Origin: a virus
Virus record (IMG/VR): IMGVR_UViG_3300013772_000005
Coordinates: 1-64,000 of that record
Strand: one strand, 5' to 3'
Length of the DNA: 64,000 nt
A program made the position numbers and the translations under genes. Of this stretch, positions 1 to 64,000 are shown piece by piece (positions within the stretch are counted from its first letter, which is position 1; each line of letters begins with the position of its first letter). Below the pieces are notes generated by a model. The model saw nothing but the letters and a program-made list of their open reading frames with translations, searched no databases and was not told the origin of the DNA.

Positions 1-289
1 GGCTGCTGAAGCGGCGGGTGCCCTCCATCGACTTCATAAGACGGCCACGCACCGCGACGTCGGTCTCGCCTTCTTGACGGATGACACCGAAGTGATCGGC
101 CAGCTCCGTCAGGGAGCCGGCGGAAATGGTCGCCAGATCGACGTTTCGCCCGACGAGGGGGTGATTGATCATGACGCTGACGCCGTGCGCTGGCGGCCGT
201 CCTGGCGCTCCACAGGCACAGTCTGTCTTGCCACAGCCCTTGCAGACCGGCTTCGTCCGAAAGAGGTCCTCAAATGAGAGGTCGCTCAC
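1..289 (-). CDS. Hypothetical zinc-binding protein (3' end outside window)
   Basis: Open frame of at least 96 codons that runs off the left edge of the window. The start is a GTG at 289 that overlaps the stop of the upstream gene as GTGA. The N-terminus reads MSDLSFEDLFRTKP and is followed by a tight cysteine cluster (C-x2-C-x4-C-x-C, about residues 16-25), which suggests a small zinc knuckle. The rest (MINHPLVGRNVDLATISAGS and on) shows no family I recognise. It is the last visible gene of the left small-gene operon, so co-translation with it is likely. Function unknown. Confidence 0.7.
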   Translation of the reverse strand, partial: MSDLSFEDLFRTKPVCKGCGKTDCACGAPGRPPAHGVSVMINHPLVGRNVDLATISAGSLTELADHFGVIRQEGETDVAVRGRLMKSMEGTRRFSS

Positions 290-498
290 TCGGGAAGCTC
301 CTCGATCGCCCGCTCAAAAGGTGTCACCTGCTCGGCCAGGTCGTGGGCCTGGGCGGGGCCGATGACGGTGATCTTGAGGTCGTCGAAGGCGACGATGACT
401 TTGCAGTGAAGCTGACTGGCCATCTGTTTGAGCTGATTTGACAGCGAATCCTGCAATAGCTTCGTCGAGTAGCCACCGCGTGGGACCTGAACGAGCAC
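286..498 (-). CDS. Hypothetical small protein; possible C-terminal part of a frameshifted gene
   Basis: 70 codons from a GTG start at 498, with a weak GGGTGA-type ribosome site only 4 bases away. The same frame stays open upstream to about 608 without ATG, GTG or TTG. It encodes protein-like sequence there (AWRKACANFTGEVDIPTEDP, then LTVKRLELNPGD) that runs smoothly into this gene. The body looks like a compact alpha/beta domain ending in IGPAQAHDLAEQ. Either the start really is the GTG, or the true product begins in the neighbouring frame at 713 and changes frame near 605. Function unknown. Confidence 0.6.
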   Translation of the reverse strand: MLVQVPRGGYSTKLLQDSLSNQLKQMASQLHCKVIVAFDDLKITVIGPAQAHDLAEQVTPFERAIEELPE

Positions 499-518
499 GG
501 CGTCACCCGGATTCAGCT

Positions 519-713
519 CTAGCCGCTTGACGGTAAGTTGTGGATCTTCAGTGGGAATGTCGACTTCACCGGTGAAGTTGGCGCAGGCTTTGCGCCAAGC
601 CTTTGGTTATACGCCAGGCAGGCGGCATGGTGCGCGTCGACTAAGACGCGACTCCTCGCAATTTGCTCTCTGATCGAGGCGATCAGTTCGGCGTGGCTCA
701 CAGGCGCAATCAT
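519..713 (-). CDS. Hypothetical small protein; possible N-terminal part of a frameshifted gene
   Basis: 64 codons. The ATG at 713 overlaps the stop of the upstream gene as ATGA, which fixes the start. Residues 1-36 (MIAPVSHAELIASIREQIAR and on) look like a helical protein. The tail after residue 36 (QRLGAKPAPTSPVKSTFP) is low in character, while the alternative frame over the same bases gives PKAWRKACANFTGEVDIPTE, which reads as a natural continuation. A -1 shift near 605-608 would join this gene to 286..498 into a protein of about 142 aa. Function unknown. Confidence 0.55.
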   Translation of the reverse strand: MIAPVSHAELIASIREQIARSRVLVDAHHAACLAYNQRLGAKPAPTSPVKSTFPLKIHNLPSSG

Positions 714-1045
714 GGCGGCTGCTCTCGTTGATAGTCGTGAATGGTCTTGACGCCGAGCCGGCGCCTTGCCTCCCGTATAATCGGATCGGCGCCATCCCAC
801 CAGCTTTGATCATGCTCATGGCCGCGAAGCAGCTCCAGGTGTGCCAGGAGATCGCGAACGGTACGCGCCAGGTTGAACGTCGCGCGCTTGATGACGTCGC
901 GGCGGCCGACGACCTTGCCCAGCATCTTTTCGGGCACCTTCACCCAGGTGCTCGTGTCGGAGTCGAAAAACTCGTCGCCGGTGAGCATGATGGTGCCGAT
1001 GGGGACCAGGATATCGATGGCGGTCGAGAGGGTCATGTCGCTCAT
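710..1045 (-). CDS. Hypothetical protein, 111 aa
   Basis: Starts at ATG 1045, overlapping the stop of the upstream gene by four bases (ATGA), and ends overlapping the next start in the same way, so it sits inside a translationally coupled operon. The N-terminal half has beta-rich sequence (ILVPIGTIMLTGDEFFD, TWVKVPEKMLGKVVGR). The C-terminal half is helical with many charged residues (NLARTVRDLLAHLELLRG). No signal peptide or membrane segment is visible. I do not recognise a family. Confidence 0.75.
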   Translation of the reverse strand: MSDMTLSTAIDILVPIGTIMLTGDEFFDSDTSTWVKVPEKMLGKVVGRRDVIKRATFNLARTVRDLLAHLELLRGHEHDQSWWDGADPIIREARRRLGVKTIHDYQREQPP

Positions 1046-1407
1046 TTGATGGCCTCCAAAAATGGCGTGGACGTGGGTATTGGCGGCAGCCCCATGCGGG
1101 CGCGCAGTTCGTCGTCGGTTTCGCCGGGCATGCGGGTGATGGCCTGCGGCTTGTCCATGAGCGCTCGCTTCAGCAAACCGTCAATCTGCGACAGGACTAT
1201 TGAAGCCTCGTGGCCGAAGGCGGCGCCGATGGGCCTGCCGTCGCTGTCTTTCAGCTCGTTGCTCATGCGCATCAGCAGCTCGGCCATGCGCTTTTGGTAG
1301 ACCAAAATCGATTCCAGACGTGATTCGAGCACGGCGATCTTGTCGAGTTTCGTCACGATTTCCGGTGCGTGTCTGATCTCTGATTTTTCTGAAATAACTC
1401 CGCTCAC
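1042..1407 (-). CDS. Hypothetical coiled-coil protein, 121 aa
   Basis: First gene of the leftward small-gene operon, beginning at ATG 1407 next to the control region at 1408-1941. Residues about 15-55 are a likely coiled coil or long helix (VTKLDKIAVLESRLESILVY), followed by another helical stretch. The last 30 residues are proline-rich with a DDELRARMGLPP segment of the kind often seen at the ends of small-terminase or DNA-binding phage proteins; this is resemblance only. Function unknown. Confidence 0.75.
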   Translation of the reverse strand: MSGVISEKSEIRHAPEIVTKLDKIAVLESRLESILVYQKRMAELLMRMSNELKDSDGRPIGAAFGHEASIVLSQIDGLLKRALMDKPQAITRMPGETDDELRARMGLPPIPTSTPFLEAIK

Positions 1408-1556
1408 CCTTGCGCCTCGTAATTAGCCTATTAGCGTAATCTGCCTGTCTGCGAAGCTAGTACCCACTACGTTGCCAGTCTGTCTATTTTGTCAGTCTTG
1501 CAGGTAGGCAGTTTGGCAGTTTGCGAGTCTAAAAGTTAGTCTTTTGAGTCAGGAGC

Positions 1557-1571
1557 GCCACTCGACGTGGC
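1557..1571. repeat. 15-bp dyad operator candidate, copy 1
   Basis: GCCAC-TCGAC-GTGGC, perfect 5-bp arms around the spacer TCGAC. The same spacer and half-site core recur at 1601 and 1767, which points to a dimeric DNA-binding regulator. Confidence 0.6.
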
Positions 1572-1600
1572 AGGTTTTGCCGTAGCTTGGGTCGAGAGGC

Positions 1601-1615
1601 ATCACTCGACGTGAT
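1601..1615. repeat. 15-bp dyad operator candidate, copy 2
   Basis: ATCAC-TCGAC-GTGAT. The outer two bases of each arm differ from the other copies but change in a compensating way, so the symmetry is kept. It lies 44 bp (about four helical turns) from copy 1. Confidence 0.6.
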
Positions 1616-1690
1616 CCCATACATCACGGCTCTTCTTGCGCAGCCTGCAAGGAGTGCCTCGCCTCGATGCATCGAGAGGCGATGGCACCT

Positions 1691-1754
1691 CTCTCGAAAA
1701 GATGCGTCCCCGTAGCGGAGCGAAGGGGGCCGGAGGCAGCAATCTTTTCGAGAG
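1691..1754. repeat. Long inverted repeat (13-bp stem)
   Basis: CTCTCGAAAAGAT at 1691-1703 is perfectly complementary to ATCTTTTCGAGAG at 1742-1754, enclosing 38 bases that include a smaller CCCC/GGGG hairpin. Directly before it, 1654-1688 folds into a second hairpin centred on the palindrome CTCGATGCATCGAG (1663-1676). There is no U-tract, so a simple terminator is unlikely. Confidence 0.6.
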
Positions 1755-1766
1755 GAATTAGACACG

Positions 1767-1781
1767 GCCACTCGACGTGGC
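1767..1781. repeat. 15-bp dyad operator candidate, copy 3
   Basis: GCCAC-TCGAC-GTGGC, identical to copy 1 and 166 bp from copy 2. It is the copy nearest the plus-strand promoter region. Confidence 0.6.
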
Positions 1782-1941
1782 CCCGAATTTTGAGGAAGGA
1801 TGGGTATAGGGAAGGTAAATAGCAAAAGCTGTCAAGAGACTTCCTATTCCCTTCGGAATATCTAGAAGTTAAAAAGCAGGTGCGCACAAGTGGGCGTTAT
1901 GATACGGCACGGCGCATCGAAAATTTAAATCGGAGACGTTG

Positions 1942-2265
1942 ATGTCCGTCATACAAGACCACCACGATAAGCTTGAAAAACTCCACAAACGCTTCCCCGA
2001 GATGTCGATTGCCGCCTTAGCCGAGAAGCACGGTTTGAAGGCCGAGTACCACTCGCGGATCAAATGGAAGAAGAAGCGCCGCCGTCTGGATGCTGCCGGC
2101 CATCACCGCGTCGAGCGGATCGAGGTGCCGCCGGCACCGTCCGGGATCAGCCCCGAACGGGCGATGAAGGCGATCTGGATTTTGCTTGCCCGCGCCAGCG
2201 ACAAAGCGCGGGCGAAGGTCTTTGACGTATTAGTAGACGACCACTACGAGAGGACGAAGCAATGA
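1942..2265 (+). CDS. Putative DNA-binding protein, 107 aa
   Basis: First gene of the only plus-strand operon. The ATG at 1942 is chosen because CGGAG of the leader TTTAAATCGGAG (1924-1935) sits seven bases upstream; the in-frame TTG at 1939 is less likely. Residues about 20-45 (MSIAALAEKHGLKAEYHSRI then WKKKRRR) look like a helix-turn-helix followed by a basic patch. The C-terminus is helical (ERAMKAIWILLARASDKARA). Its place beside the dyads and an antirepressor suggests a transcriptional regulator. This is inference, not a family match. Confidence 0.7.
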   Translation: MSVIQDHHDKLEKLHKRFPEMSIAALAEKHGLKAEYHSRIKWKKKRRRLDAAGHHRVERIEVPPAPSGISPERAMKAIWILLARASDKARAKVFDVLVDDHYERTKQ

Positions 2266-2351
2266 GGAACGTCAAAGGCAACCGTGTCGCTTACGGACTT
2301 CACGCTATCGCCAAATTCACGAGAAAGGGAAATAATCGATGGAAGCTTTGA
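2262..2351 (+). CDS. Possible 29-aa basic peptide
   Basis: ATG at 2262 overlaps the stop of the preceding gene (ATGA) and the frame runs 29 codons to a TGA inside the start of the antirepressor gene. The peptide is basic (MRNVKGNRVAYGLHAIAKFT then RKGNNRWKL). The overlap pattern is typical of coupled phage genes, but the frame is very short and could equally be leader sequence that couples translation of the antirepressor. Confidence 0.35.
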   Translation: MRNVKGNRVAYGLHAIAKFTRKGNNRWKL

Positions 2352-2989
2352 TCCAAATCAGCCGTGACTTGATGGTCGATGCTAGGGAGCTACATGGTGC
2401 GTTAAAGGTTGACACTGATTTCCGCAATTGGGTAACGCGGCGCATCAAAGAGTACGGTTTTATCGAGGGAAAGGACTTTCGGTCAAAAATGACCGAAAGT
2501 GGTGGCGGTCGCCCGTCCAAGGAATATGCCATGACTATAAGCATGGCTAAAGAGCTGTGCATGGTCGAGAAAACCGATCCTGGCAGAAAATGGCGGCTTT
2601 ATTTTATCAAGGCCGAAGAGTCGCTACGGGCCAGGAGTGGTGGCGGCACCGTCAATGACAGCTTGGATGCGGTTCAAGCGTGGGTGGATGGGATGCGGCG
2701 ACACGAGCGTCGTCTTCAAGATCACGATGCTGACATTATTCGTATCGACACTAAACTGAAAGATTTTGACAGCGATACCGGTTATGCCAGCGTACTGGCA
2801 TACGGCCGTCGTCTCGGCCGTGGCGTTCCGGTTGAAGATGCTAAGGTCATCGGTCGCTATGCCTCGCAGTATTGCGGCACCCATGGCCTTAGGAAGGGGA
2901 CGGTGAAGGATGAGCGTTGGGGAGTCGTCGGATCGTATCCGATCGTCGCTTGCGACTACGCCTTCAAGCGTTTTTATGGTGACGTGTGA
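2339..2989 (+). CDS. AntA/AntB-type antirepressor
   Basis: 216 aa. Residues about 5-95 match the AntA/AntB antirepressor domain: the order SRDLMVDARELHGALKVDTD, FRNWVTRRIKEYGF, EGKDF, GGRPSKEYAMTISMAKELCM and RKWRLYFIKAEE is characteristic. A linker and coiled segment follow. The C-terminal 70 residues (RRLGRGVPVEDAKVIGRYAS, SYPIVACDYAFKRFY) form a second domain of the kind found at the ends of phage antirepressors. Such proteins inactivate repressors or alter host regulation. The neighbours are a small DNA-binding protein and a winged-helix-like protein, next to dyad operators. Confidence 0.85.
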   Translation: MEALIQISRDLMVDARELHGALKVDTDFRNWVTRRIKEYGFIEGKDFRSKMTESGGGRPSKEYAMTISMAKELCMVEKTDPGRKWRLYFIKAEESLRARSGGGTVNDSLDAVQAWVDGMRRHERRLQDHDADIIRIDTKLKDFDSDTGYASVLAYGRRLGRGVPVEDAKVIGRYASQYCGTHGLRKGTVKDERWGVVGSYPIVACDYAFKRFYGDV

Positions 2990-3516
2990 CCCGCATAACC
3001 AGCATTGATGCCTACCATGAGATCAAACGCCTTGGCCTGCTGTCGGAGCGCCGGTGGGAAACCTACGATCTGCTCACCACCTGCGGGCCGGTCACGGCCA
3101 AGGAAATGATGGAGGCCGGCAAGCTTGCCGGCATCACGAGTCACATACGCCTCTACAGCCTCGAAAAGCGCCTCCCTGAGCTTCGCTCGATGGGAGTCGT
3201 GCGCGAGGTCGGCACCCGCGTGTGCAGCGTCACCAGCCAGACGGCGATCGTCTGGGAGGTGACCGAGCATTTGCCGGGGAAGTTGCCGACAACGAAGCGG
3301 GTGAAGAGTGAGGGCGCCGACCTAGCGGCGCTTCAGGCAGATAACGAGCAGCTCAGAAAGATGCTTCGCATCCTGAATGCGCGCTACAAGAAGCTCTTGG
3401 CAAAAATTTACCCCGAGGGAACGAGTGAGCAAGACGACCGGACGAATAATCATGGACCTACTGAAGTCCGAGGGTTTCAGCCTCATCCGATCCAAGAAGC
3501 ATCAAATCTGGAGTGA
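2986..3516 (+). CDS. Winged-helix-like protein with C-terminal coil
   Basis: GTG at 2986 overlaps the antirepressor stop (GTGA). Residues about 15-90 look like a winged helix (LLSERRWETYDLLTTCGPVT, then EKRLPELRSMGVVREVG). Residues about 108-140 are a charged coil (ADNEQLRKMLRILNARYKKL). The last 35 residues overlap the following HicA-like gene by 92 bases in another frame and look like non-functional sequence, so an older stop may have been lost by a small indel. Probably a DNA-binding protein; its partner is unknown. Confidence 0.7.
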   Translation: MTRITSIDAYHEIKRLGLLSERRWETYDLLTTCGPVTAKEMMEAGKLAGITSHIRLYSLEKRLPELRSMGVVREVGTRVCSVTSQTAIVWEVTEHLPGKLPTTKRVKSEGADLAALQADNEQLRKMLRILNARYKKLLAKIYPEGTSEQDDRTNNHGPTEVRGFQPHPIQEASNLE

Positions 3517-3637
3517 TGGAGTTGTCAAGCTGACTGTGGGGAAAACCTTGTCAGATGGTAGGGCTTTTCAAAATGTCAAAGCTGACATCAAGCGCGCCAG
3601 GCGAAGGGTGATTGACGGGGCGAGTGCGGAGTTGTAG
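3425..3637 (+). CDS. HicA-like (YcfA) small protein
   Basis: 70 aa. The GTG at 3425 is chosen because GAGGG lies about six bases upstream; the ATG at 3452 is an alternative. The core (DLLKSEGFSLIRSKKHQIWS and following beta strand) resembles HicA mRNA interferases, which fold like a double-stranded RNA-binding domain and carry a catalytic histidine; H22-H23 region shows KKHQ. No HicB antitoxin gene is visible beside it, so it may be a solitary toxin-like or RNA-binding protein. It is the last gene before the terminator at 3667. Confidence 0.65.
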   Translation: MSKTTGRIIMDLLKSEGFSLIRSKKHQIWSDGVVKLTVGKTLSDGRAFQNVKADIKRARRRVIDGASAEL

Positions 3638-3666
3638 AAGGCGGCTGACTTTCAGTTGCTTGCAGG

Positions 3667-3693
3667 CCCCGGGTGAGTGTCACCCGGGGTTTT
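3667..3693 (+). terminator. Rho-independent terminator of the plus-strand operon
   Basis: A perfect 10-bp stem CCCCGGGTGA / TCACCCGGGG with a GTG loop (3667-3689), followed by TTTT. It closes the rightward operon and lies against the stop of the convergent minus-strand gene at 3692. Confidence 0.9.
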
Positions 3694-3823
3694 ATTGTTC
3701 GAGCAGCATCTCAAAGAAGGCGCCGAGAGCGCAGATGGCGATGCCTTGCCAGAAGTGCCCTGCCTGCGAGAAGTAGCAGGCGGCAGCGATCGTCAGACAG
3801 AAGATGAAGCGCTTGTGGGTCAC
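3692..3823 (-). CDS. Small membrane protein, 43 aa
   Basis: Starts at GTG 3823, overlapping the upstream stop as GTGA, and ends in TAA inside the terminator T-tract. The peptide MTHKRFIFCLTIAAACYFSQ followed by AGHFWQGIAICALGAFFEML has one long or two short hydrophobic segments, so it is probably an inner-membrane protein. No family recognised. Confidence 0.65.
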   Translation of the reverse strand: MTHKRFIFCLTIAAACYFSQAGHFWQGIAICALGAFFEMLLEQ

Positions 3824-4011
3824 GCAGGAGTCGATTCCTCATGCATCTTGGCGTGTGAGAGTGGCGTCAGGCTCATCGTGTCGCGGGCAATATTGGTGAT
3901 CGTTATGCCAAGGTCTTCTGCCTCTAAATCGTCCATCGTCAGCTCGACCTCGCTGTCGAAGAGCTTCTTGCCCGTCTCACCGTAAACTTTGATGCGCATC
4001 TTAGCTGCCAT
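3820..4011 (-). CDS. Hypothetical protein, 63 aa
   Basis: ATG at 4011 with AAGGGAGC seven bases upstream; it overlaps the end of the previous gene by 11 bases. It begins with a beta-rich segment (MRIKVYGETGKKLFDSEVEL) followed by acidic sequence. No motif recognised. It lies in a run of very small genes between the terminator at 3667 and the lipoprotein gene at 5297. Confidence 0.65.
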   Translation of the reverse strand: MAAKMRIKVYGETGKKLFDSEVELTMDDLEAEDLGITITNIARDTMSLTPLSHAKMHEESTPA

Positions 4012-4189
4012 CGTCTGCTCCCTTGAATCGTGGGTCTGGAAGTTTTAGGTACTTGTGAAGGTTGGCGCGCATCCATGCACGGTTGGCCTCGCGCCGCACC
4101 TCAGCTTCGGCCTTCTTCTCCTGCATGGTCTTGACCGCTGGAAGATCCGCCATTTCAAGGCGCTCCAGTTTCGTCATGTCGTCGTTCAA
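4001..4189 (-). CDS. Hypothetical charged protein, 62 aa
   Basis: Probably begins at TTG 4189 (overlapping the upstream stop as TTGA, with AAGGGA nine bases before); the ATG at 4177 is the alternative. The sequence is highly charged and helical (TMQEKKAEAEVRREANRAWM). No recognised family. Confidence 0.6.
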   Translation of the reverse strand: MNDDMTKLERLEMADLPAVKTMQEKKAEAEVRREANRAWMRANLHKYLKLPDPRFKGADDGS

Positions 4190-4486
4190 TGGGTGATCCC
4201 TTTCTCTTCGTGCCTCAGGCGATCTTCGAGTACCTGGATGATCTGCTTATTGCAACGGTCGTTGATTTCCTGCTGTGATTTGATGACGTCACCAGCCAGC
4301 AAACCAGCCTGGGCAGCTGGGGTCTCGGGTAGAATTTGCGTAATGACCACTTCGCTGTCGGTCGCCTTCGGCCACCCGGAGACGTAGGCACCGGTGAAGC
4401 GTCACGACCGTGCTGCTACGGTTTCCTACGAGGTAGCCGGCAGCGAAGGCGACGACGAGCCCGATGATTAAGAGCTGGTCTTTCAT
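4186..4486 (-). pseudogene. Membrane-anchored PDZ-like protein, broken by a one-base shift
   Basis: ATG 4486 opens with a clear membrane anchor (MKDQLLIIGLVVAFAAGYLV). Near 4400-4404 this frame turns into nonsense and stops at 4289. The +1 frame continues from the same point with RFTGAYVSGWPKATDSEVVI, then ILPETPAAQAGLLAGDVI, which is the carboxylate-binding part of a PDZ domain, and ends at 4186 overlapping the next start. Removing one A in GTCGTGACGC restores a protein of about 100 aa. Neither part has a good independent start for the second half. Sequencing indel, real mutation or programmed +1 shift are all possible. Confidence 0.6.
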
Positions 4487-4842
4487 GGATTGATCTCAGC
4501 ACCAACAGGGAAAACCGTGACTCGCTTCACGAGTGCAGCGAATCTTTGCTTCAAAAAATCTTTACCTTTCGTTGTAAGAAAATACCCCTCACCTTGAGGG
4601 TCTTCTCTATTGCGAAGATGAAGCGCATCGAGCTTGTCCATGACACGCTTATCAAATGCATCGGGGGATTTTATGGCGAAGGAAATATATCCCTCCACTA
4701 CCAGCCAGGACATGGTTGCATGTGCGTCAAGCGACGACGATAGCTTGAATTTTGAGACAAGGCTTTGCGTGACTGACACGAAGCCCCACTCACCGCCTTG
4801 ACGCTCAATCCGTTGCATGATGTAAAGCTGTTGTTCGTTCAT
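4483..4842 (-). CDS. Hypothetical winged-helix-like protein, 119 aa
   Basis: ATG 4842. The sequence order is helical N-terminus (MNEQQLYIMQRIERQGGEWG), helix-turn-helix-like middle (SVTQSLVSKFKLSSSLDAHA), WLVVEGYISF, and YFLTTKGKDFLKQRF, which resembles the wing and last helix of small phage winged-helix proteins. It overlaps the membrane gene start by four bases. A DNA-binding role is inference from the fold pattern. Confidence 0.65.
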   Translation of the reverse strand: MNEQQLYIMQRIERQGGEWGFVSVTQSLVSKFKLSSSLDAHATMSWLVVEGYISFAIKSPDAFDKRVMDKLDALHLRNREDPQGEGYFLTTKGKDFLKQRFAALVKRVTVFPVGAEINP

Positions 4843-4925
4843 TTCACCACTCCTGCCAGGGCGCTTCCGCGCCGATGTTAAAAGATAAGCACCTGCCTGT
4901 TGGCTTTAGAACTGCACCTTCACGA

Positions 4926-5297
4926 TCACGTCTTCTTTCCTTTCAAGTTTTTGGCCCTTGTCTTTTCGGCTTTGAGTGCCCGCTCTTTCTTTCGCATGGG
5001 GATAAATCGGACCTGTGGGTTTTCGATACTGGTGATGAATTTGTCGTAGACCTTCTTCTCGGTGCCCATCGAGGCCCGGTAGCAGGTCGCCTCGTAGTCG
5101 CAGAAGTCGCAATTTTTGTCGTGCTCGCTCCAGTGGCCGAAGCACCCGATGGCGGGATCAGCTTCGGCCATTCCGGTGTGCAGCATGGCGCGGGCGATGG
5201 CAGCCTCGCACTGGTCGCGGCGAGCACCAGGGGGCACGGCGATATTGTGCTTCTTGCAGTAGGCGTGCAGCCGTTCAAGGCTCAGTGCTGTTACCAT
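4926..5297 (-). CDS. Cysteine-rich zinc-binding protein, 123 aa
   Basis: ATG 5297 overlaps the upstream stop (TGATG) and is preceded by GAGGG. Residues 1-45 look like a small SAP-like or helical domain (LERLHAYCKKHNIAVPPGAR). The centre has C-F-G-x9-C-x2-C-x5-C (GCFGHWSEHDKNCDFCDYEA), a zinc-finger pattern seen in assorted phage proteins. The C-terminus is very basic (RKKERALKAEKTRAKN), which suggests nucleic-acid binding. Confidence 0.7.
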   Translation of the reverse strand: MVTALSLERLHAYCKKHNIAVPPGARRDQCEAAIARAMLHTGMAEADPAIGCFGHWSEHDKNCDFCDYEATCYRASMGTEKKVYDKFITSIENPQVRFIPMRKKERALKAEKTRAKNLKGKKT

Positions 5298-5803
5298 CAA
5301 TCCCTCGCGTAAAGGGACGGGCCGGATTCCTTCGACCACTGGATCTCGGGCAGCCCGTCGGAAAGTCGGATGGTCCAGACGTCGGCGTCCTGGGCGGCGG
5401 TCGTGGTCCAAACTACCTGGGGCGCCTTGAATGCCGCCAGGTCCCCTCGGTCGAAGGCATCGAGCAGTTCGGTCCGGGACGGCAGGTGGTAGCCGGCAGG
5501 AGCGCCGTCCTGGGCATCCTGCCACTGGCGCAGGTCCGGCACGTAGAGCCAGAGAGGAGCATCGCCAGTGGTCACCCGGACGCTGACGGCTACGGCCACC
5601 GTGGTCGTAGGGACCGTAGCGGTCTTAGGGGCCGTGGGAGCGGCGGAATGGCCTTCAGGAGCGCTTGCCGTGGCGGGGGAGGTGTCGGTGCCCGTCCCGG
5701 TCGACGAGCCCGTCTCAGTGCCCGTTTGCGCGCTTTGGAGCGCCGAGGTGTCGAGGCTGCCGCAGCCGGTGAGTGTGAGGGCCAGGATGATAAGCGTTTT
5801 CAT
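5297..5803 (-). CDS. Lipoprotein with Lcl-like (DUF1566) C-terminal domain
   Basis: 168 aa. A signal peptide with lipobox (LTLTGC, lipidated Cys at about residue 14) is followed by a Thr/Ser/Pro-rich linker to residue about 75. The C-terminal domain (YHLPSRTELLDAFDRGDLAA, then VWTTTAAQDADVWTIRLSDG) has the RLPTxxEL and W-S-S-T ... V-x-F-x-x-G layout of the Lcl/DUF1566 family, a C-type-lectin-like fold. The product probably sits in the outer membrane of the infected cell. It has its own promoter-like element at 5829-5866 and the TTTAAATCGGAG leader at 5812-5823. A superinfection-exclusion role is possible but unproven. Confidence 0.75.
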   Translation of the reverse strand: MKTLIILALTLTGCGSLDTSALQSAQTGTETGSSTGTGTDTSPATASAPEGHSAAPTAPKTATVPTTTVAVAVSVRVTTGDAPLWLYVPDLRQWQDAQDGAPAGYHLPSRTELLDAFDRGDLAAFKAPQVVWTTTAAQDADVWTIRLSDGLPEIQWSKESGPSLYARD

Positions 5804-5811
5804 TGGAAAAG

Positions 5812-5823
5812 CTCCGATTTAAA
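5812..5823 (-). promoter_or_regulatory. TTTAAATCGGAG translation leader
   Basis: A/T-rich box joined to a CGGAG ribosome site, eight bases before the lipoprotein ATG at 5803. One of nine copies in the window. Confidence 0.6.
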
Positions 5824-5828
5824 GGGTC

Positions 5829-5866
5829 ATGTATTACATGACGGCGGGAAGGCCCGCCGACTTTAG
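5829..5866 (-). promoter_or_regulatory. Sigma-28-like phage promoter P1 with palindrome
   Basis: Minus strand: CTAAAGT, 19 bases ending GCCGT, then CATGTAATACAT. The spacer itself is a GGCGGG-CCTT-CCCGCC hairpin (5843-5858), so the end of the upstream VWA gene transcript and this promoter share bases. Drives the lipoprotein at 5803. Confidence 0.65.
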
Positions 5867-5872
5867 TCTTTC

Positions 5873-7723
5873 TTAAAATCCGATCAACCGCGCCAGCTTG
5901 CCCATCGTCTGCGCCGGCAGCTCTTCGAGCTTATTGATCAGCACGTAGTCCGGATAGAAGTGCTTCGGGCTGTCGGTCGTGATGCCGAAGGCGACGACTT
6001 CGATTCCCGACTTGATCACCTTCGCCACCGTCGTCTTGAGGTCGGCGTTGAGCACGTGGCGGTCGCTGTCGCCGGTCGCCGGTGAGCCGTCGCTCATCAC
6101 GATCAGAATCTTGCGCTTTTGCTTCTGCATCGCCAGGCGGTCGGCGGCCCACTTCACGGCTTCGCCGTCAGGGTTGTTGTGGCCATTGTCGAGTTTTTCA
6201 ATGCCGCTCAGGTTGTTGGAATCGAAGCTCTTGAAGATCTGCATCACGAGCTTCTCGGCAAAGCGGTTGAAGCGGCTGCCGGCGTGCTTCGTCACGCCTG
6301 CGGCTTCGGCTTCGGCGTGCAAGCGCGGCTCATACTGGCTGTGAAAGCCGCACACCTCGAAGGCGATCTCAAGCTTGGACAGCGCTTCGGCCATGGCCAC
6401 ACACGCCTGCTTTGTCAGCTCGGTTTTCGGCCCGGCCATCGAGCCCGAGAGGTCGACCAGAATCTGCACCGCGACGTTGTTGGTTTCCGTCTTCGTCTGC
6501 TCTTTGAAGGGGCGGCGGAAGTTTTTGTCCGTCAGCATCCGTGGCAGGCCGCGCACGTCGATCATGCCGCGCTCACGCTCGCCACGCCACTTGACGTTCT
6601 CTTTCACCTTGAGCTGACGCTCTAGAGCGCGCTCGATCGGAGCGATCAGCGGGCGCACCCTGTGACGAATGGCATTGTAGCGGCCGACGTGGCCCTTGGC
6701 AGTGTGGTCCGTGACTTCGTCATACTTGGTTGAGAATGGCAGGTGGATGCGGTCAAAGCGCATGCCCTTGTCGGTCGTCTCAATGCCTGAGCCCTTGCCC
6801 TCGGTCGGTCCGAGGCGGTCACGGTCGTCGCGGCGTTTCCCACCCTCGCCAGGCTCTTCCGTCGTCAGCGTGCCGTCCTTTTCGCGCTCCTTCACCGACT
6901 TGCTTTTGAAGTCTTCGCCGAAGTGATCGGCCAGCTCGCGGTTGACCATGTCGTCAACGCAAACATCGGCGTCATCCCAGCCGCTCTTTTGGCCTTCGCC
7001 GGTTTCTTCGTCCGACTCTTCCATCATCGAGTCGCCTTCGCCCTTGCCGCCGGGAGCACCTTTGCCGCCTTTGCCTTTACCCTTGCCCTTCTCGCCCTTC
7101 TTCTCCGCTTCTTCTTCTTGCTCGTCGAGATAGGCCAGGATGCGCGTTGTCGCCGTCTCGGCGACCTTGCGCAGATCTTCGGTTGAGGTGCCGGCGTTCA
7201 TGGCGGGTACGAGGTCACTGATCAGTTCCCAGATCGGCGCCACGTCTTTGTCGACTTGCAGCGGCTCTTTCCCCATCATGGCGTCCATCGCCGTGACGAT
7301 CAGGCGAAACGGCCAGGGTAGCTCGCCAGTGGCGCGCTTGGCTTCGAGTGCGATGCGCAGCTTGACGTGCAGCGGCTCCAGGTTGAGCCGGCAGCCCGGG
7401 AAGTCCTTCACCTGCTCACGCTCAATCCGCACGTCTTCGATGCCGTTGAGCAGCTCTTTCTGAAAGCGCCGGCCGCGTCCCTCCATCAGCCGCTTAAGCT
7501 GGTCGAAGTCGGTGAAGCGGCAGTGCGCCACTTCGTGGTCGAGAAAGCCGTTCATGTCGTCCATCAGCTCTTGCGTGAGATCGTTGGTCGACGGCAGAAA
7601 GATCGTCTTGCCGTCGGTCGAAGCGCCCGAGCCCTGGAAGACGATCGAAAGCCCGTACTGGCCGGCGATGATGCGGCCCAAGCGCTCAAGGGCGGTTTCA
7701 AAGATTCGGCGTTGGTGGCGCAT
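5873..7723 (-). CDS. CobT-like VWA-domain protein with HExxH motif
   Basis: 616 aa. Three parts are visible. Residues 1-190 contain HEVAH (63-67) and a helical region with EDVRIEREQ as in CobT-type proteins. Residues about 205-300 are a low-complexity charged linker. The C-terminal 200 residues are a VWA domain with the MIDAS signature DLSGSM, a distal NNPDGEA and VMSDGSP. CobT-type proteins act with a hexameric CobS/MoxR AAA+ ATPase, and such an ATPase is the next gene upstream. The cobalamin enzyme CobN is absent, so the pair probably remodels another target. It has its own promoter element (7750-7786) with the best sigma-28 match of the set. Confidence 0.8.
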   Translation of the reverse strand: MRHQRRIFETALERLGRIIAGQYGLSIVFQGSGASTDGKTIFLPSTNDLTQELMDDMNGFLDHEVAHCRFTDFDQLKRLMEGRGRRFQKELLNGIEDVRIEREQVKDFPGCRLNLEPLHVKLRIALEAKRATGELPWPFRLIVTAMDAMMGKEPLQVDKDVAPIWELISDLVPAMNAGTSTEDLRKVAETATTRILAYLDEQEEEAEKKGEKGKGKGKGGKGAPGGKGEGDSMMEESDEETGEGQKSGWDDADVCVDDMVNRELADHFGEDFKSKSVKEREKDGTLTTEEPGEGGKRRDDRDRLGPTEGKGSGIETTDKGMRFDRIHLPFSTKYDEVTDHTAKGHVGRYNAIRHRVRPLIAPIERALERQLKVKENVKWRGERERGMIDVRGLPRMLTDKNFRRPFKEQTKTETNNVAVQILVDLSGSMAGPKTELTKQACVAMAEALSKLEIAFEVCGFHSQYEPRLHAEAEAAGVTKHAGSRFNRFAEKLVMQIFKSFDSNNLSGIEKLDNGHNNPDGEAVKWAADRLAMQKQKRKILIVMSDGSPATGDSDRHVLNADLKTTVAKVIKSGIEVVAFGITTDSPKHFYPDYVLINKLEELPAQTMGKLARLIGF

Positions 7724-7749
7724 TTGGTGGCTCCCTCTGAAGTTTCTCT

Positions 7750-7786
7750 ATGTAATACATATCGGCTAAATTGTGGAAAACTTGAG
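7750..7786 (-). promoter_or_regulatory. Sigma-28-like phage promoter P2 with palindrome
   Basis: Minus strand: TCAAGTTT, 11 bases, GCCGATAT, running into ATGTATTACAT. This copy fits the FliA consensus (TAAAGTTT-N11-GCCGATAA) almost exactly. Its -35 end overlaps the terminator of the upstream ATPase gene. Drives the VWA gene at 7723. Confidence 0.7.
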
Positions 7787-7810
7787 GACGAGGAAAAATC
7801 CCCGTCCTCA
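7783..7810 (-). terminator. Terminator hairpin after the CobS-like gene
   Basis: Minus strand: TGAGGACG and CGTCCTCA form an 8-bp stem around a GGGATTTTTCCT loop, which adds pairs, then AAGTTTT follows. It lies 20 bases after the ATPase stop. Confidence 0.65.
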
Positions 7811-7829
7811 GGAGGGTTTACTAAAGCAC

Positions 7830-8948
7830 TTACCGGCCGGTGCCGGTGTTTCCGAGGAGCACGCGGCGCATGTAGCCGTCGATAACCATCGAGTCTTCTT
7901 TGCTGATTTTGCTGAAGATCGTGGCTTGTGCCGCTTTGAAAGGGCTTTCAGCCTTGAGCGCCTTGTAGCGCATGATCATCTCGCCCCAGTCGATCAGCCG
8001 GCGGGTGGAGAAGGTGCAGCTCACCTGCTCTTCAACAAACGACTTCCGGACCATGGTCGCGACCTTGACCAGCTCTTTTGCAACATTCAGCGTCATCAGC
8101 GGCACGCTGTCTTTCAACACTTCGGCTTCGACGGCCTCCGGCATGTAGTCGACGAGGTACGTGCGCCAGCGGTCTAGTTGAGCCTCGTTCATCAGGTTCG
8201 TGCCCTGATAGAGATGCCGGTACTGCGCCATGCAGCCAATGGCGTTGCCGGTGGCGAAAATGCGGAAGGTGGAAGCCGGCTCGACTACTTCGTTGCCCTT
8301 CTCGCTCAGCATCAGCTTGCCGCCGCGCTCCAGCACCGAGTTGAGGACAGCCAGGATGTTCGGCTCGCCATAGTCCATTTCGTCGATGATCAGCCACATG
8401 CCCTTGCGCATGGCATGAGGCAGGACGCCATCCACCCAGACCATGTCGCCGCCCTGAGCGCTCCAGAAGCCGACGAAGTTAGAGGTCGTGGTCTGTTGGT
8501 TGAGGTTGACGCGGGCGGTCGGCTGGCCAATGCGCGCAGCGATCTGCTCGACGCACGAGGTTTTCCCGGTGCCAGTGTGACCGATGAGCAGCACCGGGCG
8601 GCCAAGCTCCACGTCTTTCAGCACGTCAGAGGTGAATTCTTGAAACGCATAGGCGTCATTGATTTTGGGGATGAAATGCAGCAGGTCTTTGGCCCACGGC
8701 CCGCTCTTCTCGACTTCGACGCCAGCGATTTTCACCTTCTCACTCCGGACAGGGGCGGCCACCGGTGCCGGTGCAGAAGCCGGTGCAGTGGGCGCGGGTT
8801 GAGGGACACCGGTTTCTTCGATCACACAGGCGATGTCGCCACCGTGCTCGGCGATATACGCTGCAAGCCCGTCTTCGCCGCCGTGCATGGCGATAATATG
8901 CTCGACTAGATCAACGCGCTGATGATTGCACTTTGTGCAGGTAAGCAT
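7830..8948 (-). CDS. CobS/MoxR-like AAA+ ATPase with N-terminal zinc finger
   Basis: 372 aa. Residues 4-22 form a C2H2-type finger (C4-x2-C7-x9-H17-x4-H22), followed by an Ala/Pro linker (50-68). The AAA+ core has Walker A GHTGTGKT (123-130), the CobS-like NLNQQTTTSNFVG segment, and Walker B WLIIDE (185-190), then sensor sequence IFATGN. The family forms hexameric rings that work with a VWA partner, encoded just downstream at 5873. The ATG at 8948 follows the TTTAAATCGGAG leader (8956-8967) and promoter element 8990-9027. Target unknown. Confidence 0.85.
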   Translation of the reverse strand: MLTCTKCNHQRVDLVEHIIAMHGGEDGLAAYIAEHGGDIACVIEETGVPQPAPTAPASAPAPVAAPVRSEKVKIAGVEVEKSGPWAKDLLHFIPKINDAYAFQEFTSDVLKDVELGRPVLLIGHTGTGKTSCVEQIAARIGQPTARVNLNQQTTTSNFVGFWSAQGGDMVWVDGVLPHAMRKGMWLIIDEMDYGEPNILAVLNSVLERGGKLMLSEKGNEVVEPASTFRIFATGNAIGCMAQYRHLYQGTNLMNEAQLDRWRTYLVDYMPEAVEAEVLKDSVPLMTLNVAKELVKVATMVRKSFVEEQVSCTFSTRRLIDWGEMIMRYKALKAESPFKAAQATIFSKISKEDSMVIDGYMRRVLLGNTGTGR

Positions 8949-8955
8949 GGAAACC

Positions 8956-8967
8956 CTCCGATTTAAA
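8956..8967 (-). promoter_or_regulatory. TTTAAATCGGAG translation leader
   Basis: Same A/T box plus CGGAG as in eight other genes, here before the AAA+ ATPase start at 8948. Confidence 0.6.
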
Positions 8968-8989
8968 ATCTGCGATTCAAACGCTCGCC

Positions 8990-9027
8990 ATGTAATACCT
9001 AACGGCCAAATTAGCGTTGGACTTTAG
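8990..9027 (-). promoter_or_regulatory. Sigma-28-like phage promoter P3
   Basis: Minus strand: CTAAAGT, 19 bases ending GCCGT, then TAGGTATTACAT; one base of the palindrome is changed (AGGTATTACAT). Drives the CobS-like gene. The 120 bases beyond it, to the stop of the next gene at 9157, hold nothing I recognise. Confidence 0.65.
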
Positions 9028-9156
9028 ACTTTCCTGAAATCCTAGCAGAGCTATGGTCTTAGGGAACGACGAGCGGGGCGGCACCGTTAAAGGGTGTGAG
9101 GAGCGGTGTACAGGAAGGCGGAAAAGCCGTGTAGTTAAATCAGATAAGACGTGGAA

Positions 9157-9429
9157 TTACTTGAGGTCGTCTAGAGCATCTAAAAACGGTGTCGAGAGGC
9201 TGGCGACGAAGCCGTGCCCGCCGATGCCGGCCATCTCTTTCAGCTTGCCAGCGAGCACCAGCTCGGCGCGGGCCTGATTCACCACTTGCTTCCAGGCTGC
9301 CGGACCGATTTGTCCGGGGCGGTGAAAATGGCTGAGACGCAGATGCAGGTCTTCGCCCTGCGCCATGGGATGGCGGCGGTAGTAGTCCCAGATCAAATTT
9401 TTCAGCTCAGCTTGCGTTGCCGCCGGCAT
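9157..9429 (-). CDS. Hypothetical protein, 90 aa
   Basis: ATG 9429, directly abutting the stop of the next gene upstream (TGAATG). Sequence is helical with an aromatic-rich start (LKNLIWDYYRRHPMAQGEDL) and a middle segment HFHRPGQIGPAAWKQVVNQA. The last line of the protein has EMAGIGGHGFVA, a wing-like strand. It may be a small winged-helix protein; no family recognised. Last gene of the operon that begins at 12862. Confidence 0.7.
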   Translation of the reverse strand: MPAATQAELKNLIWDYYRRHPMAQGEDLHLRLSHFHRPGQIGPAAWKQVVNQARAELVLAGKLKEMAGIGGHGFVASLSTPFLDALDDLK

Positions 9430-9744
9430 TCACAGCTCCTCGATCGCCGCGAGAAAGAGCGTGCGCACCCATGGTTGCTTGGGGAGCGTGCCGGCCAGGT
9501 AGTAGCGGTAGCAGGTGCCACCTCGCACCGAGTGCGCCGTGCGCTCGATCTCACCGTCGTGCATCATGCGGCGAAGCTCGGCAGAGACGGTGCCGTATTG
9601 CACCGTCTGGAACTCACGCGCCATAAGTCCTGGTGTGAATTGCAGCTCACCGATGATCCTTTCGCGCACCGTCAGTCGCGTGGGATCACCACTGGAGCAG
9701 CGGTAGCGCCTGGCGCCTTTGGCCGTTGTGCCGAAGTCAACCAC
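9430..9744 (-). CDS. Hypothetical winged-helix-like protein, 104 aa
   Basis: GTG 9744 is the most upstream plausible start consistent with the neighbour, overlapping it by 8 bases, with GAGG nine bases before. The segment VRERIIGELQFTPGLMAREF followed by VSAELRRMMHDGEIERTA and a TCYRYYLAG strand resembles a MarR/PadR-like winged helix. The protein probably binds nucleic acid; no specific family identified. Confidence 0.65.
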   Translation of the reverse strand: MVDFGTTAKGARRYRCSSGDPTRLTVRERIIGELQFTPGLMAREFQTVQYGTVSAELRRMMHDGEIERTAHSVRGGTCYRYYLAGTLPKQPWVRTLFLAAIEEL

Positions 9745-9946
9745 GACGACTGTCCTCGAAGCCGCCGATGCACGCCAGCGTCTCGATGGCATGCGCCGCT
9801 TCGGTGCAGATGGAGCCGAGCACCTGCGCCAGCGATTCACGCGGCGTCACCGGGTCACAGAGGTCGTCGGCTTCTTCCGCCAGGGCTTTGATTCTCTCTA
9901 TTGCCCGGTCGATCTCGGCCCATCTCTTCACGAGATAATTTGTCAC
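9737..9946 (-). CDS. Hypothetical helical protein, 69 aa
   Basis: ATG 9946 overlaps the upstream stop by four bases (ATGA). Almost entirely helical (YLVKRWAEIDRAIERIKALA, then TPRESLAQVLGSICTEAAHA). No motif recognised. Confidence 0.65.
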   Translation of the reverse strand: MTNYLVKRWAEIDRAIERIKALAEEADDLCDPVTPRESLAQVLGSICTEAAHAIETLACIGGFEDSRRG

Positions 9947-10143
9947 AGCTCTTTCACCGCCTCAAGAAAAGCCGACTTCTCCGTCGGCGAGACCTTTTCG
10001 ATTTCTTCGGTCGCTTGCCGCATGTATTCGATCGCCGTGTTCATCACCAGACGGTTGACCTCACCCGACTCCATCAGCTCACCGAGTTTCTGGCGAAGCA
10101 CCAGCAGGCTGCGAATGATCCCCTCTTTCGCCCGCTCGTTCAT
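9943..10143 (-). CDS. Hypothetical helical protein, 66 aa
   Basis: ATG 10143, coupled on both sides by ATGA overlaps. All-helical (IIRSLLVLRQKLGELMESGE). Function unknown. Confidence 0.65.
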   Translation of the reverse strand: MNERAKEGIIRSLLVLRQKLGELMESGEVNRLVMNTAIEYMRQATEEIEKVSPTEKSAFLEAVKEL

Positions 10144-10406
10144 CCAGCCTCGCTCGGCTCTTGCAGCGTGGCGACGAAGCGCTCGAAGCCGGCGCGGCCA
10201 AACTCCATCATCTTGAGCATGATGTAGCCCTTGGAAATTTCCTTTGGACTTCTCCCCATCAGCGCTGCCAGCTCGGTGCTGGCGTAGTCGAGATAGCGCA
10301 CCTGATCAGGTGTCAACCGGATGGTAAACATCTCGGTTTTCATCGGCACCTTGCTCAACGCTTTCAGCCGGGCGCGCTCGATCTTCTTTTCGGCTTTCGT
10401 CATCAT
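10140..10406 (-). CDS. Ribbon-helix-helix-like protein, 88 aa
   Basis: ATG 10406 overlaps the stop of the endonuclease gene (ATGA); GAGGTGA is just upstream. After a basic N-terminus, the segment MFTIRLTPDQVRYLDYASTE gives a beta strand with alternating residues followed by helices, the order of a ribbon-helix-helix or similar small DNA-binding protein. This is a fold-level guess. Confidence 0.6.
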   Translation of the reverse strand: MMTKAEKKIERARLKALSKVPMKTEMFTIRLTPDQVRYLDYASTELAALMGRSPKEISKGYIMLKMMEFGRAGFERFVATLQEPSEAG

Positions 10407-10915
10407 ATGATCACCTCAATTGGAGTGCCGTCAGCCATAACGGAACCATACTTTTTGATACGAGTCCTAACGTGAGCTTTGCACCCAAAATACCGGCCAG
10501 CCTCATTTATTGAGGCGAATTCCATCGCACCGATGCGCACTCGAATCTCACGCTTCTTGTTTGCTGAACGTATGTTGCGCAGACCAACTTCGGCGATGAT
10601 CGCCACCTGTCGATAAGCGCTGCGTACATTTTCCTTGTGCGTCACGAGGCGCATATTTCCAATCTCATAGTGACCGTCGTTGCGCCTGCGATCAACTTCG
10701 AGTGAAAAATCCCCTTTAGATTTTCTGAGAAACCAACGGATGAAATAGTAGCGCTCAACACGTAGCTCGATGCCGCGTCCACCATATCGGCGATAGTTGA
10801 TTGCTTTTGGATTGCGACAACGAGCCATGATCGCATTGTAGCGATAGTAGGCGATCTTAAATCCTGGTGGTTTTGAGGCAAAGAAGCCTTCATGCTGTTT
10901 TTTTGGCCACGACAT
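10403..10915 (-). CDS. HNH-like homing endonuclease with NUMOD-type C-terminus
   Basis: 170 aa. The core ARCRNPKAINYRRYGGRGIE, then a conserved F..W segment, FSLEVDRRRNDGHYEIGNMR and LVTHKENVRSAYR matches the free-standing phage HNH-like endonuclease family (consensus R-x-x-NP...YGGRGI...D-R-x-x-N-D-G-x-Y-x-x-x-N-x-R-W). The last 50 residues (FASINEAGRYFGCKAHVRTR) resemble a NUMOD DNA-binding repeat. Its base composition is visibly richer in A/T than its neighbours and it overlaps the deacetylase gene by 26 bases, so it is probably a late insertion. ATG 10915 has GGAG five bases upstream. Confidence 0.75.
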   Translation of the reverse strand: MSWPKKQHEGFFASKPPGFKIAYYRYNAIMARCRNPKAINYRRYGGRGIELRVERYYFIRWFLRKSKGDFSLEVDRRRNDGHYEIGNMRLVTHKENVRSAYRQVAIIAEVGLRNIRSANKKREIRVRIGAMEFASINEAGRYFGCKAHVRTRIKKYGSVMADGTPIEVII

Positions 10916-11756
10916 TACGACTCCAAACTTTTATCGCCTCTTCAGCGGTGGCTCGGTGAATCTGAAGGACTGGAGTGATCTCCCCATTTTCATCCTTGCT
11001 ATAACCACCGGCAAGGCACCAACTCACTGGTAATCCCATCTGCTTTGCGGTTTGGAAGACAATGCGATCACGGAGGCGCAGCTCTTCCATCGTCAGCCAG
11101 CCGCCAAGCGGGTCTTTCACGTAGGGATCTGCGCCCGCCTGATAGAGCAGCACGTCGCAGGAGTGAAAGCGCTGGCGCATGATCCCCGGCAGCGCCTTCA
11201 GAAAGGTCTCAGCCTGATCGGCGCGGTGATAGTGGGCGCCAGCGGTGAAGTGCTCCACCCATTTCAGCTTCAGGTGTTTGATGATGCCGTCGGTGCCGTT
11301 GCCGTAGTGCTCGTCGAGGTCGAGAATTCCGACTCGCTTGGCGCCAGCCTTCTTCGCCTCGAAGGCCGCCACGATCAGGCCGTTAAAAGTGCAGAAGCCG
11401 CCGCCCCCGCTGTAGCTCGCATGGTGAAAGCCTGAGCAGAGGGCGGCAGCCGGTTTGCCGTCACGCATGGCGGCCAGGGTGGCGCTGATCATGGCGCCGA
11501 CCGTGTGGACCAGCGAGCGGGCGACAGCCGGCGATTTGTTGCCGAAGCCGTTGTGGGTTTCAAGGGTGAGCACCTGCGCCACGTAGTCAGGATCGTGAGC
11601 CTGAGCGATGACCAGGGCATCAGCCATCTGCGGATTCATCACCTCGATCTTCAGCCCGGCCGCCTGCCAGTCAGCGAGCACCTTTGCTGGCTTCGCCGCT
11701 GACGGTGAGAAGCTCTCGCTGTTGGCGATCATTTGTGGCCTGTAAAAAACTTTCAT
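10890..11756 (-). CDS. Histone-deacetylase-family (AcuC/APAH-like) amidohydrolase
   Basis: 288 aa. The family pattern is complete: SGFHHASY (catalytic His111-His112), LDLDEHYGNGT (zinc ligands Asp148 and His150), QAGADPYVKDPLGG (zinc ligand Asp210) and AGGY (catalytic Tyr252). One usual His of the HHG triplet is Tyr151. These enzymes hydrolyse acetyl-lysine, acetoin or acetylpolyamine amide bonds with zinc. The ATG at 11756 is preceded by GGGAGG; an in-frame start further upstream lacks a ribosome site. It lies in the operon from promoter 12881. Phage substrate unknown; acetylated host or phage proteins or polyamines are candidates. Confidence 0.85.
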   Translation of the reverse strand: MKVFYRPQMIANSESFSPSAAKPAKVLADWQAAGLKIEVMNPQMADALVIAQAHDPDYVAQVLTLETHNGFGNKSPAVARSLVHTVGAMISATLAAMRDGKPAAALCSGFHHASYSGGGGFCTFNGLIVAAFEAKKAGAKRVGILDLDEHYGNGTDGIIKHLKLKWVEHFTAGAHYHRADQAETFLKALPGIMRQRFHSCDVLLYQAGADPYVKDPLGGWLTMEELRLRDRIVFQTAKQMGLPVSWCLAGGYSKDENGEITPVLQIHRATAEEAIKVWSRNVVAKKTA

Positions 11757-11798
11757 AACGCACCTCCCTCTAAGGGCGGGGAAGGCCCCGCCATGCAC

Positions 11799-12761
11799 TC
11801 ACTTTGCTTCGGCTGCCATGATCGCTTCCATCTCGGCGGCAAAATCGAAGGGCTCGATCACCTTCCCGGTCATGGCGTTGAGCCGCTGGTCGATCACGCG
11901 CTCCACCGTGCCGAGCCGAGCGAAGAGAGCATCGGCGGTCGTCTTCATATGCTCGCGATAGACGTCGAGCCGGCCGCGAATCTCTTCGATGTCTTCGGTC
12001 CGGCGCTCAAAGACGCGCTTGGGAATGCCGCCCTCACGTGCCAGTCCTTCCAGCTCACCGAGCAGCGCATCAACTTCGCCTTGCAGCGCGGTCGAAGCTC
12101 CCCATTCGACTTCGGCCATCGACTCAGCGTTGTCGAAGACCGGGAAGCTTGAGAAGCGGATGCCAACCGGGAGCGCCGCGAAAAGCCGCTTGATGTTGTC
12201 TAACCGCTCAGCAAAGACCTGCGGGACGAAGTAGACGCCACCCGAGTAGATCCGGACGCTGACACCGTTGCAGCCGTATGAGCCTTTGACAAACTTGCCG
12301 ATCACCTTGGAAAACTGATCGCCGTTGATCTCGACACGGCCGCTGGCTACCAGCCCACGGATGCGGCTGCATAGCTCGTTGTAGAGGCTTGCCTCGATTT
12401 CTTTCTGCTCGAAGTGCAGCACGCTACCGTCTTTTGAGATTGTCGCCGTCATCAGGGTGGCGACGCGAAAGCCGGCGCCGTCGGTCACTGAGCGCGTGAG
12501 CGCCATCGACACGTCTTCTTCGGTGGTGCGAAAGGTCTCGTGACGGGCGCGCTGCTGTTGGATGGGCGCGTCTTCCGGGATCTCAAATTTATACTCGCGG
12601 CGCAGCTCGATCAGCGCTTTGCGAAGCGCGGTCTTCGGCGCGTTCTGCGGCAAGGCTGCCGGGTCAATGCCGAAGCGCACGAGCACGTCGGGATCAAAGC
12701 GGGCGTCACTCTTGATGCTCCAGCACACGACTGAGCCAATTTGGCGAGGCGTAGTAGTCAC
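11799..12761 (-). CDS. Hypothetical protein, 320 aa
   Basis: GTG 12761 overlaps the stop of the tiny membrane gene (GTGA), with CGGAGG eight bases upstream. The N-terminal two thirds are alpha/beta (CWSIKSDARFDPDVLVRFGI, EASLYNELCSRIRGLVASGR, GVSVRIYSGGVYFVPQ). The C-terminal 100 residues are helical and coiled. Large phages often carry proteins of this size beside CobS/CobT-like pairs, but I do not recognise the family with confidence. Cytoplasmic. Confidence 0.7.
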   Translation of the reverse strand: MTTTPRQIGSVVCWSIKSDARFDPDVLVRFGIDPAALPQNAPKTALRKALIELRREYKFEIPEDAPIQQQRARHETFRTTEEDVSMALTRSVTDGAGFRVATLMTATISKDGSVLHFEQKEIEASLYNELCSRIRGLVASGRVEINGDQFSKVIGKFVKGSYGCNGVSVRIYSGGVYFVPQVFAERLDNIKRLFAALPVGIRFSSFPVFDNAESMAEVEWGASTALQGEVDALLGELEGLAREGGIPKRVFERRTEDIEEIRGRLDVYREHMKTTADALFARLGTVERVIDQRLNAMTGKVIEPFDFAAEMEAIMAAEAK

Positions 12762-12862
12762 TTAGAAACCCTCCGATTAAAAGCTAGGAGCAAGGCACCG
12801 ACGAGAAAAGCGTTTGGGATCAGTAGCATGAGCGTTGTTCCAAGGATTATCCGTGTTTTCAT
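12758..12862 (-). CDS. Small single-pass membrane protein, 34 aa
   Basis: ATG 12862 with ACGGAGG nine bases upstream and promoter P4 directly before it. The peptide MKTRIILGTTLMLLIPNAFL then VGALLLAFNRRVSK has one transmembrane segment and a basic tail. It ends overlapping the start of the 320-aa gene, so it may couple that gene to the promoter as well as act itself. Confidence 0.7.
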   Translation of the reverse strand: MKTRIILGTTLMLLIPNAFLVGALLLAFNRRVSK

Positions 12863-12880
12863 CGTAGTGCCTCCGTGATG

Positions 12881-12918
12881 ATGTAATACATAACGGCGGT
12901 TTTCAGCGGAAACTTTAG
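12881..12918 (-). promoter_or_regulatory. Sigma-28-like phage promoter P4 with palindrome
   Basis: Minus strand: CTAAAGTTT, 12 bases, GCCGTTAT running into a perfect ATGTATTACAT. Starts the operon that runs from the 34-aa membrane gene through the deacetylase. Confidence 0.7.
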
Positions 12919-12939
12919 GGTTTCTGTTTTTCGTAGATT

Positions 12940-14034
12940 TTACAGGTCGATATACCAGCCGAGTCCGAGTGTTGCGGGGAAGGTAGGGTTGCGCAGGGCC
13001 ACCGGCCAGTAGTAGGCCGAGGCGACCGCCGAGTTGCCGCCGCAGCCGCCGACGGCTGTTGTGGGCGAAGCCGAAGCCGCCGTGCCTTGGCCTAGGACCG
13101 TGCCAGTGAGGCGCACCTCAAGAAGCCCGGAGGCGTCGAGCAGATACATATTCGGGTAGGCCATCAGCTCGAAGGTGCCGGCGCTGATCTCGCTGCCACT
13201 CAGGGGATCGTTGCCGCCGGTCGAGTAGCGCACGACCGAGGTTCCAGAGCAGTTGGTGCCGGTCCACCAGACTGGATAGCTGGCGGCATTGGCGCCGAGC
13301 ATTTTCAGGTGAATCGGATTGGGGTTGTAGACCATCTCGTTGTCGGGGGTAGTGGTCGTGCCCGAGCCGGTGACGCCGATCTCATAGGCGGTGAATTCAT
13401 CGGCCGTCAGCGACCGCATGATGGCAACGTGGACCATCTGTTGCGTGTTGTCGGTCGTGCCGTGGTAGGGCACGTCCACGTATTCCATGAAGTAGCCGAG
13501 CGCGGTGCCGGAGGCGGTGTAGATCTTCCAGGCGCCACCAGTGCCGGCCGCTCCCTGCGCTCCGGCGGCGCCCGCCGCGCCTTGAGCACCCGCCGCTCCA
13601 GCCACGCCTTGCGCCCCTGCGGCTCCGGAAGTGCCCTGTATACCCTGGGCACCGGTGGCGCCCGTTGCGCCGGCCACTCCGGCCGCGCCAGCGGCACCCG
13701 CTGACCCGGTTCCCCCAGTATCCCCTTTGGCACCTACCTCCCCTTTGGCGCCTACCTCCCCCGGTAGACCCAGGGAGCCTTGAGCGCCAGTGGCCCCTGT
13801 GGCGCCCGCAGTGCCCGCCAGGCCGTCTTTACCGGCGTCCCCTTTGTCGCCCTTCGGTCCCTGGTCCCCCGTCGCGCCAGTGGTCCCTGTGGCACCCTGA
13901 GGGCCGGTGGCACCGGAGGCTGGCGTCGTGGCATCGGTGGCGATCGCCGCCGCCTTGGTCACGGACGTGGTGGGCGCGGTGGCCGGTGCCGTGCCGCAAG
14001 CCGAAAGCAGGAGTGAAATGGCGATGCGTTTCAT
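12940..14034 (-). CDS. Collagen-like lipoprotein
   Basis: 364 aa. Signal peptide and lipobox (LLLSAC, Cys at about 13), an Ala/Thr linker, then about 125 residues of Gly-X-Y collagen repeats (GATGPQGATGTTGATGDQGP and on, including GPKGDKGDAGKDG). A C-terminal globular domain of about 190 residues follows (YTASGTALGYFMEYVDVPYH onward), ending VALRNPTFPATLGLGWYIDL. It probably trimerises and stands on the cell surface. Phage collagen repeats usually occur in tail fibres; the lipobox makes this one different. Promoter P5 and the TTTAAATCGGAG leader precede it. Confidence 0.8.
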   Translation of the reverse strand: MKRIAISLLLSACGTAPATAPTTSVTKAAAIATDATTPASGATGPQGATGTTGATGDQGPKGDKGDAGKDGLAGTAGATGATGAQGSLGLPGEVGAKGEVGAKGDTGGTGSAGAAGAAGVAGATGATGAQGIQGTSGAAGAQGVAGAAGAQGAAGAAGAQGAAGTGGAWKIYTASGTALGYFMEYVDVPYHGTTDNTQQMVHVAIMRSLTADEFTAYEIGVTGSGTTTTPDNEMVYNPNPIHLKMLGANAASYPVWWTGTNCSGTSVVRYSTGGNDPLSGSEISAGTFELMAYPNMYLLDASGLLEVRLTGTVLGQGTAASASPTTAVGGCGGNSAVASAYYWPVALRNPTFPATLGLGWYIDL

Positions 14035-14040
14035 GGAAAG

Positions 14041-14052
14041 CTCCGATTTAAA
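14041..14052 (-). promoter_or_regulatory. TTTAAATCGGAG translation leader
   Basis: Placed seven bases before the collagen-like lipoprotein ATG at 14034. Confidence 0.6.
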
Positions 14053-14060
14053 ATGGATGC

Positions 14061-14098
14061 ATGTAATACGTTGCGGAGTTTGGCGGCGGAAACTTTAG
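14061..14098 (-). promoter_or_regulatory. Sigma-28-like phage promoter P5
   Basis: Minus strand: CTAAAGTTT, 12 bases, TCCGCAAC, GTATTACAT; the weakest -10 of the set. The TAA in CTAAAG is the stop codon of the upstream 498-aa gene. Confidence 0.6.
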
Positions 14099-15591
14099 TC
14101 TTTCCCGTTTTCCGAGGCGGAATCGACGACTACTCGCGTCTTCTTCACCAGGGCACCCTTACCCTTGGTGTGCGGCGTCACCCACGTCATGCCGCGCACC
14201 GTGTAGTTGCCGTCCCGGTCTTTGCCGAGCCCGGCGGTCACGCGCCAGTGTCCCATCACCTCCCACTTGTGCGACCAAACAATCTTGCGGCCAGCGGCGC
14301 GCTGGTATTCTTTGCACTCACCCTTCAGCATCACGCGCACCACGCGGTTGATCTTGACGGCCGTCCGGTCTTTGCCCGAGCCGACGCGAGCGCGAATGGC
14401 TTTGATCTTCTCGTTGGCGAAGGCGCAATCTCTGCGAAACGCCTTGAAGGTCCAGTAGAGGACATCATGGGTGGCGGTCTGCACCATGGTGCCGGGGTTG
14501 AACATCGGCATCAGCGCGCCACTCGGCGACTTCAGCCGGCCGAAGACCGTCTCGGGCATGAGCTTCATCGTGTTGATCATGAAAACGATAGCGCCGGTGG
14601 CGTCCTGCTTTGAGGCAATCAGCGTTTCGCAGAAGTAGCTATTAGCTGTCTCTTCGTGGACCAGCGTGCCAATGATCCAAGCCGGGCCGTCGGAGCGCGC
14701 GAGGTAGAAGAGCGGCCCGCCATCGGTGCGCTCCAGCCAGATCGTTTTGAATGGCTGGTCGATCTGCACCACCTTCTCGTGGCCAGGCGCCACGGCGCGA
14801 CCGTCGTGTGCGTCTGAGATCTCTTCGAGGCGGTCGATCATTTTGCCGCTGATAAAGAATGGGTGCGCCGCTTCGATCATCTTTGGCCGTCCGGCGATCA
14901 CCCTGTCGTGCGTCGTGTGGCACTCTTCCGAGAGCACCCAGATCTGGCGCTCGGCAAGTCCCATCATGAAGCGGCGCTCACTGCCGCATATCTCGATAAA
15001 TTTCTCGAAGTAGGTGCGCGAGCTGCCGGTGCTGAAGGCGAAGTCTTTGATGCGCGAGAGCGTCAAGTCGCGGTCGGCGTCAGCTTTCGACGCTACGCGC
15101 TCCAGGTGCTTCAGCGCATCGGTGCCGGCGTAGACGCCAGGGCGGTCGAGCGGCGTGCCTTTGAGCAGATTCGTCATGTCGCCGTTGGCGAGCGAGCGCA
15201 CGCCAGGACCACGGAAGAGCGGATCGGGCGTGGCCGTGCGGGCGGGATTGGAAAGAAGTGAATCACCGCCATGGTTCGGGTAAGTGTTGAGCAGCCTCGT
15301 TGCCTTCGCAGCTTTCTCGTGCTCGCCAGTCATAAACTTTTCGACTTCAACACCGGGAACCACCGATCGACCGACTTGATGCATGGCGTGGATACTTTCG
15401 GCTGATCCTGACTTGATCAGGTCGGTGATCCGTTGCGTCAATCGTTGCTTATCATCATCGGGAAGATCCTGGTCTTCGATCAAGCTGGAGTAGACCGCCA
15501 TCGCCGCAGCTTGCGCCTTCGAGTCGTTGCCGACACCGAACCAGCTTTTCAAGTCAGCGATTGCGGCCTCATAGTTTGGGAGCTTGCTCAT
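14095..15591 (-). CDS. Hypothetical protein, 498 aa
   Basis: ATG 15591 overlaps the upstream stop (ATGA). A helical N-terminal region (DLKSWFGVGNDSKAQAAAMA, DDDKQRLTQRITDLIKSG) is followed by a large alpha/beta region. The C-terminal 130 residues are basic (VGSGKDRTAVKINRVVRVML, KEYQRAAGRKIVWSHKWEVM). No signal peptide, ATP-binding loop or other catalytic motif is visible. It lies downstream of the ligase in one operon, so a role in nucleic-acid metabolism is possible but only by context. Confidence 0.65.
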   Translation of the reverse strand: MSKLPNYEAAIADLKSWFGVGNDSKAQAAAMAVYSSLIEDQDLPDDDKQRLTQRITDLIKSGSAESIHAMHQVGRSVVPGVEVEKFMTGEHEKAAKATRLLNTYPNHGGDSLLSNPARTATPDPLFRGPGVRSLANGDMTNLLKGTPLDRPGVYAGTDALKHLERVASKADADRDLTLSRIKDFAFSTGSSRTYFEKFIEICGSERRFMMGLAERQIWVLSEECHTTHDRVIAGRPKMIEAAHPFFISGKMIDRLEEISDAHDGRAVAPGHEKVVQIDQPFKTIWLERTDGGPLFYLARSDGPAWIIGTLVHEETANSYFCETLIASKQDATGAIVFMINTMKLMPETVFGRLKSPSGALMPMFNPGTMVQTATHDVLYWTFKAFRRDCAFANEKIKAIRARVGSGKDRTAVKINRVVRVMLKGECKEYQRAAGRKIVWSHKWEVMGHWRVTAGLGKDRDGNYTVRGMTWVTPHTKGKGALVKKTRVVVDSASENGKD

Positions 15592-15908
15592 TGAATTTTC
15601 TCCAGCTCATCGAGAAAGTTTGTCGAGCCGTCGGTGCGAACCAGCTTGCCGTGGCTCATCACTCTGCCGTCGGTATAGACGCGGGCGATGGAGTTTCCCG
15701 TCTCGATCTTCTTATCGCGAAGGTCTGGCTGGTCGCCTTTGGCCCACGGCTTCGGGTCAGCATAGAGGTAGGCTTCCACCGAATCATCATGACCTTCAAC
15801 GACGAGATGATCTCGCATGTAATTACTGGCGTCCTCGAAAGAGGCTACGTCGACCGTGTATTCCTGCGTCAGCGCGTGGTTGTGATAGAAGAGCACTTGC
15901 AGAATCAC
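15588..15908 (-). CDS. Hypothetical protein, 106 aa
   Basis: ATG 15908, overlapping the ligase stop (ATGA). An alpha/beta protein (ILQVLFYHNHALTQEYTVDV, SFEDASNYMRDHLVVEGHDD) with an acidic C-terminus. No family recognised. Co-translated with the DNA ligase. Confidence 0.7.
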   Translation of the reverse strand: MILQVLFYHNHALTQEYTVDVASFEDASNYMRDHLVVEGHDDSVEAYLYADPKPWAKGDQPDLRDKKIETGNSIARVYTDGRVMSHGKLVRTDGSTNFLDELEKIQ

Positions 15909-16864
15909 CCGCCACCTCCCCAGCGCTTGCGCTTGGCCTTTGCCGCTTTGTCGAGGTCGTCACGCAGTTTATCGAAGGTGCAATCAGTCTCTTCCATGTC
16001 GTCACGAAAGCGGTAGAAGGTTGGGTGTCTGAGCCGTCCGTCGCGGCTGATCTCTTGCGCGTAGACGTCGACCACACGGCCGATGTCGCGCTCGGTGAGG
16101 GAGCCACGTACCCCATCGTCAAAGCCCGAGGCGAAGCCAACTTCGATGGCATCACCCAGGCCGCTATAGACCGAGAGCGCCAGGGCGCCGACGCCACCCG
16201 CATACTTGCCGTTGCCTGGCTTGAAGCCAGAGATAAAACAGCTCACCTCATAGCTCTTCTTCATTTTTGCCCAGCCGATGCCGTAGGCCATGCGCGTGTC
16301 TTTTACGATGATGCCTTCGCCGCCGCCCTCGACAATCTCACGGAAGATGGCGTCGTGGTCACCCCTCCACTGCGGCATCAGCTTCACGAATGGATTCCCC
16401 ATCCTGGCGACGACGGCTTCGAGCACCTTTCGGCGATCGGCCAGCGAGCGCCCGCGAATGTCTTCGCCGCGAAATACCGGGCAGTCCCAGACCCAGAAGT
16501 TGAGCCAGCCGCCCGCCTTCTGTTTGTCGATCGCCACCGTTGGCCCCGAGCCCATCACTGATTGCGTGGTGGGGAAGTCGCGAAGGAACATTTCGCCATC
16601 AAGAATGGTGCCGGCCAAGTCGCCATAGTCCGGGCCAACTATCTGTGGAACGTTGTCGGTCCGGTCCACCGGCTTATTGTCGATCTTCGATATATGGCGC
16701 GACAGCAGCGTCGTGTCTTTCCGTCGGCCCATAGGATCGGTGCCAGGGCCGATGTAGAGCACGTAGCGGCTGCCGTCGAGCTTCAGCTCACTGACGAAGT
16801 GAGGCGCTGAGAGGTCGGCGGGCAGTTCCGCCGTGCAGCGTGCCGGTAGGACTTGGATGGGCAT
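15905..16864 (-). CDS. ATP-dependent DNA ligase
   Basis: 319 aa. Nucleotidyltransferase motifs are in order: motif I KLDGSR with the adenylated Lys28, motif III TILDGEMF, IIIa FWVWDCPVF, motif IV EGIIVKD and motif V WAKMKK. An OB-fold domain follows (EVSCFISGFKPGNGKYAGGV, TERDIGRVVDVYAQE, RLRHPTFYRFRDDM). This is the compact two-domain form typical of phage ligases. It seals nicks in duplex DNA during replication and repair. ATG 16864 is used; the neighbours are uncharacterised small genes. Confidence 0.92.
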   Translation of the reverse strand: MPIQVLPARCTAELPADLSAPHFVSELKLDGSRYVLYIGPGTDPMGRRKDTTLLSRHISKIDNKPVDRTDNVPQIVGPDYGDLAGTILDGEMFLRDFPTTQSVMGSGPTVAIDKQKAGGWLNFWVWDCPVFRGEDIRGRSLADRRKVLEAVVARMGNPFVKLMPQWRGDHDAIFREIVEGGGEGIIVKDTRMAYGIGWAKMKKSYEVSCFISGFKPGNGKYAGGVGALALSVYSGLGDAIEVGFASGFDDGVRGSLTERDIGRVVDVYAQEISRDGRLRHPTFYRFRDDMEETDCTFDKLRDDLDKAAKAKRKRWGGGG

Positions 16865-16875
16865 TGGCGCGCTCC

Positions 16876-17550
16876 TCAGATGGTTTTCAAGATGTCGTCA
16901 AGGTCGTCTTTCACCGACGAGCCAGCCTTGGCCTTTGCGGCGGCAGCCTTCGCCTTCTCAAGCGAGCTTTGCACCGGAGCGGGAATTTCCGCCTTTGGCT
17001 TGCGCGTGAATTTCGGTGCTGGCTCAGCGGCGGTCTGCTCTTCCATGGCGGCCGGGAAGGTGGGGAGCGCTGGTTCAGGCACGAGCGAGCGTGAGCTAAA
17101 CGTCTCTTCAACTTCGCGTTTGAAGTCGGGTGTCGCCGTCAGTGCCAGCGCCTCACTCGTCTTCGGTGTCGCGAGGTCGGCGAAGCGGCGCTCACCGAGA
17201 GCTGTCTTTAGCTTTTCACCGCTGAAGGTGGCGACCGACAGCACCGTGGCGAGGCTGATCTCACCGCTTTTGACCAGCTCTTCGAGCTTCGCCGTGTCGA
17301 TGTCAAAGCGCGTGGTCGTCTTGAAGACGAGCTGGCCCTCGGGGACTTTGATCGACTTGCCGCTCTCGATCGTGACGCCAGCGGTGTTGTGCTCCAGATA
17401 TTCGAGCAGCCACGTTTTCTCGGCCTTGAAGCCGCCCTCGTAAAGTCCGGTGATCTGTTGAAGGCTGAAAGCCTTGCGGCAGTGTGCGAGAAAGTCGGAC
17501 GGCAGCCCGGCGCCGGTGGGAGCGGAAGTGTTTTTGCGTTTGATGGCCAT
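16876..17550 (-). CDS. Hypothetical protein, 224 aa
   Basis: ATG 17550 is chosen because GAGGGG lies eight bases upstream; an in-frame TTG at 17556 overlaps the previous stop. Residues 1-130 are alpha/beta (SDFLAHCRKAFSLQQITGLY, ESGKSIKVPEGQLVFKTTTR). The C-terminal half is a proline/alanine-rich linker ending in a charged helix (SSLEKAKAAAAKAKAGSSVK). Function unknown; it precedes the ligase in the same operon. Confidence 0.7.
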   Translation of the reverse strand: MAIKRKNTSAPTGAGLPSDFLAHCRKAFSLQQITGLYEGGFKAEKTWLLEYLEHNTAGVTIESGKSIKVPEGQLVFKTTTRFDIDTAKLEELVKSGEISLATVLSVATFSGEKLKTALGERRFADLATPKTSEALALTATPDFKREVEETFSSRSLVPEPALPTFPAAMEEQTAAEPAPKFTRKPKAEIPAPVQSSLEKAKAAAAKAKAGSSVKDDLDDILKTI

Positions 17551-17552
17551 GG

Positions 17553-17816
17553 TCAAGTCCCCTCGTAAAGTGTGGCGGTATCGTCGAAGCGAAGGCGCGG
17601 ATAGGCTTCACGTGCAGCGTCGATCAGCCAGGCGGCAGCCGTGCCGAGGTCGACTTCGGGATCGTTGGTTGACGGGAAGTCGGCTTCGCGAATGAAGCCG
17701 TTGGTTAGGTCACCGATGGCAACGCTCCAGCCGCCGTCCCAAAACGACATCACACGGACGTTGACCTCGCACGAGTAGAGCCAGGTGAGCACCGCTTGCA
17801 GCTTGGCGCGTGGCAT
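17553..17816 (-). CDS. Hypothetical protein, 87 aa
   Basis: ATG 17816 just after the upstream stop. Sequence (MPRAKLQAVLTWLYSCEVNV, VMSFWDGGWSVAIGDLTNGF) has the pattern of a small alpha/beta protein common in Rhizobiales/Pseudomonas phages, but I cannot place it in a family. No membrane segment. Confidence 0.7.
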   Translation of the reverse strand: MPRAKLQAVLTWLYSCEVNVRVMSFWDGGWSVAIGDLTNGFIREADFPSTNDPEVDLGTAAAWLIDAAREAYPRLRFDDTATLYEGT

Positions 17817-17818
17817 GA

Positions 17819-18028
17819 TCAGTCACCCTCAACGGAAGCGAGCCATGCGGCTTCTTGAATCTCGTCTTCGCTTTCGGCTTGCAGCTCGTCAAGCTCGGTT
17901 TCCGTCAGGGCGGCGCCGGTGTCCATGTAGACGGCGGCGCCGATAAAGGCGTCAACCGGATCACGGCCAGCGCGACCATTCCACTCCAGCTCGCACTCGA
18001 CTTTCCGACCTTTGAAAACTGTGCGCAT
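17819..18028 (-). CDS. Hypothetical acidic protein, 69 aa
   Basis: ATG 18028 follows GGGGA by four bases and overlaps the WGR gene stop (TGATG); the GTG at 18031 is a poorer alternative. Basic first 20 residues (MRTVFKGRKVECELEWNGRA) and a strongly acidic tail (LTETELDELQAESEDEIQEA). Function unknown. Confidence 0.65.
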   Translation of the reverse strand: MRTVFKGRKVECELEWNGRAGRDPVDAFIGAAVYMDTGAALTETELDELQAESEDEIQEAAWLASVEGD

Positions 18029-18393
18029 CACGTCCCCACTTTCCGGCCAGTGGCCGCTAGTTCAGTCCAGATGTCCTGGTCGCTCGCGACTCGCGTCCGG
18101 CTGCCGTGTCCCGCCGGTTCGCGTTCAGCGCTGCGCTCGCGAATCTCACGGTCGCTCTTCACCTTCGTGAAGGGATCGATCTTCTTTACCGGTCCGGCAG
18201 CTTGGTAGCCCTTGCCAAGCTTCTCGTTGAGCTTCGCCTGTGCCGCGCCAGCGTCCTTCGTTTGGCTTTGGCCCTCGGTGCCGATGCGTCCCCACTCAAT
18301 CAGCGCCATGCCATCGCCGTGGAAGGTGACGCGGTAAAACTTGTGGCTGTTCGCCGCTTCGTCGTGGAATTCGAGGTAGTGAGTGCCGCGCAT
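18028..18393 (-). CDS. WGR-domain protein
   Basis: 121 aa. Residues 5-60 form a WGR domain (SHKFYRVTFHGDGMALIEWG with W34-G35-R36, then RIGTEGQ and a helix). WGR domains are found in PARP and MolR-like proteins and help bind DNA or couple DNA damage to an enzyme; here there is no catalytic domain. The C-terminal half is charged and disordered (DREIRERSAEREPAGHGSRT). Its ATG is preceded by a TTTAAATCGGAG leader (18403-18414). Confidence 0.75.
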   Translation of the reverse strand: MRGTHYLEFHDEAANSHKFYRVTFHGDGMALIEWGRIGTEGQSQTKDAGAAQAKLNEKLGKGYQAAGPVKKIDPFTKVKSDREIRERSAEREPAGHGSRTRVASDQDIWTELAATGRKVGT

Positions 18394-18402
18394 GTCTGAT
18401 CC

Positions 18403-18414
18403 CTCCGATTTAAA
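18403..18414 (-). promoter_or_regulatory. TTTAAATCGGAG translation leader
   Basis: Overlaps the stop codon (18410-18412) of the small zinc protein gene and serves the WGR gene at 18393. Because this copy is inside an operon with no promoter element directly before it, the box appears tied to translation rather than transcription. Confidence 0.6.
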
Positions 18415-18556
18415 GTGACGGTTGTTCTACCTGCGCTTCGTCTGCCGCCTTGCACTCGCTGCAATGGTGGTAGGCGCCCATGTCGGTGAAGAGCAGGGCA
18501 CCGTCGGGCAGCTCGGCTTTCGTGCGCTCGCATGAGTGACAACGGGCAGTCTTCAT
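18410..18556 (-). CDS. Small zinc-ribbon protein, 48 aa
   Basis: ATG 18556 with CCGGAGGG seven bases upstream. MKTARCHSCERTKAELPDGA carries C-x2-C, and the second half HHCSECKAADEAQ carries C-x2-C, giving a four-cysteine zinc site. It is the first gene after promoter P6 and is followed by the WGR gene. Too short for a family assignment; nucleic-acid or protein binding is likely. Confidence 0.7.
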   Translation of the reverse strand: MKTARCHSCERTKAELPDGALLFTDMGAYHHCSECKAADEAQVEQPSL

Positions 18557-18587
18557 CGTTTCCCTCCGGTTGTTTCACTAAGGCCGC

Positions 18588-18625
18588 ATGTATTACATGA
18601 CGGCCATGCGTGTGAGAAACTTTAG
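18588..18625 (-). promoter_or_regulatory. Sigma-28-like phage promoter P6 with palindrome
   Basis: Minus strand: CTAAAGTTT, 12 bases, GCCGTCAT running into a perfect ATGTAATACAT. TAA of the -35 box is the stop codon of the upstream 182-aa gene. Confidence 0.7.
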
Positions 18626-19170
18626 GCTTTCAGCTTTTGCTCGATGGACTCGATGGTTATGGCGATCTCGACCATGAGGGCTCGCATCGTCTTCGCTTGC
18701 GCCTTGAGCCCGGCAAGGTCGGCCTCCACCGAGGTGAAAGCGCAGGGAGCCGGGCTGGTGACGGCGACCGTGTTTCCTGAGGAAACAACCGAGGCAGCCG
18801 GGAGGGCAGCGCGGGCAGCGGCAGCGCGAGCCAGGTCGAGCGAGGAAGGGGGCGTCAGAGGGGCGGATTGGGACGTAGGAGCGCGCACCGGCGCAAGAGC
18901 GGGCGTCGGTGCCACCGGCTCAGCCAACGCTTCTACGGCGGCCTGTGCGGTCCGGCCGGCGCGGGCGAAGAGTTGACGACCAACATCATCAGGCATCGTG
19001 CCGGTTTGGATCGTCAGGCCGGTGGCGGCGACGGCGTCACGGAGCGCTGGGAAGTCGTGGGCAGTGTCGATAACCCACAGTTTTTCTTGGCGGTACCACT
19101 TGAAGCCGAGCTGCTTCAGACGTTCTTTCACCGAGAAGGCATTGCGGCCGGTAGCCACGAGCACGTTCAT
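18622..19170 (-). CDS. Hypothetical protein, 182 aa
   Basis: ATG 19170. Residues 1-50 (ATGRNAFSVKERLKQLGFKW, YRQEKLWVID) match a recurrent small module in which N-x-F-x-V-K-x-x-L-K-x-L-G-x-K-W is followed by W-x-V; it occurs in phage and plasmid proteins, often beside DNA enzymes. A long Ala/Pro/Ser linker (75-130) and a helical tail (LAGLKAQAKTMRALMVEIAI) follow. Controlled by promoter P7 and a leader at 19177-19188. Confidence 0.65.
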   Translation of the reverse strand: MNVLVATGRNAFSVKERLKQLGFKWYRQEKLWVIDTAHDFPALRDAVAATGLTIQTGTMPDDVGRQLFARAGRTAQAAVEALAEPVAPTPALAPVRAPTSQSAPLTPPSSLDLARAAAARAALPAASVVSSGNTVAVTSPAPCAFTSVEADLAGLKAQAKTMRALMVEIAITIESIEQKLKA

Positions 19171-19176
19171 AGAACC

Positions 19177-19188
19177 CTCCGATTTAAT
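19177..19188 (-). promoter_or_regulatory. TTAAATCGGAG translation leader (variant)
   Basis: Reads ATTAAATCGGAG before the ATG at 19170. A second partial copy, TTTAAATCGAG, lies immediately upstream at about 19191-19201, so the unit seems duplicated here. Confidence 0.55.
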
Positions 19189-19231
19189 TACTCGATTTAA
19201 AAGATGCAGAGCTTGTTATCACCAGCGGGTG

Positions 19232-19269
19232 ATGTAATACATAACGGAAGTATCGCTGATAAACTTTAG
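19232..19269 (-). promoter_or_regulatory. Sigma-28-like phage promoter P7 with palindrome
   Basis: Minus strand: CTAAAGTTT, 12 bases, TCCGTTAT running into a perfect ATGTATTACAT. Drives the 182-aa gene. It is the rightmost copy found. Confidence 0.7.
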
Positions 19270-19275
19270 AAAAAT

Positions 19276-19506
19276 TTTAATCGCGTGTTATGGCGGATGA
19301 ATCAGAGGTGTGCATATAATGGGGTTGGCTGGTCGCTCGGCCGTGCCTCGACAGGGCACTCAGGGTCAAACAGGGCCGGTAGGAGAAATCCCGCCGGCCC
19401 TGCTCTTGAGCTATGATGGAGGGGAGCCCTCCCCCACCTCGCGCTACCGGTCAGCCCTGTGAGCCTGCGGGCGTGCAAAGCGGCGCAGGACTCACAGACT
19501 CCTCGG
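19276..19506. other. Hairpin-rich intergenic region after the primase
   Basis: About 230 bases without a credible gene. Inverted repeats follow each other: GTGCC/GGCAC (19343-19359), CAGGGCCGG/CCGGCCCTG (19371-19402), GAGGG/CCCTC (19420-19432) and CTGTGAG...CTCACAG with inner CTGCG/CGCAG (19457-19497). The last is directly after the primase stop and may be its terminator, though none has a long T-tract. A plus-strand TATAAT lies at 19315-19320, before the hairpins. A structured RNA, a replication origin or serial terminators would each fit. Confidence 0.5.
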
Positions 19507-20574
19507 TCAGCCATTCAAAGGCTTGAGCGTCGCCCCTGGCGCCTGCTCGGCCAGGAGTCGCCGAAGCTCCTTCGGCGCGTAGCTTCCCGCGTCCCGGCCC
19601 TCGGGCAGTCGGATGGTCTTGACCTGGAAGTAGACCGAGAGTAGTCCCTTCGCCAGATCCACCGACGACGGCTTCTTCAGCCGTCCCTTGAGCGGGCCTT
19701 GGCGATGGTAACGCTGATCGGTAAAAGCGTCGGGATCGAGCATCAGAATTACTTCGCGGCACTTCGTGCGCGAGAGGTGTTCTACCTGCGCCGGATGCAG
19801 CTTCTTGCCGTTGATCGCCACGGCGTTGTTGCCGGCCTTGGCGGCGTCGATGAAACCCTCTACCATGACCACCGTGCGGTGCAGCCGTGCCTGATCGTAA
19901 TTGTAAAGGACTCGTGACTTGCTCGCCCCCTTCGGATTCAGCACTTTCCGATATTCATCCGTGCCCCACCGGTCGTGGCGGCGCTCCAGAATGTCGCGTG
20001 CCTGCCAGAAGACCAGTCGGTCGTCCATGTAGGTCGGAACGATGATCCGCCCCCTGGTGTAACCGACTCTTGAAAACCCCCATCCCATTCTTTTGGCGTA
20101 GCTGTGCGGGATGCCGCGCTTCGTCAGGTAGCGGTGAAAGGCCGTGTCTTGATCTTTGCACTCATCAAAACTCTCGAAGCCGTGGGGGAAAGCTACCTCC
20201 CGAAGCTCGTCGCCTTCGTCATCGTCGTCGCGCTCGTATTCCTGATGCGCCAGGCGAAAGTTGAGGACATCGAGTGAACCAGCTTTACCTTTCATCAACG
20301 AAAGCGCGCCGGCTAGTGTGGTGTTCGATAGACCCGCCACCAGATACGGGAAACCACCGCCCCAACCGCAGTTGTAGCAGCAGAATTCACCCTTGGCTTC
20401 GTTTGCCCACAGGCGTTGCTTGGTGTCTGCCCGAGCCTCCCCTTGCTCGACGCATTTCGGGCAATTGGCTATGACCTCGACGTGGTCGTCGGCGTCCACC
20501 TCTTTGAAGTCGATGCCCAGCTCGCGGTAGTAGGTTGGGAGCGAGAAGTTGGGGTAGGGCTTGCCGGTTAGCAT
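19507..20574 (-). CDS. DNA primase (zinc ribbon plus Toprim)
   Basis: 355 aa from ATG 20574, chosen because TGGAG lies just upstream. The zinc-binding domain has C38-x2-C41 and C66-x2-C69 (CCYNCGWGG). A primase core follows, with the Toprim glutamate motif MVEGFIDAAKAG near residue 245 and the acidic motif LMLDPDAFTD near residue 285. This arrangement matches the phage gp61/DnaG-like primases that lay RNA primers for the replicative helicase encoded at 20893. The same operon contains both. Confidence 0.88.
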   Translation of the reverse strand: MLTGKPYPNFSLPTYYRELGIDFKEVDADDHVEVIANCPKCVEQGEARADTKQRLWANEAKGEFCCYNCGWGGGFPYLVAGLSNTTLAGALSLMKGKAGSLDVLNFRLAHQEYERDDDDEGDELREVAFPHGFESFDECKDQDTAFHRYLTKRGIPHSYAKRMGWGFSRVGYTRGRIIVPTYMDDRLVFWQARDILERRHDRWGTDEYRKVLNPKGASKSRVLYNYDQARLHRTVVMVEGFIDAAKAGNNAVAINGKKLHPAQVEHLSRTKCREVILMLDPDAFTDQRYHRQGPLKGRLKKPSSVDLAKGLLSVYFQVKTIRLPEGRDAGSYAPKELRRLLAEQAPGATLKPLNG

Positions 20575-20584
20575 GAACGCTCCA

Positions 20585-20896
20585 TTACTGGATGGCTGAT
20601 AGATCCGGCATGTCGAGCACGTTGGCACCGGCGATCAGCCGGTCGGCATAGTCTCTGAGCGCAAACGCCATGGCGTGGGTAACGTGGCGTCCTGGATGCT
20701 CGCTGAGCACCGGTGGCGAGATCACCGAAGCGATGAAGTAGCGCTCGCCCTCGATCATCTCGCGGGAAATTTCAATCGACAGCTTCAGTGTGACCGACGT
20801 GGCAACGTCCTTGGCACTTCGAGGTGGCCAGCAGCACACCACGCCGCGCTGGACTATGCACCCGCACGTTTGACAGAGAATCGGCGCCTGGCTCAT
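20585..20896 (-). CDS. Hypothetical zinc-binding protein, 103 aa
   Basis: ATG 20896 overlaps the helicase stop (ATGA), fixing the start. MSQAPILCQTCGCIVQRGVV then CCWPP gives a C-x2-C-x-C ... C-C zinc site in the first 25 residues. The rest is alpha/beta (VTLKLSIEISREMIEGERYF, MAFALRDYADRLIAGANVLD). It sits between helicase and primase, so a helper of the replisome is conceivable; no family known to me. Confidence 0.7.
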   Translation of the reverse strand: MSQAPILCQTCGCIVQRGVVCCWPPRSAKDVATSVTLKLSIEISREMIEGERYFIASVISPPVLSEHPGRHVTHAMAFALRDYADRLIAGANVLDMPDLSAIQ

Positions 20897-22302
20897 GTTG
20901 CCCTCCTGCTGCGCGTGCGCATCCACTCCGGCATGTCGTAGGGCTCGATGAAGCCGAGCGATGCCTTGTGGAAAATCATGCGCTCAAAGTCGGTGATCAG
21001 CCGCACCGTCTTGTCGGCCGGGCTGTTTCGGTAGATATCGGCGTGCAGCCGCATGATGCCCATCTCTTTCTCGCGTGGCGTTTGGTTGAGCGAGCAGAGA
21101 AAATCAGCGATGCGCACCTTCTCGAAAGTTTCCGAAATGTCGGCGCCACGAAGGATGCCTTCTTTCGACGGCATGTCCTTTGGCCGCTGCGCCTGGCTTG
21201 CCGTCCAGACCGCCATCTTGCGCATCAGCGCCAGCCGCTTCAGCTCGCGGTAGACCGAGCGCTGATTCAACCGCTCGTCACGCACCTTCTCCCGAGGCTG
21301 GAGCAAGTCGGCGTAGTCGATGACGCAGAGCGACGGCGTGAAGCCGCGTCGGTCAAGCTCTTTACATTTCGTCTCGATGTCGGTCGTCGTGTATTCCCAG
21401 TGCTTGTTGAACGGCACGACGAAGAGCCAGTTTTTCAGCCGCACCTTGACGCGGTCGAGCAGCCGCTGCTCGTCGTCGCTCAGGTCGTCGGTGGTGATGC
21501 GCTCTTCCGGGATGCCAGTGATCCGCGACTGGTAGCGCATCGTCGTCGTCTCGGTAGCGCCCTCGGCGGCGAAGTGAACCACGCGGCCCATCTTCATCAG
21601 AGCGCAGATCGCCCCCATGTGAATGAGCGCTACCGTCTTGCCCTTCTTCGGCTCTGCCAGGATGACGCCAAACTCGCCTTCGAGCCGCGAGAGCCCACCG
21701 CGAAGAATCTGGTCGAGCGGTGGGATGCCGGTGGGGATGCGGTCGGTGGTGAGCACCCGCTGATTGACGAAGCGGCGGCGCATCTTCTCGAAGTCGCCGA
21801 TGCCGATGATCTCGTCGTCGTCGAAGGTGATCGAATAGATGTGGTTGATCGACTCCATCACGAACGTGTACGCCTCGGCGGTCTTGCCGGCGTTGTAGAA
21901 GGTCTGCCCGGTGGCGAAGAGGTCGGAAAAACTTGCCCGCTTGGCAAACTCACCGAGCTTGCTTTTGACGTAGTCAGGGTCTTCGATCTCCTGCTTTCGC
22001 ACCTTGCCGATGAAGCTTCTGAACATGCGCCGCTTGTGGCGCTCGACGCCCTGGAGCTGCACCTCGATCTCGGGAGCTGACGGCACGCCGCCATTCTTCA
22101 GGTACTTCTCTCTGATCGCCTGGAAGAGCCACTTGTGGGCGTCGCTATAGAGGTGCTCGGGAGCGATATATTTCACGGCCTTGTCGGTGAAGCTCAAGTC
22201 TTTGAGCATCATCGCCAACATGACTTCTTGAAAGTCGGGACCGAAGGAGAAGGGGATCAAGCTCAAGGTTTCACCGCGCCGTGTCGAAAGGGTGACTGGC
22301 AA
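20893..22302 (-). CDS. DnaB-like replicative DNA helicase
   Basis: 469 aa. The N-terminal helical domain (VMLAMMLKDLSFTDKAVKYI, LYSDAHKWLFQAIREKYLKN) matches DnaB-N. The RecA-like core has PTGIPPLDQILRGGLSRLEG, a Walker A variant AEPKKGKT, LCVIDYADLLQP (Walker B) and WTASQAQRP (motif H3). Unwinds DNA at the fork together with the primase at 19507. The start is uncertain: TTG 22302 gives the longest frame but has a poor ribosome site; TTG 22266 after GGTGA is an alternative. Confidence 0.88.
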   Translation of the reverse strand: MPVTLSTRRGETLSLIPFSFGPDFQEVMLAMMLKDLSFTDKAVKYIAPEHLYSDAHKWLFQAIREKYLKNGGVPSAPEIEVQLQGVERHKRRMFRSFIGKVRKQEIEDPDYVKSKLGEFAKRASFSDLFATGQTFYNAGKTAEAYTFVMESINHIYSITFDDDEIIGIGDFEKMRRRFVNQRVLTTDRIPTGIPPLDQILRGGLSRLEGEFGVILAEPKKGKTVALIHMGAICALMKMGRVVHFAAEGATETTTMRYQSRITGIPEERITTDDLSDDEQRLLDRVKVRLKNWLFVVPFNKHWEYTTTDIETKCKELDRRGFTPSLCVIDYADLLQPREKVRDERLNQRSVYRELKRLALMRKMAVWTASQAQRPKDMPSKEGILRGADISETFEKVRIADFLCSLNQTPREKEMGIMRLHADIYRNSPADKTVRLITDFERMIFHKASLGFIEPYDMPEWMRTRSRRAT

Positions 22303-22359
22303 TCCCAGCGTAGACCTACTGTTTCATGGCGGCCTCGTCTTAGACGGGGCCGTCGTCTT

Positions 22360-22905
22360 TCAATCCTCGTCTGGCAGCCGCCATTCATCCGCTGCTTTTC
22401 GCTGATAAGCGTCTTCATCGATCTCGGTGAGCACTTCTTCCGCGTGCTTGGCGAAGAAGTCGAGGCCGTTGGCGCAAAGCATGTTGAGCGACAGCGAGTA
22501 GCGGGACTTGGCGTAGGCGCGGTGACCGCAGGCGATGAAGATGTCGGTGTCGATCTGGTTTTCCTGACAGATGGCGTTGACCGTTTCCATCATCGAGATC
22601 TGCGACGGCGTCTTCGGCACCCAGGTAAACTCGTAGTCGTGCTTGGCGTAGCGCTCGCGCCAGTAGTTCCAGCTATCGACGAATGGACGCAAGCTTTTCA
22701 GCCGCTCGTCGGTTTCCCAACGCTTGATCAGACGCGCCGTTATTATCTGGCCAGTCGTCTGATTGACCTTCAGCATGTCGCGCGAGACGGCTTCAAACGC
22801 CAGCGTTGCGTTGCGTTTTCTAACGATCTCGGCGGCAAGCTCGGCGTTTATACCGATAGGCTCAGTCCGCGCAATTTCAACTTGCGCCGTATGCGGTGCA
22901 AACAT
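22360..22905 (-). CDS. Hypothetical protein, 181 aa
   Basis: ATG 22905 has GAGGTG six bases upstream and lies 58 bases inside the end of the sigma-like gene, in another frame. The protein is alpha/beta (IVRKRNATLAFEAVSRDMLK, HDYEFTWVPKTPSQISMMET, ALKYSLSLN-like segments). It includes DIFIACGHRAYAKSRYSLSL, with two cysteines. No recognised family. After its stop an imperfect GGCC-CGTC/GACG-GGCC hairpin (22332-22351) may end or slow transcription before the helicase gene. Confidence 0.65.
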   Translation of the reverse strand: MFAPHTAQVEIARTEPIGINAELAAEIVRKRNATLAFEAVSRDMLKVNQTTGQIITARLIKRWETDERLKSLRPFVDSWNYWRERYAKHDYEFTWVPKTPSQISMMETVNAICQENQIDTDIFIACGHRAYAKSRYSLSLNMLCANGLDFFAKHAEEVLTEIDEDAYQRKAADEWRLPDED

Positions 22906-23384
22906 AGGACCACCTCGTGACGTGCTTCGACAGGGGTACGCTTGCGCGTTTGATACTCGGCCACGAGGACGTCGATGCAGCCACCTGATTTCAGGTGCGA
23001 CAGCACGTGGTACTCGCGGTCATTCAGGATCTTCTTCAAGGTCAGCACTTCCGTTAGCTGTTCGGTCGGATCTTCAGTCGCTTGAAGGTCCGCCACCTGC
23101 GTCATCTTCTCGCCAGGAAAGGTCAGCTCCGGCCGGCATTGCCGGTGAGCTTTCCGGTGCAGCTCGATCATCCGGTTGCGGATGCACACGGTGATATACG
23201 TCTCGATCTTGGCGTTCTTCCCCGTCTGGTACGTGCGGATCGCCTTCCACGCAGCAATGCGCGCCTCATTGATCAGGTCGTCGCTGACCTCAATGTGGCG
23301 CGCAGTGGTGAAGTGCTTTGTGTACTTGAGTGCCGCAGCACGGATGAGGGCATCATGGTGGGCGAGCAGACGATTCAAGTCCAT
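22848..23384 (-). CDS. Sigma-70-family RNA polymerase sigma factor
   Basis: 178 aa. Region 2 is visible at about residues 30-78 (DDLINEARIAAWKAIRTYQT, IETYITVCIRNRMIELHRK), with the helix order of -10 recognition in small sigma factors. Region 4 is at about 120-172 (LNDREYHVLSHLKSGGCIDV, then EARHEVVLCLHRIRRKLK), a helix-turn-helix for the -35 box. No region 1 or 3 is obvious, as in group IV or phage sigma factors. ATG 23384 follows a TTTAAATCGGAG leader. It is the natural candidate to read the seven sigma-28-like promoters in this window. Confidence 0.75.
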   Translation of the reverse strand: MDLNRLLAHHDALIRAAALKYTKHFTTARHIEVSDDLINEARIAAWKAIRTYQTGKNAKIETYITVCIRNRMIELHRKAHRQCRPELTFPGEKMTQVADLQATEDPTEQLTEVLTLKKILNDREYHVLSHLKSGGCIDVLVAEYQTRKRTPVEARHEVVLCLHRIRRKLKLRGLSLSV

Positions 23385-23389
23385 AACGG

Positions 23390-23401
23390 CTCCGATTTAA
23401 A
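23390..23401 (-). promoter_or_regulatory. TTTAAATCGGAG translation leader
   Basis: Sits six bases before the sigma-factor ATG at 23384 and 12 bases after the helicase stop, with no promoter element between. Confidence 0.6.
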
Positions 23402-23412
23402 CTTCGCTGGGA

Positions 23413-24315
23413 TCAGTCCTCGATTGTAACTCTAAATGCCCGCTCGCTCCTATAGTGCTCGATCCGCGTCTCGCTGTGATCACGCAGGTACTTATTTCCC
23501 TGGATCAAAAAATCGTAGACCTCGGCCTTGTCTTTGCCAAGCGCGACGCTTTCGGCAAAGGTCTGCGCGCCCTTGGCAAGGCGAAGCGCCCGACCGACTC
23601 CCTGTTTCGTTTGGATCTCTGACTCTTGTAGCCGAGCGTTCACGAGCACGTCAATCGACGCAATGTCCTGGCCCTCGCCAAAGATGTTAGTAGCGATCAT
23701 GCACGGGATTTTTTTCTCGGCGAAGTCGCGCTTGACTTTGGCCCGCAGTTCGAGCGGGTCATCACCCGAGACGAAAACACCGTCTCCGGCCAGCATGGCC
23801 TCGATCAGCTTGCCGTGCTCGATCTGACGCACGAGCACCAGCACTTGCTTCTTCTCGTCGCGGATTTTCTTTCTGGCGATCGACGCCACGAGCGCGTTGA
23901 AGGCGGGATCAGCCGCCATGAACGAGTAGGCGTCTTTGTAGGAAAACTTTGACGCGAGCCGAATGCGGTAATTGACCGCGTGGACGTGCGCCGGCACGAG
24001 ATAGCCTTCTTCGATTAGGTCGCTGGTCGTCTTCTTCATCAGCACGTTGGACAGGACACCGAGCATCATCATGTCTTTGTTGTCGGTGCGCACGAGCGTG
24101 CCGGTGAAACCATAGCGCCAGTACGCCATCGACGTGACGGCGTTGAGCGTCAGGTAGCTGTCGGCAGCCGAGTTGGATACGAGCAGGCCATTGGCCACAT
24201 AATTATGCGTGTCCTCCACTTCTAGGTCGTAGACGTGCTCGCTGTCTGGCTTAACGTCTTCGACGGAAACAACGGTGCCACGGAAGAGCCCTCTGGTATC
24301 CTGACAATTCGCCAT
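23413..24315 (-). CDS. UvsW-like helicase C-terminal part, headed by a C-intein
   Basis: 300 aa from ATG 24315, which has a perfect GGAGGT six bases upstream. Residues 1-48 are a C-intein: block F EHVYDLEVEDTHNYVANGLL and block G ending V-S-N48, followed by Ser49 as the +1 extein residue. The remainder is the second RecA domain of an SF2 helicase (YGFTGTLVRTDNKDM for motif III, IATNIFGEGQDI for motif V, QGVGRALR for motif VI). Joined to the N-part by splicing, the sequence at the junction would read DEFHHC-SAADSY, the normal continuation of motif II. Usual penultimate His is Ser47 here. Confidence 0.8.
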   Translation of the reverse strand: MANCQDTRGLFRGTVVSVEDVKPDSEHVYDLEVEDTHNYVANGLLVSNSAADSYLTLNAVTSMAYWRYGFTGTLVRTDNKDMMMLGVLSNVLMKKTTSDLIEEGYLVPAHVHAVNYRIRLASKFSYKDAYSFMAADPAFNALVASIARKKIRDEKKQVLVLVRQIEHGKLIEAMLAGDGVFVSGDDPLELRAKVKRDFAEKKIPCMIATNIFGEGQDIASIDVLVNARLQESEIQTKQGVGRALRLAKGAQTFAESVALGKDKAEVYDFLIQGNKYLRDHSETRIEHYRSERAFRVTIED

Positions 24316-25025
24316 CCCAGTACCTCCAATCTTTTGTTTTTACGCTCATCAGCCGCTTGCCGCCGCTTGTGGCTCGTACCGTCGATCTCAACGGCGATCT
24401 TGTCTTTCACGAATGCCACGTCGATCTTGTAGTGATAGGGCCGCTGTCCATCTTTCAAAGCGACAACGTGTTCGGCGATAGCGTCAGGCCAAAGCGCCAA
24501 GCATGCCCGCTGTGTCGGCGTCAACTCACCGCCATTGCCGAATTGACCACGCCCATAAGGATTGTATTCACCGCGTGCCATTTTCTCGCGCAGCTTGGCG
24601 GCTTGACCAGCGCGCACCTCTGGTGAGCGATTGGTGTTATTTTTTGCGGCACGTTTAGAAAGGTGTTCCCGATAAGATCGGTTCGCACTTCGATGACGCA
24701 TGGCATCTATACGCGGAGTGTAGCCAAGGATGATCTGATCGCCTGGCACAAGCTCACCGGCTTTAATCTTGCCGAGAGCCGTAAAGATCTCGTGATTGGC
24801 TGTGACCGTGATCTCGCGGATCTTCCCATCTTCATCTTGCACGCGAACCCGCTTCATTGGCGGCGCCGGATAACGAAAGGCGTTGACGACACGCTTTGAT
24901 TCCCATGCGACACCTGTCCACGATTTTACTCTGGTGCGTCGTTCACCGGCCATGAAGCGATCATAGACTTCTTCAATCGAGCGATACGTCCCATAGGCAT
25001 CTGATATCTGTGTATTTTTTTCGCA
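24172..25025 (-). mobile_element. Intein with Vsr/DUF559-like nuclease, possibly split
   Basis: The intein begins at Cys (codon 25023-25025; block A CEKNTQISDAYGTYRSIEEV) and has block B ITVTANHEIFTALGKIKAGE. In place of a LAGLIDADG domain it carries a PD-(D/E)XK-like nuclease related to Vsr/DUF559 (YHYKIDVAFVKDKIAVEIDG, then RLEVLGWRIVRIPEG). The C-terminal splicing blocks lie in the next frame, ending at Asn (24172-24174). The break falls near 24280-24315. Vsr-like nucleases are known partners of fractured, split-intein genes in phages. The insertion point is inside motif II, a typical intein site. Confidence 0.8.
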
Positions 25026-25667
25026 ACAATGATGAAACTCGTCGATCATCAGCATGTGGAAACGCTGAAGCTGCTCGGGCTTGGCGCGCGGGATCTGGTG
25101 AATGTTGACGACGACGACCGGATAGTCGCCCTTGAGATCACCGCCGATCACGCCGTGCTTCGCATCTAGCCAGTAGGCGAAGTCGTCGGTGAGCTGCTCT
25201 TTGAGTCCCTTGTCAGGGACGACGACAAGCGTGGGGACGCGCCGCGCGTGAATGGTCATCGCCTGCATGATCGACTTACCGCCACCGGTGCCGACGACAC
25301 CGACGCCGCGCACACGCTCATCGGTGATTGCTTTCCACTCGCTCTGATGCGGCCGTGGTCGAAGGTCGGCTCTGAGCTTGAAGGTGAGCGATGGCTCCGG
25401 CTTCACGCGCAGGTCTTCGATCTTGTAATCGCTGATGCCCTGCTCTTTCAGGTAGCCGAGGACGGCAGCGGTGAGACCAGCCGGAAAAGAGCCGTCCTTC
25501 TTCATCAGGCGCTTGCGTCCGTCCCAGGCGCCCGGTGGCAGCCGTCGCATGGCGAAATGACTGTTGGGGACGTCAAAGCTCAGGAGATCGCTCACGCCTT
25601 TCATGACCAACGGCGGGGCAGCGATACGGGTGACGGCGTTTTTGATCTGAAGCGTGACGAGAGACAT
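24222..25667 (-). CDS. UvsW-like helicase N-terminal part plus N-intein and nuclease
   Basis: 481 aa from ATG 25667, chosen because CGGAG of the TTTAAATCGGAG leader is just upstream. Residues 1-214 are the N-extein: LRPHQ-like Q motif (LRPRPHQSEWKAI), motif I GTGGGKS (126-132), motif Ia LVVVPDKGL and motif II DEFHH (209-213). Residues 215 onward are the N-intein and nuclease domain, ending out of frame (SSVAPLFPSKTLSQTASTST) where the C-part starts. SF2 helicases of this type remodel recombination and replication forks. The product would be inactive unless spliced to the 23413..24315 product. Confidence 0.8.
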   Translation of the reverse strand: MSLVTLQIKNAVTRIAAPPLVMKGVSDLLSFDVPNSHFAMRRLPPGAWDGRKRLMKKDGSFPAGLTAAVLGYLKEQGISDYKIEDLRVKPEPSLTFKLRADLRPRPHQSEWKAITDERVRGVGVVGTGGGKSIMQAMTIHARRVPTLVVVPDKGLKEQLTDDFAYWLDAKHGVIGGDLKGDYPVVVVNIHQIPRAKPEQLQRFHMLMIDEFHHCCEKNTQISDAYGTYRSIEEVYDRFMAGERRTRVKSWTGVAWESKRVVNAFRYPAPPMKRVRVQDEDGKIREITVTANHEIFTALGKIKAGELVPGDQIILGYTPRIDAMRHRSANRSYREHLSKRAAKNNTNRSPEVRAGQAAKLREKMARGEYNPYGRGQFGNGGELTPTQRACLALWPDAIAEHVVALKDGQRPYHYKIDVAFVKDKIAVEIDGTSHKRRQAADERKNKRLEVLGWRIVRIPEGSSVAPLFPSKTLSQTASTSTT

Positions 25668-26014
25668 AAGGCTCCGATTTAAAGACACATAGGCAGCTTC
25701 ACCGGTGAAGCTGATCGTCGGGACACCAAGGGTTGCGTTGCTTACGTGTGGCTACCTGAATGAGAAAAGGAATGGCAAGAGGAAACAGCAAGTACCGAGA
25801 ATGCCAGAAGCCCACTTGCTTTCGCAGGCGGGCTTCGTTGGCACTTTTAACGGCGTGCTCGGCATCAGGGAAGTGCTAACCGGGCCAAGGAAGGCGCCGC
25901 TCCCACCCACTGATTATCTGGCATTACCAGCGGGGGACTTATTCTGTGTGGCGTGAGCCACTGAAGCCAGAAAGTCGCCCTTCAGCCTTACTATGCAGCC
26001 TTCGGCCGGTCAAC
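25668..26014. other. Intergenic region upstream of the helicase
   Basis: About 350 bases. Next to the helicase start is the leader TTTAAATCGGAG (25672-25683), then a perfect 20-bp palindrome CAGCTTCACCGGTGAAGCTG (25694-25713), which could be an operator. An imperfect hairpin with GAAGCCC/GGGCTTC arms (25808-25837) may terminate transcription from the lysis genes. The sigma-28-like element is absent here. A plus-strand frame (25705-25956) has no ribosome site and I do not call it. Confidence 0.5.
25672..25683 (-). promoter_or_regulatory. TTTAAATCGGAG translation leader
   Basis: Before the UvsW-like helicase ATG at 25667; decides that start over the in-frame codon at 25688. Confidence 0.6.
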
Positions 26015-26158
26015 CTAAACGAGGTAGTAGTCCCAGGGATCGGCCTGCTCTTCAAAGTCAGGATCGAGCAGGTCGGCAGCGATATCTAAAGCCGTTGGCA
26101 TCAGCAGGCAAATACCGATGCCAGAGACCATGATCAGCCCACCGATGATGCGGTCCAC
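26015..26158 (-). CDS. Small membrane protein, 47 aa
   Basis: GTG 26158 shares one base with the stop of the upstream gene (TAGTG). MDRIIGGLIMVSGIGICLLM is one transmembrane segment; the tail is strongly acidic (LLDPDFEEQADPWDYYLV). It is the last gene of the lysis-region operon. A holin, antiholin or accessory membrane protein is possible. Confidence 0.6.
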   Translation of the reverse strand: MDRIIGGLIMVSGIGICLLMPTALDIAADLLDPDFEEQADPWDYYLV

Positions 26159-26613
26159 TAGGCGGCCTTTGGCGGGTCAACCGGAGAAGGCTTGACTGGC
26201 ATCGTGGCGCCGGTTGTCGGCGTGCCGAAGCCGAATTTGCCGATGAGCCAGCCGATCATTTTGAGCGGGTAGGCCAGCATCTTCAGGCCCGGGTAGCGCT
26301 GCTCGATGAGACCGCCGCCGTTGCCCAGGATCTCGCTGAGTGTGCGGCAGATGATCAGGAGCAAGCCGAGAAGGCCAGCGACCTTGTTGCCGGTGGCCAT
26401 TTGGGCGATGTCTGCTCCGATGGCGGAAACCGGGATCTCAACGCAGTTGACGCCAGGGGTAGCCGGAGATGGGGCGGCCGGCGTCGGAGCGAACAGCGAG
26501 GCGATTAGGCCCATTCCCGGCGTGGTTGTGCCCACGGCCACGGAGGCGCCGGAGGCTTGCCCGAGGGCAAGTGCTGACTGCATGAGCACGAAGATCAGAA
26601 TAAGGGTTTTCAC
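26158..26613 (-). CDS. Secreted or membrane protein, holin candidate, 151 aa
   Basis: GTG 26613 is chosen over the longer frame because TAGGAGC lies five bases upstream and the resulting N-terminus is a clean signal sequence (MKTLILIFVLMQSALALGQA). A second hydrophobic segment lies mid-protein (NKVAGLLGLLLIICRTLSEI), and a third weaker one (MLAYPLKMIGWLIGKFGFG). The tail is proline-rich. It directly follows the endolysin gene, so a holin-like or pinholin-like role in lysis is the best guess. Confidence 0.55.
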   Translation of the reverse strand: MKTLILIFVLMQSALALGQASGASVAVGTTTPGMGLIASLFAPTPAAPSPATPGVNCVEIPVSAIGADIAQMATGNKVAGLLGLLLIICRTLSEILGNGGGLIEQRYPGLKMLAYPLKMIGWLIGKFGFGTPTTGATMPVKPSPVDPPKAA

Positions 26614-26621
26614 AAGCGCTC

Positions 26622-27092
26622 CTATGATGGTTTGCCAACGAGCTGGTCGATCTTTGACCACACCTTTGCATTTCCCCCCTTGGCGAAGAGCGCTTCCGCG
26701 TCGGGGAGGGCGAGGCCGAACGTCATTTCAAAATGGTCCATCTCAGAGAAGCTCTTGAAGTGCTTCCCCCAGAAGAAGCCGGCGTCGGTGAAGATCTTGC
26801 CCACCGCCGCGTAGTCACCCTCCCAGGTCCAGCGGTTGTGCTGATCCTTAAAGACGATGTCGCCGGCACAGCCGTAGCGGTGCCAGCTCGTTCCGACGTT
26901 GGCGTGCGTGACGACGGGGCCGGGAGTCGTGCGGCCTTGCGCGTAGAGCCACGCTTGCCGCTGATCAGCACGCAGCCCCTCAAAGAGAAAACAGTTGAGA
27001 CCGCTCTTCTCGCAGGTGAGCAGTGCGCCCGCCATCGCGGTGCGCACCTTCGGGTGAAGCGAGAGGATCGACTCGTTGCGCGTTGGCTCCAT
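26622..27092 (-). CDS. Endolysin, M15 (VanY/L-Ala-D-Glu) peptidase
   Basis: 156 aa from ATG 27092. The M15 signature is complete: EGLRADQRQAWLYAQGR, then SWHRYGCAGDI (zinc ligands His71 and Asp78) and EMDHFEM (catalytic Glu118, zinc ligand His120). It has no signal peptide, so it needs a holin for export. It cuts peptide cross-links in host peptidoglycan at lysis. Neighbours are the holin-like gene downstream and small genes upstream. Confidence 0.9.
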   Translation of the reverse strand: MEPTRNESILSLHPKVRTAMAGALLTCEKSGLNCFLFEGLRADQRQAWLYAQGRTTPGPVVTHANVGTSWHRYGCAGDIVFKDQHNRWTWEGDYAAVGKIFTDAGFFWGKHFKSFSEMDHFEMTFGLALPDAEALFAKGGNAKVWSKIDQLVGKPS

Positions 27093-27094
27093 GC

Positions 27095-27487
27095 TCAGCC
27101 CCCGACGAGTGACTTGAATTTCTTCATGCAAGCGATGGCGTGGGCAGTGGTCTGGTAGAGGTCGACGGCCAGCGGCAGCATCTCCTGAGCCATCGCCATG
27201 GCGTTGGTCTCGGGGACATCGAATTTTTCCATGAAGAGATTGGCCAGGCTGCTCACGAGCTGCGTGTTCGTCAGCAGATCCTTCAGCTCAGGCATCAGCT
27301 TCGTCCGGTCGATCGTCAGAAAGCCGTGCATGGCCTCGCTCGCCATGTTCAGCGCCTTGAAGTCCAAGAGCGAGAGATGCCCGTCGTTCAACATCTCGCC
27401 AGCCGCGTCGGCCAGCTCGGCGGTAAAGCCGACCAGTTTTTCGAGATCAGCATCGTTGCTTGCGGCCGGCACCGGAAGGTCAGACAT
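27095..27487 (-). CDS. Hypothetical helical protein, 130 aa
   Basis: ATG 27487, with AAGGAGCTTCC just upstream. All-helical (DLEKLVGFTAELADAAGEML, LKDLLTNTQLVSSLANLFME, AMAQEMLPLAVDLYQTTAHA). Related small helical proteins are found near lysis genes of large myoviruses, but I cannot assign a function. Confidence 0.65.
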   Translation of the reverse strand: MSDLPVPAASNDADLEKLVGFTAELADAAGEMLNDGHLSLLDFKALNMASEAMHGFLTIDRTKLMPELKDLLTNTQLVSSLANLFMEKFDVPETNAMAMAQEMLPLAVDLYQTTAHAIACMKKFKSLVGG

Positions 27488-27498
27488 GGAAGCTCCTT

Positions 27499-27903
27499 TT
27501 AGGTGTCGCTCGCACGAGCACGAGCGTCGATGACACGGAAGACGGCCGATAGTTGGCCCGAGACAGTGACGATTTTTTCGGTGAACGTGTGGATGGTGGT
27601 CTGTTGATTGTCGATGCGACCTTCCAGCCGCGTCAAGTTGTCCCGGGAGCCCTCGGCACGTTCTGCCACCTGCTTTAGCTCGACCGCCAGATTGCGATTC
27701 TCGCGAGCGATGTCTTCTTTGAATGAAGTTAGAGCGGTACGAACCGTATCGAGGTTTGTGGAAAGCCGCTGGATCAGGTCGATCGTGTCTTTCTTTTCCT
27801 TGGCGTCCACCCTCAGGTGGTAGGCCGCAAAGACACTGACGATCGTCCAGAAGCCGCTAACCATGGCGGCGATCAAGCCGCCCCATTCTTTGAGCCAAAG
27901 CAT
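27499..27903 (-). CDS. Membrane-anchored coiled-coil protein, spanin/holin candidate
   Basis: 134 aa from ATG 27903, overlapping the lipoprotein stop by one base (TGATG). MLWLKEWGGLIAAMVSGFWT then IVSVFAAYHL is one transmembrane anchor; the rest is a long coiled coil (IQRLSTNLDTVRTALTSFKE, LKQVAERAEGSRDNLTRLEG). An inner-membrane anchor with a periplasmic coil is the design of i-spanins and of some phage holin-associated proteins; the topology is not proven. Confidence 0.6.
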   Translation of the reverse strand: MLWLKEWGGLIAAMVSGFWTIVSVFAAYHLRVDAKEKKDTIDLIQRLSTNLDTVRTALTSFKEDIARENRNLAVELKQVAERAEGSRDNLTRLEGRIDNQQTTIHTFTEKIVTVSGQLSAVFRVIDARARASDT

Positions 27904-28922
27904 CAGAGACCCATCATCCAAACGGTGAAGATGAAGTCGATGCCGGCATGCGTCGCGGCCTTGTCCGGGCACGGCAGCCAGTCGGGATTCGGCGTCAGCT
28001 CGAAAGCGGCGCAGTCCTGTCCCGGTGTCGCCTGGCACTTCTTCAGCGCCAGCGAGATCACCGTCTCGTCGCGCTGGTAGAGATAATCGGTGCAGTAGTT
28101 GGCCGACGTCGGCAGACCGTCGTCAGGAAATTTTGACGTGTCGCCGAGCAGCGCAGCGGCAGCCGACTGATCGCCGTCTTTGAAGCGGTGATAGGCGGCG
28201 ACATAGAGCGCGTTGTTCGGCTCCTTCTCGGCGCACGACTCCAGGTAGTCCAGCTCCAGCGCGTCGATGCCGTTCTGCATGATGCCGCGAAGCACGATGT
28301 GAAGTACCTGAAGATGGCGCTCGTAGCCGGTAGCGGTAGGAATCCAAACTTGCGGGATCAGCCGTTGATCGTTGTTTGGCCCACCGAGCTGTGCCACCAG
28401 CTCATAGACCGTGGCGCGGAAGGGCGGGAGGAATAGCTCATTGGAAAGCTTCTTTGACTCATCGGAGGCCGCGCCCATATACCAGGAGTTGGCTTCACCG
28501 TAGGCGGCGATAGCTTCGGCTTCTTGAAGCGCTGTCGCTGGCTTCTTCACGAAGAGGTACGGCATGAGCCCAAGAAATTGATCCTTGGAATTCTCCGAGC
28601 ACGAGCCGCCTGGGCAAGGGTAACAGGAGCCGTCGGGATGACGCAGCCAATGACCGGCTCCCTTCTCAGCGAGCAAAGGATTGCACGCACCGCCACCGGT
28701 GGCATCGAGTGAGCAGAAGAGCAGACCGTCGCACTTGCTTTCGACGGGCCAACCGATCGAGTCCATCGCCTTTGGCTGTTGAGCAATGTAGAGGTCACGC
28801 TTAGCCTTAAGCGCCGACTGCGTTGTGGATGCTGGAGCCACCGGCTCTTTTGGTTGGATGTCCTTCTTGAAGTACGAGCACGCGGACGTGAGCGCGAAGA
28901 GCGCGACGACAAGACGCTTCAT
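27903..28922 (-). CDS. Large lipoprotein, 339 aa
   Basis: ATG 28922 with AGGGAGG seven bases upstream; a longer open frame exists but lacks this. Signal peptide with lipobox (ALTSACSYF, lipidated Cys at 15). The mature protein contains many cysteines (CDGLLFCSLDATGGGACNPL, SCYPCPGGSCSE), which suggests disulphides in the periplasm. The C-terminal half is helical and TPR-like (DALELDYLESCAEKEPNNAL, YVAAYHRFKDGDQSAAAALL). No family known. Outer-membrane or periplasmic action during infection is inferred. Confidence 0.7.
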   Translation of the reverse strand: MKRLVVALFALTSACSYFKKDIQPKEPVAPASTTQSALKAKRDLYIAQQPKAMDSIGWPVESKCDGLLFCSLDATGGGACNPLLAEKGAGHWLRHPDGSCYPCPGGSCSENSKDQFLGLMPYLFVKKPATALQEAEAIAAYGEANSWYMGAASDESKKLSNELFLPPFRATVYELVAQLGGPNNDQRLIPQVWIPTATGYERHLQVLHIVLRGIMQNGIDALELDYLESCAEKEPNNALYVAAYHRFKDGDQSAAAALLGDTSKFPDDGLPTSANYCTDYLYQRDETVISLALKKCQATPGQDCAAFELTPNPDWLPCPDKAATHAGIDFIFTVWMMGL

Positions 28923-28944
28923 AACACCTCCCTGTGAGTTAAAT

Positions 28945-28981
28945 GAGATGCGGGCTGCACCGCGCCAGCCCGCAACATCTC
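28945..28981 (-). terminator. Terminator hairpin upstream of the 339-aa lipoprotein gene
   Basis: Minus strand: GAGAT and GCGGGCTG pair with CAGCCCGC and ATCTC, separated by a GCGCGGTG loop and a small bulge, followed by ATTTAAC. It lies between the gene at 28999 and the lipoprotein at 28922. Confidence 0.65.
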
Positions 28982-28998
28982 GCCATCCGTGTGCGAGA

Positions 28999-29331
28999 TC
29001 AGCGGCCGGTGCCGCTTCCAGCAACAACGGCATCGTCGTTATGATCCATCTCTTGATTTACCGCTTCTGCGTCCGTCCAGGTGACGGTGGCGATGCCCTG
29101 AATGTCGCTGAGATCACGGTCATGGATCAGGCCATCGGTGCCGATATACCAGAGGTTGTGCGGTCCCGGATTTGTCTTCAGCCACTCCTGCACTTCCGCC
29201 GACGGGTTCGGCTTCACCGTGCTCTGAAGCGGATAGGTGAGCGCACCGCCGCCAGGCGAAGGCGCGCTGTTTTCGATGATGTCCATGAAGATCATCTGAC
29301 TGGCCGCGTTCAAAACATAAACTCCGAGCAT
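28999..29331 (-). CDS. Hypothetical protein, 110 aa
   Basis: ATG 29331 after GAAAGGATGCG. The sequence (MLGVYVLNAASQMIFMDIIE, NLWYIGTDGLIHDRDLSDIQ) has no signal peptide. It lies between lipoprotein genes and the fibre module and may be a virion-associated protein; no family recognised. Confidence 0.65.
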   Translation of the reverse strand: MLGVYVLNAASQMIFMDIIENSAPSPGGGALTYPLQSTVKPNPSAEVQEWLKTNPGPHNLWYIGTDGLIHDRDLSDIQGIATVTWTDAEAVNQEMDHNDDAVVAGSGTGR

Positions 29332-29370
29332 GTCGCATCCTTTCTTTAAGGCCAGCGTCGGCCGTGTGAA

Positions 29371-29502
29371 TTATTCGACCATGTGGTCTTCAGCCGGGCT
29401 GATGTGTCGTGGGGCGTCTTCGGTCTGGGTGTCAGGCGTCGTGCCCGTGGTGACACAGCCTTGGGTGACCGAGATCAGGACGAAGGCGAGGAGCAGGCGC
29501 AT
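29371..29502 (-). CDS. Small lipoprotein, 43 aa (o-spanin-like)
   Basis: ATG 29502 with AAAGGAGG nine bases upstream. MRLLLAFVLISVTQGCVTTG is a signal peptide with lipobox (TQGC, Cys at 16), leaving a mature peptide of 28 residues. Size and design resemble Rz1-type outer-membrane spanins. The i-spanin partner would be the coiled-coil protein at 27499, which is not adjacent. Confidence 0.6.
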   Translation of the reverse strand: MRLLLAFVLISVTQGCVTTGTTPDTQTEDAPRHISPAEDHMVE

Positions 29503-29518
29503 AGGTGTAGTCCTCCTT

Positions 29519-30691
29519 TTAGTGCATACGCCGAGCTTGAAGGTAGCCGCTGTAATAAGCCGTAGAGCTGGAGTTGACCTGCTCGACCAACCAGAGTTGC
29601 TGCGTGCTGCCATTGGCGACAAGGACCTGATAGGAGGGAATATTGATGTCGTGGGCGATGTCGGCGACAGCAGTGTACGGGCGGTATATGCCCGTATATT
29701 GGCTTCCAAACGGAGCGCCGGCTGTCAAAGAGTAGGACGGCTCCGTGGCGGACGTGGTGCTCACCGCGCACAGTAAGTAGGTTAGGGTCTGGCCACCGGC
29801 CGCTCCATCGTAGTGGCAGTTTCCACGAACATCCCAATCACCAGCCGTCAACGTAATGGTGGTGATGTTTGCCACCGTGCCCGTGGCATAGCCAGTCTCG
29901 GACTGCTGTAGGACTGATGCGGTCAAGACTTCGCCAATGCAGCCAGCACAGGCAGAGGCCGAGGTCCCTGATCCGATCAAACCAGACGATGCCCTGGCAT
30001 AGCCGTTGACGTCGAGAGTGTAGCTGGGGTTGGCTGACCCGATACCAACGCTACCACCGTTCGGTTGGAGGGTAAGCGGGTAGGTGCTGGCAAGGTTGGT
30101 TCGATCAGTGACCTGAATCCAAGAGCCGAATGGGGCCGTACCATAATCGCCCATATCCATGACATTGCTGTTATTGCCCGAGTCGATCCGAAACATCCCA
30201 TTTGGTGTGGTTCCGGAAGTCGCCGGACCAGCCGAAGTGTTCCTCACCGTGAGGGGCATGAGAGGTGCAGTCATGCCAATGCCGACCTTGCCACCACTGA
30301 GGATGCGCATAGCTTCGCTGTTGTTGGTCTGGAAGATGAGCGGGATGGCGGTGTTCGTAGCCATCGTCATACTGCCAGTGGTAGCTGCAAGCTCGGCCTG
30401 AAGGACACCTCCGGCCATATAGTCGATGTTGCCGCCGGTCGATCCGTTGATCGCCAGGTTGGCGTAGCCGGCATAGTTGTTCGGGCTCGATGTCCCGAGT
30501 CCGACGTTGACGCCTGCGGCGACCGTCACCGCCGATGTCGAGGCAGTCATAACGGTGGTGGCTGTCCCACCACTGGTTCGCGGAGCTAACACCACCTTGC
30601 AGCTCGCCCCCGTACACGTCAGCGGGTTGTCCACCGCCTGGGCGGCAGAGGCGAAGAGCACCATGGAGAGGGCGAGCAGGATGCGTTTCAT
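29519..30691 (-). CDS. Secreted fibre-like protein with VGIG repeats, 390 aa
   Basis: ATG 30691, with GAGGTCCACC upstream. A clear Sec signal peptide (MKRILLALSMVLFASAAQAV) precedes repeated segments of the type VGIGTxxPxxxLxVxx (VGLGTSSPNNYAG, VGIGMTAPLMPLTVRN, VGIGSANPSYTLDVNG), as in tail-fibre shafts. The C-terminal 130 residues form a beta-rich head (DWDVRGNCHYDGAAGGQTLT, YLLCAVSTTSATEPSYSLTA). Fibre repeats combined with an export signal are unusual for a phage protein; see findings. Confidence 0.7.
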   Translation of the reverse strand: MKRILLALSMVLFASAAQAVDNPLTCTGASCKVVLAPRTSGGTATTVMTASTSAVTVAAGVNVGLGTSSPNNYAGYANLAINGSTGGNIDYMAGGVLQAELAATTGSMTMATNTAIPLIFQTNNSEAMRILSGGKVGIGMTAPLMPLTVRNTSAGPATSGTTPNGMFRIDSGNNSNVMDMGDYGTAPFGSWIQVTDRTNLASTYPLTLQPNGGSVGIGSANPSYTLDVNGYARASSGLIGSGTSASACAGCIGEVLTASVLQQSETGYATGTVANITTITLTAGDWDVRGNCHYDGAAGGQTLTYLLCAVSTTSATEPSYSLTAGAPFGSQYTGIYRPYTAVADIAHDINIPSYQVLVANGSTQQLWLVEQVNSSSTAYYSGYLQARRMH

Positions 30692-30699
30692 GGTGGACC

Positions 30700-31227
30700 T
30701 CAATTAATCGGGAAGCTGATGTTTAGTCGAAGAAAAGTGTTACTCGTTGACGCAGCGAAATTTGATGAACTATTTATCTCCTGAACAGTGACATAAGCCT
30801 GGTTTGCGACAACGAACCACTGAGCAGTTACTGCTGATGTGTTGGAGTTGTCATATAAAAGAGTCACGTTCGCAGTTTTTATCTGCGCTGTTTTGCCGCC
30901 GGGTATGGCGACTCTCAGTTGGTTCACCCCGGTAGAAACGCTGGTCAGGTCCAACGCCACGTCAAGAAACATGGTCTTACCAATAATCATGTATTGGTAG
31001 GTTGTTTGGTTCGCCGAAGAAACTGTCCAAGTGCCTGCGTCTGTCGTGAAATTTCCAGACGAGTAAGGGACGGTTGTCCATTCGGTAAATGCGGGTATCG
31101 GCTTCGTTCCATTAGCGTGCGTCACCGCCTGGAACTGCTTGAGCAGCGGGTTCCAGGTGAAGCTGTCCACGGCGTCGGCGAGCGCCAGCGTCGGGAGGAG
31201 GAGTAGGAGGCAGAGTAGGCGTTTCAT
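30700..31227 (-). CDS. Secreted beta-rich protein, 175 aa
   Basis: ATG 31227 (an in-frame start two codons upstream is less likely). Signal peptide MKRLLCLLLLLPTLALADAV, cleaved after ALA, then a beta-rich domain of about 155 residues (TVPYSSGNFTTDAGTWTVSS, YQYMIIGKTMFLDVALDLTS, IPGGKTAQIKTANVTLLYDN). Similar beta domains end phage fibres. It is followed immediately by the VGIG-repeat secreted protein. Confidence 0.7.
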   Translation of the reverse strand: MKRLLCLLLLLPTLALADAVDSFTWNPLLKQFQAVTHANGTKPIPAFTEWTTVPYSSGNFTTDAGTWTVSSANQTTYQYMIIGKTMFLDVALDLTSVSTGVNQLRVAIPGGKTAQIKTANVTLLYDNSNTSAVTAQWFVVANQAYVTVQEINSSSNFAASTSNTFLRLNISFPIN

Positions 31228-31236
31228 GGGCACCCC

Positions 31237-34200
31237 TTAAGATATGTTGTAGGCGATAGCGTTGATGCCGCTAGGACCTGATGTTCCCGCTGTATATGTG
31301 GTTGAAGTCCCGACATCTCTGTAGATGCTAAATAGCTGCGTGCTCCTGACACGGGCGCAACCCGGCGTGGTCTGGACTACTCCACCGCTATTCATCACGC
31401 TTAGAGCACAGTAGGTATCAGCAGCCGGGCAAAGTCGTGTTGGGATGCTGCTGCTCGATGTCAGCACCCCGTCCGAGGTCGTCGTCGTGACCGCTATGAC
31501 CGGCAGCAGCCAGGTCACAACGTTGTTGTTACGACTAAAGGTCGGGGTGCCGGTGCCCGTATTAAGGCTCACGTTGGCCGTAAAAGTAAGGGAGCCAAGA
31601 GACCCTTGCTCGTAGACGTTGACAACGCTCCAGTTGGCCGGGGTCGTCGGCGTTGTAACTAGAGCCCGCAGCACCACAAAGCCGACTCTGATGGTCGCAT
31701 CCTGGTTGGCGCCGTTGGCCACCGTTAGCGCAGAGCCGCCAGAGGCCTGGACCTTCAGGTCGAAGGCCCCGAGGTTCTCGAAGAACCAATACTCTCCAGC
31801 CACCACCCCGGTCGACGGCAAGACGACCGTGCGTGCTGCCGACAGGTTGAAGATCTGCTCGCGGTTGTCGGCATCCGTCAGCGTGTCGGTTCCAGAGCCA
31901 GCAGAGGCTCTGACGTTGGCCGCCGACGACAGGCCGCCCGTCGCCACCTTCACGCCTGCAAAGCTCTGGCGAGAAGTCGTCACGCTTCCGGTACGCGCCG
32001 TGTTGGCGTCAGGAACGCCAACGCTCGCAAGACGCGCTGGCCTGGCGATCAGCCGCAGACGGTTGGGCTGCGCCCCGACCGCCGGGTTGAGCGTCGAGAA
32101 GTCGGTGTAGATGTTGGTGGCATCCACGGTCACATAGCCGTTGTTCGGCATCTGATCCCAGGTATTGGCCGTGCCCGTCTCCATCAGGATCACGACGTCG
32201 GGAATGTCGGGCTGACCATGGGCGATCGTACCAGGCACGGCCGCCGTATAGGTCGTGTCGAACGGGGGGACAGGCGTCACGACGGTCGGCGATAGACCGC
32301 CATCGTCCAGTTCCAGCTCAATCGAATCAAGCGTGCCGTTGTACTGGGAGAAGTCGAAGAAGGCGCTGTTGCTGTCGCTGATGTCGATCAGCGCGCTGCC
32401 AGGGCCAGAGAGCGGCAGGTGCTTCACCAGATCGGTGTCGGTGTAGATGTTGCCGAACCACTTCTGGTTCTTGGTGGCGACGTTGGCCAAGTGGTCGAGG
32501 CGGTAGCTGTAAATCTTTTGGATGTCGGTAGGCGACAGGTTGTAGCCGTTCACCATGAACACGTCTTCGACCGTGCCACCGAAGTAGCCGGCGTTGCCCG
32601 TAAAGCCGACACCGAAAGTCTGGCCCGTCGTGGCACGGACACTGGCCAGTGCTTGCGTGGCGACGAGTTTGCCGTCGATGAAGCAATTCATGACCAAGTT
32701 GACGGCGTCGTATTGGATGACAAAATGGTGCCACCCACCCGCCGCCGGAATCGTGACTATCTGGTTGCCTTCGCCGCCAGTCGGTGTTGAGGCCATTTGA
32801 AAAGCAATGGCGGTGCCACTTGGCTGAATATTCCAACCACGATCGGCGTTGCTGGGCCACTGGCCAAGTAGAGAAGAGGCAACCACTCCGCTCCAGCTTG
32901 GCGCATAGAACCAGCCGCCCGCTGAGAAGCTGGTGCCTGTTGCCGGGTTGAAAAACACGTTGGTCGAGCTGAACCACTGGCTGCTCGCTGCCGTCAGAAG
33001 TGCAGCAGCGTTGCCTGTCGCGAAGATGTTCGTTCCCGTAAAGGGCGTCGAGGCATTGTTGGTTAGATTACGAGCGCCGGCAGACCCGTCGTTGGCGTTG
33101 GCCGCCAGGTTGAACCACGACACCTGGGTAGCCTGGGTCATCCCTGTCGGCCAACTCTTGGCCGACAAGATATGGCCAGCGGCGATCTGGCCGGCCGTGC
33201 CAGGCGCGCTGATGAGCTGCTTGCCCAGGCGGTAGACGACCGGGCTGACGGCGGCGGGATTGTTGAGCCCCTCCATTCGGCTCGCGGCGATCAATGTTGC
33301 ACCGGTGCCCGACCAGGCCGATCCCGAAGTCGTGGTGATCTCGCCCATCCACACGTAGCGGGTACGGTTGATCGCCGCTGGTCCGGTGGTTGAGACGACA
33401 ATGTTGGAAGAGATGATCTGATAGACCTGAAGGCCAGCGTCCACGCCTGTGGCGATCGTTTGCACGGTCCCGAGCGTGTCGAGGTCGATATAGAAGTGGT
33501 AGAGCGTGCTCGCTGCCGGCGCCTGAATTGACGTCGCGCTGAAGGTGAGCGTCTTGCCATAGTTGGCCGTGTCGGTGCCGGCGCCGTCCCAGGTGGACAG
33601 AAGTCGACCGTCGGCCAGCGGCAGGATGCCCCCCACGATCGTCACGTTCGGCGTGGCTGCGCTTTGCAGGACGAGAGGTGCCGAGGCCCCACCACCACCG
33701 CCTGCGGCCCCTGGGCGCGATATTCCGGCCGGTTGGATGACCAGCGTGGCGCCAGAGGTTTGATACTGCGTGGAGGCGGTCACCCACTGGGCATCCAAGT
33801 GCCCGAGGTAGACGCCACCAGCTTGCGCCGCGAGCGAACCGTAATCGGTGAGCGCGCCCACTGAGGCGGCTTCAGCAGATGCGACAGCGGCGACCGAGCC
33901 ACCTTGCTGCTGACAGAAGACGAAGCGGCGAAACTGGCTGTTCGTCTTCGTCAGAGCGGCAAAGCCGGTGGCGAAGGTGGCGCCAGCCAGCGTGATCGTG
34001 CCGGCGCCAGTCACAGCGCCCGTCCCCATGTGGATCTTCGAGGCGGTGAATGCCGCCGGGCCAACGCCGTTGATCGGCGCCGAGACGCGGGTGGTGCCGT
34101 CGGCCACCGTCATCGATGACGCTTGCAAGTTGAGGAAAACATCAGGAGTCGCGGATGCGAAGAGCCGGATCGGCGTATCGAACTGTTTGTCAATGTTGGC

Positions 34201-34296
34201 AAGCACCTGATCAAGCGTCGTGCTCGCAGCCTGGCCAAGGACCGTCAACGCGGCAAGGTTGATCTCTTCGCTGGCCTGACCTTTAGTCTGCGGCAT
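31237..34296 (-). CDS. Tail fibre with LamG/concanavalin-like domain, 1019 aa
   Basis: ATG 34296. The N-terminal 250 residues are beta-rich and Ala/Gly/Thr-rich shaft. Residues about 430-620 form a LamG/concanavalin-A-like lectin domain (SFSAGGWFYAPSWSGVVASS, GGWHHFVIQYDAVNLVMNCF, IDGKLVATQAL). The last 180 residues (TLTDADNREQIFNLSAARTV, then VYEQGSLGSLTFTANVSL) resemble fibre tips. It probably binds host surface glycans. No signal peptide, in contrast to the two genes after it. Confidence 0.8.
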   Translation of the reverse strand: MPQTKGQASEEINLAALTVLGQAASTTLDQVLANIDKQFDTPIRLFASATPDVFLNLQASSMTVADGTTRVSAPINGVGPAAFTASKIHMGTGAVTGAGTITLAGATFATGFAALTKTNSQFRRFVFCQQQGGSVAAVASAEAASVGALTDYGSLAAQAGGVYLGHLDAQWVTASTQYQTSGATLVIQPAGISRPGAAGGGGGASAPLVLQSAATPNVTIVGGILPLADGRLLSTWDGAGTDTANYGKTLTFSATSIQAPAASTLYHFYIDLDTLGTVQTIATGVDAGLQVYQIISSNIVVSTTGPAAINRTRYVWMGEITTTSGSAWSGTGATLIAASRMEGLNNPAAVSPVVYRLGKQLISAPGTAGQIAAGHILSAKSWPTGMTQATQVSWFNLAANANDGSAGARNLTNNASTPFTGTNIFATGNAAALLTAASSQWFSSTNVFFNPATGTSFSAGGWFYAPSWSGVVASSLLGQWPSNADRGWNIQPSGTAIAFQMASTPTGGEGNQIVTIPAAGGWHHFVIQYDAVNLVMNCFIDGKLVATQALASVRATTGQTFGVGFTGNAGYFGGTVEDVFMVNGYNLSPTDIQKIYSYRLDHLANVATKNQKWFGNIYTDTDLVKHLPLSGPGSALIDISDSNSAFFDFSQYNGTLDSIELELDDGGLSPTVVTPVPPFDTTYTAAVPGTIAHGQPDIPDVVILMETGTANTWDQMPNNGYVTVDATNIYTDFSTLNPAVGAQPNRLRLIARPARLASVGVPDANTARTGSVTTSRQSFAGVKVATGGLSSAANVRASAGSGTDTLTDADNREQIFNLSAARTVVLPSTGVVAGEYWFFENLGAFDLKVQASGGSALTVANGANQDATIRVGFVVLRALVTTPTTPANWSVVNVYEQGSLGSLTFTANVSLNTGTGTPTFSRNNNVVTWLLPVIAVTTTTSDGVLTSSSSIPTRLCPAADTYCALSVMNSGGVVQTTPGCARVRSTQLFSIYRDVGTSTTYTAGTSGPSGINAIAYNIS

Positions 34297-34334
34297 TTGT
34301 CCACTCCTGGTGTGCTTGGCGTAGAAGAATCATA

Positions 34335-34625
34335 TCACGTCCAGACCCGCACTCTCACCCAAGCGCTAACCGCCGAAGTGCCAAGTGTGATCGTTGAAGT
34401 CCCTGGAGTCCGCGTGTAGTCGTTGCCCGAGCCTTCGCGGAGAAGTCGACCATTTTGGTAAACGTCGATCAGGCTCGTGGCGGTAAATGCCTGCGTCGTC
34501 ACGAAGGCCGTTTGGCCGGCGCCGGTGTCGTAGTCCTGATCAACCTGCAAGCCGGTGCGCCCGCTGTTGCGGAAGCCCCTTGTCCCGGTGTCGTAGATGA
34601 TCACGTTTCCCGTCGCTGCCGGCAT
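34335..34625 (-). CDS. Fibre-associated protein, 96 aa
   Basis: ATG 34625 after GAGAGGGTGGGA. The segment TSLIDVYQNGRLLREGSGND followed by YTRTPGTSTITL is a common phage tail-fibre module (I-D-V-Y-x-N-G-x-L-L-x-E-G-x-D-Y). It probably forms a small collar or adaptor domain of the fibre complex. Confidence 0.75.
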   Translation of the reverse strand: MPAATGNVIIYDTGTRGFRNSGRTGLQVDQDYDTGAGQTAFVTTQAFTATSLIDVYQNGRLLREGSGNDYTRTPGTSTITLGTSAVSAWVRVRVWT

Positions 34626-34647
34626 ATCCCACCCTCTCAACAGCTAA

Positions 34648-34673
34648 AGCCAGGGGCCGTGAAGCCCCTGGCT
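34648..34673 (-). terminator. Terminator hairpin between fibre genes
   Basis: A perfect 10-bp stem AGCCAGGGGC / GCCCCTGGCT with a 6-base loop, followed on the minus strand by TTTAGC. It lies just after the stop of the 527-aa fibre gene. Confidence 0.75.
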
Positions 34674-34681
34674 ACGGGAAA

Positions 34682-36265
34682 TTAGGCTTGGACAATGAAC
34701 TGCGGGTTGTAGATCACGTCGGTGGCGCTGATGGCACGGCCGATCGAGTGGACATAGTTGCCACTGGCGATGGTCGTGTCGTCTTGCGTGTAGCTGCCGG
34801 CGGTCGAGTTGTGCGCGTAAACCTTCTTGCCGGGCGTCAGGGAGGTGAAACCGGTCATCCGGGCACCAGGACGGGCGTAGAAAGAGCCAGAAGCCGTGGT
34901 GGCCACCGTGCCAGACAGGACGACCATGAGCTGGGTGTCAGGGCCAGCGACCACTGCCGTCGCCAGATCGACGTGACCGTTGCTCTTCAGATAGACGAGC
35001 TGTCCGGCAGTGACCGAACCAGCGTTGTCGTTGGTCAGCGTCTCGGAATAGTTGACCGCGACCGAAGCGCTGACAGTGATGCCGTCGCCGCCGCTGACGG
35101 CAATGTTGGCGCCGAGGCCGCCAGTGAGGCCGCTGCCGGCGACGGCGCCGAGCTTGGCGGCCGTGACCGCTTGCGCCGCCAATTGAGCGGTGCCGACACC
35201 AAGAGCCTTGACTTCGAGCGAGCTACCCGCGCCAGCGGTGTCGAGGGTGACGCCGTCGACGTTGACCGTGATGACCGAGCCAGCGCCGCCAGAGAGGCCA
35301 GCACCGGTGACCGCGCCGAGCTGAGCGGACGTGACCGCCTGCGCAGCGATCTTCGCCGTGGTGACGGACAAATCCGCCAGTTGGGTGGTGCCGATGCCAC
35401 CCGTCTTGACTTCGAGTGTCGCCGAGCCGTTGGCGGTGGCGCCGCTGGCATCAAGGGTGACGCCGTCCGGATTGGCGGTGACCGCCGAGCCGTTGAACCA
35501 GATACCAGCGCCGGCCGTATAGTTGGCCGGAGTCGCAAACTGCGTCCAGTTGATGTTGTCGGTGCCGATGACGTGAGCACCGCCGGTGCCCGTACCAACC
35601 GAGCTGATGACAAACGCCTTGCCGGCGTTGACCGTACCGGATTCGACCTGAGGAACGAGGACACCGTTATAGATGTCGTTGCCGGGCGTGTTGTTGAGAC
35701 TCGCGTCCCTGGTCATCGCCGCTGCGGCGCCGTTGAAGTCGTAGATGCCGTTGGCGAGCGAAGAGGTCTGGTCTTTGACGAGGACGCGGTCGCCGGCCGC
35801 CAGCGTCACGCCGTCGATGGTTGTCGGTGCGGACGCCAGGTTGATGTTGGCGCCAGTGGTGGCGACGCGCACGTTCTCCTGAATGCGGGCGGCGACCATG
35901 ATGGCATCGGCATAGGACTTCGGTACCGCGTCGCTGGCGGCAGAAGGCGCCGGCAGGCCAGTGACCGTGCCGGAGGTGAAGGTCAAGCTGCCGGTGAGCG
36001 TGTCGCCAGCCTTCAGCACGCGAAGGTTGTCGGCGGTGTCGGTGTAGGTCTTTGTCGCCGCGTCAGAGCTGGCGGTCGGGGCGCCGAGGTTCGTCAGCAC
36101 AGTGCCGGCGAAGTCGAGCTTGGAGCTGATGATCGACAGGACCACCAGGCCGATCGTGATCGTTGTCGCGCCGACGTTGGCGAACAACACGCTGTCGTTC
36201 GACGTGGTGGTGTTGTGAAAACCACCACCCGAGTATGTGACGTAATTCTTAGCTACGTTGGACAT
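34682..36265 (-). CDS. Tail fibre-like protein, 527 aa
   Basis: ATG 36265. Contains the familiar fibre motif DGVTLAAGDRVLVKDQTSSL-ANGIYDFNG near residues 155-185. Tandem repeats follow in which DGVTLD...LEVK..GIGTTQLADL..TTAKIAAQAVTSAQLGAV recurs twice and a third time partially (about residues 270-400). The tail end (TPGKKVYAHNSTAGSYTQDD) is a common fibre-end module. Located in the fibre block upstream of the large LamG fibre. Confidence 0.8.
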   Translation of the reverse strand: MSNVAKNYVTYSGGGFHNTTTSNDSVLFANVGATTITIGLVVLSIISSKLDFAGTVLTNLGAPTASSDAATKTYTDTADNLRVLKAGDTLTGSLTFTSGTVTGLPAPSAASDAVPKSYADAIMVAARIQENVRVATTGANINLASAPTTIDGVTLAAGDRVLVKDQTSSLANGIYDFNGAAAAMTRDASLNNTPGNDIYNGVLVPQVESGTVNAGKAFVISSVGTGTGGAHVIGTDNINWTQFATPANYTAGAGIWFNGSAVTANPDGVTLDASGATANGSATLEVKTGGIGTTQLADLSVTTAKIAAQAVTSAQLGAVTGAGLSGGAGSVITVNVDGVTLDTAGAGSSLEVKALGVGTAQLAAQAVTAAKLGAVAGSGLTGGLGANIAVSGGDGITVSASVAVNYSETLTNDNAGSVTAGQLVYLKSNGHVDLATAVVAGPDTQLMVVLSGTVATTASGSFYARPGARMTGFTSLTPGKKVYAHNSTAGSYTQDDTTIASGNYVHSIGRAISATDVIYNPQFIVQA

Positions 36266-36268
36266 GCG

Positions 36269-36478
36269 CTACTCCTCTAAATTCTTGGATTGGATCTTGA
36301 AAGCCGAATCAACTTCGATGATGACGCCATGTTTCTCGGATAGTTTAGCCGCACCTTGACGAAAGCTGCGGGTGAGCTTTTCCAAGTCCTCACAAATAGG
36401 GATAATGTTGGGAATTGATCTCAGCTCTTCTTCGCTGTTCAAGATCTTTACCTCAACCTTTTCGACCTTCCTCGGCAT
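36269..36478 (-). CDS. Hypothetical protein, 69 aa
   Basis: ATG 36478, with GAGGTG four bases upstream (a GTG at 36484 overlapping the previous stop is an alternative). Sequence KVEVKILNSEEELRSIPNII then a helical stretch and VIIEVDSAFKIQSKNLEE; probably a small alpha/beta protein. Position within the fibre block suggests an assembly factor or a minor component; no family recognised. Confidence 0.65.
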   Translation of the reverse strand: MPRKVEKVEVKILNSEEELRSIPNIIPICEDLEKLTRSFRQGAAKLSEKHGVIIEVDSAFKIQSKNLEE

Positions 36479-36480
36479 GG

Positions 36481-37509
36481 TCACCTCAATACTGGAGTAG
36501 CGAACATGATCAGGTCTGTCGCCGTGCTGGTAAAAGCACTGTCGGCGCAGTCGGCAACACCGACGCGCCAGATCGCATCACCACCAGGGATCGTGGTTGA
36601 GTCGTTCGTATAGCCACCAGAGGCGGCGAGAAAGATCTCCTGACCAGAGGTGAAGCCGAGACCGCTCACGGCACCGACGATATTCTCACCGATCAGCTTC
36701 ACGCGGCCAAAGGTGCCGGCGGCGATTGTGTCGAGCGTGATGCCGATAAACTCATTGGTGCTGGTCGCCATGGCTGGCTGAATGCCGCCGGTGGCCAGCT
36801 TCTCGACCGGCGTGCCAACGTTGATCGTGGCGCCCGTCGTGTTCTTTGATTGCTTGACCGAGGTGTCGGTTGAGCTGATGCCGGACGAGCCAGAGCTGGT
36901 TCCCTGTTTCCAGGCGGTGAGCCGCTGGCCGCTGGGAGGCGCGACCGTCATGTGAAAGGTCGTCGTGCCGGTCTTCTGAAAATCCTGTGCGTCGCTGGCC
37001 GTCGGGTCTTGCGTCATGCGACGGCCGCCCTGGAAGATCTCGAAGTCGCGGACTGAGTTGGAGGCGCTGATGGTGAAGGACGTCAGCGTGAAGTCCTGCG
37101 TCACGCCGTCGCCGAACCAAAACTGCTCCTGCGGTGTATTGGCCAGGATGGCCGTGATGTCGGTCGTGAGCGTCGATATTTCGGCGTCCTGATTCGCGTC
37201 CTCGGTGATCGCCGTAGCCATCTGCGAGTCGAGTGTGTTGATCTGGCCCTGAAGGCTGGTCGTCGCCGCCGTGATGGATGCCGAGAGCGAAGCATTCTGT
37301 GCATCGAGCTGGCCCTTGCTCGCGGCTTGTCCGGCACTAGTACCGTCCGCCAGGTTGACCTGCGAGCCGCCGGTGTCGAGGACGCCACTGCCGGCATCGG
37401 TGAGCGCGCGTGTGCCGACGGTCAAACCCTGGAAGGTGACGGTTTCCTGATCGCTTTGGATCTGCGTGTTCTTGCCGCCGACGATGACGACAAATTTGCG
37501 GACTGTCAT
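36481..37509 (-). CDS. Tail fibre-like protein, 342 aa
   Basis: ATG 37509. After a short N-terminal domain (MTVRKFVVIVGGKNTQIQSD) comes a coiled-coil stretch (GQLDAQNASLSASITAATTS, INTLDSQMATAITEDANQDA). A beta domain follows (FWFGDGVTQDFTLTSFTISA, SVRDFEIFQGGRRMTQDPTA) and a C-terminal module (LIGENIVGAVSGLGFTSGQE) shared in style with the 527-aa fibre. Likely trimeric fibre or fibre adaptor. Confidence 0.75.
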   Translation of the reverse strand: MTVRKFVVIVGGKNTQIQSDQETVTFQGLTVGTRALTDAGSGVLDTGGSQVNLADGTSAGQAASKGQLDAQNASLSASITAATTSLQGQINTLDSQMATAITEDANQDAEISTLTTDITAILANTPQEQFWFGDGVTQDFTLTSFTISASNSVRDFEIFQGGRRMTQDPTASDAQDFQKTGTTTFHMTVAPPSGQRLTAWKQGTSSGSSGISSTDTSVKQSKNTTGATINVGTPVEKLATGGIQPAMATSTNEFIGITLDTIAAGTFGRVKLIGENIVGAVSGLGFTSGQEIFLAASGGYTNDSTTIPGGDAIWRVGVADCADSAFTSTATDLIMFATPVLR

Positions 37510-37512
37510 GCT

Positions 37513-39915
37513 TCACGCTCCGGCAAGGATTTCAGGTTGCAGCCACAGGTCGTTCGCCGTCGCCGAGGCAACGCCGTCTGCCGGTTCCGCCCTCCCGAGC
37601 CTGATGAGTGCGTCGGTCAATCCGGGGGGCGGGGTTAGGGAAAGCACGCCAGCGGTGTCAGAAAGGTAGACCGGGGCGCCAGGCACGGCTCCCAGGCTGG
37701 CGAGAGCGCCGGGGACGTTGCCGAGTTTGATCACCGTCCCAAATTGACCGACAGCGATGATGCCGGCGGTGATACCGGCCAGATCAGTCAGGCTGCTGAT
37801 GTTGGCTTCCGCCGGTGCCACCGTCCCATCGTCCTGCCAAGCGACGACGGTGAAGGCTGGGATCGAAGCGACGGTGCCGTTCTTGTGCAGCTTCGCCAGC
37901 TCGCGCGGATACTGGATCTTGACGTTCGCCTGATTAGCCGACGGCTGGCTCACCGTGACCGCTGCGCCCTGGAAGTTGATCACGCCCGCGAGCGAGACGA
38001 CCAGCGAGCCTTCGTCGTAGATGTTGGGAGAAGCCGTCGCCACCGAGCCCGTCTGCCCGCCGCCCGTCTGAATGCGGAAGGTGAGCTTCACGGTGTTTGG
38101 CAAAGGTACGAGGAGCTGGATCTGATTGCCGATGCCAGCACCGACATTGGCCGACTCCAGCCAGTCGTTGCCGGCGCCAAGCTGAGCCTTGCGGCCGTTA
38201 AAGAAGACTTCGAGCTGATGGTAGCCGGTCTGATAGGTCTGCGCCGCACCAACACCGAAGGGAGCCGGCAACGTCACGAAGGCATTCGCGGCATAGGTGC
38301 CGGAGCCGTCGCTCACCAGCGTCTCGTCGTAGACCTTGCCGGTCACCATATTCCAAACGGCTTCGGCAATCTGGTCCAGCTCACCGATGGCCGTCGTCAT
38401 GTCGGCGGTCGGCGTCACCCAGTAGTTGGACTGCCAGGGCGGGATGGAGGTGAATTCATTTGGCAGGCCGAGTGCTGCGAGCATCTCGGTCGGCACGCCG
38501 TCGCCGAGCTTGACCTGCTCTCCATCGTTGATTTCCATCGACTGCCAGCCGTTGCCGAAATAGACCTGGCTGCCCGAGCAGTAGGCGATGATGTAGTTCC
38601 GCGTGTGCAGCGGATCGATCAGGTACGAGCTGGATGCCACCAGCGTGACCGCCAATGGGCCGCCAGGCGTCGTTCCCTCGGCCGGCAGGGTCACGTAGGC
38701 CACCTGGCCGTCAGCCGGCGCAATCGACTGCGCCGTGATCGTGTAGGCGAAGGCGCGTCCAGGGGCGACGATGTGAAGGTCGGCGGACCACGTGAGCGCC
38801 GAGGCTGAGAGGCCGCCCATCATGCCCGTCGGCGACAGCGTGGCGCTGTTTGAGATCGACTGCGTGACCGTGACGTTGCCGGCCGTGCCGGCGACGCTGT
38901 TTGTCAGGACGATCCGGTTTCCCGAGCCCGCCGAGGCCGTGACGTTGAAGCCGGCAGCGTTGACGGCCGAGATGATCGCCGCCTTGACCTGGCTTGGCGT
39001 CCCATTCACCGGCACCGTGATCACGTACGCTGGCGTTGAGCCATCGGTCTTGAAGACGAAGGTGACCGCCGTCGTGCCGTCGCTGATCGTCAGCGTGTCG
39101 CTGTTCTTGATGCTGGTGTTCGGATCAGAGGCAACGGCCGTGAGCGAGCCGGTGGCGCCCTTCGGCATGTTCCACGAGATCAGGCCGCCGTCGGTGAAGA
39201 GGTAGTTGAAGCGCTCCAGCAGATTCAACGGCGTGATGCCCTGATTGTCAAACCAGTTGGTTGTGCCCTTCATCTCTTTGATGCAGGTCTTCAGCGCATC
39301 GTCGTTGCTCTTCATCGAGCCGATCGTCGTGTCGGTGCGCGGGCTGCCGAAGCTCCAGTCGGTCGCCAGATGGTAGTAGTAATTGACGGCTGGCGTCACC
39401 GAGACGACGGCACCGCCTGAGGTGACGACGATCGCCAGCGGTAGCCGCTGCGGCTGGCCAACAGAGAACGAGATCGTGTTGGCGATCAGCGTCGCTTCTT
39501 CGCACGTGACCGTGTCGGAATTCTGGATAAACTCGGCGCCCAAGCCGCTGTTGGCGGTTGAATCCCAGATGGCGACGCTGTCGTTGCCGGTCGTCACCTC
39601 CGACATCTCGACTTCGACATAGTTTGTCGAGTTGTCCTGGAGCGAGACCTGGAGCGCCGCCATGCCAGCGGCACGGTACTGGATCAGCTCGAAGCCGACG
39701 CGCTCGGAGTTGAAGAGCAGGGAGTCGCTGCCGGTGTTGACGCGCACCGTCAGGCCGCCGGCTGACTCGATTGCCCAGCCCTTCACCACGAGGTTCGTCG
39801 GTGAGATGAAGGCTTTGTTGTACGCCTGAAACTCAGCCGAGATCAGCGCCATCATGGATTCGTACTGCGGCAGGTCCAGTCTTTGATCGGCAACGAAACG
39901 CTGTGTCTTTTGCAT
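37513..39915 (-). CDS. Large tail/baseplate structural protein, 800 aa
   Basis: ATG 39915 after GGGGTGAGGTGG. The N-terminal 200 residues (MQKTQRFVADQRLDLPQYES, KGWAIESAGGLTVRVNTGSD, VSLQDNSTNYVEVEMSEVTT) resemble baseplate-proximal fibre or DUF4815-like proteins. A mid-region (GTTAVTFVFKTDGSTPAYVI, SQVKAAIISAVNAAGFNVTA) is a repeated beta-alpha module that also appears in the gpJ-like protein at 41065. The C-terminal part has QTYQTGYHQLEVFFNGRKAQ, a fibre-attachment type module. Probably links the fibres to the baseplate. Confidence 0.7.
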   Translation of the reverse strand: MQKTQRFVADQRLDLPQYESMMALISAEFQAYNKAFISPTNLVVKGWAIESAGGLTVRVNTGSDSLLFNSERVGFELIQYRAAGMAALQVSLQDNSTNYVEVEMSEVTTGNDSVAIWDSTANSGLGAEFIQNSDTVTCEEATLIANTISFSVGQPQRLPLAIVVTSGGAVVSVTPAVNYYYHLATDWSFGSPRTDTTIGSMKSNDDALKTCIKEMKGTTNWFDNQGITPLNLLERFNYLFTDGGLISWNMPKGATGSLTAVASDPNTSIKNSDTLTISDGTTAVTFVFKTDGSTPAYVITVPVNGTPSQVKAAIISAVNAAGFNVTASAGSGNRIVLTNSVAGTAGNVTVTQSISNSATLSPTGMMGGLSASALTWSADLHIVAPGRAFAYTITAQSIAPADGQVAYVTLPAEGTTPGGPLAVTLVASSSYLIDPLHTRNYIIAYCSGSQVYFGNGWQSMEINDGEQVKLGDGVPTEMLAALGLPNEFTSIPPWQSNYWVTPTADMTTAIGELDQIAEAVWNMVTGKVYDETLVSDGSGTYAANAFVTLPAPFGVGAAQTYQTGYHQLEVFFNGRKAQLGAGNDWLESANVGAGIGNQIQLLVPLPNTVKLTFRIQTGGGQTGSVATASPNIYDEGSLVVSLAGVINFQGAAVTVSQPSANQANVKIQYPRELAKLHKNGTVASIPAFTVVAWQDDGTVAPAEANISSLTDLAGITAGIIAVGQFGTVIKLGNVPGALASLGAVPGAPVYLSDTAGVLSLTPPPGLTDALIRLGRAEPADGVASATANDLWLQPEILAGA

Positions 39916-39934
39916 TTACCACCTCACCCCAGTT

Positions 39935-41065
39935 TCAGCAGTCGATCACAGGACCGACGATATTCCAGTTGATAACGATGCCAGCCGCCGTGATCGACTC
40001 AACGATCTGCTGTGCCAGAAGGCGAGCCGCCGTGATGCCAACGAGATAGACGGAGAAGTCGGCACCGCTTGTGCGCGGCAGCCGGTACGGCGTGACGATC
40101 ACGTTCACCAGCTCGCCAGAGACGTGGTTCTTCGTGAAGGTGTAGGTCGGATCGAGGAAGAGCGTTGTGTTGTTCGGGCGGCCGAAATACTTGATCAGCG
40201 CTTCCTCGTTCATCGTGCCGAAATTGAAGACGAGAAGGCCGGTGGCGTCCGGGATGCTGCTGGCGTCCTGCATCGTCAACGTCGGGATGATCGCCCCCGC
40301 CGTGATCGTCTGGCCAAGGACTCCACGCTGCTGCGTGAGGGAGAAGGATGCTGTCGGGTCTGGGATGAATGAGCCCGGGTAGCCAGGGACGGCGCAGTTG
40401 AAGCGCCCGCCGACCGTGTAGGCCGAGAGATCCGTACCAGCCCCAAACTGTAGAGTGACGCCCGCAGAGCCCGCCGTATTAGAGACGATATAGCGCGCCA
40501 GGCCGCCTTGACCAAAGATCGCTCCCTTTAGCTCGTCGACCTTCAGCACCTTGGTCGTGCCGTCGAGGGTGACGACAGCCTCCGCGAGCACGAGATCGAC
40601 CGAGGTGAGCGTGCCCGAGTAGTTGTGGAAGTGGTGGCTGCCGGCCAGGTTCCGCCTCAGCGACGGCACTGACGACGGGATCTGAATCTCGATCTGGTTT
40701 GGCCGGATCTCGTGAATCAGCACGCGCGGATTGTTGACACCGAAGAAGACGGCAAGCACGCGACGGATCGTCGGGATCACCTGCTTTGGCGCAAACGACA
40801 GGGCCGGGATCAGTTGGCGAAAGAGATCGTCTGAGAGGTTGAAGGCCGTCGGGCGGAAGACGCCGACGTTGGAGCCGAGAGCGTCTAAGAATTCAAGTTG
40901 CGCCGTCTGGACAAAGATCTGCTCTTTGGCATTCTGCGCCGACTGCACGATGGCGTCGTCTTCGGTCGCCCATGAATTGAGTAGACCCCGCACCATTGGG
41001 TTGACGTCCGGCCGATAGAGTGACGGCACGAACCTGATCATCTTGGAAAGCTTCGTCAGTGCCAT
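39935..41065 (-). CDS. Baseplate wedge protein, gpI-like
   Basis: 376 aa. ATG 41065 shares one base with the gpJ-like stop. The N-terminal part (MIRFVPSLYRPDVNPMVRGL, EFLDALGSNVGVFRPTAFNL, ALSFAPKQVIPTIRRVLAVF) matches the P2 gpI / Mu gp48 class of wedge proteins in order and position. The C-terminus (SVYLVGITAARLLAQQIVES, AGIVINWNIVGPVIDC) is less typical. As in other contractile tails it directly follows the gpJ homologue. Confidence 0.7.
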   Translation of the reverse strand: MALTKLSKMIRFVPSLYRPDVNPMVRGLLNSWATEDDAIVQSAQNAKEQIFVQTAQLEFLDALGSNVGVFRPTAFNLSDDLFRQLIPALSFAPKQVIPTIRRVLAVFFGVNNPRVLIHEIRPNQIEIQIPSSVPSLRRNLAGSHHFHNYSGTLTSVDLVLAEAVVTLDGTTKVLKVDELKGAIFGQGGLARYIVSNTAGSAGVTLQFGAGTDLSAYTVGGRFNCAVPGYPGSFIPDPTASFSLTQQRGVLGQTITAGAIIPTLTMQDASSIPDATGLLVFNFGTMNEEALIKYFGRPNNTTLFLDPTYTFTKNHVSGELVNVIVTPYRLPRTSGADFSVYLVGITAARLLAQQIVESITAAGIVINWNIVGPVIDC

Positions 41066-44000
41066 CAGACCACCGACATCGCGCTATCGGCGATCCTTGC
41101 CTGCTCGTTGTCGGCAATGGCGATGTTGGCCGTTGGCGAAGTGATCTGCGCATCGAAGACGCCACTGACGCCTTTGACCTGGACTGTGACCTCAGAGAGG
41201 ATGACGTCGTCGCCGACTCTCAGGCGGTTGATGTAGTTCGAGATCGCCGACTTGATGCTGCTGACGATGCTGGTGAGCGCCACGCCCTGCTGTGTCGTGA
41301 TCGTCACGGCTATCGCCACCGGGATCGTCACGGCTTCCAGGCCCTCGACCTGCACGCCAGCGGCTCTTAGGCCCGGGTAGGTCGCCTGATCGGTAGCCAG
41401 CCCGTCGACTGTCCACTGGACCTGCTGAAGGAGCCCGGTGAAGTAGCGGTAGCCGTCGGTGCCGCTGGCCGTCAGCGGGAAGACGAGCTGCGTGTTCGCC
41501 GTGCCACCCGACACCTCGATCGCCGCCGTCTCACCGGCGTTGAGGGAAGCAAGCTGCACCCGGCGTCCAGCGTCTGAGGCGCGGACTTCGACCTGCGTCG
41601 TCAGCAGTGTCACCTGCTTATTTTGCAGGAAGGCGACCAGCTCAGCCGTGCTCTTCGGGATCACCTGATACTTGTCGCCGATGGCCGGAAGCCCCGGAAG
41701 GGCTGAAGTCAGCGTCACCGTGCCCGAGGCTGCGACGTAGCTGGCGATCTGTAGGCGCTGCGCCACCTGCGTGCCGTTTTCCACGTAGAGGTCAAAGCCG
41801 GCGATCTGTCCGTCTGTCGGGAAGGTCGCCGAGAGCGACGAGTCTACAAGAACAGTTGTGCTAGTAGCCGCAGTAAGAACGCTCTCTTTGAAGATCGGGA
41901 CGTTAAATGAAGCTGCAAAATTACCGTCCACCACAATGATGAGATTGCTTGACGGAGCAAACGACCATGGACCTTGAGACGATTCAATGGCTGGCACATG
42001 CGAGGTGAAGCCTGTGGCTAGGCTCGTTGAGAAGTTGAGCGCCGTGTTGGCGCCACCGGCGACGATCTGGAGCGTGCCGCCGTTCATCCGGTTGACCTGG
42101 ATCTGCACCGCCGTGCCATTCACCGCCGTCGTCGCCGTCACACCCGGCACCCGGGCGTTGATCGCCGCTGCCACCTCGGTCGGCATGGCCGACGTCGGGA
42201 TGACGAAGTCGCCGCTGGCAAAGGTGATCGTCTCGGTCACGCCGTCGACAATCAGTGTCAGCACCGCTGTCGGCAGGGTGGACCAGTTTCCTGGTCCGCT
42301 GACGACGTAGGGGCGCGTGCTGAAGCTGCCGAGCGTCACCACGTCACCAGCGATGAGCGGGGTTTCCAGCTCGATCTGGCCGTTGAAGCGGTTCATCGTG
42401 TAGTCGTTGTTGGCGCCGGCCACCTCGGTCTCGCCAAACTGAAAGGCGAGGTTGGCGCCGCACACCATGACGTAGCTCTCGACCGGTGGCACCGTGACCA
42501 CGGACGTCGTGCGCTGGATGCGGAACCAGTAGGCCGTGACGCTCTGCACCGTCGTCTTCCGCCAGCGGAACGGCGCCTGGAAGAGAATGTTGCCGCTCTG
42601 CGTGAAGCCAAGGGTACCGTCGTCGACACCGACCGCTGTCCACGCCGTGCCGTTCCAATACTCGAAGTGCGCACCGATGTCGTTTGAGGCGGCCGTCGAC
42701 AGCTTGGCGTAGACCGAGTCGAATGGCACGTCGGTGTGCCCAAGGTAGAGGTAGGCGAGGTTGGCGCCAAACATCTGCACGTTGGCGCTGGTCTTCGCCT
42801 CCGTCGTCCGATCGACGAGCACACCGCCCTCGGTGTTGAAGACGTTCGTGAAGGTCGAGACGATCCGCACCTTCGAGATCGCTGAGCGCTCCGTCTTCGA
42901 CGACACGGTGAGACGGGTGCTACTTGACGACAGGTTGGCGTTGACGCCCGCCGCCTGGGCATTCACCGCTGCGGCGATGATGTCGGCCGTGACCGCTGTG
43001 GGCGAAATGAAAGTCGCCGGATCAAACCACACCTTCTGAAGGTTCGTGTAGCGGCCGTCGACCGCCAGCGAGAGGTGCAGAAGCCCGCTCGACAGGTCGT
43101 AGGTCTGCGTGGCGCCCGACTCGATGGCGGCCGTGCGCCCATCCTTTGAGAGCAGCGACAAAACGCCAGCTCTCAGCAGGTAAAGCTTGGCGGTGAATTT
43201 CTGATCCGTCTGGAAGGCCAGGCCGGAGTTGGCCGTGCCGCCCGTCACCTGGATCTCTTCGTCGTTTGACGTCCGGGAGAAGATGCGCACCTTCGAGCCG
43301 CCCGACGACACCCGCGCCTCGAAGCTGACGGCGACGGCGTTGATCTTGATCAACACCTCTTGCGCCGTGGCGGCACCAGGGGAGGCGAAGTCGGAGTTGA
43401 CGAAGGTGATCGTCTCGGTCACGCCGTTGACTGTGACAAACAGCGTGGCGTTGTTGGCGATGTTGAAGGGGTAGCTGTTCTGCGTTTCGACGAAGGCTTT
43501 GACGAGCGGGAAGTTGGCGACGTTGAGATACTGCTCACCGCCGGTTGCCAGCGTCACGACCGTCTCGACGCCGATATCGAGGAAGCTTGGGATGAAACCG
43601 GTGCCGTCATCGACGAAGAGCTTGACCACGTCGCCCGGTGTCGTCGTGTCGCGCAGCGTCACGGACACCACGCGCTTATTGTCTTCGGAAGACGTCAGGC
43701 CAAGAACACCATTGATAATCGACGTGCCGGTGCCGCGCGAGAGCGACTGAATCGTGTTTTTGATCCGGTCCCGGAGGTCCTGGTCCGACTCGTCGTCGAG
43801 ACCGTTCGTCACCTTCTGCGGGTTGGAAACGGTGGCCGTCGCAAACGGCTTTGACTGGAAGGCTTGAATGGCACCGATCGGCACGTTGCCGACGCTGCCC
43901 ACCTGATTGCAGGTGACGTCGATACCGGTCGCCTGCGTCTCGCCATCAAGGATCGTCCCCGAGACGTCGAGCGTGTACTGCACCTCAGGGCTGGTGTCGG

Positions 44001-44586
44001 AGGCTGGCACCTTGACGATCGAGCCGGATGAGATCACCCGGTCGCCAGCTTTCGCCAGAATGATCGTCTCACTGGTGCCGTGGTCCTTGGCCGTCGCTGC
44101 CGAGAGGTTGAAGGTGACGTAGTTGGCAAACTGCGTGACCGAGGCGTAGGGGACCTTCTCGACGTTCGTCGTGCCGCGTCCCAAGATCACCGATCCGGAG
44201 GCGGGGAAGCCGGTGGCCACGTCGCCATTGATCGCCATGGAGCCGGCCAGTGCGCCCGGCAGGCCCGCGTAGACGTTCGTCACAACCTTGACGAAGGCGC
44301 TGTCGCCGAGCGTCACTGTCGTCGATGCCGCCGCTGCCGTGACACGAGTGAGCGAATACTCGGCGGCCCGCGCATCAAGGTCGCTGCCCTCCACCGTGTC
44401 GAGCGAGTAGCCCCGGATGATTTCGAGCATCTGGAAATACTGCTCGTCGTCCTCGGTGGCCGCCGCCTCAAGCATCGTCGTCCAGATCGTGCCGTAGTTG
44501 ACGTCAGTCAGCGGCGTGTTGGCGAGGAGCGTCGCCAGCATGTCCTTCATGATGACCGTAAAGGTTCTCGGTGCGAACAAGCCCAT
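41065..44586 (-). CDS. Baseplate J-like protein, 1173 aa
   Basis: ATG 44586 with TAGGAG five bases upstream. Residues 1-350 are the Baseplate_J domain (TLLANTPLTDVNYGTIWTTM, GSDLDARAAEYSLTRVTAAA, VQYTLDVSGTILDGETQATG, NVPIGAIQAF, DDESDQDLRDRIKNTIQSLS). The C-terminus (PVAIAVTITTQQGVALTSIV, YINRLRVGDDVILSEVTVQV) ends the same domain. The central 700 residues are an insertion of repeated beta-alpha modules of the form VNGVTETITF...A..VL.KIN with lectin-like stretches (HTDVPFDSVYAKLSTAASND). This makes it about three times the usual P2 gpJ length. Forms the baseplate wedge. Confidence 0.85.
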   Translation of the reverse strand: MGLFAPRTFTVIMKDMLATLLANTPLTDVNYGTIWTTMLEAAATEDDEQYFQMLEIIRGYSLDTVEGSDLDARAAEYSLTRVTAAAASTTVTLGDSAFVKVVTNVYAGLPGALAGSMAINGDVATGFPASGSVILGRGTTNVEKVPYASVTQFANYVTFNLSAATAKDHGTSETIILAKAGDRVISSGSIVKVPASDTSPEVQYTLDVSGTILDGETQATGIDVTCNQVGSVGNVPIGAIQAFQSKPFATATVSNPQKVTNGLDDESDQDLRDRIKNTIQSLSRGTGTSIINGVLGLTSSEDNKRVVSVTLRDTTTPGDVVKLFVDDGTGFIPSFLDIGVETVVTLATGGEQYLNVANFPLVKAFVETQNSYPFNIANNATLFVTVNGVTETITFVNSDFASPGAATAQEVLIKINAVAVSFEARVSSGGSKVRIFSRTSNDEEIQVTGGTANSGLAFQTDQKFTAKLYLLRAGVLSLLSKDGRTAAIESGATQTYDLSSGLLHLSLAVDGRYTNLQKVWFDPATFISPTAVTADIIAAAVNAQAAGVNANLSSSSTRLTVSSKTERSAISKVRIVSTFTNVFNTEGGVLVDRTTEAKTSANVQMFGANLAYLYLGHTDVPFDSVYAKLSTAASNDIGAHFEYWNGTAWTAVGVDDGTLGFTQSGNILFQAPFRWRKTTVQSVTAYWFRIQRTTSVVTVPPVESYVMVCGANLAFQFGETEVAGANNDYTMNRFNGQIELETPLIAGDVVTLGSFSTRPYVVSGPGNWSTLPTAVLTLIVDGVTETITFASGDFVIPTSAMPTEVAAAINARVPGVTATTAVNGTAVQIQVNRMNGGTLQIVAGGANTALNFSTSLATGFTSHVPAIESSQGPWSFAPSSNLIIVVDGNFAASFNVPIFKESVLTAATSTTVLVDSSLSATFPTDGQIAGFDLYVENGTQVAQRLQIASYVAASGTVTLTSALPGLPAIGDKYQVIPKSTAELVAFLQNKQVTLLTTQVEVRASDAGRRVQLASLNAGETAAIEVSGGTANTQLVFPLTASGTDGYRYFTGLLQQVQWTVDGLATDQATYPGLRAAGVQVEGLEAVTIPVAIAVTITTQQGVALTSIVSSIKSAISNYINRLRVGDDVILSEVTVQVKGVSGVFDAQITSPTANIAIADNEQARIADSAMSVV

Positions 44587-44594
44587 TACGGCTC

Positions 44595-46715
44595 CTATGC
44601 GACTTTGACAGGGACCGTGAGCGGTTCGTCCACGTCCTTCAGCTTCAGAATCATGTTGACCATGAGTGTCGAGCCAGCTTGCGCCACGCTGGCGAAGATT
44701 ACCGAGTCAATGGCGTTGTCGGCCTGGAGCGAGAGGCGGATACGGCCGATGATCTTGTCGAGGTCGTCATGAAGACGCTCGCCAATCTTCAGACCAACGC
44801 CGATCGACTGATGGTATTTGAGCGAGCCTGGATCGAGCAGCAGCTTGACGGCGATGCGCTGGCCGATGTTGGCGCTGCCGGCGACGAGCTTGATGTCGTT
44901 CGTATTCGATACGGCAAGGTCAAAGTCGTCGGTGAGCTGGAAGTCGACGCCAAATTTGCGCTCGCCAATGGGAAGGTTGAAGACGATCGGCGGATCGGTT
45001 GGCTTCGTCACGGTGTTGAAGGTTGTGCTCGGGCTGCCGTTCTGCGGGATCAGCAACTTGTCGCCAGGACGCGCGACGCCCGGGATGCGCACCGGATTCA
45101 CGTCTAGCGGCGTCGTATCGACATAGGGCGCCTTCAAGCCGTTGTAGAAGGCGATGTCCTTATACTTCGACGGGTCACCCATGAAGAAGGCCGCGAGCGC
45201 CTGGATGGTCATGCCGCCGTCGATCGTGACCGTCTTCGCCATCTTCGTGGCAGTCGAAACGGCACTGGCTGCCGTTGCCGACGCCTTGGCTGCCGCCTGT
45301 GCCTTGGCCGTGACGATCTCGGCGATCGACTGCTTTGCCTTGGCGGCGGCAAGCGAGTCGCCAGCGGCCTGCGCCTTGACGAGATCGGCTTTCTTCTGTG
45401 CCAGGACGCCAGCCGCTGCCGCTGTTGCCGCGTTGGCGGCCGATGCGGCATAGACCGCATTCACGACGTCGGCCTTCACCTTGCTGTTCTGAGCGAAGAG
45501 CTTGGCGGTCTGGAGCGCCTTGTCAGCGGCGATCTTCGTTTGCTTCAGCGCGTTGAGTACCTGCTGCTGGCTGTAGGCCACCGCCGCTGTCTGATTCTTC
45601 GCGGCGATCGCCGCCTCGATGATGGCGATGTTGACCGCGACGGCGTCTTTGAGTTTTTGTACCTGAAGTGCGGTGAGCGTCTTCTGGGCAAACTGCTGCT
45701 GCTGTGCCGATGCCACAGCCGCCTGAAGCTGCGTCGCCTTCTCGGCCTTCAGCGCCTTCTGTTTTTGCGCATCGTTGCCAACGCCGACGGCGGCGAAGTT
45801 GTTGTCGATCTTCTTCTTCAGCGCCGCGACGGTGGCGGCGAAGCTCTTTTGGTTGGCCTTGCCGTTGTTGAAAGCCTGAATGCCCTGGGTGATGGCGTTG
45901 ATCGGCCCAAGGATTGTGTTCTCGATGTTTTCATCGACGAGCTTGACGAAGTCGAAGGCACCGGCGATCACCTGGCTCACCGCCTGAAGCGCGCCGGTGA
46001 TGTCCTCGATTGCACCGTCGATCGATGCCAGAAAGCCCTTGTCCTTGGCTACTAGCTTGGCGATGCCAATCGCCTTCAGGTTGATCGAGTAGTCGTAAAG
46101 GAGCGGCTTTGACGCCGAGCGCTTCATCGTGAAACGCTGGGGCTCGACGAACAGATCCTCGTGATCACGAAGGTTGCGCCAAACCAGCCGCAGCTCGCCA
46201 TCGTTGGCGGCGTCAGGATCGTTGCGCTTCTGCTCGACGTAGGCGCGAATGTAGGTGCGCAGCTCGTGGAATTCCATATAGCCCGAGCGACCAGCAGCGA
46301 AGACCGGGCGGCCCGACTGCGGGAAGGCGCCACCCGCGCGCCTGTGCGGTGAAATGCCGGTCGTGCCGCTGATGGAAATGTCCTTCAGCGTCGTGCCCTG
46401 GTGCTCGACCAGCACACCCGAGAAGGTTGGCGTCACCTCAATCGCAAAGATCTCGTCTTGAGAAAGATCCTGTGGATTGATCTGAAGCACAAACTCTTGC
46501 CAGCCGTCGGCATCCGAGACTTCACCGTCCTGCACCCTGACTACCTGGAAGACGTAGCCGAGCGACTTGCGCCAGCTCTTGTCGTTTTCGATGATGACGT
46601 TGGAAACCGACTGGCCGAGAGCCTTGGGGTAGGCCGGCGTGTCGGAGGCGCCGAAGGCGTTTAGAACGCCGTCAACAGCACCCGTCGCATTTGCGGCGAT
46701 GTCCGCAAGACCCAC
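44595..46715 (-). CDS. Baseplate protein with LysM-like and gp25-like domains, 706 aa
   Basis: ATG 46715. Residues 1-230 are a DNA-circulation-like/baseplate domain (QEFVLQINPQDLSQDEIFAI, ISGTTGISPHRRAGGAFPQS, GYMEFHELRTYIRAYVEQKR). Residues about 230-500 are an Ala/Lys-rich coiled coil. Next is a LysM-like segment (MTIQALAAFFMGDPSKYKDI, ARPGDKLLIPQNG) and a C-terminal gp25/GPW-like domain (GVDFQLTDDFDLAVSNTNDI, RLHDDLDKIIGRIRLSLQAD). The fusion combines roles usually split between wedge proteins gp53 and gp25 of contractile tails. Confidence 0.8.
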   Translation of the reverse strand: MGLADIAANATGAVDGVLNAFGASDTPAYPKALGQSVSNVIIENDKSWRKSLGYVFQVVRVQDGEVSDADGWQEFVLQINPQDLSQDEIFAIEVTPTFSGVLVEHQGTTLKDISISGTTGISPHRRAGGAFPQSGRPVFAAGRSGYMEFHELRTYIRAYVEQKRNDPDAANDGELRLVWRNLRDHEDLFVEPQRFTMKRSASKPLLYDYSINLKAIGIAKLVAKDKGFLASIDGAIEDITGALQAVSQVIAGAFDFVKLVDENIENTILGPINAITQGIQAFNNGKANQKSFAATVAALKKKIDNNFAAVGVGNDAQKQKALKAEKATQLQAAVASAQQQQFAQKTLTALQVQKLKDAVAVNIAIIEAAIAAKNQTAAVAYSQQQVLNALKQTKIAADKALQTAKLFAQNSKVKADVVNAVYAASAANAATAAAAGVLAQKKADLVKAQAAGDSLAAAKAKQSIAEIVTAKAQAAAKASATAASAVSTATKMAKTVTIDGGMTIQALAAFFMGDPSKYKDIAFYNGLKAPYVDTTPLDVNPVRIPGVARPGDKLLIPQNGSPSTTFNTVTKPTDPPIVFNLPIGERKFGVDFQLTDDFDLAVSNTNDIKLVAGSANIGQRIAVKLLLDPGSLKYHQSIGVGLKIGERLHDDLDKIIGRIRLSLQADNAIDSVIFASVAQAGSTLMVNMILKLKDVDEPLTVPVKVA

Positions 46716-46769
46716 ACGTCACCTCGGTTGTCGATGTTAAAACGATAGTAAGCTACTGAATGCGCCCTG

Positions 46770-47411
46770 TCATGCGATTGTCCCCGCCGTCCCAGCACCG
46801 AGAGTCATCGGGCCACCCGTCGGTGGGAAAGCACCCACGACTTTTCCCGTCGCATAGGCGCAACGGGCATTGGCCATGATGTAGCCGGCGACCGCCGTGT
46901 AAACCGGCGACGCCAGCGGTCCGGTGCTGACGGTCGTTGCCCACGCCGATCCGACCAGGCCGGCGACCAGGCCGCCCGATCCGGCACCGGCAGCCAACGG
47001 ACCACCAGAGAGCGGCGTCGCTGTGCAGTTGCCGGTGATGTCGCCGACGGCGAAGCTGACTTTCCCCGATGCCATCAGGTAGGTCGTTGAGGCATTGGCC
47101 TCCGCTGAAAGCTGGCTGGAGTCGGCACCGGCGAAGCCCGAAGTGAGGTCGGCGAGCCAAGTGGTCGGCAGAAGGGCCGAAATCAAGCCGCCAGTGGCCG
47201 CGCCGAGGGTGATGGGAGCACCAGGGGCGCCGGTGGCCACGACCGTTCCTGGGGCATTTGCGACGATCCCAGCGTGAAGCGTGTCGACGACGGCCTGAGC
47301 GTACTTGGTCATCTCGGTTGTGACCGAGATCGGGTGGCCGTCTTTGTCGGTCGGAGGACCGAGCGCCGAGAGAATGGCGCTGGCTAGATCGCTCACGACC
47401 AGACCGCTCAT
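46770..47411 (-). CDS. Conserved baseplate-region protein, 213 aa
   Basis: ATG 47411 overlaps the spike stop (ATGA). Gly/Ala/Thr-rich with few charged residues (ASAILSALGPPTDKDGHPIS, PGTVVATGAPGAPITLGAAT, AGLVGSAWATTVSTGPLASP). Proteins of this type lie next to the spike in several large myoviruses, but I do not know their function. An overlapping frame at 46753-47418 is rejected as a shadow. Confidence 0.7.
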   Translation of the reverse strand: MSGLVVSDLASAILSALGPPTDKDGHPISVTTEMTKYAQAVVDTLHAGIVANAPGTVVATGAPGAPITLGAATGGLISALLPTTWLADLTSGFAGADSSQLSAEANASTTYLMASGKVSFAVGDITGNCTATPLSGGPLAAGAGSGGLVAGLVGSAWATTVSTGPLASPVYTAVAGYIMANARCAYATGKVVGAFPPTGGPMTLGAGTAGTIA

Positions 47412-48478
47412 ATGCCACCCATCATCAGCCCGAGCTTCGTCAGCAGCGGCGTCATCTGCGCCACAATGCTGATGGGTGCGCCGAAGCCGGCAGCCGTGCA
47501 GGTCGAGAGCGCCGTCACGAGCTGATTCAGGATGTCGAGCACTTCACCGGCGGCGTTGCCGAGGCCGACCTTGCCGTCAGCGATCTTGAGCTTGCCGCCC
47601 GCCGTGTCCGCCACGTCGACTTCCGTGGCACCGGTGAGCGTCACCTTGCCGCCGCTCGAAGAGACGGCGATGTCCTTGGCGGCCGTGACCGTCACAGCAC
47701 CGCTCTTCATCGTCAGGGACGTGCCGCCGCCGGCCGGTGTCGTCGCCGCAATGCCGTCGGCGGCTGAGATTTTGATCTCGTCGCCATAGGCGGTCTTCAG
47801 GTCGATCGAATCGGCGGCGTTGTCGACGTTGAAGGTCGTGCCGGTCGTGTTCTTGAAGGTGAAGCCGCCGTCGGGGGCGAAGGTGGCGACCGTCCCAACA
47901 GCGTCCGGATTTGTCGGGACACCAGTCGTTGGATCGGCGAGGCCAACCATCTTGACGGTGAACGTCCCGTCGTTTGCGAGCAGAAACTCGAAGCCATTTT
48001 GCTCATAGCGCTCAAACTCGGCATCAGCAGCGCTTGGCTCTTTGTAGTTTGAGTTTTCACTGACACGCGGATGAACCGCTGATTTAAGGATGATCGGAAC
48101 GTCACCGTCACCGTTAATGAAGAGGCACCAGACCGCTTCGCCATCTTTCTTGTCCTCGAAGGTGTTCTGCGCGAGCCCGTCGGGAGAAGTGAAGTCGCGG
48201 CCGACGCCACGGCGAACGCGGGTGTGGTTGTTGAAGATCGAGCCGGCGCTCGACATATCGAGGACACCCGGATAAAGCTGGCCGCCAATCACCACCTTGT
48301 ATTCAAGCTGACCGGTGATGTTGTCGTCGTCGTCGGCGAAAACTGCCTTCTGCACGTAGCCGCGCTTGACGCCAAACTGCGACTTCTGCGAGTCGTTGGC
48401 GCTCATCGGCATCGACGCCCGGACGTTGTTGGGGATCGGACCACCGTCAGGCGAGTAGCGGCGAAGGTTGGAGCCCAT
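47408..48478 (-). CDS. Baseplate central spike (gpV-like)
   Basis: 356 aa. ATG 48478 overlaps the hub stop by one base. Residues about 35-130 form the OB-fold base domain (KRGYVQKAVFADDDDNITGQ, VVIGGQLYPGVLDM, GDGDVPIILKSAVHPRVSEN). A repetitive beta-helix follows (FNVDNAADSIDLKTAYGDEI, TSLTMKSGAVTVTAAKDIAV, GKVTLTGATEVDVADTAGGK), and a hydrophobic end (LNQLVTALSTCTAAGFGAPI). This is the trimeric needle that pierces the outer membrane on contraction. Confidence 0.85.
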   Translation of the reverse strand: MGSNLRRYSPDGGPIPNNVRASMPMSANDSQKSQFGVKRGYVQKAVFADDDDNITGQLEYKVVIGGQLYPGVLDMSSAGSIFNNHTRVRRGVGRDFTSPDGLAQNTFEDKKDGEAVWCLFINGDGDVPIILKSAVHPRVSENSNYKEPSAADAEFERYEQNGFEFLLANDGTFTVKMVGLADPTTGVPTNPDAVGTVATFAPDGGFTFKNTTGTTFNVDNAADSIDLKTAYGDEIKISAADGIAATTPAGGGTSLTMKSGAVTVTAAKDIAVSSSGGKVTLTGATEVDVADTAGGKLKIADGKVGLGNAAGEVLDILNQLVTALSTCTAAGFGAPISIVAQMTPLLTKLGLMMGGI

Positions 48479-50241
48479 CAGACGAGGCCCCCAATTTTAT
48501 CGGCCAGAGACGAGTTGACGTCGACACCGGCAACGGTGGTTGACTCGTCAACATCCGGACCACGGTCAATCGTCGTCTTCACGAGGCTGGTGACATCGAA
48601 ATCGGTGTCGAACTGGCCGGCATCAGCACTGTCGAGATCGATGAAGGGCTTGTCTTTGCTTTCCCACTGGCCACAGCAGAGCGTCCACTCCGTCATCCAC
48701 TGGCCAGGGAAGGTCCAGTCGTGCTTATAGCCCTCGACATAAAAGATCTTCGTCGGCGGATTATCAGCAGCACTCTTCGTGGCATCAAAGCGCTCGGGGA
48801 TGATTCTCAGGACAACGCCAAGCCGCGCCTGAATGGTACCCGAGGTCTCGACCGTGCCAGACTCGTAGAGGTGATGAAAGGCAAGCTGATCGTAGCGCTG
48901 CTCAAGAAAACTCTTTATCACGTCGACCGAAGCCGTCAGCGACTTGCCGTCTTTGTTGTAGATGAAGTCGACCACCTCTTCGCTGCGCTTCAGTCCGTAG
49001 CGACGGATCGACTCGCGAAGCTGCATGGGGTTGCCGACACCGCCATCGGCACCGATGTTGCCGAGCTGATTCACCGCACTCTCGGCGTCCTGCATCTTCG
49101 GGTGCAGCCAGATATGGTTGAAGCGGGCGTGACCATCGCGGCCGAGGTTGTCGAATTTGATGTCGTGGTGAAACATCGTCACCACGTCGCCGGTGGCCAC
49201 GAGATCGAGCAGGTTGAAGAAGTTGTCGTTGAGGGCGCCAGAGGTGTCGCTGAAGAAGACCGAAGTCGGGCGCGGGCGCAGCGTCAGTGTCGGTTGAGCC
49301 GCCCCGCTGTCGGTGCGCGTGAGGTCGACGTAGATCTCGTTCACGACCATGTTTGAGCTGCGCTCCAGAATCCCCCAGAGGGCACCGTTGCTATTGGGAC
49401 TGAGTGACACGCGCACGGCGTGCCCCGGCAGGTCCGGCCAGACAGCGCGCATCAGGATGTCGTTGAATGAGCCGCCAAGGCTTGAGGCGCCAAAAAACTT
49501 CAGCACCTCGTCAGGCATGAACCACTGATTGAGCGAGTCGATATGACCGGTTCCTTCAGCGTTGGCCGTCTTGACATCGACACCATCAGCGCTCAGGAAA
49601 AGATCGACGGTCTGATTCACCAGCGTGTCGGGCGATCCCTCGATGTAGAGGCCCTTCTGGTGAAGGAGCGTATCGGCCAAGCTCTTCGACGACGTGATTG
49701 GCACGTAGGGGTTGAAGAAGATGTCGGTGTCCTCAAACACCTTGCCGAAGTCGCGCCCAGTTACCGAGTAGCGGACCAGCGTCTTCCCGGTCTTCTGATC
49801 CTTCTGCTTTGAGCGGCTGATCCGGTCGACGTTGCCAAACATGACGACGTTCGTGTTGCTCACCGCCGGATCGCTCACCTGATCAAACATCTGGATCACC
49901 AGCCAGTCGCCAGGCGAGATGAGCTGCTTCCAGTTGACCGTCGGCATCAGCGTGATCTCGAAAGACCCGGCCGGCGTATTCATGCTCTTCTCGATCGAGA
50001 TGGCGGCGATCTCGGCCTGAATCACGCCGCGCTTGACGCCACGGATCTCGTCGTCGCTGGCCAGGCCGCGAAGGTTGGAAGCGTCGCCGAAATACTGCTC
50101 AACGTAGTGCCAGTAGATGACGCGCGCATGCGAGGTCTTCGACTGAATCGAGCGCTGCTGTCCGCTCTGCGTTACCTGGCCCTTGAGGGTGGCAGCGAAG
50201 CCGTCGCCGAGCGAGCTGGGGTTGATCGGGAAGTCAACCAT
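48478..50241 (-). CDS. Baseplate hub protein (gpD/gp44-like)
   Basis: 587 aa from ATG 50241, which lies inside the last codons of the tape-measure gene. Beta-rich N-terminal half typical of hub proteins (ISIEKSMNTPAGSFEITLMP, LISPGDWLVIQMFDQV, RYSVTGRDFGKVFEDTDIFF) and a C-terminal ring domain (VYVEGYKHDWTFPGQWMTEW-like FYVEGYKHDWTFPGQW). It joins tail tube and spike. Position between tape measure and spike is the standard order. Confidence 0.8.
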   Translation of the reverse strand: MVDFPINPSSLGDGFAATLKGQVTQSGQQRSIQSKTSHARVIYWHYVEQYFGDASNLRGLASDDEIRGVKRGVIQAEIAAISIEKSMNTPAGSFEITLMPTVNWKQLISPGDWLVIQMFDQVSDPAVSNTNVVMFGNVDRISRSKQKDQKTGKTLVRYSVTGRDFGKVFEDTDIFFNPYVPITSSKSLADTLLHQKGLYIEGSPDTLVNQTVDLFLSADGVDVKTANAEGTGHIDSLNQWFMPDEVLKFFGASSLGGSFNDILMRAVWPDLPGHAVRVSLSPNSNGALWGILERSSNMVVNEIYVDLTRTDSGAAQPTLTLRPRPTSVFFSDTSGALNDNFFNLLDLVATGDVVTMFHHDIKFDNLGRDGHARFNHIWLHPKMQDAESAVNQLGNIGADGGVGNPMQLRESIRRYGLKRSEEVVDFIYNKDGKSLTASVDVIKSFLEQRYDQLAFHHLYESGTVETSGTIQARLGVVLRIIPERFDATKSAADNPPTKIFYVEGYKHDWTFPGQWMTEWTLCCGQWESKDKPFIDLDSADAGQFDTDFDVTSLVKTTIDRGPDVDESTTVAGVDVNSSLADKIGGLV

Positions 50242-53164
50242 ACTTGGCCCTCGGTCCACGTGGCACGTCGCGCATGCCGCTTGAGCCGCCGCTCAGCGCG
50301 TGCGCCAGCATCATGATGGCTTGGGTATTGGCACCCATGGCGTGCTCGTGGGAGCCACTGTCGAGCTTCACCGACGACGGGAAGGCGCTCAGCGCCGACA
50401 TCATCGACTCGACGCCACCAACGGCACCGCCGTCCGCGTAGGGCGAAATCTTGCCGCCTGCATTGGCGTGCTGAAGCGCCAGCATGTTGCGGCTGGCATC
50501 CCGCGCATTCACCACAAACTCGCCCGGCGTCAGCCCGGTCATCAGTGTGTCGGTGCCCATGTCGGACCGGCCCCGCCCGATGCCTCTGATCGACGAGAAG
50601 CCGACGGAACCGCCACCGGCTTTGCCAGGCGCCTGATTACCCTCGTGGGCATGCTCGGCCAACTTCGCGTAAGGATCGTCTGCCTTCGCTTCGCCGGAAC
50701 CAGTGACCGATTTGACGAGATTTGAAAAGAAAGCCTTCACCCGCTTATTGCCGGCGCTGTTGATCGCATGGTCATCAACCGTAGTCTTCACGTCGCCACC
50801 GTCGGCGAAACCGATCAGGCCGCCAAAGGCTTTCCCGAGCGCCTGATTACCCTCATGCGCATGCTTCGCCAGCTCGTCATAGGGATCAGCCTTAGCCTTC
50901 CCCGAGCCAGTGAGCGTGTCAACGATGTTGGCGATGAAGGCTTTAATGCGCTTGCTGCCAGCGCTGTTGATCACGTGATCGTCGACTGTCGTCTTAAATT
51001 CACCGCCGTCGGCATAGCCGACCATGCCGCCACGAGCCTTGGCTTGATCAGGTTTCTTCTGCTGATCGTCATCGGTGCCGTTGATAAAGGCGTCAAAGCG
51101 ATCCTGGCTCATCACATGACGGTCGTACTTGGCGTCCATGTCGGCTGGATTGAGATCGTCTGCGTCTTTGGCGACGTCTTTCTCGGCGTCGGTCTTCGGG
51201 TCAAAGTCCTTGCCCATATCTTTGAAGCGTTTGTACGCCTGAATGTGCTCGGCTTCCTTGCGCAGGTTCGCATTGCGCGAGCGCGCCAGATGATCCTGCA
51301 CGTCACGGTCAACCTTCGCCTTCTGATCGTCTTCGAGCTTGTCGTATGGCTTGCCGTACTGCTGCGAGTGGATGCCGCGAAGAAGCGGCGTGGCGTCTTC
51401 TTCCGTCTTCGCGTAATTAGCGGCTTCATCAGCCGATGGCACGAAGCCGTGCTTCAGTCCTTGCTTGGTGAATTCCTCAGCGCCGGGCGTGTAGGGATTC
51501 TTCTCTTCGACACCGAGCACCTTGGAAATATATTTGTTCACGGCGTCGTCAAACTTCGTCACCGTGTGATCCATCATGATCACGCCGTCCATCATGTCTT
51601 TCGAGATGATGTTTTTCATGTTGTCCACTTCTTCTTTGAAGGTGACAACCGAGCCCTCGTAGGTCTTCATCGCATCGTCTGCCCGCTGTGCGGGTGTCTT
51701 CTGCGCGTCTTTGTATTCCTTCATTTCTTTTTTAGTGAGCTTGTCGCCTCTGCCCAGCTTTTGGTAGATGGCGGACGCCGGATCTCCCTCAAGTCCAGTC
51801 TTCTCGCGAAACATCTGAAGCGCTTCTTCAGAGTCTTTACCACGCCCACCCTGCGTCGCTTCTTTGAAGGCAGTGTTGAGATACTGCTTGATGATCTCGT
51901 CACCGCTGGCCGATAGATCTTTGGCCAGATTCGGCATCCCTGATTCTCTGAAACCCTGAAGCGTCTTCTGACTCGCACCGAAGGCGCCAAAGGCACGGCG
52001 GTTGGCAATACCCGATGGCGTCAATGTCCGGCCATGATGCGCCGACACTTCCTGCGTCGCCTGATACATACCGAAGTTTTGAAACTCGTTGCCACCGCCC
52101 TTGAAGAGCGCGTCAAGCTTCCCCATCGCATCGAAGATGCGCTCGGGATGCCCACGAAAGAAATTCATGTCGCCGAGCGAGGTGGCGAAACCGCGCAGCG
52201 ACTTCTCATCGACGTTGACGCCCTTCGACATTTGGTCGAGGTAGCCCGCCATCTGCTGAAGGTATTCACCCACCGCCGAGCCCGATAGCTTCATCGAGAC
52301 GGCGTCGCCGACGGCGTTGGCGATGCTCTCAGCCGGCTTCTCTGAGCCCGCACGCCGAGCTGAGCCGTAGGCGCTGGCGTAGCCTTCACCGCTGATACCG
52401 AAGCCGCGTTCCAGCCGCTCGGACTGATTCACCAGCCCGCTGATCTCACCGTTGCCCATATCCCGGCCGCCCTGAGCAGCGATGCCGGCACCGCGTTGAA
52501 GGCGGTCCATCCTGGTGAAACCGAACTGTGAGCGTCCCTCAACCATGCCGTTGCCGGTGAGTGAACGCACGCGCATGCCGGCTTCGGAGTGCTCGATCTC
52601 ACGCTCAATAGCGGCGTGGACACCTATGCCAATGCCGATGGCACCCAGGGCCTTCATGCCACCACGTGCGAGCTTGCCGATAACGTTGGAGCCACCGCCC
52701 CCGCCGCCTACGTCTTCGTCGCCCCCACCGCCACTTCCGCCGCCCCCACCCGTTCTCGGCGGGCGGGTGTAGCTCGGCTGCGGCGCCTGCGGAAGCGGCT
52801 GGTAGCCAGGCGATGGTGCCGAGCTTCCGCCGACGGTCTGCGGGTAGTTGATCGTGACGCTTTTGCCAAACGCCTGCTGCTGACGCGCAACGCGAGCGAT
52901 CACCGAGCTGAGCGCCCGGTACTGGTCGACGTAGTTGGAAATCACCTTGGGGTTGAGCGCCTGCTGGCTGGCCTTGTGCAGATCGTGCAAACGGTCGGTG
53001 CAGCCACCGATCAGGTTCTCGAAGATCTTCACCTGGTCGTGCAGGTCTTTTGAGAAGACACCTTTAAGGTCGCCGCCGAGAGCTTTGAAGACATCCTTCA
53101 GCTTGCCGATCTCGGCCTTCGCTGGTTTGATGTCGAGGCCGATCTGAATCTTGGCTTGCTTCAC
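50234..53164 (-). CDS. Tail tape measure protein
   Basis: 976 aa. N-terminal coiled region (MKQAKIQIGLDIKPAKAEIG, VFKALGGDLKGVFSKDLHDQ), a Gly-rich hinge at about 140-160, a membrane-active or helical segment around 165-190 (ARGGMKALGAIGIGIGVHAA), and long helical regions. The C-terminal 230 residues contain a 70-residue tandem duplication (KTTVDDHVINSAGSKRIKAF and KTTVDDHAINSAGNKRVKAF) followed by the typical LMTGLTPGEFVVNARDASRN. It fixes tail length and is ejected first. The gene overlaps both neighbours. Confidence 0.88.
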   Translation of the reverse strand: MKQAKIQIGLDIKPAKAEIGKLKDVFKALGGDLKGVFSKDLHDQVKIFENLIGGCTDRLHDLHKASQQALNPKVISNYVDQYRALSSVIARVARQQQAFGKSVTINYPQTVGGSSAPSPGYQPLPQAPQPSYTRPPRTGGGGGSGGGGDEDVGGGGGGSNVIGKLARGGMKALGAIGIGIGVHAAIEREIEHSEAGMRVRSLTGNGMVEGRSQFGFTRMDRLQRGAGIAAQGGRDMGNGEISGLVNQSERLERGFGISGEGYASAYGSARRAGSEKPAESIANAVGDAVSMKLSGSAVGEYLQQMAGYLDQMSKGVNVDEKSLRGFATSLGDMNFFRGHPERIFDAMGKLDALFKGGGNEFQNFGMYQATQEVSAHHGRTLTPSGIANRRAFGAFGASQKTLQGFRESGMPNLAKDLSASGDEIIKQYLNTAFKEATQGGRGKDSEEALQMFREKTGLEGDPASAIYQKLGRGDKLTKKEMKEYKDAQKTPAQRADDAMKTYEGSVVTFKEEVDNMKNIISKDMMDGVIMMDHTVTKFDDAVNKYISKVLGVEEKNPYTPGAEEFTKQGLKHGFVPSADEAANYAKTEEDATPLLRGIHSQQYGKPYDKLEDDQKAKVDRDVQDHLARSRNANLRKEAEHIQAYKRFKDMGKDFDPKTDAEKDVAKDADDLNPADMDAKYDRHVMSQDRFDAFINGTDDDQQKKPDQAKARGGMVGYADGGEFKTTVDDHVINSAGSKRIKAFIANIVDTLTGSGKAKADPYDELAKHAHEGNQALGKAFGGLIGFADGGDVKTTVDDHAINSAGNKRVKAFFSNLVKSVTGSGEAKADDPYAKLAEHAHEGNQAPGKAGGGSVGFSSIRGIGRGRSDMGTDTLMTGLTPGEFVVNARDASRNMLALQHANAGGKISPYADGGAVGGVESMMSALSAFPSSVKLDSGSHEHAMGANTQAIMMLAHALSGGSSGMRDVPRGPRAKYG
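50612..51031. repeat. 210-bp tandem duplication in the tape-measure gene
   Basis: Two adjacent in-frame copies of 210 bp (about 50612-50821 and 50822-51031). The offset is visible in CGCCTGATTACC at 50630 and 50840. Each copy encodes 70 residues with about 70 percent identity by eye. Confidence 0.75.
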
Positions 53165-53649
53165 GCCTTGCCCCCGAAGTCGTCCTCAAACTCGTCTTCA
53201 CCCAGCAGCGGCACCTTCAGCTTCGGCCGCTTCGACTTGCCGACCGACGCGACGATCTTCTCGAATTCTTCGTCGCTCACGTCTTCGGTTTTGTATTTCG
53301 AGAGGTCAACCGTCTTGCCTTGCCGCTGACGCACCCGCTTGAGTAGAGCCAGCGCTTCATCTTCACCGCGAAACTTCTCGCTCCCGTCCCACTCTTCCGC
53401 GCCCGATCTAGCTTTATCAAAGGCCGCTATCTCTTCCGGGTGCCGCTCGTAGAAGTCTTCCAGGTACTCGACGTAAAGCTCTTCTACCGTGTAGTCATCG
53501 ACCGGCTTCGGCGGGACTCTGTATTTCTGATGCCACCACTTCTTGAGCTGGTGCTCGTGATCATTCAGGTTCGAGATGGCGATGCGGTGAAGGTTGTCGG
53601 CGTTGAGCAGTCTACGGTTGAGCTGCGACGACGGCTTCCTTAACCGCAT
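53161..53649 (-). CDS. Tail assembly chaperone, second frame (gpT-like)
   Basis: 162 aa from ATG 53649, preceded by GAGGGAG nine bases upstream. It overlaps the end of the upstream chaperone by 38 bases and the start of the tape measure by four. It is charged (NDHEHQLKKWWHQKYRVPPK, VEELYVEYLEDFYERHPEEI). Two overlapping genes just upstream of the tape measure are the usual chaperone G/GT arrangement. The frame relation is +1 (or -2) to the first gene, so a fused GT product would need a less common shift; independent start is also possible. Confidence 0.7.
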   Translation of the reverse strand: MRLRKPSSQLNRRLLNADNLHRIAISNLNDHEHQLKKWWHQKYRVPPKPVDDYTVEELYVEYLEDFYERHPEEIAAFDKARSGAEEWDGSEKFRGEDEALALLKRVRQRQGKTVDLSKYKTEDVSDEEFEKIVASVGKSKRPKLKVPLLGEDEFEDDFGGKA

Positions 53650-54061
53650 TGGCCGGATCTCCCTCTACGACGGTCGTGGCGTTGCCGCTATAGACCTTCG
53701 TCTTCCACTCTTCCTCAAACGCCATGCAACGGTTGTAGATCTCCGCAACGACATTGGCGTCGTAGAGATCGATGCCGAAAGCCGCGTCGGCCCACCACTG
53801 CGGGAAGTCGTCGAGGGTGAAGCGCAGATGCGAGATGGCCATGTTGAAGTCAGAGGTGTCTTCATCGAGCGTCGTCAGGTCGTTGTTCAACCTGGCCCGC
53901 ATGGCGGCGATACGCGAGCGGGCGCCACAGCTCGGGCGACGGTACTTGAATTTGCCGATGAAGATCTCGCGCGTCTCAGCACCTGTGACTTGGATGTCGA
54001 AGGAATGCTCCATCGACGGCAGGCGGGACGGCGGGGCTTTCGAGGCTCCAGGCTTGCTCAC
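53612..54061 (-). CDS. Tail assembly chaperone, first frame (gpG-like)
   Basis: 149 aa from ATG 54061. The sequence IAAMRARLNNDLTTLDEDTS, then LRFTLDDFPQWWADAAFGID and VVAEIYNRCMAFEEEW, is characteristic of contractile-tail assembly chaperones. Such proteins coat the tape measure while the tube polymerises. It precedes the overlapping second-frame gene. Possible slippery points are CCGTAG at its stop codon (+1) or GAGGGAG (-2), neither a classical -1 heptamer. Confidence 0.75.
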   Translation of the reverse strand: MSKPGASKAPPSRLPSMEHSFDIQVTGAETREIFIGKFKYRRPSCGARSRIAAMRARLNNDLTTLDEDTSDFNMAISHLRFTLDDFPQWWADAAFGIDLYDANVVAEIYNRCMAFEEEWKTKVYSGNATTVVEGDPANAVKEAVVAAQP

Positions 54062-54230
54062 AGCTTCTCCTTAAATCACCGACGACGGTGGAATTGTAAG
54101 GCCAACTCGCATGGCCCTTCCGCGTACTGCCGGATGCAGATCTCGACACGTTGCCTGAGGCTATCAGGGTGGGTTCCACCCAGCCTTAGCTGGGGGAGCT
54201 TCGGCGTAGCTCTAGCGGCGCTGCGCCGAA
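54062..54230 (-). other. Hairpin cluster after the tail tube gene
   Basis: 169 bases between the tail tube stop and the chaperone start. In the minus-strand transcript three hairpins follow each other: TCGGCG/CGCCGA (54201-54229), CCCAGC/GCTGGG (54179-54194) and GGGTGG/CCACCC (54167-54181); the last two share bases and exclude each other. No T-tract. Likely partial termination or RNA processing to lower chaperone and tape-measure expression relative to tube protein. Confidence 0.55.
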
Positions 54231-54650
54231 TTAGGTGCCAGTGGCGTCAAACTCGTCTTTCGCTTGCAGGCCGACGAAGCTCCAGGTTTCCGTCATCACG
54301 CCGCGCGCATCGACGGTCGTCTGACGAGCCTGGATCTTCACGCCGGTCATGAGCAGGATGATGTTGCCGTCGGGATCGACGATCATCGCGTCCATGGTCC
54401 CCTGCGTGAGGAGCTGCGGCAGCGACTTCATGATGCCGAGCTGCTTCACGCTCTTGTTCGGCACGCGAAAGGATTGGCACTGCATGTCGACCGTGTAGCC
54501 AACCTCTGCATGCTCTTCCACGTCGAGCTGGTCGAGGACGTTGATCGCCTCGTATTGGATGTTCTCGTTGTAAGACACGTTCGAGGCGAAAGCGATCACC
54601 GTCCCGTTGATCGAGAATTTCGCTTTTGCCCCTGTCATCACCGTAGACAT
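54231..54650 (-). CDS. Tail tube protein
   Basis: 139 aa from ATG 54650, with AAAGGAG upstream. MSTVMTGAKAKFSINGTVIA, then ASNVSYNENIQYEAINVLDQ, EVGYTVDMQCQSFRVPNKSV and a C-terminal strand pair match the beta-barrel tube proteins of contractile tails. It follows the sheath gene, the usual order. Hexamers stack to form the inner tube. Confidence 0.85.
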   Translation of the reverse strand: MSTVMTGAKAKFSINGTVIAFASNVSYNENIQYEAINVLDQLDVEEHAEVGYTVDMQCQSFRVPNKSVKQLGIMKSLPQLLTQGTMDAMIVDPDGNIILLMTGVKIQARQTTVDARGVMTETWSFVGLQAKDEFDATGT

Positions 54651-54685
54651 ACGACTCACTCCTTTCGTTTAGGCGACAGCGAAAC

Positions 54686-56836
54686 TCAAGCCGACTGCTG
54701 GATGTCCGCGAGATAGATCGTCGGGAGGATGAAGTCGATTCCCTGCACCGGCGTGATCGTCACGTCGATGCTGGCCTTGTTGCCGTTGAGGGCAACGCGG
54801 AGATCCTTGAACCCCTTCCCCTTATTGAGATCGTCCCCGACGATCACCTGAGCGATGTTGAGGTAGTCGTCCATCCTGGACGACACCGTGCCAGCGATAT
54901 TCTGCGCCGAGCCCGTCCGCGCCTTCACGCCAGTGTAGATGGCTTCAAGGTTGACCATCAGGTCGTAGTAGACGTAGCCGGCCGACTCGACCACGCTGGC
55001 CCGGTTCCAGACGAAGCTGGCATCCTGGCCATAGGTCGTGTTACCGAGCACGAAGCGGAAGCCGGCGGTGTCCATCGGCTCCAGGATCGTCACGCCCGCG
55101 TCGATCATCTCGGTGAAGTCGAGCTTCGGATTCCACGAACCGTCACGTACCCGCAGATCGTTGGCGTTGACCACCTTGAAGGTGATCGGCTCCCCGACGT
55201 CAGCCCCGGCCGACATCCCCGCCGCAAGGCATGCCGTCGCCCACGGATCGAGGAAGGCGAGCTTCCCTTGCGTGAAGCTGAAGACCTTGACGTCTTGCGC
55301 CAGCAGCGACGTATAGCCGCTATTGAGCGCCTGAGCCGCCGCCTTGACCTGGATCTTCGAGCCGAGACGCGACGTCCATACCTGACGCGGTGAGCGCCCC
55401 ATGGCGCCCCACATAAAGTTGGCGTGTGCATCAGCCAGCGCATTCACCGTGTCCACCGACAGCGAGCCGACGTCGGTCGAGATCAGCGGCACGACGTAGT
55501 TGGCGCGGATTTGCTTCAGCGCGTCGAAGCCGGTCGAATAGCTGGAGTTGGCCGAGGTGCCGTCGGTGCCGCCAGCGAAGAAGGTCGCCGTCGGTGCCAA
55601 GGCGACCGTGCCCGGGATGTTGGAAATCCGCGCCGCCGAGGCGAGCTGCGAAAGAGCACAAACATCGACGAAGGCTTGGATGTCGCGCCTCAGGTCGTAG
55701 GCGACCAGCTCGATGTGGGCCGACACGTGGTAGTCCAGGTCGGTGGCGCCGATCGCCGGATTCGTGTAGGTCGTCGTGCAGGTGTAGGCCGCGTTCCCGG
55801 CGATCCGGTTGACAAGGTCTTGCACCGACATGACAGCGACCATGTTGCCGTCGGTGTCGGCGTTGCCGAGCACGATGGACAGGTTGTCGCCAGAGGCGCC
55901 GGTACAGGTGGTCGTCAGGATGCGTTGGCCAAGAGAGTCCTGAATGGCAAGGACGCAGGCGGTGCCAGCGCCGACATACTTGACCGTCATCACCGCCGGG
56001 CCGCCGATTTCCGGCAACGCGCTTTCGGTCGTCGTGCCATTTCTGAAAACGACGAAGCGGGTGCCGCGCACACCGCGTGCTGAGCCGACCAGGCCGACCA
56101 GCGTGTCAAGCGTGCAGCTCGGATCGACGTAGATATAGCCGTTAGCCAGCTTGCCAGCGACGACCGTGGTGTCGAGCGTGATCACGACCGTCGTACCGCT
56201 GACGGAAGCGATGACCGGCTTCGTGCTGCCGGACCAGTTGGCGACGTTGTTCAGGTCAGTCACCAGCGCCGCTGCCGCGTGCGATCCCGCCGTCAGCGTC
56301 GTCGTGTAGGTGTAGGTCGTGCCAAACATCTTCAGGATCAGCGTCTCGTTGCCAACGAAGGTCCACGGTCCGTTGATCGTGGCAGTCATAGCCGCGTCGC
56401 TGTCGTTGATCGATCCGGCAGTCACCTGCACCGAGGTGTTGTTCTGATCAGCACCCCAATTGGACGAGAGCAGCCCCAGCACCGCGACCGGCGATGATGC
56501 GTTGTTGACCAGAGTCTTCGTGCTCTGCGTGCCACTGTTCGTCTTGAAGACGATCACCTTCGACGCGCCATTGACGATGCGCTGGTCTTTCGACGGCGCC
56601 GCGAGCAGGCCGAGCGCATCGGCGATCGGTCCCGACTTGTAGCGGGACTTGGCCGCCTGGATCTGCGGCCCTTGAAGGACGTCGAGCACGCCGGGCTCGC
56701 CACCGAGTGCTTCACCGATGATGGCGACAGTGCCAGTCGGTTGAAGCGGAAAGCCGGTGAGGTTGAGGACCTTCACCGCCGGGTAAACGCCTGGCTTCGA
56801 GAAGGAAGCCCCGTTGAATGTCACCTTGATGGTCAT
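54686..56836 (-). CDS. Tail sheath protein
   Basis: 716 aa. ATG 56836. N-terminus MTIKVTFNGASFSKPGVYPA and VLNLTGFPLQPTGTVAIIGE are a typical sheath opening. The C-terminal 200 residues carry the conserved core (AALNSGYTSLLAQDVKVFSF-like segment, WATACLAAGMSAGADVGEPI, WNRASVVESAGYVYYDLMVN, DDYLNIAQVIVGDDLNKGKG). The length is at the large end, reflecting surface domains inserted in the middle (about 120-400). It contracts on infection. Confidence 0.9.
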   Translation of the reverse strand: MTIKVTFNGASFSKPGVYPAVKVLNLTGFPLQPTGTVAIIGEALGGEPGVLDVLQGPQIQAAKSRYKSGPIADALGLLAAPSKDQRIVNGASKVIVFKTNSGTQSTKTLVNNASSPVAVLGLLSSNWGADQNNTSVQVTAGSINDSDAAMTATINGPWTFVGNETLILKMFGTTYTYTTTLTAGSHAAAALVTDLNNVANWSGSTKPVIASVSGTTVVITLDTTVVAGKLANGYIYVDPSCTLDTLVGLVGSARGVRGTRFVVFRNGTTTESALPEIGGPAVMTVKYVGAGTACVLAIQDSLGQRILTTTCTGASGDNLSIVLGNADTDGNMVAVMSVQDLVNRIAGNAAYTCTTTYTNPAIGATDLDYHVSAHIELVAYDLRRDIQAFVDVCALSQLASAARISNIPGTVALAPTATFFAGGTDGTSANSSYSTGFDALKQIRANYVVPLISTDVGSLSVDTVNALADAHANFMWGAMGRSPRQVWTSRLGSKIQVKAAAQALNSGYTSLLAQDVKVFSFTQGKLAFLDPWATACLAAGMSAGADVGEPITFKVVNANDLRVRDGSWNPKLDFTEMIDAGVTILEPMDTAGFRFVLGNTTYGQDASFVWNRASVVESAGYVYYDLMVNLEAIYTGVKARTGSAQNIAGTVSSRMDDYLNIAQVIVGDDLNKGKGFKDLRVALNGNKASIDVTITPVQGIDFILPTIYLADIQQSA

Positions 56837-56852
56837 GTGCAGCTCCCTTCAA

Positions 56853-57212
56853 TCAAAAATCTTTGAAGATGGTGTCCCATTCGACGACAGTGGCCGACTG
56901 CACACCCTTGGCTGGCGGGTATTGCAGCATTCCCGATCTCACGTGATGACGAATTTTCTTGATATTAGCATACACGCTGAAGGGGACGCGATGCGCAGCC
57001 ATCGGGTCATCAACGTCGCCGCGCAGCCGCGCGACGTAGGCTTTCTTCTCCTCGGGCGAAAGCTTCGACTCTTCGATCTGTTTGATCTTCGCTTCGACAT
57101 CGAGCGCCGGTCCGGCCTCGACCTTTGCCTCCGTTGCCTCAGTGGTAGCGGTCGGCTCCACCACGGCTTCCCCATCTGGACGCGACGGACGCCGGTCCCT
57201 GTCCTTTCCCAT
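56853..57212 (-). CDS. Hypothetical virion protein, 119 aa
   Basis: ATG 57212. Disordered first half (MGKDRDRRPSRPDGEAVVEP) then a coiled segment (AKIKQIEESKLSPEEKKAYV) and a C-terminal alpha/beta end (GMLQYPPAKGVQSATVVEWD). It sits between neck genes and the sheath, so tail completion or sheath assembly is possible. No family known. Confidence 0.65.
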   Translation of the reverse strand: MGKDRDRRPSRPDGEAVVEPTATTEATEAKVEAGPALDVEAKIKQIEESKLSPEEKKAYVARLRGDVDDPMAAHRVPFSVYANIKKIRHHVRSGMLQYPPAKGVQSATVVEWDTIFKDF

Positions 57213-57215
57213 GGT

Positions 57216-57926
57216 CTAACCTCCCACCTTGACGTTGACATTGAGCCCGGTGACGATCGGCGCCGAGCCGAGCTTAAACTTCGGAAAGGTCCCGACCGTC
57301 AGCGTGACAAATCGAGAGAAGACGTTCGACGGCAGCATCTCGTTGAGTCGCGAGAGGTCGGTCGCGCGGAACGTCAGGTTCATCATGCCGGCCGCCTCAA
57401 ACTCCTGCCGCTTCGACGAGAGCAGATAGACGGCCAGGTAGTAGAGGTATTTCACCTTGTCGGGTGAGCCGGAGGCATGGATGCCGATCATGATTGAGTC
57501 GGTGAACGGCATGTAGCCGATCTCTTCGCGGCTGACGACGTTGCCGAGCGTGTCAAAGCTGCTCTCGTCGCCTGCCATGTCGTGGAGCGCGGCAAACGCC
57601 GGATTCTCGCCGCCATCAGCGAGCTGAATCGAAAACGTCGGCATCTGCGTGTCACCGTCGGGGAAAGCCTGGATGATGCGGATCTCGTGCTGATCGATGT
57701 AGTCCTCGATCTCTTTCACCTTCCCCGGGCCGTAGCGACTGACGAGCTGTGGCGCGAGCAGATGACCGAAGACTTCCTGCGCCGCCGTTGGCGTGTCGCG
57801 GAACCACTGAAGCCCTTCTTCGAGCAGCTTCTCGACAAAGAAGTCGGTCGGGAAAAGACCGTGGATAACGTCAGGTGTTGGAACCGCTTGCGGGTAGACG
57901 AGGCGCGGATCGTCAGGACTGATCAT
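57216..57926 (-). CDS. Hypothetical tail/neck protein, 236 aa
   Basis: ATG 57926 overlaps the upstream stop (ATGA). Alpha/beta sequence (HGLFPTDFFVEKLLEEGLQW, FSIQLADGGENPAFAALHDM, LYYLAVYLLSSKRQEFEAAG) with the end FKLGSAPIVTGLNVNVKVGG. Its position fits a tail terminator or tail completion protein that caps the tube and sheath before joining the head. Assignment is by synteny only. Confidence 0.65.
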   Translation of the reverse strand: MISPDDPRLVYPQAVPTPDVIHGLFPTDFFVEKLLEEGLQWFRDTPTAAQEVFGHLLAPQLVSRYGPGKVKEIEDYIDQHEIRIIQAFPDGDTQMPTFSIQLADGGENPAFAALHDMAGDESSFDTLGNVVSREEIGYMPFTDSIMIGIHASGSPDKVKYLYYLAVYLLSSKRQEFEAAGMMNLTFRATDLSRLNEMLPSNVFSRFVTLTVGTFPKFKLGSAPIVTGLNVNVKVGG

Positions 57927-58738
57927 GTGAGTGACCCCAACACGGTGTTGACGATGTTGGTCATCTCACGGTCGACAAAGCGCTCGACCTCGGTGAGCAG
58001 ATGCACGCCAGGGAGGCCAGGGTGCTGCCAGGAGTCGTGTGGCGAGCCCTCGCTCATGATGCGGAAGGTGAGTAGCTGCGACGAACCGCGTTGCTTACCG
58101 TTCTGCGTGCGGCCCGGCTGTGAGTCTTGAATGCGAACCATGCCCTGAAGGTAGCGGTGGACGTCAGTGCTGTTGGGGATCTTCGCCACCTTGCCGGGGA
58201 TCACGTCGCCGGCCGAGGTGCGCTGCATCTTCGACATCGAGATCGGTGAGCCGGTCGGGATCGAGACGCCCTTGCTCATCGCCGCCTTCAGCTTCGTCTG
58301 CATGTCGAGCGCTGCCGCCTTGCCGGTATAGGCGAGGTTTGTGCCCGACGACACCGAGTGGCGAAACGGGATCACCACGTACTTCTTGCCGGTCTTCGTC
58401 AGATGCACCTTGTTGCCACCGAGCCAGCCAGGACGCACCGCCTTCATGTCGAAGGGCGGCATGCCGCTCTCGTAGTTGTTCGGCATCTTGCCGACCAGCG
58501 TCACGGTGTAGACCGGCTCACCATCGACAATCGTTGATCCAAAGCTCTCAGCCTGGCGCAGCCCGTTGATGTAGTCGGCGCGCAAGGAGTGCAGCCGTGC
58601 CTGCGCCAACCGCACCCATTCAGCCTGAGCCGCCGTGGCGATCTGCGCCACTGCCGTGCGCATCGTCTCTCTGACGGCCAGGTCCAGCTCGTCGATGTTG
58701 AGGCCGATGTCTTCGAGCCTAGCGCTCAAGTGGAACAT
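57923..58738 (-). CDS. Putative neck / minor tail protein, 271 aa
   Basis: ATG 58738 is chosen because it overlaps the previous gene by only 20 bases and the upstream sequence in frame looks non-coding. The N-terminus (MFHLSARLEDIGLNIDELDL, VRETMRTAVAQIATAAQAEW) resembles HK97 gp10-type tail-joining proteins. The middle is basic (KVHLTKTGKKYVVIPFRHSV). Likely part of the head-to-tail connection. Confidence 0.65.
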   Translation of the reverse strand: MFHLSARLEDIGLNIDELDLAVRETMRTAVAQIATAAQAEWVRLAQARLHSLRADYINGLRQAESFGSTIVDGEPVYTVTLVGKMPNNYESGMPPFDMKAVRPGWLGGNKVHLTKTGKKYVVIPFRHSVSSGTNLAYTGKAAALDMQTKLKAAMSKGVSIPTGSPISMSKMQRTSAGDVIPGKVAKIPNSTDVHRYLQGMVRIQDSQPGRTQNGKQRGSSQLLTFRIMSEGSPHDSWQHPGLPGVHLLTEVERFVDREMTNIVNTVLGSLT

Positions 58739-59474
58739 CGTGACCTCGCTTCGCCAGGTAGTCCCACCGGCAATGAGCCTGCTGTGGGAGCTGCACCGGG
58801 ACTTTCTTCGGCAAACGAAAGCCGTTGTAGTAGTAGCGATTCTCGTGAAGCATTTCGAGCACACGGAAGGTCGGCCGGATCGGGTAGATGATCGAGTAGA
58901 TCTTCCCGACCGGCGGCCGGTGCGCCGTCGTCCACGTCAGTGTGTTGCCGCTGATCTTGTAGTGCGTGCCGAGCACGTAGTTCGTGACGTTGTTACAGTC
59001 GACGATGCCGTAGATGTTGCCCGAGTCAGCCTCGCGTGGCGGGTAGCGCAGCAGATCAGAATCGCTCGTGTGGCGCTTGACCACCTCGTTGAAGAGCGAG
59101 CCGAAGTCGACAACTTCAACCTTGAACCAATAAGACACGCGCACGCCCGCTGGGAACGAGATCAGCGAGTCCTTCACGTCGAAGCGGCTCTCGGGATAGT
59201 AGGTCTTGTCGAGGCTGATCCCTTGGATATAAGCCTGCGTCTGCACCGTCTTCGCCGTCAGATCGACGATCAGCGCGCCGTTGCACAGCGGGCAATTGAG
59301 ATCGTGGTTGACGTCGTTGACTTCGACCTGACTGCCGGAGCGGCGTGGGCACAGCACCGTCGGCGTCACGTTCACCACAGTCCCAAAGTCGTTGATGATC
59401 GCATCAAACTCTTTGGGGTTGAGGTCAACCCTCGTCGGCGGTGGTGGACGCTTCGGATATGTGGCTGCTGCCAT
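58719..59474 (-). CDS. Putative neck protein with zinc site, 251 aa
   Basis: ATG 59474 touches the next gene upstream. It has C-P...C-P-L-C (TVLCPRRSGSQVEVNDVNHD then LNCPLCNG), a likely zinc ribbon at about 40-65, then a beta-rich region (RVSYWFKVEVVDFGSLFNEV, GTHYKISGNTLTWTTAHRPP, IYSIIYPIRPTFRVLE). This combination is seen in neck or head-completion proteins of some large phages. No precise family. Confidence 0.65.
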   Translation of the reverse strand: MAAATYPKRPPPPTRVDLNPKEFDAIINDFGTVVNVTPTVLCPRRSGSQVEVNDVNHDLNCPLCNGALIVDLTAKTVQTQAYIQGISLDKTYYPESRFDVKDSLISFPAGVRVSYWFKVEVVDFGSLFNEVVKRHTSDSDLLRYPPREADSGNIYGIVDCNNVTNYVLGTHYKISGNTLTWTTAHRPPVGKIYSIIYPIRPTFRVLEMLHENRYYYNGFRLPKKVPVQLPQQAHCRWDYLAKRGHDVPLER

Positions 59475-60260
59475 TCAGGCGACCACCATCTGGATACCGC
59501 GCAAGTTATCCTTGATCGCAGCGAGGTGGAGCGGAATCTGTTTGATGTACTGATTGATCCGCGCGCCGTAGCCGGCAAACTCCGGGCTGCTCGTGGTTGA
59601 AATCGACTCCGAGAGGCCGTCGAGGGAAAGCGACTTGGATGCGATGCCGGCGCCACCGAGCAGGTCACCAGCGATATTCAGCGGCCCCATCGCCGCCTTC
59701 ATGCCGATCACTTCGCGGATGTCGGCCGGGATCAATCCAGGATTCTTGAAGCCAACCGAGTAGTCGACTTCGACGACCATCGGCACGTAGGGATTGGAGC
59801 CGTAGAGCATCGGCAGAAAGCCGCCGCCTTGGCCGATCAGCATGTTGGACAGCGTGCCCTGCGTCGGGATCAGATTGATCGTGCCGCTCATGGCGTTGAC
59901 GCGCAGCCACGACGGATCGAAGTCGAGGCTGGCCGACGACATCGGAAACTTGATCGAGTAGCGCGACACCGAGCGCACCGGCGCCCAGTGCAGCTTCAGG
60001 AACCCGTACTCAAGGAAGTCGTTGAATTCGTAGTCGTGGGTCTCAGAGACGATGTCGGTGGGGAAGAGCAGGACCTGGACTTCGCGCTGAAGCCACTCTT
60101 GCGCTGAGCGAATGTAAAACTCGAAGATGGCATCAGGGAAAGAGTTGCCGTCATCGTCCAGGAAAGACACGCCGAAGAGGAAAATGGATTTCAATTCCTC
60201 CACGCTCAGGACGAGCTTGCCAGCGGGTATCACCGGTCGAGTGTTGAGCGCGTCTACCAC
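59475..60260 (-). CDS. Putative head-tail connector protein, 261 aa
   Basis: ATG 60260. N-terminal alpha/beta region (SVEELKSIFLFGVSFLDDDG, IFEFYIRSAQEWLQREVQVL) resembles the connector-1 (gp6/gp15-like) fold. A long central region (WAPVRSVSRYSIKFPMSSAS, INLIPTQGTLSNMLIGQGGG) and helical end follow. Position between capsid genes and neck genes fits a connector ring. Inference from order and general pattern. Confidence 0.65.
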   Translation of the reverse strand: MVDALNTRPVIPAGKLVLSVEELKSIFLFGVSFLDDDGNSFPDAIFEFYIRSAQEWLQREVQVLLFPTDIVSETHDYEFNDFLEYGFLKLHWAPVRSVSRYSIKFPMSSASLDFDPSWLRVNAMSGTINLIPTQGTLSNMLIGQGGGFLPMLYGSNPYVPMVVEVDYSVGFKNPGLIPADIREVIGMKAAMGPLNIAGDLLGGAGIASKSLSLDGLSESISTTSSPEFAGYGARINQYIKQIPLHLAAIKDNLRGIQMVVA

Positions 60261-60266
60261 GTTCCC

Positions 60267-60497
60267 TCAATAAGCAAGATCGATCGTGTATTTTCTCAGC
60301 CTCTCGAATTCGGAACAGGGACTCTGATGAAACTTGAGCTTGAGGGCTGATGCCTGGTCTTCGGTGATCGAGAAAAAGAATTTAGCCTTCCCCCGATGTA
60401 TCTTCTCGAACCGCACTAGCTGATGGGCACCGGCTTCCTTTGTTTGGAGGTAGGCGGCAAACAGGTAGTTGACCGTGCAGTAGAGCTGCTCGGTCAC
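60267..60497 (-). CDS. Hypothetical protein, 76 aa
   Basis: GTG 60497 overlaps the upstream stop (GTGA). MTEQLYCTVNYLFAAYLQTK and FEKIHRGKAKFFFSITEDQA suggest a small alpha/beta protein. A longer in-frame opening to 60566 looks non-coding. Unknown function, within the head-completion block. Confidence 0.65.
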   Translation of the reverse strand: MTEQLYCTVNYLFAAYLQTKEAGAHQLVRFEKIHRGKAKFFFSITEDQASALKLKFHQSPCSEFERLRKYTIDLAY

Positions 60498-60892
60498 TGG
60501 ACCTGCGCCACTTGCGCCATCCCCGCTGATGATCCGGTCGCCAGGATCACGTTCACCCGGTCCCATATCGAACCGCTCCTCAGGATCATCTCGGTGTTGG
60601 CTGGCAGGTAGATGTCGGCGACCGTCGCCGCCGCCGCGCCAAGGCTCATCTTGAAACAGATAGCCGTGGTCGAGATCAGCCGAACGGCGGATCTCGGTGG
60701 GATCAGCAGCGGCTGCGACGCGCTTGACGTCACCACAGACAGCGGTGCCGGTGTCTGCGTCGGTGTCGCCGGATCAGCGACAAACCAACGCGGACCGGGA
60801 ACAACCTTCTTCGCCCGCGAGCCCTCAGAATGCTCCCGCAGCGGCAGCTCGGTCGCCGACGGAAAGTCGGTGTCTTTGATTTCCGTCGTCAT
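60494..60892 (-). CDS. Hypothetical head-region protein, 132 aa
   Basis: ATG 60892. Disordered N-terminal 45 residues (TELPLREHSEGSRAKKVVPG), then a beta-rich domain (SAVRLISTTAICFKMSLGAA, DIYLPANTEMILRSGSIWDR, VNVILATGSSAGMAQVAQVQ). The pattern resembles small head-decoration or fibre-base domains. No firm family. Confidence 0.65.
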   Translation of the reverse strand: MTTEIKDTDFPSATELPLREHSEGSRAKKVVPGPRWFVADPATPTQTPAPLSVVTSSASQPLLIPPRSAVRLISTTAICFKMSLGAAAATVADIYLPANTEMILRSGSIWDRVNVILATGSSAGMAQVAQVQ

Positions 60893-60895
60893 GGT

Positions 60896-61183
60896 TTAAC
60901 CCCTGCGTCCGCGCTTGTGCTTCGTGGGTGCCGCCCCTTCAGTGACCTCAGCTTCGCCCTCGGGCGCCTCGTCGGTCGTTTCGTCGGCCGGCACTTCCGC
61001 TGGCGCATCGGCCGCAGGCTTCTCGGTCTTGCGCGAGAAGACCGCTTTAAAACCGATCGACTCCAGCGCCGAGATATGCGCCTGGTCTTCTGTTTCGACA
61101 TGCCCGTCGGCGTCAGCTTGGAGGACCACACCGCCCGGCATTGCCAGCTTCAAGCGCTTGTATTGATGATGATGCAGCTTCAT
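60896..61183 (-). CDS. Hypothetical head-region protein, 95 aa
   Basis: ATG 61183. A compact first half (MKLHHHQYKRLKLAMPGGVV, HISALESIGFKAVFSRKTEK) resembles small phage proteins encoded just after the major capsid gene. The second half is an acidic Pro/Glu/Ala tail ending in KHKRGRRG. Function unknown. Confidence 0.65.
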   Translation of the reverse strand: MKLHHHQYKRLKLAMPGGVVLQADADGHVETEDQAHISALESIGFKAVFSRKTEKPAADAPAEVPADETTDEAPEGEAEVTEGAAPTKHKRGRRG

Positions 61184-61207
61184 TCAAACCCTCTTCTTAG
61201 AGGCAAA

Positions 61208-61233
61208 GGCTGGAGAGCGCTTACTCCCCAGCC
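61208..61233 (-). terminator. Terminator hairpin after the major capsid gene
   Basis: Minus strand: GGCTGG-GGAG pairs with CTCT-CCAGCC around a TAAGCG loop, followed by TTTGCC. It sits 30 bases after the capsid stop, where strong expression is usually cut back. Confidence 0.65.
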
Positions 61234-61263
61234 CTTGCGCTCATTCATTCAGGATCGCTCGCG

Positions 61264-62727
61264 TTAGCCGAGCTGTGGTGTCGTCAGACGTCCGATGTTC
61301 TTGATGATCACCCAACCGCGCGGGCGGAAGACGATCGGCGTGTTGTAATAGAGCTGCATCCACCGGATCGAAGAAGCGATCGTCGCCAGCGGAAACTTGA
61401 GCATGGGGCTCAGCTCGCGCAGCGACATGACCGTCTCGTCGAGCTGTCCGACGTAGGCAGTGCCCAAGCCCGGCAGGTTCTCGTTGCCGTCGAGGAAGGT
61501 GGTCGTCGTGCCGGCGGCAGCGACTTCCAGACAAAGATACGGCACGCCGGTAGGCCCGTCTTCCAGACGAGTCCGGTAGACGCGGTAGCCCTGTGTCAGG
61601 TCGTTGCCGCTGACAGCACCGCGCGTGATGACGATCTGCACTTCGGCAGAGCCAGTGGCTGCGACGACCGCCGTGGCGCTCCCAGCGGTGGCCGCGCTCT
61701 CACCGTTGCGGCTGATCGCCGTGACGGAGTAGACGTAGCTGCCGTACTCGGAGGCTTGGAAGCCGCGCGACGTGGACACCGACTGCACGGTCACGACGGC
61801 AGACGCAGGCGCGGTCGGGGCGCTGGCGTTATCGGCGGTGCTCGGCGCGGTCGTGTCGATACGCAGGAAGACGTTCGGACGAAGCTGGATCGTGCCGCCA
61901 GCCGTCTTGACCTTGCGGGAGTCGAAGCCCGTGGTCATGTCGTCGCCACCGACAGGGATGCCGTAGCGTCCCTTCGAGAAGAACTGGACGTTGTAGTCCC
62001 GGTGGTTGACGTGGTTGAGGTAGCAGTGCGTCGGATACATAAAGCTATCCAGCAACACCCGCGACGCCTCGCTGAACAGACCTTCCGTCAGCGACTTGCC
62101 GCGCAAGTCGAGGACGTGATCGGTCGCCACGTTCGGCTGAAGATCGCCGGCCGTGGTCGGGTCAGAATAGCCAGCCAGAAGCTGCTGATTCAGACCGTTG
62201 AACGCCTGGGAGATGATCCCGGCGTTGCCGTTGAAGAGGGCGCGCTCGATGTTTTGCAACATCCACATGGCGCCGTTCTTCGTTTCCAGTGCCACGACGT
62301 TGCCGTGTGCCGGGCGCACGAGCAGCATCGGGTGCGTGATTTCACGGACGGTGCCCATGAATTTCACGTACTGGACTTTGCGCTGATAGTTGCTGTCCTC
62401 AGTCCGAGGCAGGCCGCCTTCCGGAATGAAGAAGCCGCCGTTGCCACCGTACTTCGAGAGCAAGTTGTACTCTTCGACGGTGTTGTAGGCTTTGCTCTTC
62501 GGAATGTCGTTGTAGAACACGATGTTTTTCATCATGAACGACACGATCTTCAACGTGGAATCGAGCGACTCCACCCGAAGGGCGCCACCACCGGCCATCG
62601 AGGCTGCGTCAGAGACGTAGCCGGCCGTTAGCGCCTTGTTCAGCTCTTGCACGGATTGGAGGCTCGTCTGACCGAAGCCGCTACCATGCTCCTCGAATTG
62701 CTTGGGATCGATTACGGGCGAAAGCAT
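61264..62727 (-). CDS. Major capsid protein with inserted FN3-like domain
   Basis: 487 aa. ATG 62727 after AAAGGAGTTGC. Capsid-like N-terminal region (ELNKALTAGYVSDAASMAGG, NLLSKYGGNGGFFIPEGGLP, VKFMGTVREITHPMLLVRPA, MLQNIERALFNGNAGI) and C-terminal region (VMSLRELSPMLKFPLATIAS, WMQLYYNTPIVFRPRGWVII). Between them, residues about 305-420 look like a fibronectin-III-type domain (YGSYVYSVTAISRNGESAAT, LTQGYRVYRTRLEDGPTGVP, TTTTFLDGNENLPG). HK97-fold capsid proteins often carry such surface insertions. The domain would face outward and may bind host or environmental surfaces. Confidence 0.85.
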   Translation of the reverse strand: MLSPVIDPKQFEEHGSGFGQTSLQSVQELNKALTAGYVSDAASMAGGGALRVESLDSTLKIVSFMMKNIVFYNDIPKSKAYNTVEEYNLLSKYGGNGGFFIPEGGLPRTEDSNYQRKVQYVKFMGTVREITHPMLLVRPAHGNVVALETKNGAMWMLQNIERALFNGNAGIISQAFNGLNQQLLAGYSDPTTAGDLQPNVATDHVLDLRGKSLTEGLFSEASRVLLDSFMYPTHCYLNHVNHRDYNVQFFSKGRYGIPVGGDDMTTGFDSRKVKTAGGTIQLRPNVFLRIDTTAPSTADNASAPTAPASAVVTVQSVSTSRGFQASEYGSYVYSVTAISRNGESAATAGSATAVVAATGSAEVQIVITRGAVSGNDLTQGYRVYRTRLEDGPTGVPYLCLEVAAAGTTTTFLDGNENLPGLGTAYVGQLDETVMSLRELSPMLKFPLATIASSIRWMQLYYNTPIVFRPRGWVIIKNIGRLTTPQLG

Positions 62728-62741
62728 GAATGCAACTCCTT

Positions 62742-63599
62742 TCAGTTGAGCGCCGCGTTGAGCTTGACAGCAAGCTCAGGCGGAACGAAGCCAGTGGATT
62801 CGAAATTGATCACGTCGATGTCCTGCGCTTGGCCTTTCTTCACGAGGTCGCATAGCGCCTCGCTGACCATCGCCTTGGCGATGTGACCGGGCTTGCCGAC
62901 AAGCGACTTGTAGAAAGTCCCCTGCCCTTGCCCTTCCGCTGCCGGCTCGCCGCCCTCGAAGGTGCGCTCGGTGGCCTTGCCAGCCGGTGCTCCCGACTTG
63001 GCGATCGACTTGGCCGGAGCTGCCGCTTGATTCTCGATGACGCCGAAGCGCTCGCAAATCGCGGTGAGCACCACGCCGATGTTGCCCATCGACTTCTGAA
63101 GACCTTCGACCGCTTCGACCACGGAGTCGATCCGGTTCTCGGTCGCCATGTCGCTCTTCAGCAGCGCGTCGCGAAGACCGTCCACCGTGGTGGCGGTGTG
63201 GTCGACGAGCGAGCGAAGGAATTGGCTGACGTCCACCTTCGTCTGGATCTCGGAAGGCATTCCTTGACGGAAACCTTTCGACATCGACTTGGCGGTGGCA
63301 GGCGGCGGGGGCGGCTCTTTGTCAGAAGAGTCGTTTTCCTCTTCGTCCTCGTCTTCGTCACCCTCGTCTTCCTCTTCGTTCTCCTCGTCGTCCTTCTCTT
63401 CCTCGGCCTTGGCCAGCGACTTCTTCGCCTTGCCAGTGACCTTGGACATCGACGTGCCAGGAGCCTTCAGCTTCCCATCACCGCCGCCCTCTTGCGCCGC
63501 ACCCTCTGCGCTGTTGAGTCCTCCAGACTTCGCCAAGTCAGGGGAGGCCGCCTCCAGCGCTCCGAGAGCCTTCTTCACGTCTTGCTTGCTGATGGGCAT
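62742..63599 (-). CDS. Capsid scaffold-like protein, 285 aa
   Basis: ATG 63599 with AAGGAGGAGG six bases upstream. Extreme composition: a Glu/Asp run at about 75-95 and a Pro run (PPPPP) after it, then long helices (VSQFLRSLVDHTATTVDGLR, IDSVVEAVEGLQKSMGNIGV). Acidic, coiled-coil proteins directly before the capsid gene are typical scaffolds or prohead cores. The C-terminus FVPPELAVKLNAALN could contact capsid protein. No protease motif is visible. Confidence 0.7.
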   Translation of the reverse strand: MPISKQDVKKALGALEAASPDLAKSGGLNSAEGAAQEGGGDGKLKAPGTSMSKVTGKAKKSLAKAEEEKDDEENEEEDEGDEDEDEEENDSSDKEPPPPPATAKSMSKGFRQGMPSEIQTKVDVSQFLRSLVDHTATTVDGLRDALLKSDMATENRIDSVVEAVEGLQKSMGNIGVVLTAICERFGVIENQAAAPAKSIAKSGAPAGKATERTFEGGEPAAEGQGQGTFYKSLVGKPGHIAKAMVSEALCDLVKKGQAQDIDVINFESTGFVPPELAVKLNAALN

Positions 63600-63613
63600 G
63601 ATTGCCTCCTCCT

Positions 63614-63862
63614 TTACAGCGTGAACCGCAGAGCACCGATGGCGGCTTTCACCGTCGCGGTATTCAGTGCGGCATACAGAGATGGTCCATCGGTCGCTGT
63701 CGTAATCGCCGCGCCGACGGCTGTCTGCCACGCGATGATCTGATCGAGCTTCGTGATGATCGCCTTCGTGGTCTGCTCCGGTGCATCGAAGACGACCGTG
63801 CCTTGACCGGTCACCAGACTGGAATCGATCCGGCCGATGACTAGCGCGCTATTTGCTGACAT
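63614..63862 (-). CDS. Hypothetical head-region protein, 82 aa
   Basis: ATG 63862. MSANSALVIGRIDSSLVTGQ, then helical TTKAIITKLDQIIAWQTAVG and a hydrophobic end. It overlaps the next gene by 14 bases. It may be a small structural or assembly protein of the head; no family recognised. Confidence 0.65.
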   Translation of the reverse strand: MSANSALVIGRIDSSLVTGQGTVVFDAPEQTTKAIITKLDQIIAWQTAVGAAITTATDGPSLYAALNTATVKAAIGALRFTL

Positions 63863-63998
63863 TGCCCACTCCCTTCCTGATCATGTAATGAACCAACTCT
63901 GCCGCCGCCTCTTCAGAGAAGTCCGGGCGAAGGTCGAGCACGTAGCCAAGCGCCTTGCGGATCTCGTCGGGATCGTGCTCGAAGCCGAGCGAGCGCAT
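63849..63998 (-). CDS. Hypothetical protein, at least 49 aa, start may lie outside the window
   Basis: The frame is open to the right edge. An ATG at 63998 may be the start or an internal Met, as the upstream bases are missing. The sequence (MRSLGFEHDPDEIRKALGYV, LDLRPDFSEEAAAELVHYMI) is helical, ending VGNVSK. Upstream, outside the window, portal and terminase genes would be expected. Confidence 0.55.
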   Translation of the reverse strand: MRSLGFEHDPDEIRKALGYVLDLRPDFSEEAAAELVHYMIRKGVGNVSK

Positions 63999-64000
63999 GA

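What the first reader, a model, noticed from the sequence alone, without database searches (positions are those of the whole stretch)
23413..25667. UvsW-like helicase gene fractured by a probable split intein with a Vsr-like nuclease
Motif II of the helicase is interrupted by an intein (Cys1 at 25025, terminal Asn at 24172). The N-intein is fused to a Vsr/DUF559-like PD-(D/E)XK nuclease and ends in one frame. The C-intein (48 aa) and second helicase domain are in another frame with their own ATG and a perfect GGAGGT site. Two polypeptides and trans-splicing would be needed for an active helicase. Vsr-like nucleases have been described with fractured split-intein genes in phage metagenomes; the fusion of nuclease to the N-half here is a distinct layout.
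Basis: partly seen in the sequence, partly recalled or inferred. Interest (0 to 1): 0.85.

Follow-up and report, generated by a model that had tools for sequence, protein, structure and literature searches.

The report
Split phage intein with overlapping nuclease gene
A phage helicase gene is cut in two by a self-splicing protein element whose DNA-cutting enzyme is encoded in a different reading frame from the helicase's second half, and about 85 relatives in phages and bacteria hide the same enzyme out of frame inside intact, unsplit elements, which suggests how split genes of this kind arise.

Summary
In the window, one ORF (24222-25667, -) encodes the UvsW N-half, an N-intein and a DUF559/Vsr-like nuclease. 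A second ORF (23413-24315, -), one base back in frame with 94 nt of overlap, encodes the C-intein and UvsW C-half, starting at its own SD and ATG inside the nuclease gene. Three other viruses (nuclease 46-50% identical) have the same two-frame layout, start and -1 step. Codons in the overlap are unusually conserved and no slippery site is present. Cys1 is at 25028, not 25025.

A frame-blind search for the nuclease found the general rule. In 85 non-identical loci, plus isolates such as Vibrio phage CP-T1, the intein is intact in cis and the nuclease is a separate ORF nested inside it in the +1 frame. Over 16,028 codons the host frame has no stop; synonymous shuffling predicts 690. Modelled in the host frame, such an intein is a confident Hint fold around a disordered linker. 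The window's clade most simply derives from this type; a second clade split independently. Trans-splicing itself is inferred, not shown. I found no published description of an out-of-frame nuclease inside an intein.

The parts
24222..25667 (-). N-ORF (481 aa): UvsW N-half + N-intein + DUF559/Vsr-like nuclease, one frame
25029..25667 (-). N-extein: UvsW N-terminal domain and RecA-like domain 1, motif I GTGGGKS (25272-25292), motif II DEFHH (25029-25043)
24720..25028 (-). N-intein (about 103 aa; end approximate): Cys1 at 25026-25028, TxxH block (VTANHEIF) 24783-24806
   Evidence: TIGR01445 match
24225..24719 (-). DUF559/Vsr-like (EDxHD-type) nuclease; core 24297-24557 with YKID, ExDGxSH and GW
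24322..24327 (-). Shine-Dalgarno GGAGGT, 6 nt before the C-ORF ATG, inside the nuclease codons
23413..24315 (-). C-ORF (300 aa): C-intein + UvsW C-half, frame -1 relative to the N-ORF
24172..24315 (-). C-intein (48 aa), ends VSN before Ser+1
23416..24171 (-). C-extein: helicase RecA-like domain 2, motif VI QGVGRALR
24222..24315 (-). 94-nt dual-coding overlap: nuclease C-terminus in one frame, C-intein N-terminus in the other
25670..25683 (-). Repeated gene leader TTTAAATCGGAGCC just before the N-ORF ATG; the C-ORF has none

Best explanation
This is a mobile intein in motif II of a phage UvsW helicase, encoded as two overlapping genes. The first protein is helicase N-half + N-intein + homing nuclease. 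Ribosomes also start at an internal SD/ATG within the nuclease gene and make C-intein + helicase C-half. The two intein halves associate and splice in trans into one helicase, leaving the nuclease on the N-intein. The nuclease would cut intein-free uvsW alleles and so copy the element into them. This layout derives from a widespread cis intein in which the nuclease is a separate ORF nested out of frame inside the intein: the N-intein came into frame with the nuclease, which cut the C-intein off from the first frame. Shown by sequence: the two ORFs, their conservation, intact splice residues, dual-frame constraint in the overlap, the nested relatives and the tree. Inferred: a shared transcript, internal initiation, trans-splicing, cleavage, homing and the direction of change.
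For: Same layout, -1 step and start in L002, L024 and L101. Strong SD kept in the window (GGAGGT) and L002 (AAGGAGG) although the amino acids there differ (LEV versus RRL); weaker AGGA in the other two. Synonymous codon identity 0.64-0.86 in the overlap against 0.28-0.59 upstream. No in-phase XXXYYYZ site in any of the four. Cys1, TxxH, Asn and Ser+1 kept. Nuclease model best matches I-Bth0305I (Z 10.8) and, among named enzymes, Vsr (Z 8.5). Intein-free relative with similar neighbouring genes (L003). 85 nested loci: 0 host-frame stops against 690 expected, while the third frame behaves as shuffled (1024 against 981). Better SD before nuclease-frame ATGs: mean best -5.3 against -2.2 kcal/mol in control frames. 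Host-frame intein model: pLDDT 93-98 for residues 1-90 and 88-97 at the C-terminal end, about 50 between; Hint matches at Z 20. The four split loci form one clade (98), next to L022, a nested intein at the same uvsW site.
Against: No splicing, nuclease or expression data. The penultimate intein residue is Ser rather than the usual His (VSN, TSN). SDs in L024 and L101 are weak. Only about 45% of nested loci have a clear SD before a nuclease ATG. The tree is unrooted, quick, and built on a short domain, so the direction nested-to-split rests on parsimony and on L022.
Confidence: 0.82

Rival explanations
1. Programmed -1 ribosomal frameshifting in the overlap yields one long cis-splicing protein part of the time; no true split.
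For: The step is always -1, as in bacterial frameshifting, and a stop-free window of 118 nt exists for it.
Against: No in-phase slippery heptamer in any of the four. The ATG and its upstream purine-rich site are kept. The -1 step is shared with loci in which the nuclease is simply nested, so it reflects ancestry and not a slip site. A shift early in the overlap would cut off the conserved end of the nuclease.
Confidence: 0.08
2. Sequencing or assembly indel, or a recent frameshift mutation, in an ordinary in-frame cis intein.
For: A small indel could turn a single frame into two; one in-frame relative exists (L227).
Against: Same two-frame layout in three diverged viruses and a conserved overlap.
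Confidence: 0.02
3. The two helicase halves work as a non-covalent complex without splicing, as for genes-in-pieces such as Aeromonas phage Aeh1 nrdA (PMC2988022).
For: Split phage enzymes that assemble without splicing are known.
Against: All splicing residues and both intein halves are conserved in four viruses; unspliced intein halves would sit inside motif II.
Confidence: 0.06

Closest known systems
Fractured genes with split inteins and EDxHD/Vsr-like nucleases (Dassa et al. 2009, Nucleic Acids Res 37:2560; not held, known from citations and from memory)
   Same: Gene split within an intein, Vsr-like nuclease at the split, phage replication and metabolism genes
   Different: There the nuclease is a free-standing gene between the halves (from memory). 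Here it is fused in frame to the N-intein and overlaps the C-half by 94 nt in another frame
Fractured uvsW of Salmonella phage SEA1 (and, by the match range, Proteus phage PM2)
   Same: uvsW split by an intein; the N-half with its N-intein aligns with the window
   Different: Three ORFs; the middle one is a separate NUMOD3 + TnsA-like nuclease
[quoted passage not shown]
   Same: Endonuclease ORF hidden out of frame in an insertion whose host frame stays open
   Different: HNH nuclease; the authors found no support for an intein or intron. Here the carrier is a canonical intein and the nuclease is DUF559/Vsr-like
I-Bth0305I (EDxHD homing endonuclease, 3r3p) and E. coli Vsr (1cw0)
   Same: Fold of the nuclease domain (Z 10.8 and 8.5); weak profile match to 3r3p at E 0.008
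   Different: I-Bth0305I is intron-encoded and Vsr is a repair enzyme; neither sits in an intein

Membership tests
Split intein | N- and C-intein on separate ORFs, each joined to an extein half | tested here: met
Split intein | Conserved Cys1, TxxH, terminal Asn and nucleophile at +1 | tested here: met
   C at 25026-25028, TANH, N at 24172-24174, Ser+1; kept in L002, L024, L101
Split intein | Ligation of the exteins in trans | not testable with these tools
   needs co-expression
Fractured gene in the sense of Dassa et al. | Free-standing endonuclease gene between the halves | tested here: not met
   the nuclease is fused to the N-intein in the window; only L170 and L198 have it as a separate ORF
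DUF559 (PF04480) | Score above the Pfam gathering cut-off | tested here: met
   31.1 bits against 20.6
EDxHD/Vsr homing endonucleases | Catalytic domain fold | tested here: met
   best matches 3r3p, 3hrl, later Vsr; weak profile match to 3r3p
EDxHD/Vsr homing endonucleases | Site-specific cleavage of intein-free alleles | not testable with these tools
   intein-free relative L003 exists; no assay
UvsW helicases | UvsW N-terminal domain and SF2 motifs in the joined exteins | tested here: inconclusive
   PHROG 16 DNA helicase E 1.5e-23 and 9.9e-42; UvsW_N 24.7 bits, just under the 25.3 cut-off; motifs I, II and VI present

The most novel reading that the evidence does not exclude
A widespread class of dual-coding inteins, in phage and bacterial SF2 helicases and clamp loaders, carries a separately translated Vsr-like homing nuclease in the +1 frame inside a normally splicing cis intein; breaking the frame tie has produced split inteins at least twice (the window's clade; L170 and L198).
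Probability: 0.8. Interest if true: 0.9.

Novelty: new variant of a known kind. Interest (0 to 1): 0.86.

Why it matters
How split inteins and fractured genes arise is an open question. Here a likely cis ancestor type, a two-ORF split, and an independent three-ORF split are all visible in living sequences of one family. An out-of-frame nuclease can be translated on its own from inside the intein, so the intein need not fold around it; this departs from the textbook intein with its endonuclease in frame. Annotators miss these nucleases because the host ORF covers them, as in Vibrio phage CP-T1. The split members are also candidate natural trans-splicing parts.

Tried and rejected
Sequencing indel: rejected through three diverged relatives. 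Programmed frameshift: no slippery site in phase in the four. Close DNA relatives in phage records: none. A DNA pattern for the overlap start brought back only the three known split relatives plus ten stretches without these parts. The first SD test with exact matches was weak (25 loci against 9 and 15 in control frames); the energy-based test on ATGs was clearer. Position-wise change rates in close pairs show the third codon position most free in the nuclease frame, so the host-frame linker seems constrained mainly to stay open. Literature searches for intein with DUF559, overlapping frames or uvsW found no description of a nuclease out of frame in an intein; subscription papers and preprints were mostly not searchable. 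Two align_proteins calls failed on a wrong frame.

Full report
What is in the window. The window lies in a 71,406-base virus record. On the minus strand, ORF 24222-25667 starts with a UvsW-type helicase N-half (ResIII, UvsW_N just under its cut-off), runs into an N-intein and ends in a DUF559 nuclease. ORF 23413-24315 starts with a 48-aa C-intein and continues into the helicase C-half (Helicase_C). The second frame is -1 relative to the first and the ORFs overlap by 94 nt. The C-ORF has GGAGGT six bases before its ATG, both inside nuclease codons. Motifs I and II lie in one ORF and motif VI in the other, so neither half alone can be a complete helicase. Cys1 is the first of the two cysteines at 25023-25028, as the alignment with L002 and with the intein-free L003 shows.

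Is it an error? No. Virus contig L002 (108 kb; 44% identical in the first protein, 54% in the second) has the same two ORFs, overlapping by 91 nt with the same -1 step. L024 and L101 repeat it. The C-ORF start is at the same place in all four: MANCQDT, MENCQDT, MENCQDT, MESFQDT, read one frame from the nuclease's GW(R/K)(I/V)(V/F)RIPE. The window and L002 each keep a strong SD there, although the amino acids they encode differ (LEV and RRL); L024 and L101 have a weaker AGGA. Among codons for identical amino acids, 64-86% are identical in the overlap against 28-59% upstream, and the overlap is higher in every pair, as expected if both frames are read. No X-XXY-YYZ site lies in phase in any of the four.

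What the nuclease is. An alignment of 44 relatives (A8) gave a model with mean pLDDT 84.5. The best PDB matches were the catalytic domain of the homing endonuclease I-Bth0305I (Z 10.8) and the endonuclease-like 3hrl (Z 10.5); Vsr follows at Z 8.5, after two mitoribosome chains. Sequence profiles find the same first two. Invariant residues include D103, E114, D116, G117, H120, D127 and W139.

The wider family. I searched for the nuclease alone, without regard to frame, in virus and genome contigs, then located N- and C-intein by profile in all six frames. Among loci with all three parts and non-identical nucleases, 85 have extein, N-intein, C-intein and extein in one open ORF, with the nuclease as an ORF nested inside in the +1 frame; 4 are split as in the window; 2 are split into three ORFs (L170, L198); 1 is fused in frame (L227). 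The step from nuclease to C-intein is -1 in all 91 out-of-frame cases and never +1. Non-identical does not mean independent: several are close relatives.

Is the nested reading real? Between N- and C-intein, 16,028 nuclease codons have no stop in the host frame, where shuffling synonymous codons gives 690; in the third frame 1024 are seen against 981 expected, so the effect is specific to the host frame. The 85 were chosen as open, but only 2 others with that frame relation were not; those, L170 and L198, carry 35 and 23 stops. They show what happens once the host frame is no longer needed. ATGs in the nuclease frame have better SDs than ATGs in the other frames in the same stretch (mean best -5.27 against -2.25 and -2.20 kcal/mol; 38, 12 and 11 of 85 at -6 or better). 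The host-frame intein of Ktedonobacter racemifer DSM 44963 (L207, a named strain) models as a confident Hint domain at both ends, with a linker of about 160 residues at pLDDT near 50 and no secondary structure; the Hint part matches RecA and DnaB inteins at Z 20. Isolated phages show the same layout: Vibrio phage CP-T1, Corynebacterium phage phi673, Pseudomonas phage MR14 and Vibrio phages 1.027.O and 103E44.1, each annotated as one gene with the nuclease unannotated.

Where these inteins sit. Nearly all lie immediately after the Walker B / DExH residues: DE|C...HN|C. Pfam finds Helicase_C in 58 of 84 C-exteins and ResIII in 63 of 83 N-exteins; about 9 are clamp-loader (DNA_pol3_delta2) genes. 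The uvsW site of the window is three residues further on, DEFHH|C.

How the split arose. The four split loci form one clade (SH-aLRT 98); its neighbour is L022, a uvsW-type intein at the same site with the nested cis layout. The simplest history is a nested intein in which the N-intein came into frame with the nuclease. The C-intein, already -1 to the nuclease, was then cut off and is translated from a start inside the nuclease gene. L170 and L198 form a second clade that split in another way, by a stop right after the N-intein. The tree is unrooted and quick, so direction is inferred. A likely reason for the constant -1 step, besides shared ancestry, is that the -1 frame of this nuclease meets fewer stops than the other frame (690 against 981 expected).

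Mechanism, shown and inferred. Shown by sequence: two ORFs, intact splice residues, dual constraint, nuclease fold by prediction, and presence or absence of the intein among relatives with similar neighbouring genes (L003). Inferred: internal initiation, trans-splicing, DNA cleavage and homing.

Relation to what is known. Split inteins with Vsr-like nucleases are known (Dassa et al. 2009, cited; details from memory). The nearest precedent for an out-of-frame endonuclease is the ShiLan element, for which its authors found no support as intein or intron (PMC11855218). The window is therefore a new variant of a known kind; the nested inteins may deserve a class of their own.

Noticed in passing
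window 1924, 5810, 8954, 14039, 18401, 23388, 25670: Leader TTTAAATCGGAG(C/G/A) repeated 7 times (0.24 expected by shuffling); the two copies read here (23388, 25670) lie just before gene starts. Possibly a shared promoter or ribosome-binding leader of this phage.
   Followed up: partly
L259:1537-4518 (NC_019457.1 gp10) and L260:1840-4350 (NC_042354.1 gp43): Isolated phages CP-T1 and phi673 carry an unannotated nuclease nested out of frame in the intein of their helicase gene.
   Followed up: yes
L170:3995-6409, L198:4142-6436: Independent split: helicase gene in three ORFs, with a stop right after the N-intein and 35 and 23 stops in the former host frame.
   Followed up: partly
L212:4652-5251: Intein shortened to 200 aa with a truncated nested nuclease (nuclease-frame ORF only 4896-5201); may be a decaying nested type.
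   Followed up: no
L227:3816-6497: Archaeal MAG UvrD-like helicase with the same type of nuclease fused in frame in its intein: the only in-frame case found.
   Followed up: partly
L017:3962-6691 (Salmonella phage SEA1): uvsW fractured into N-half with Hint domain, a NUMOD3 + TnsA-like nuclease ORF, and a C-half with C-intein.
   Followed up: partly
L094:4762-8292: Host helicase ORF appears to carry a second, later intein-like insertion (CLDAETEILGEQGW... VVGNTGRGLRLH) downstream of the nested one.
   Followed up: no
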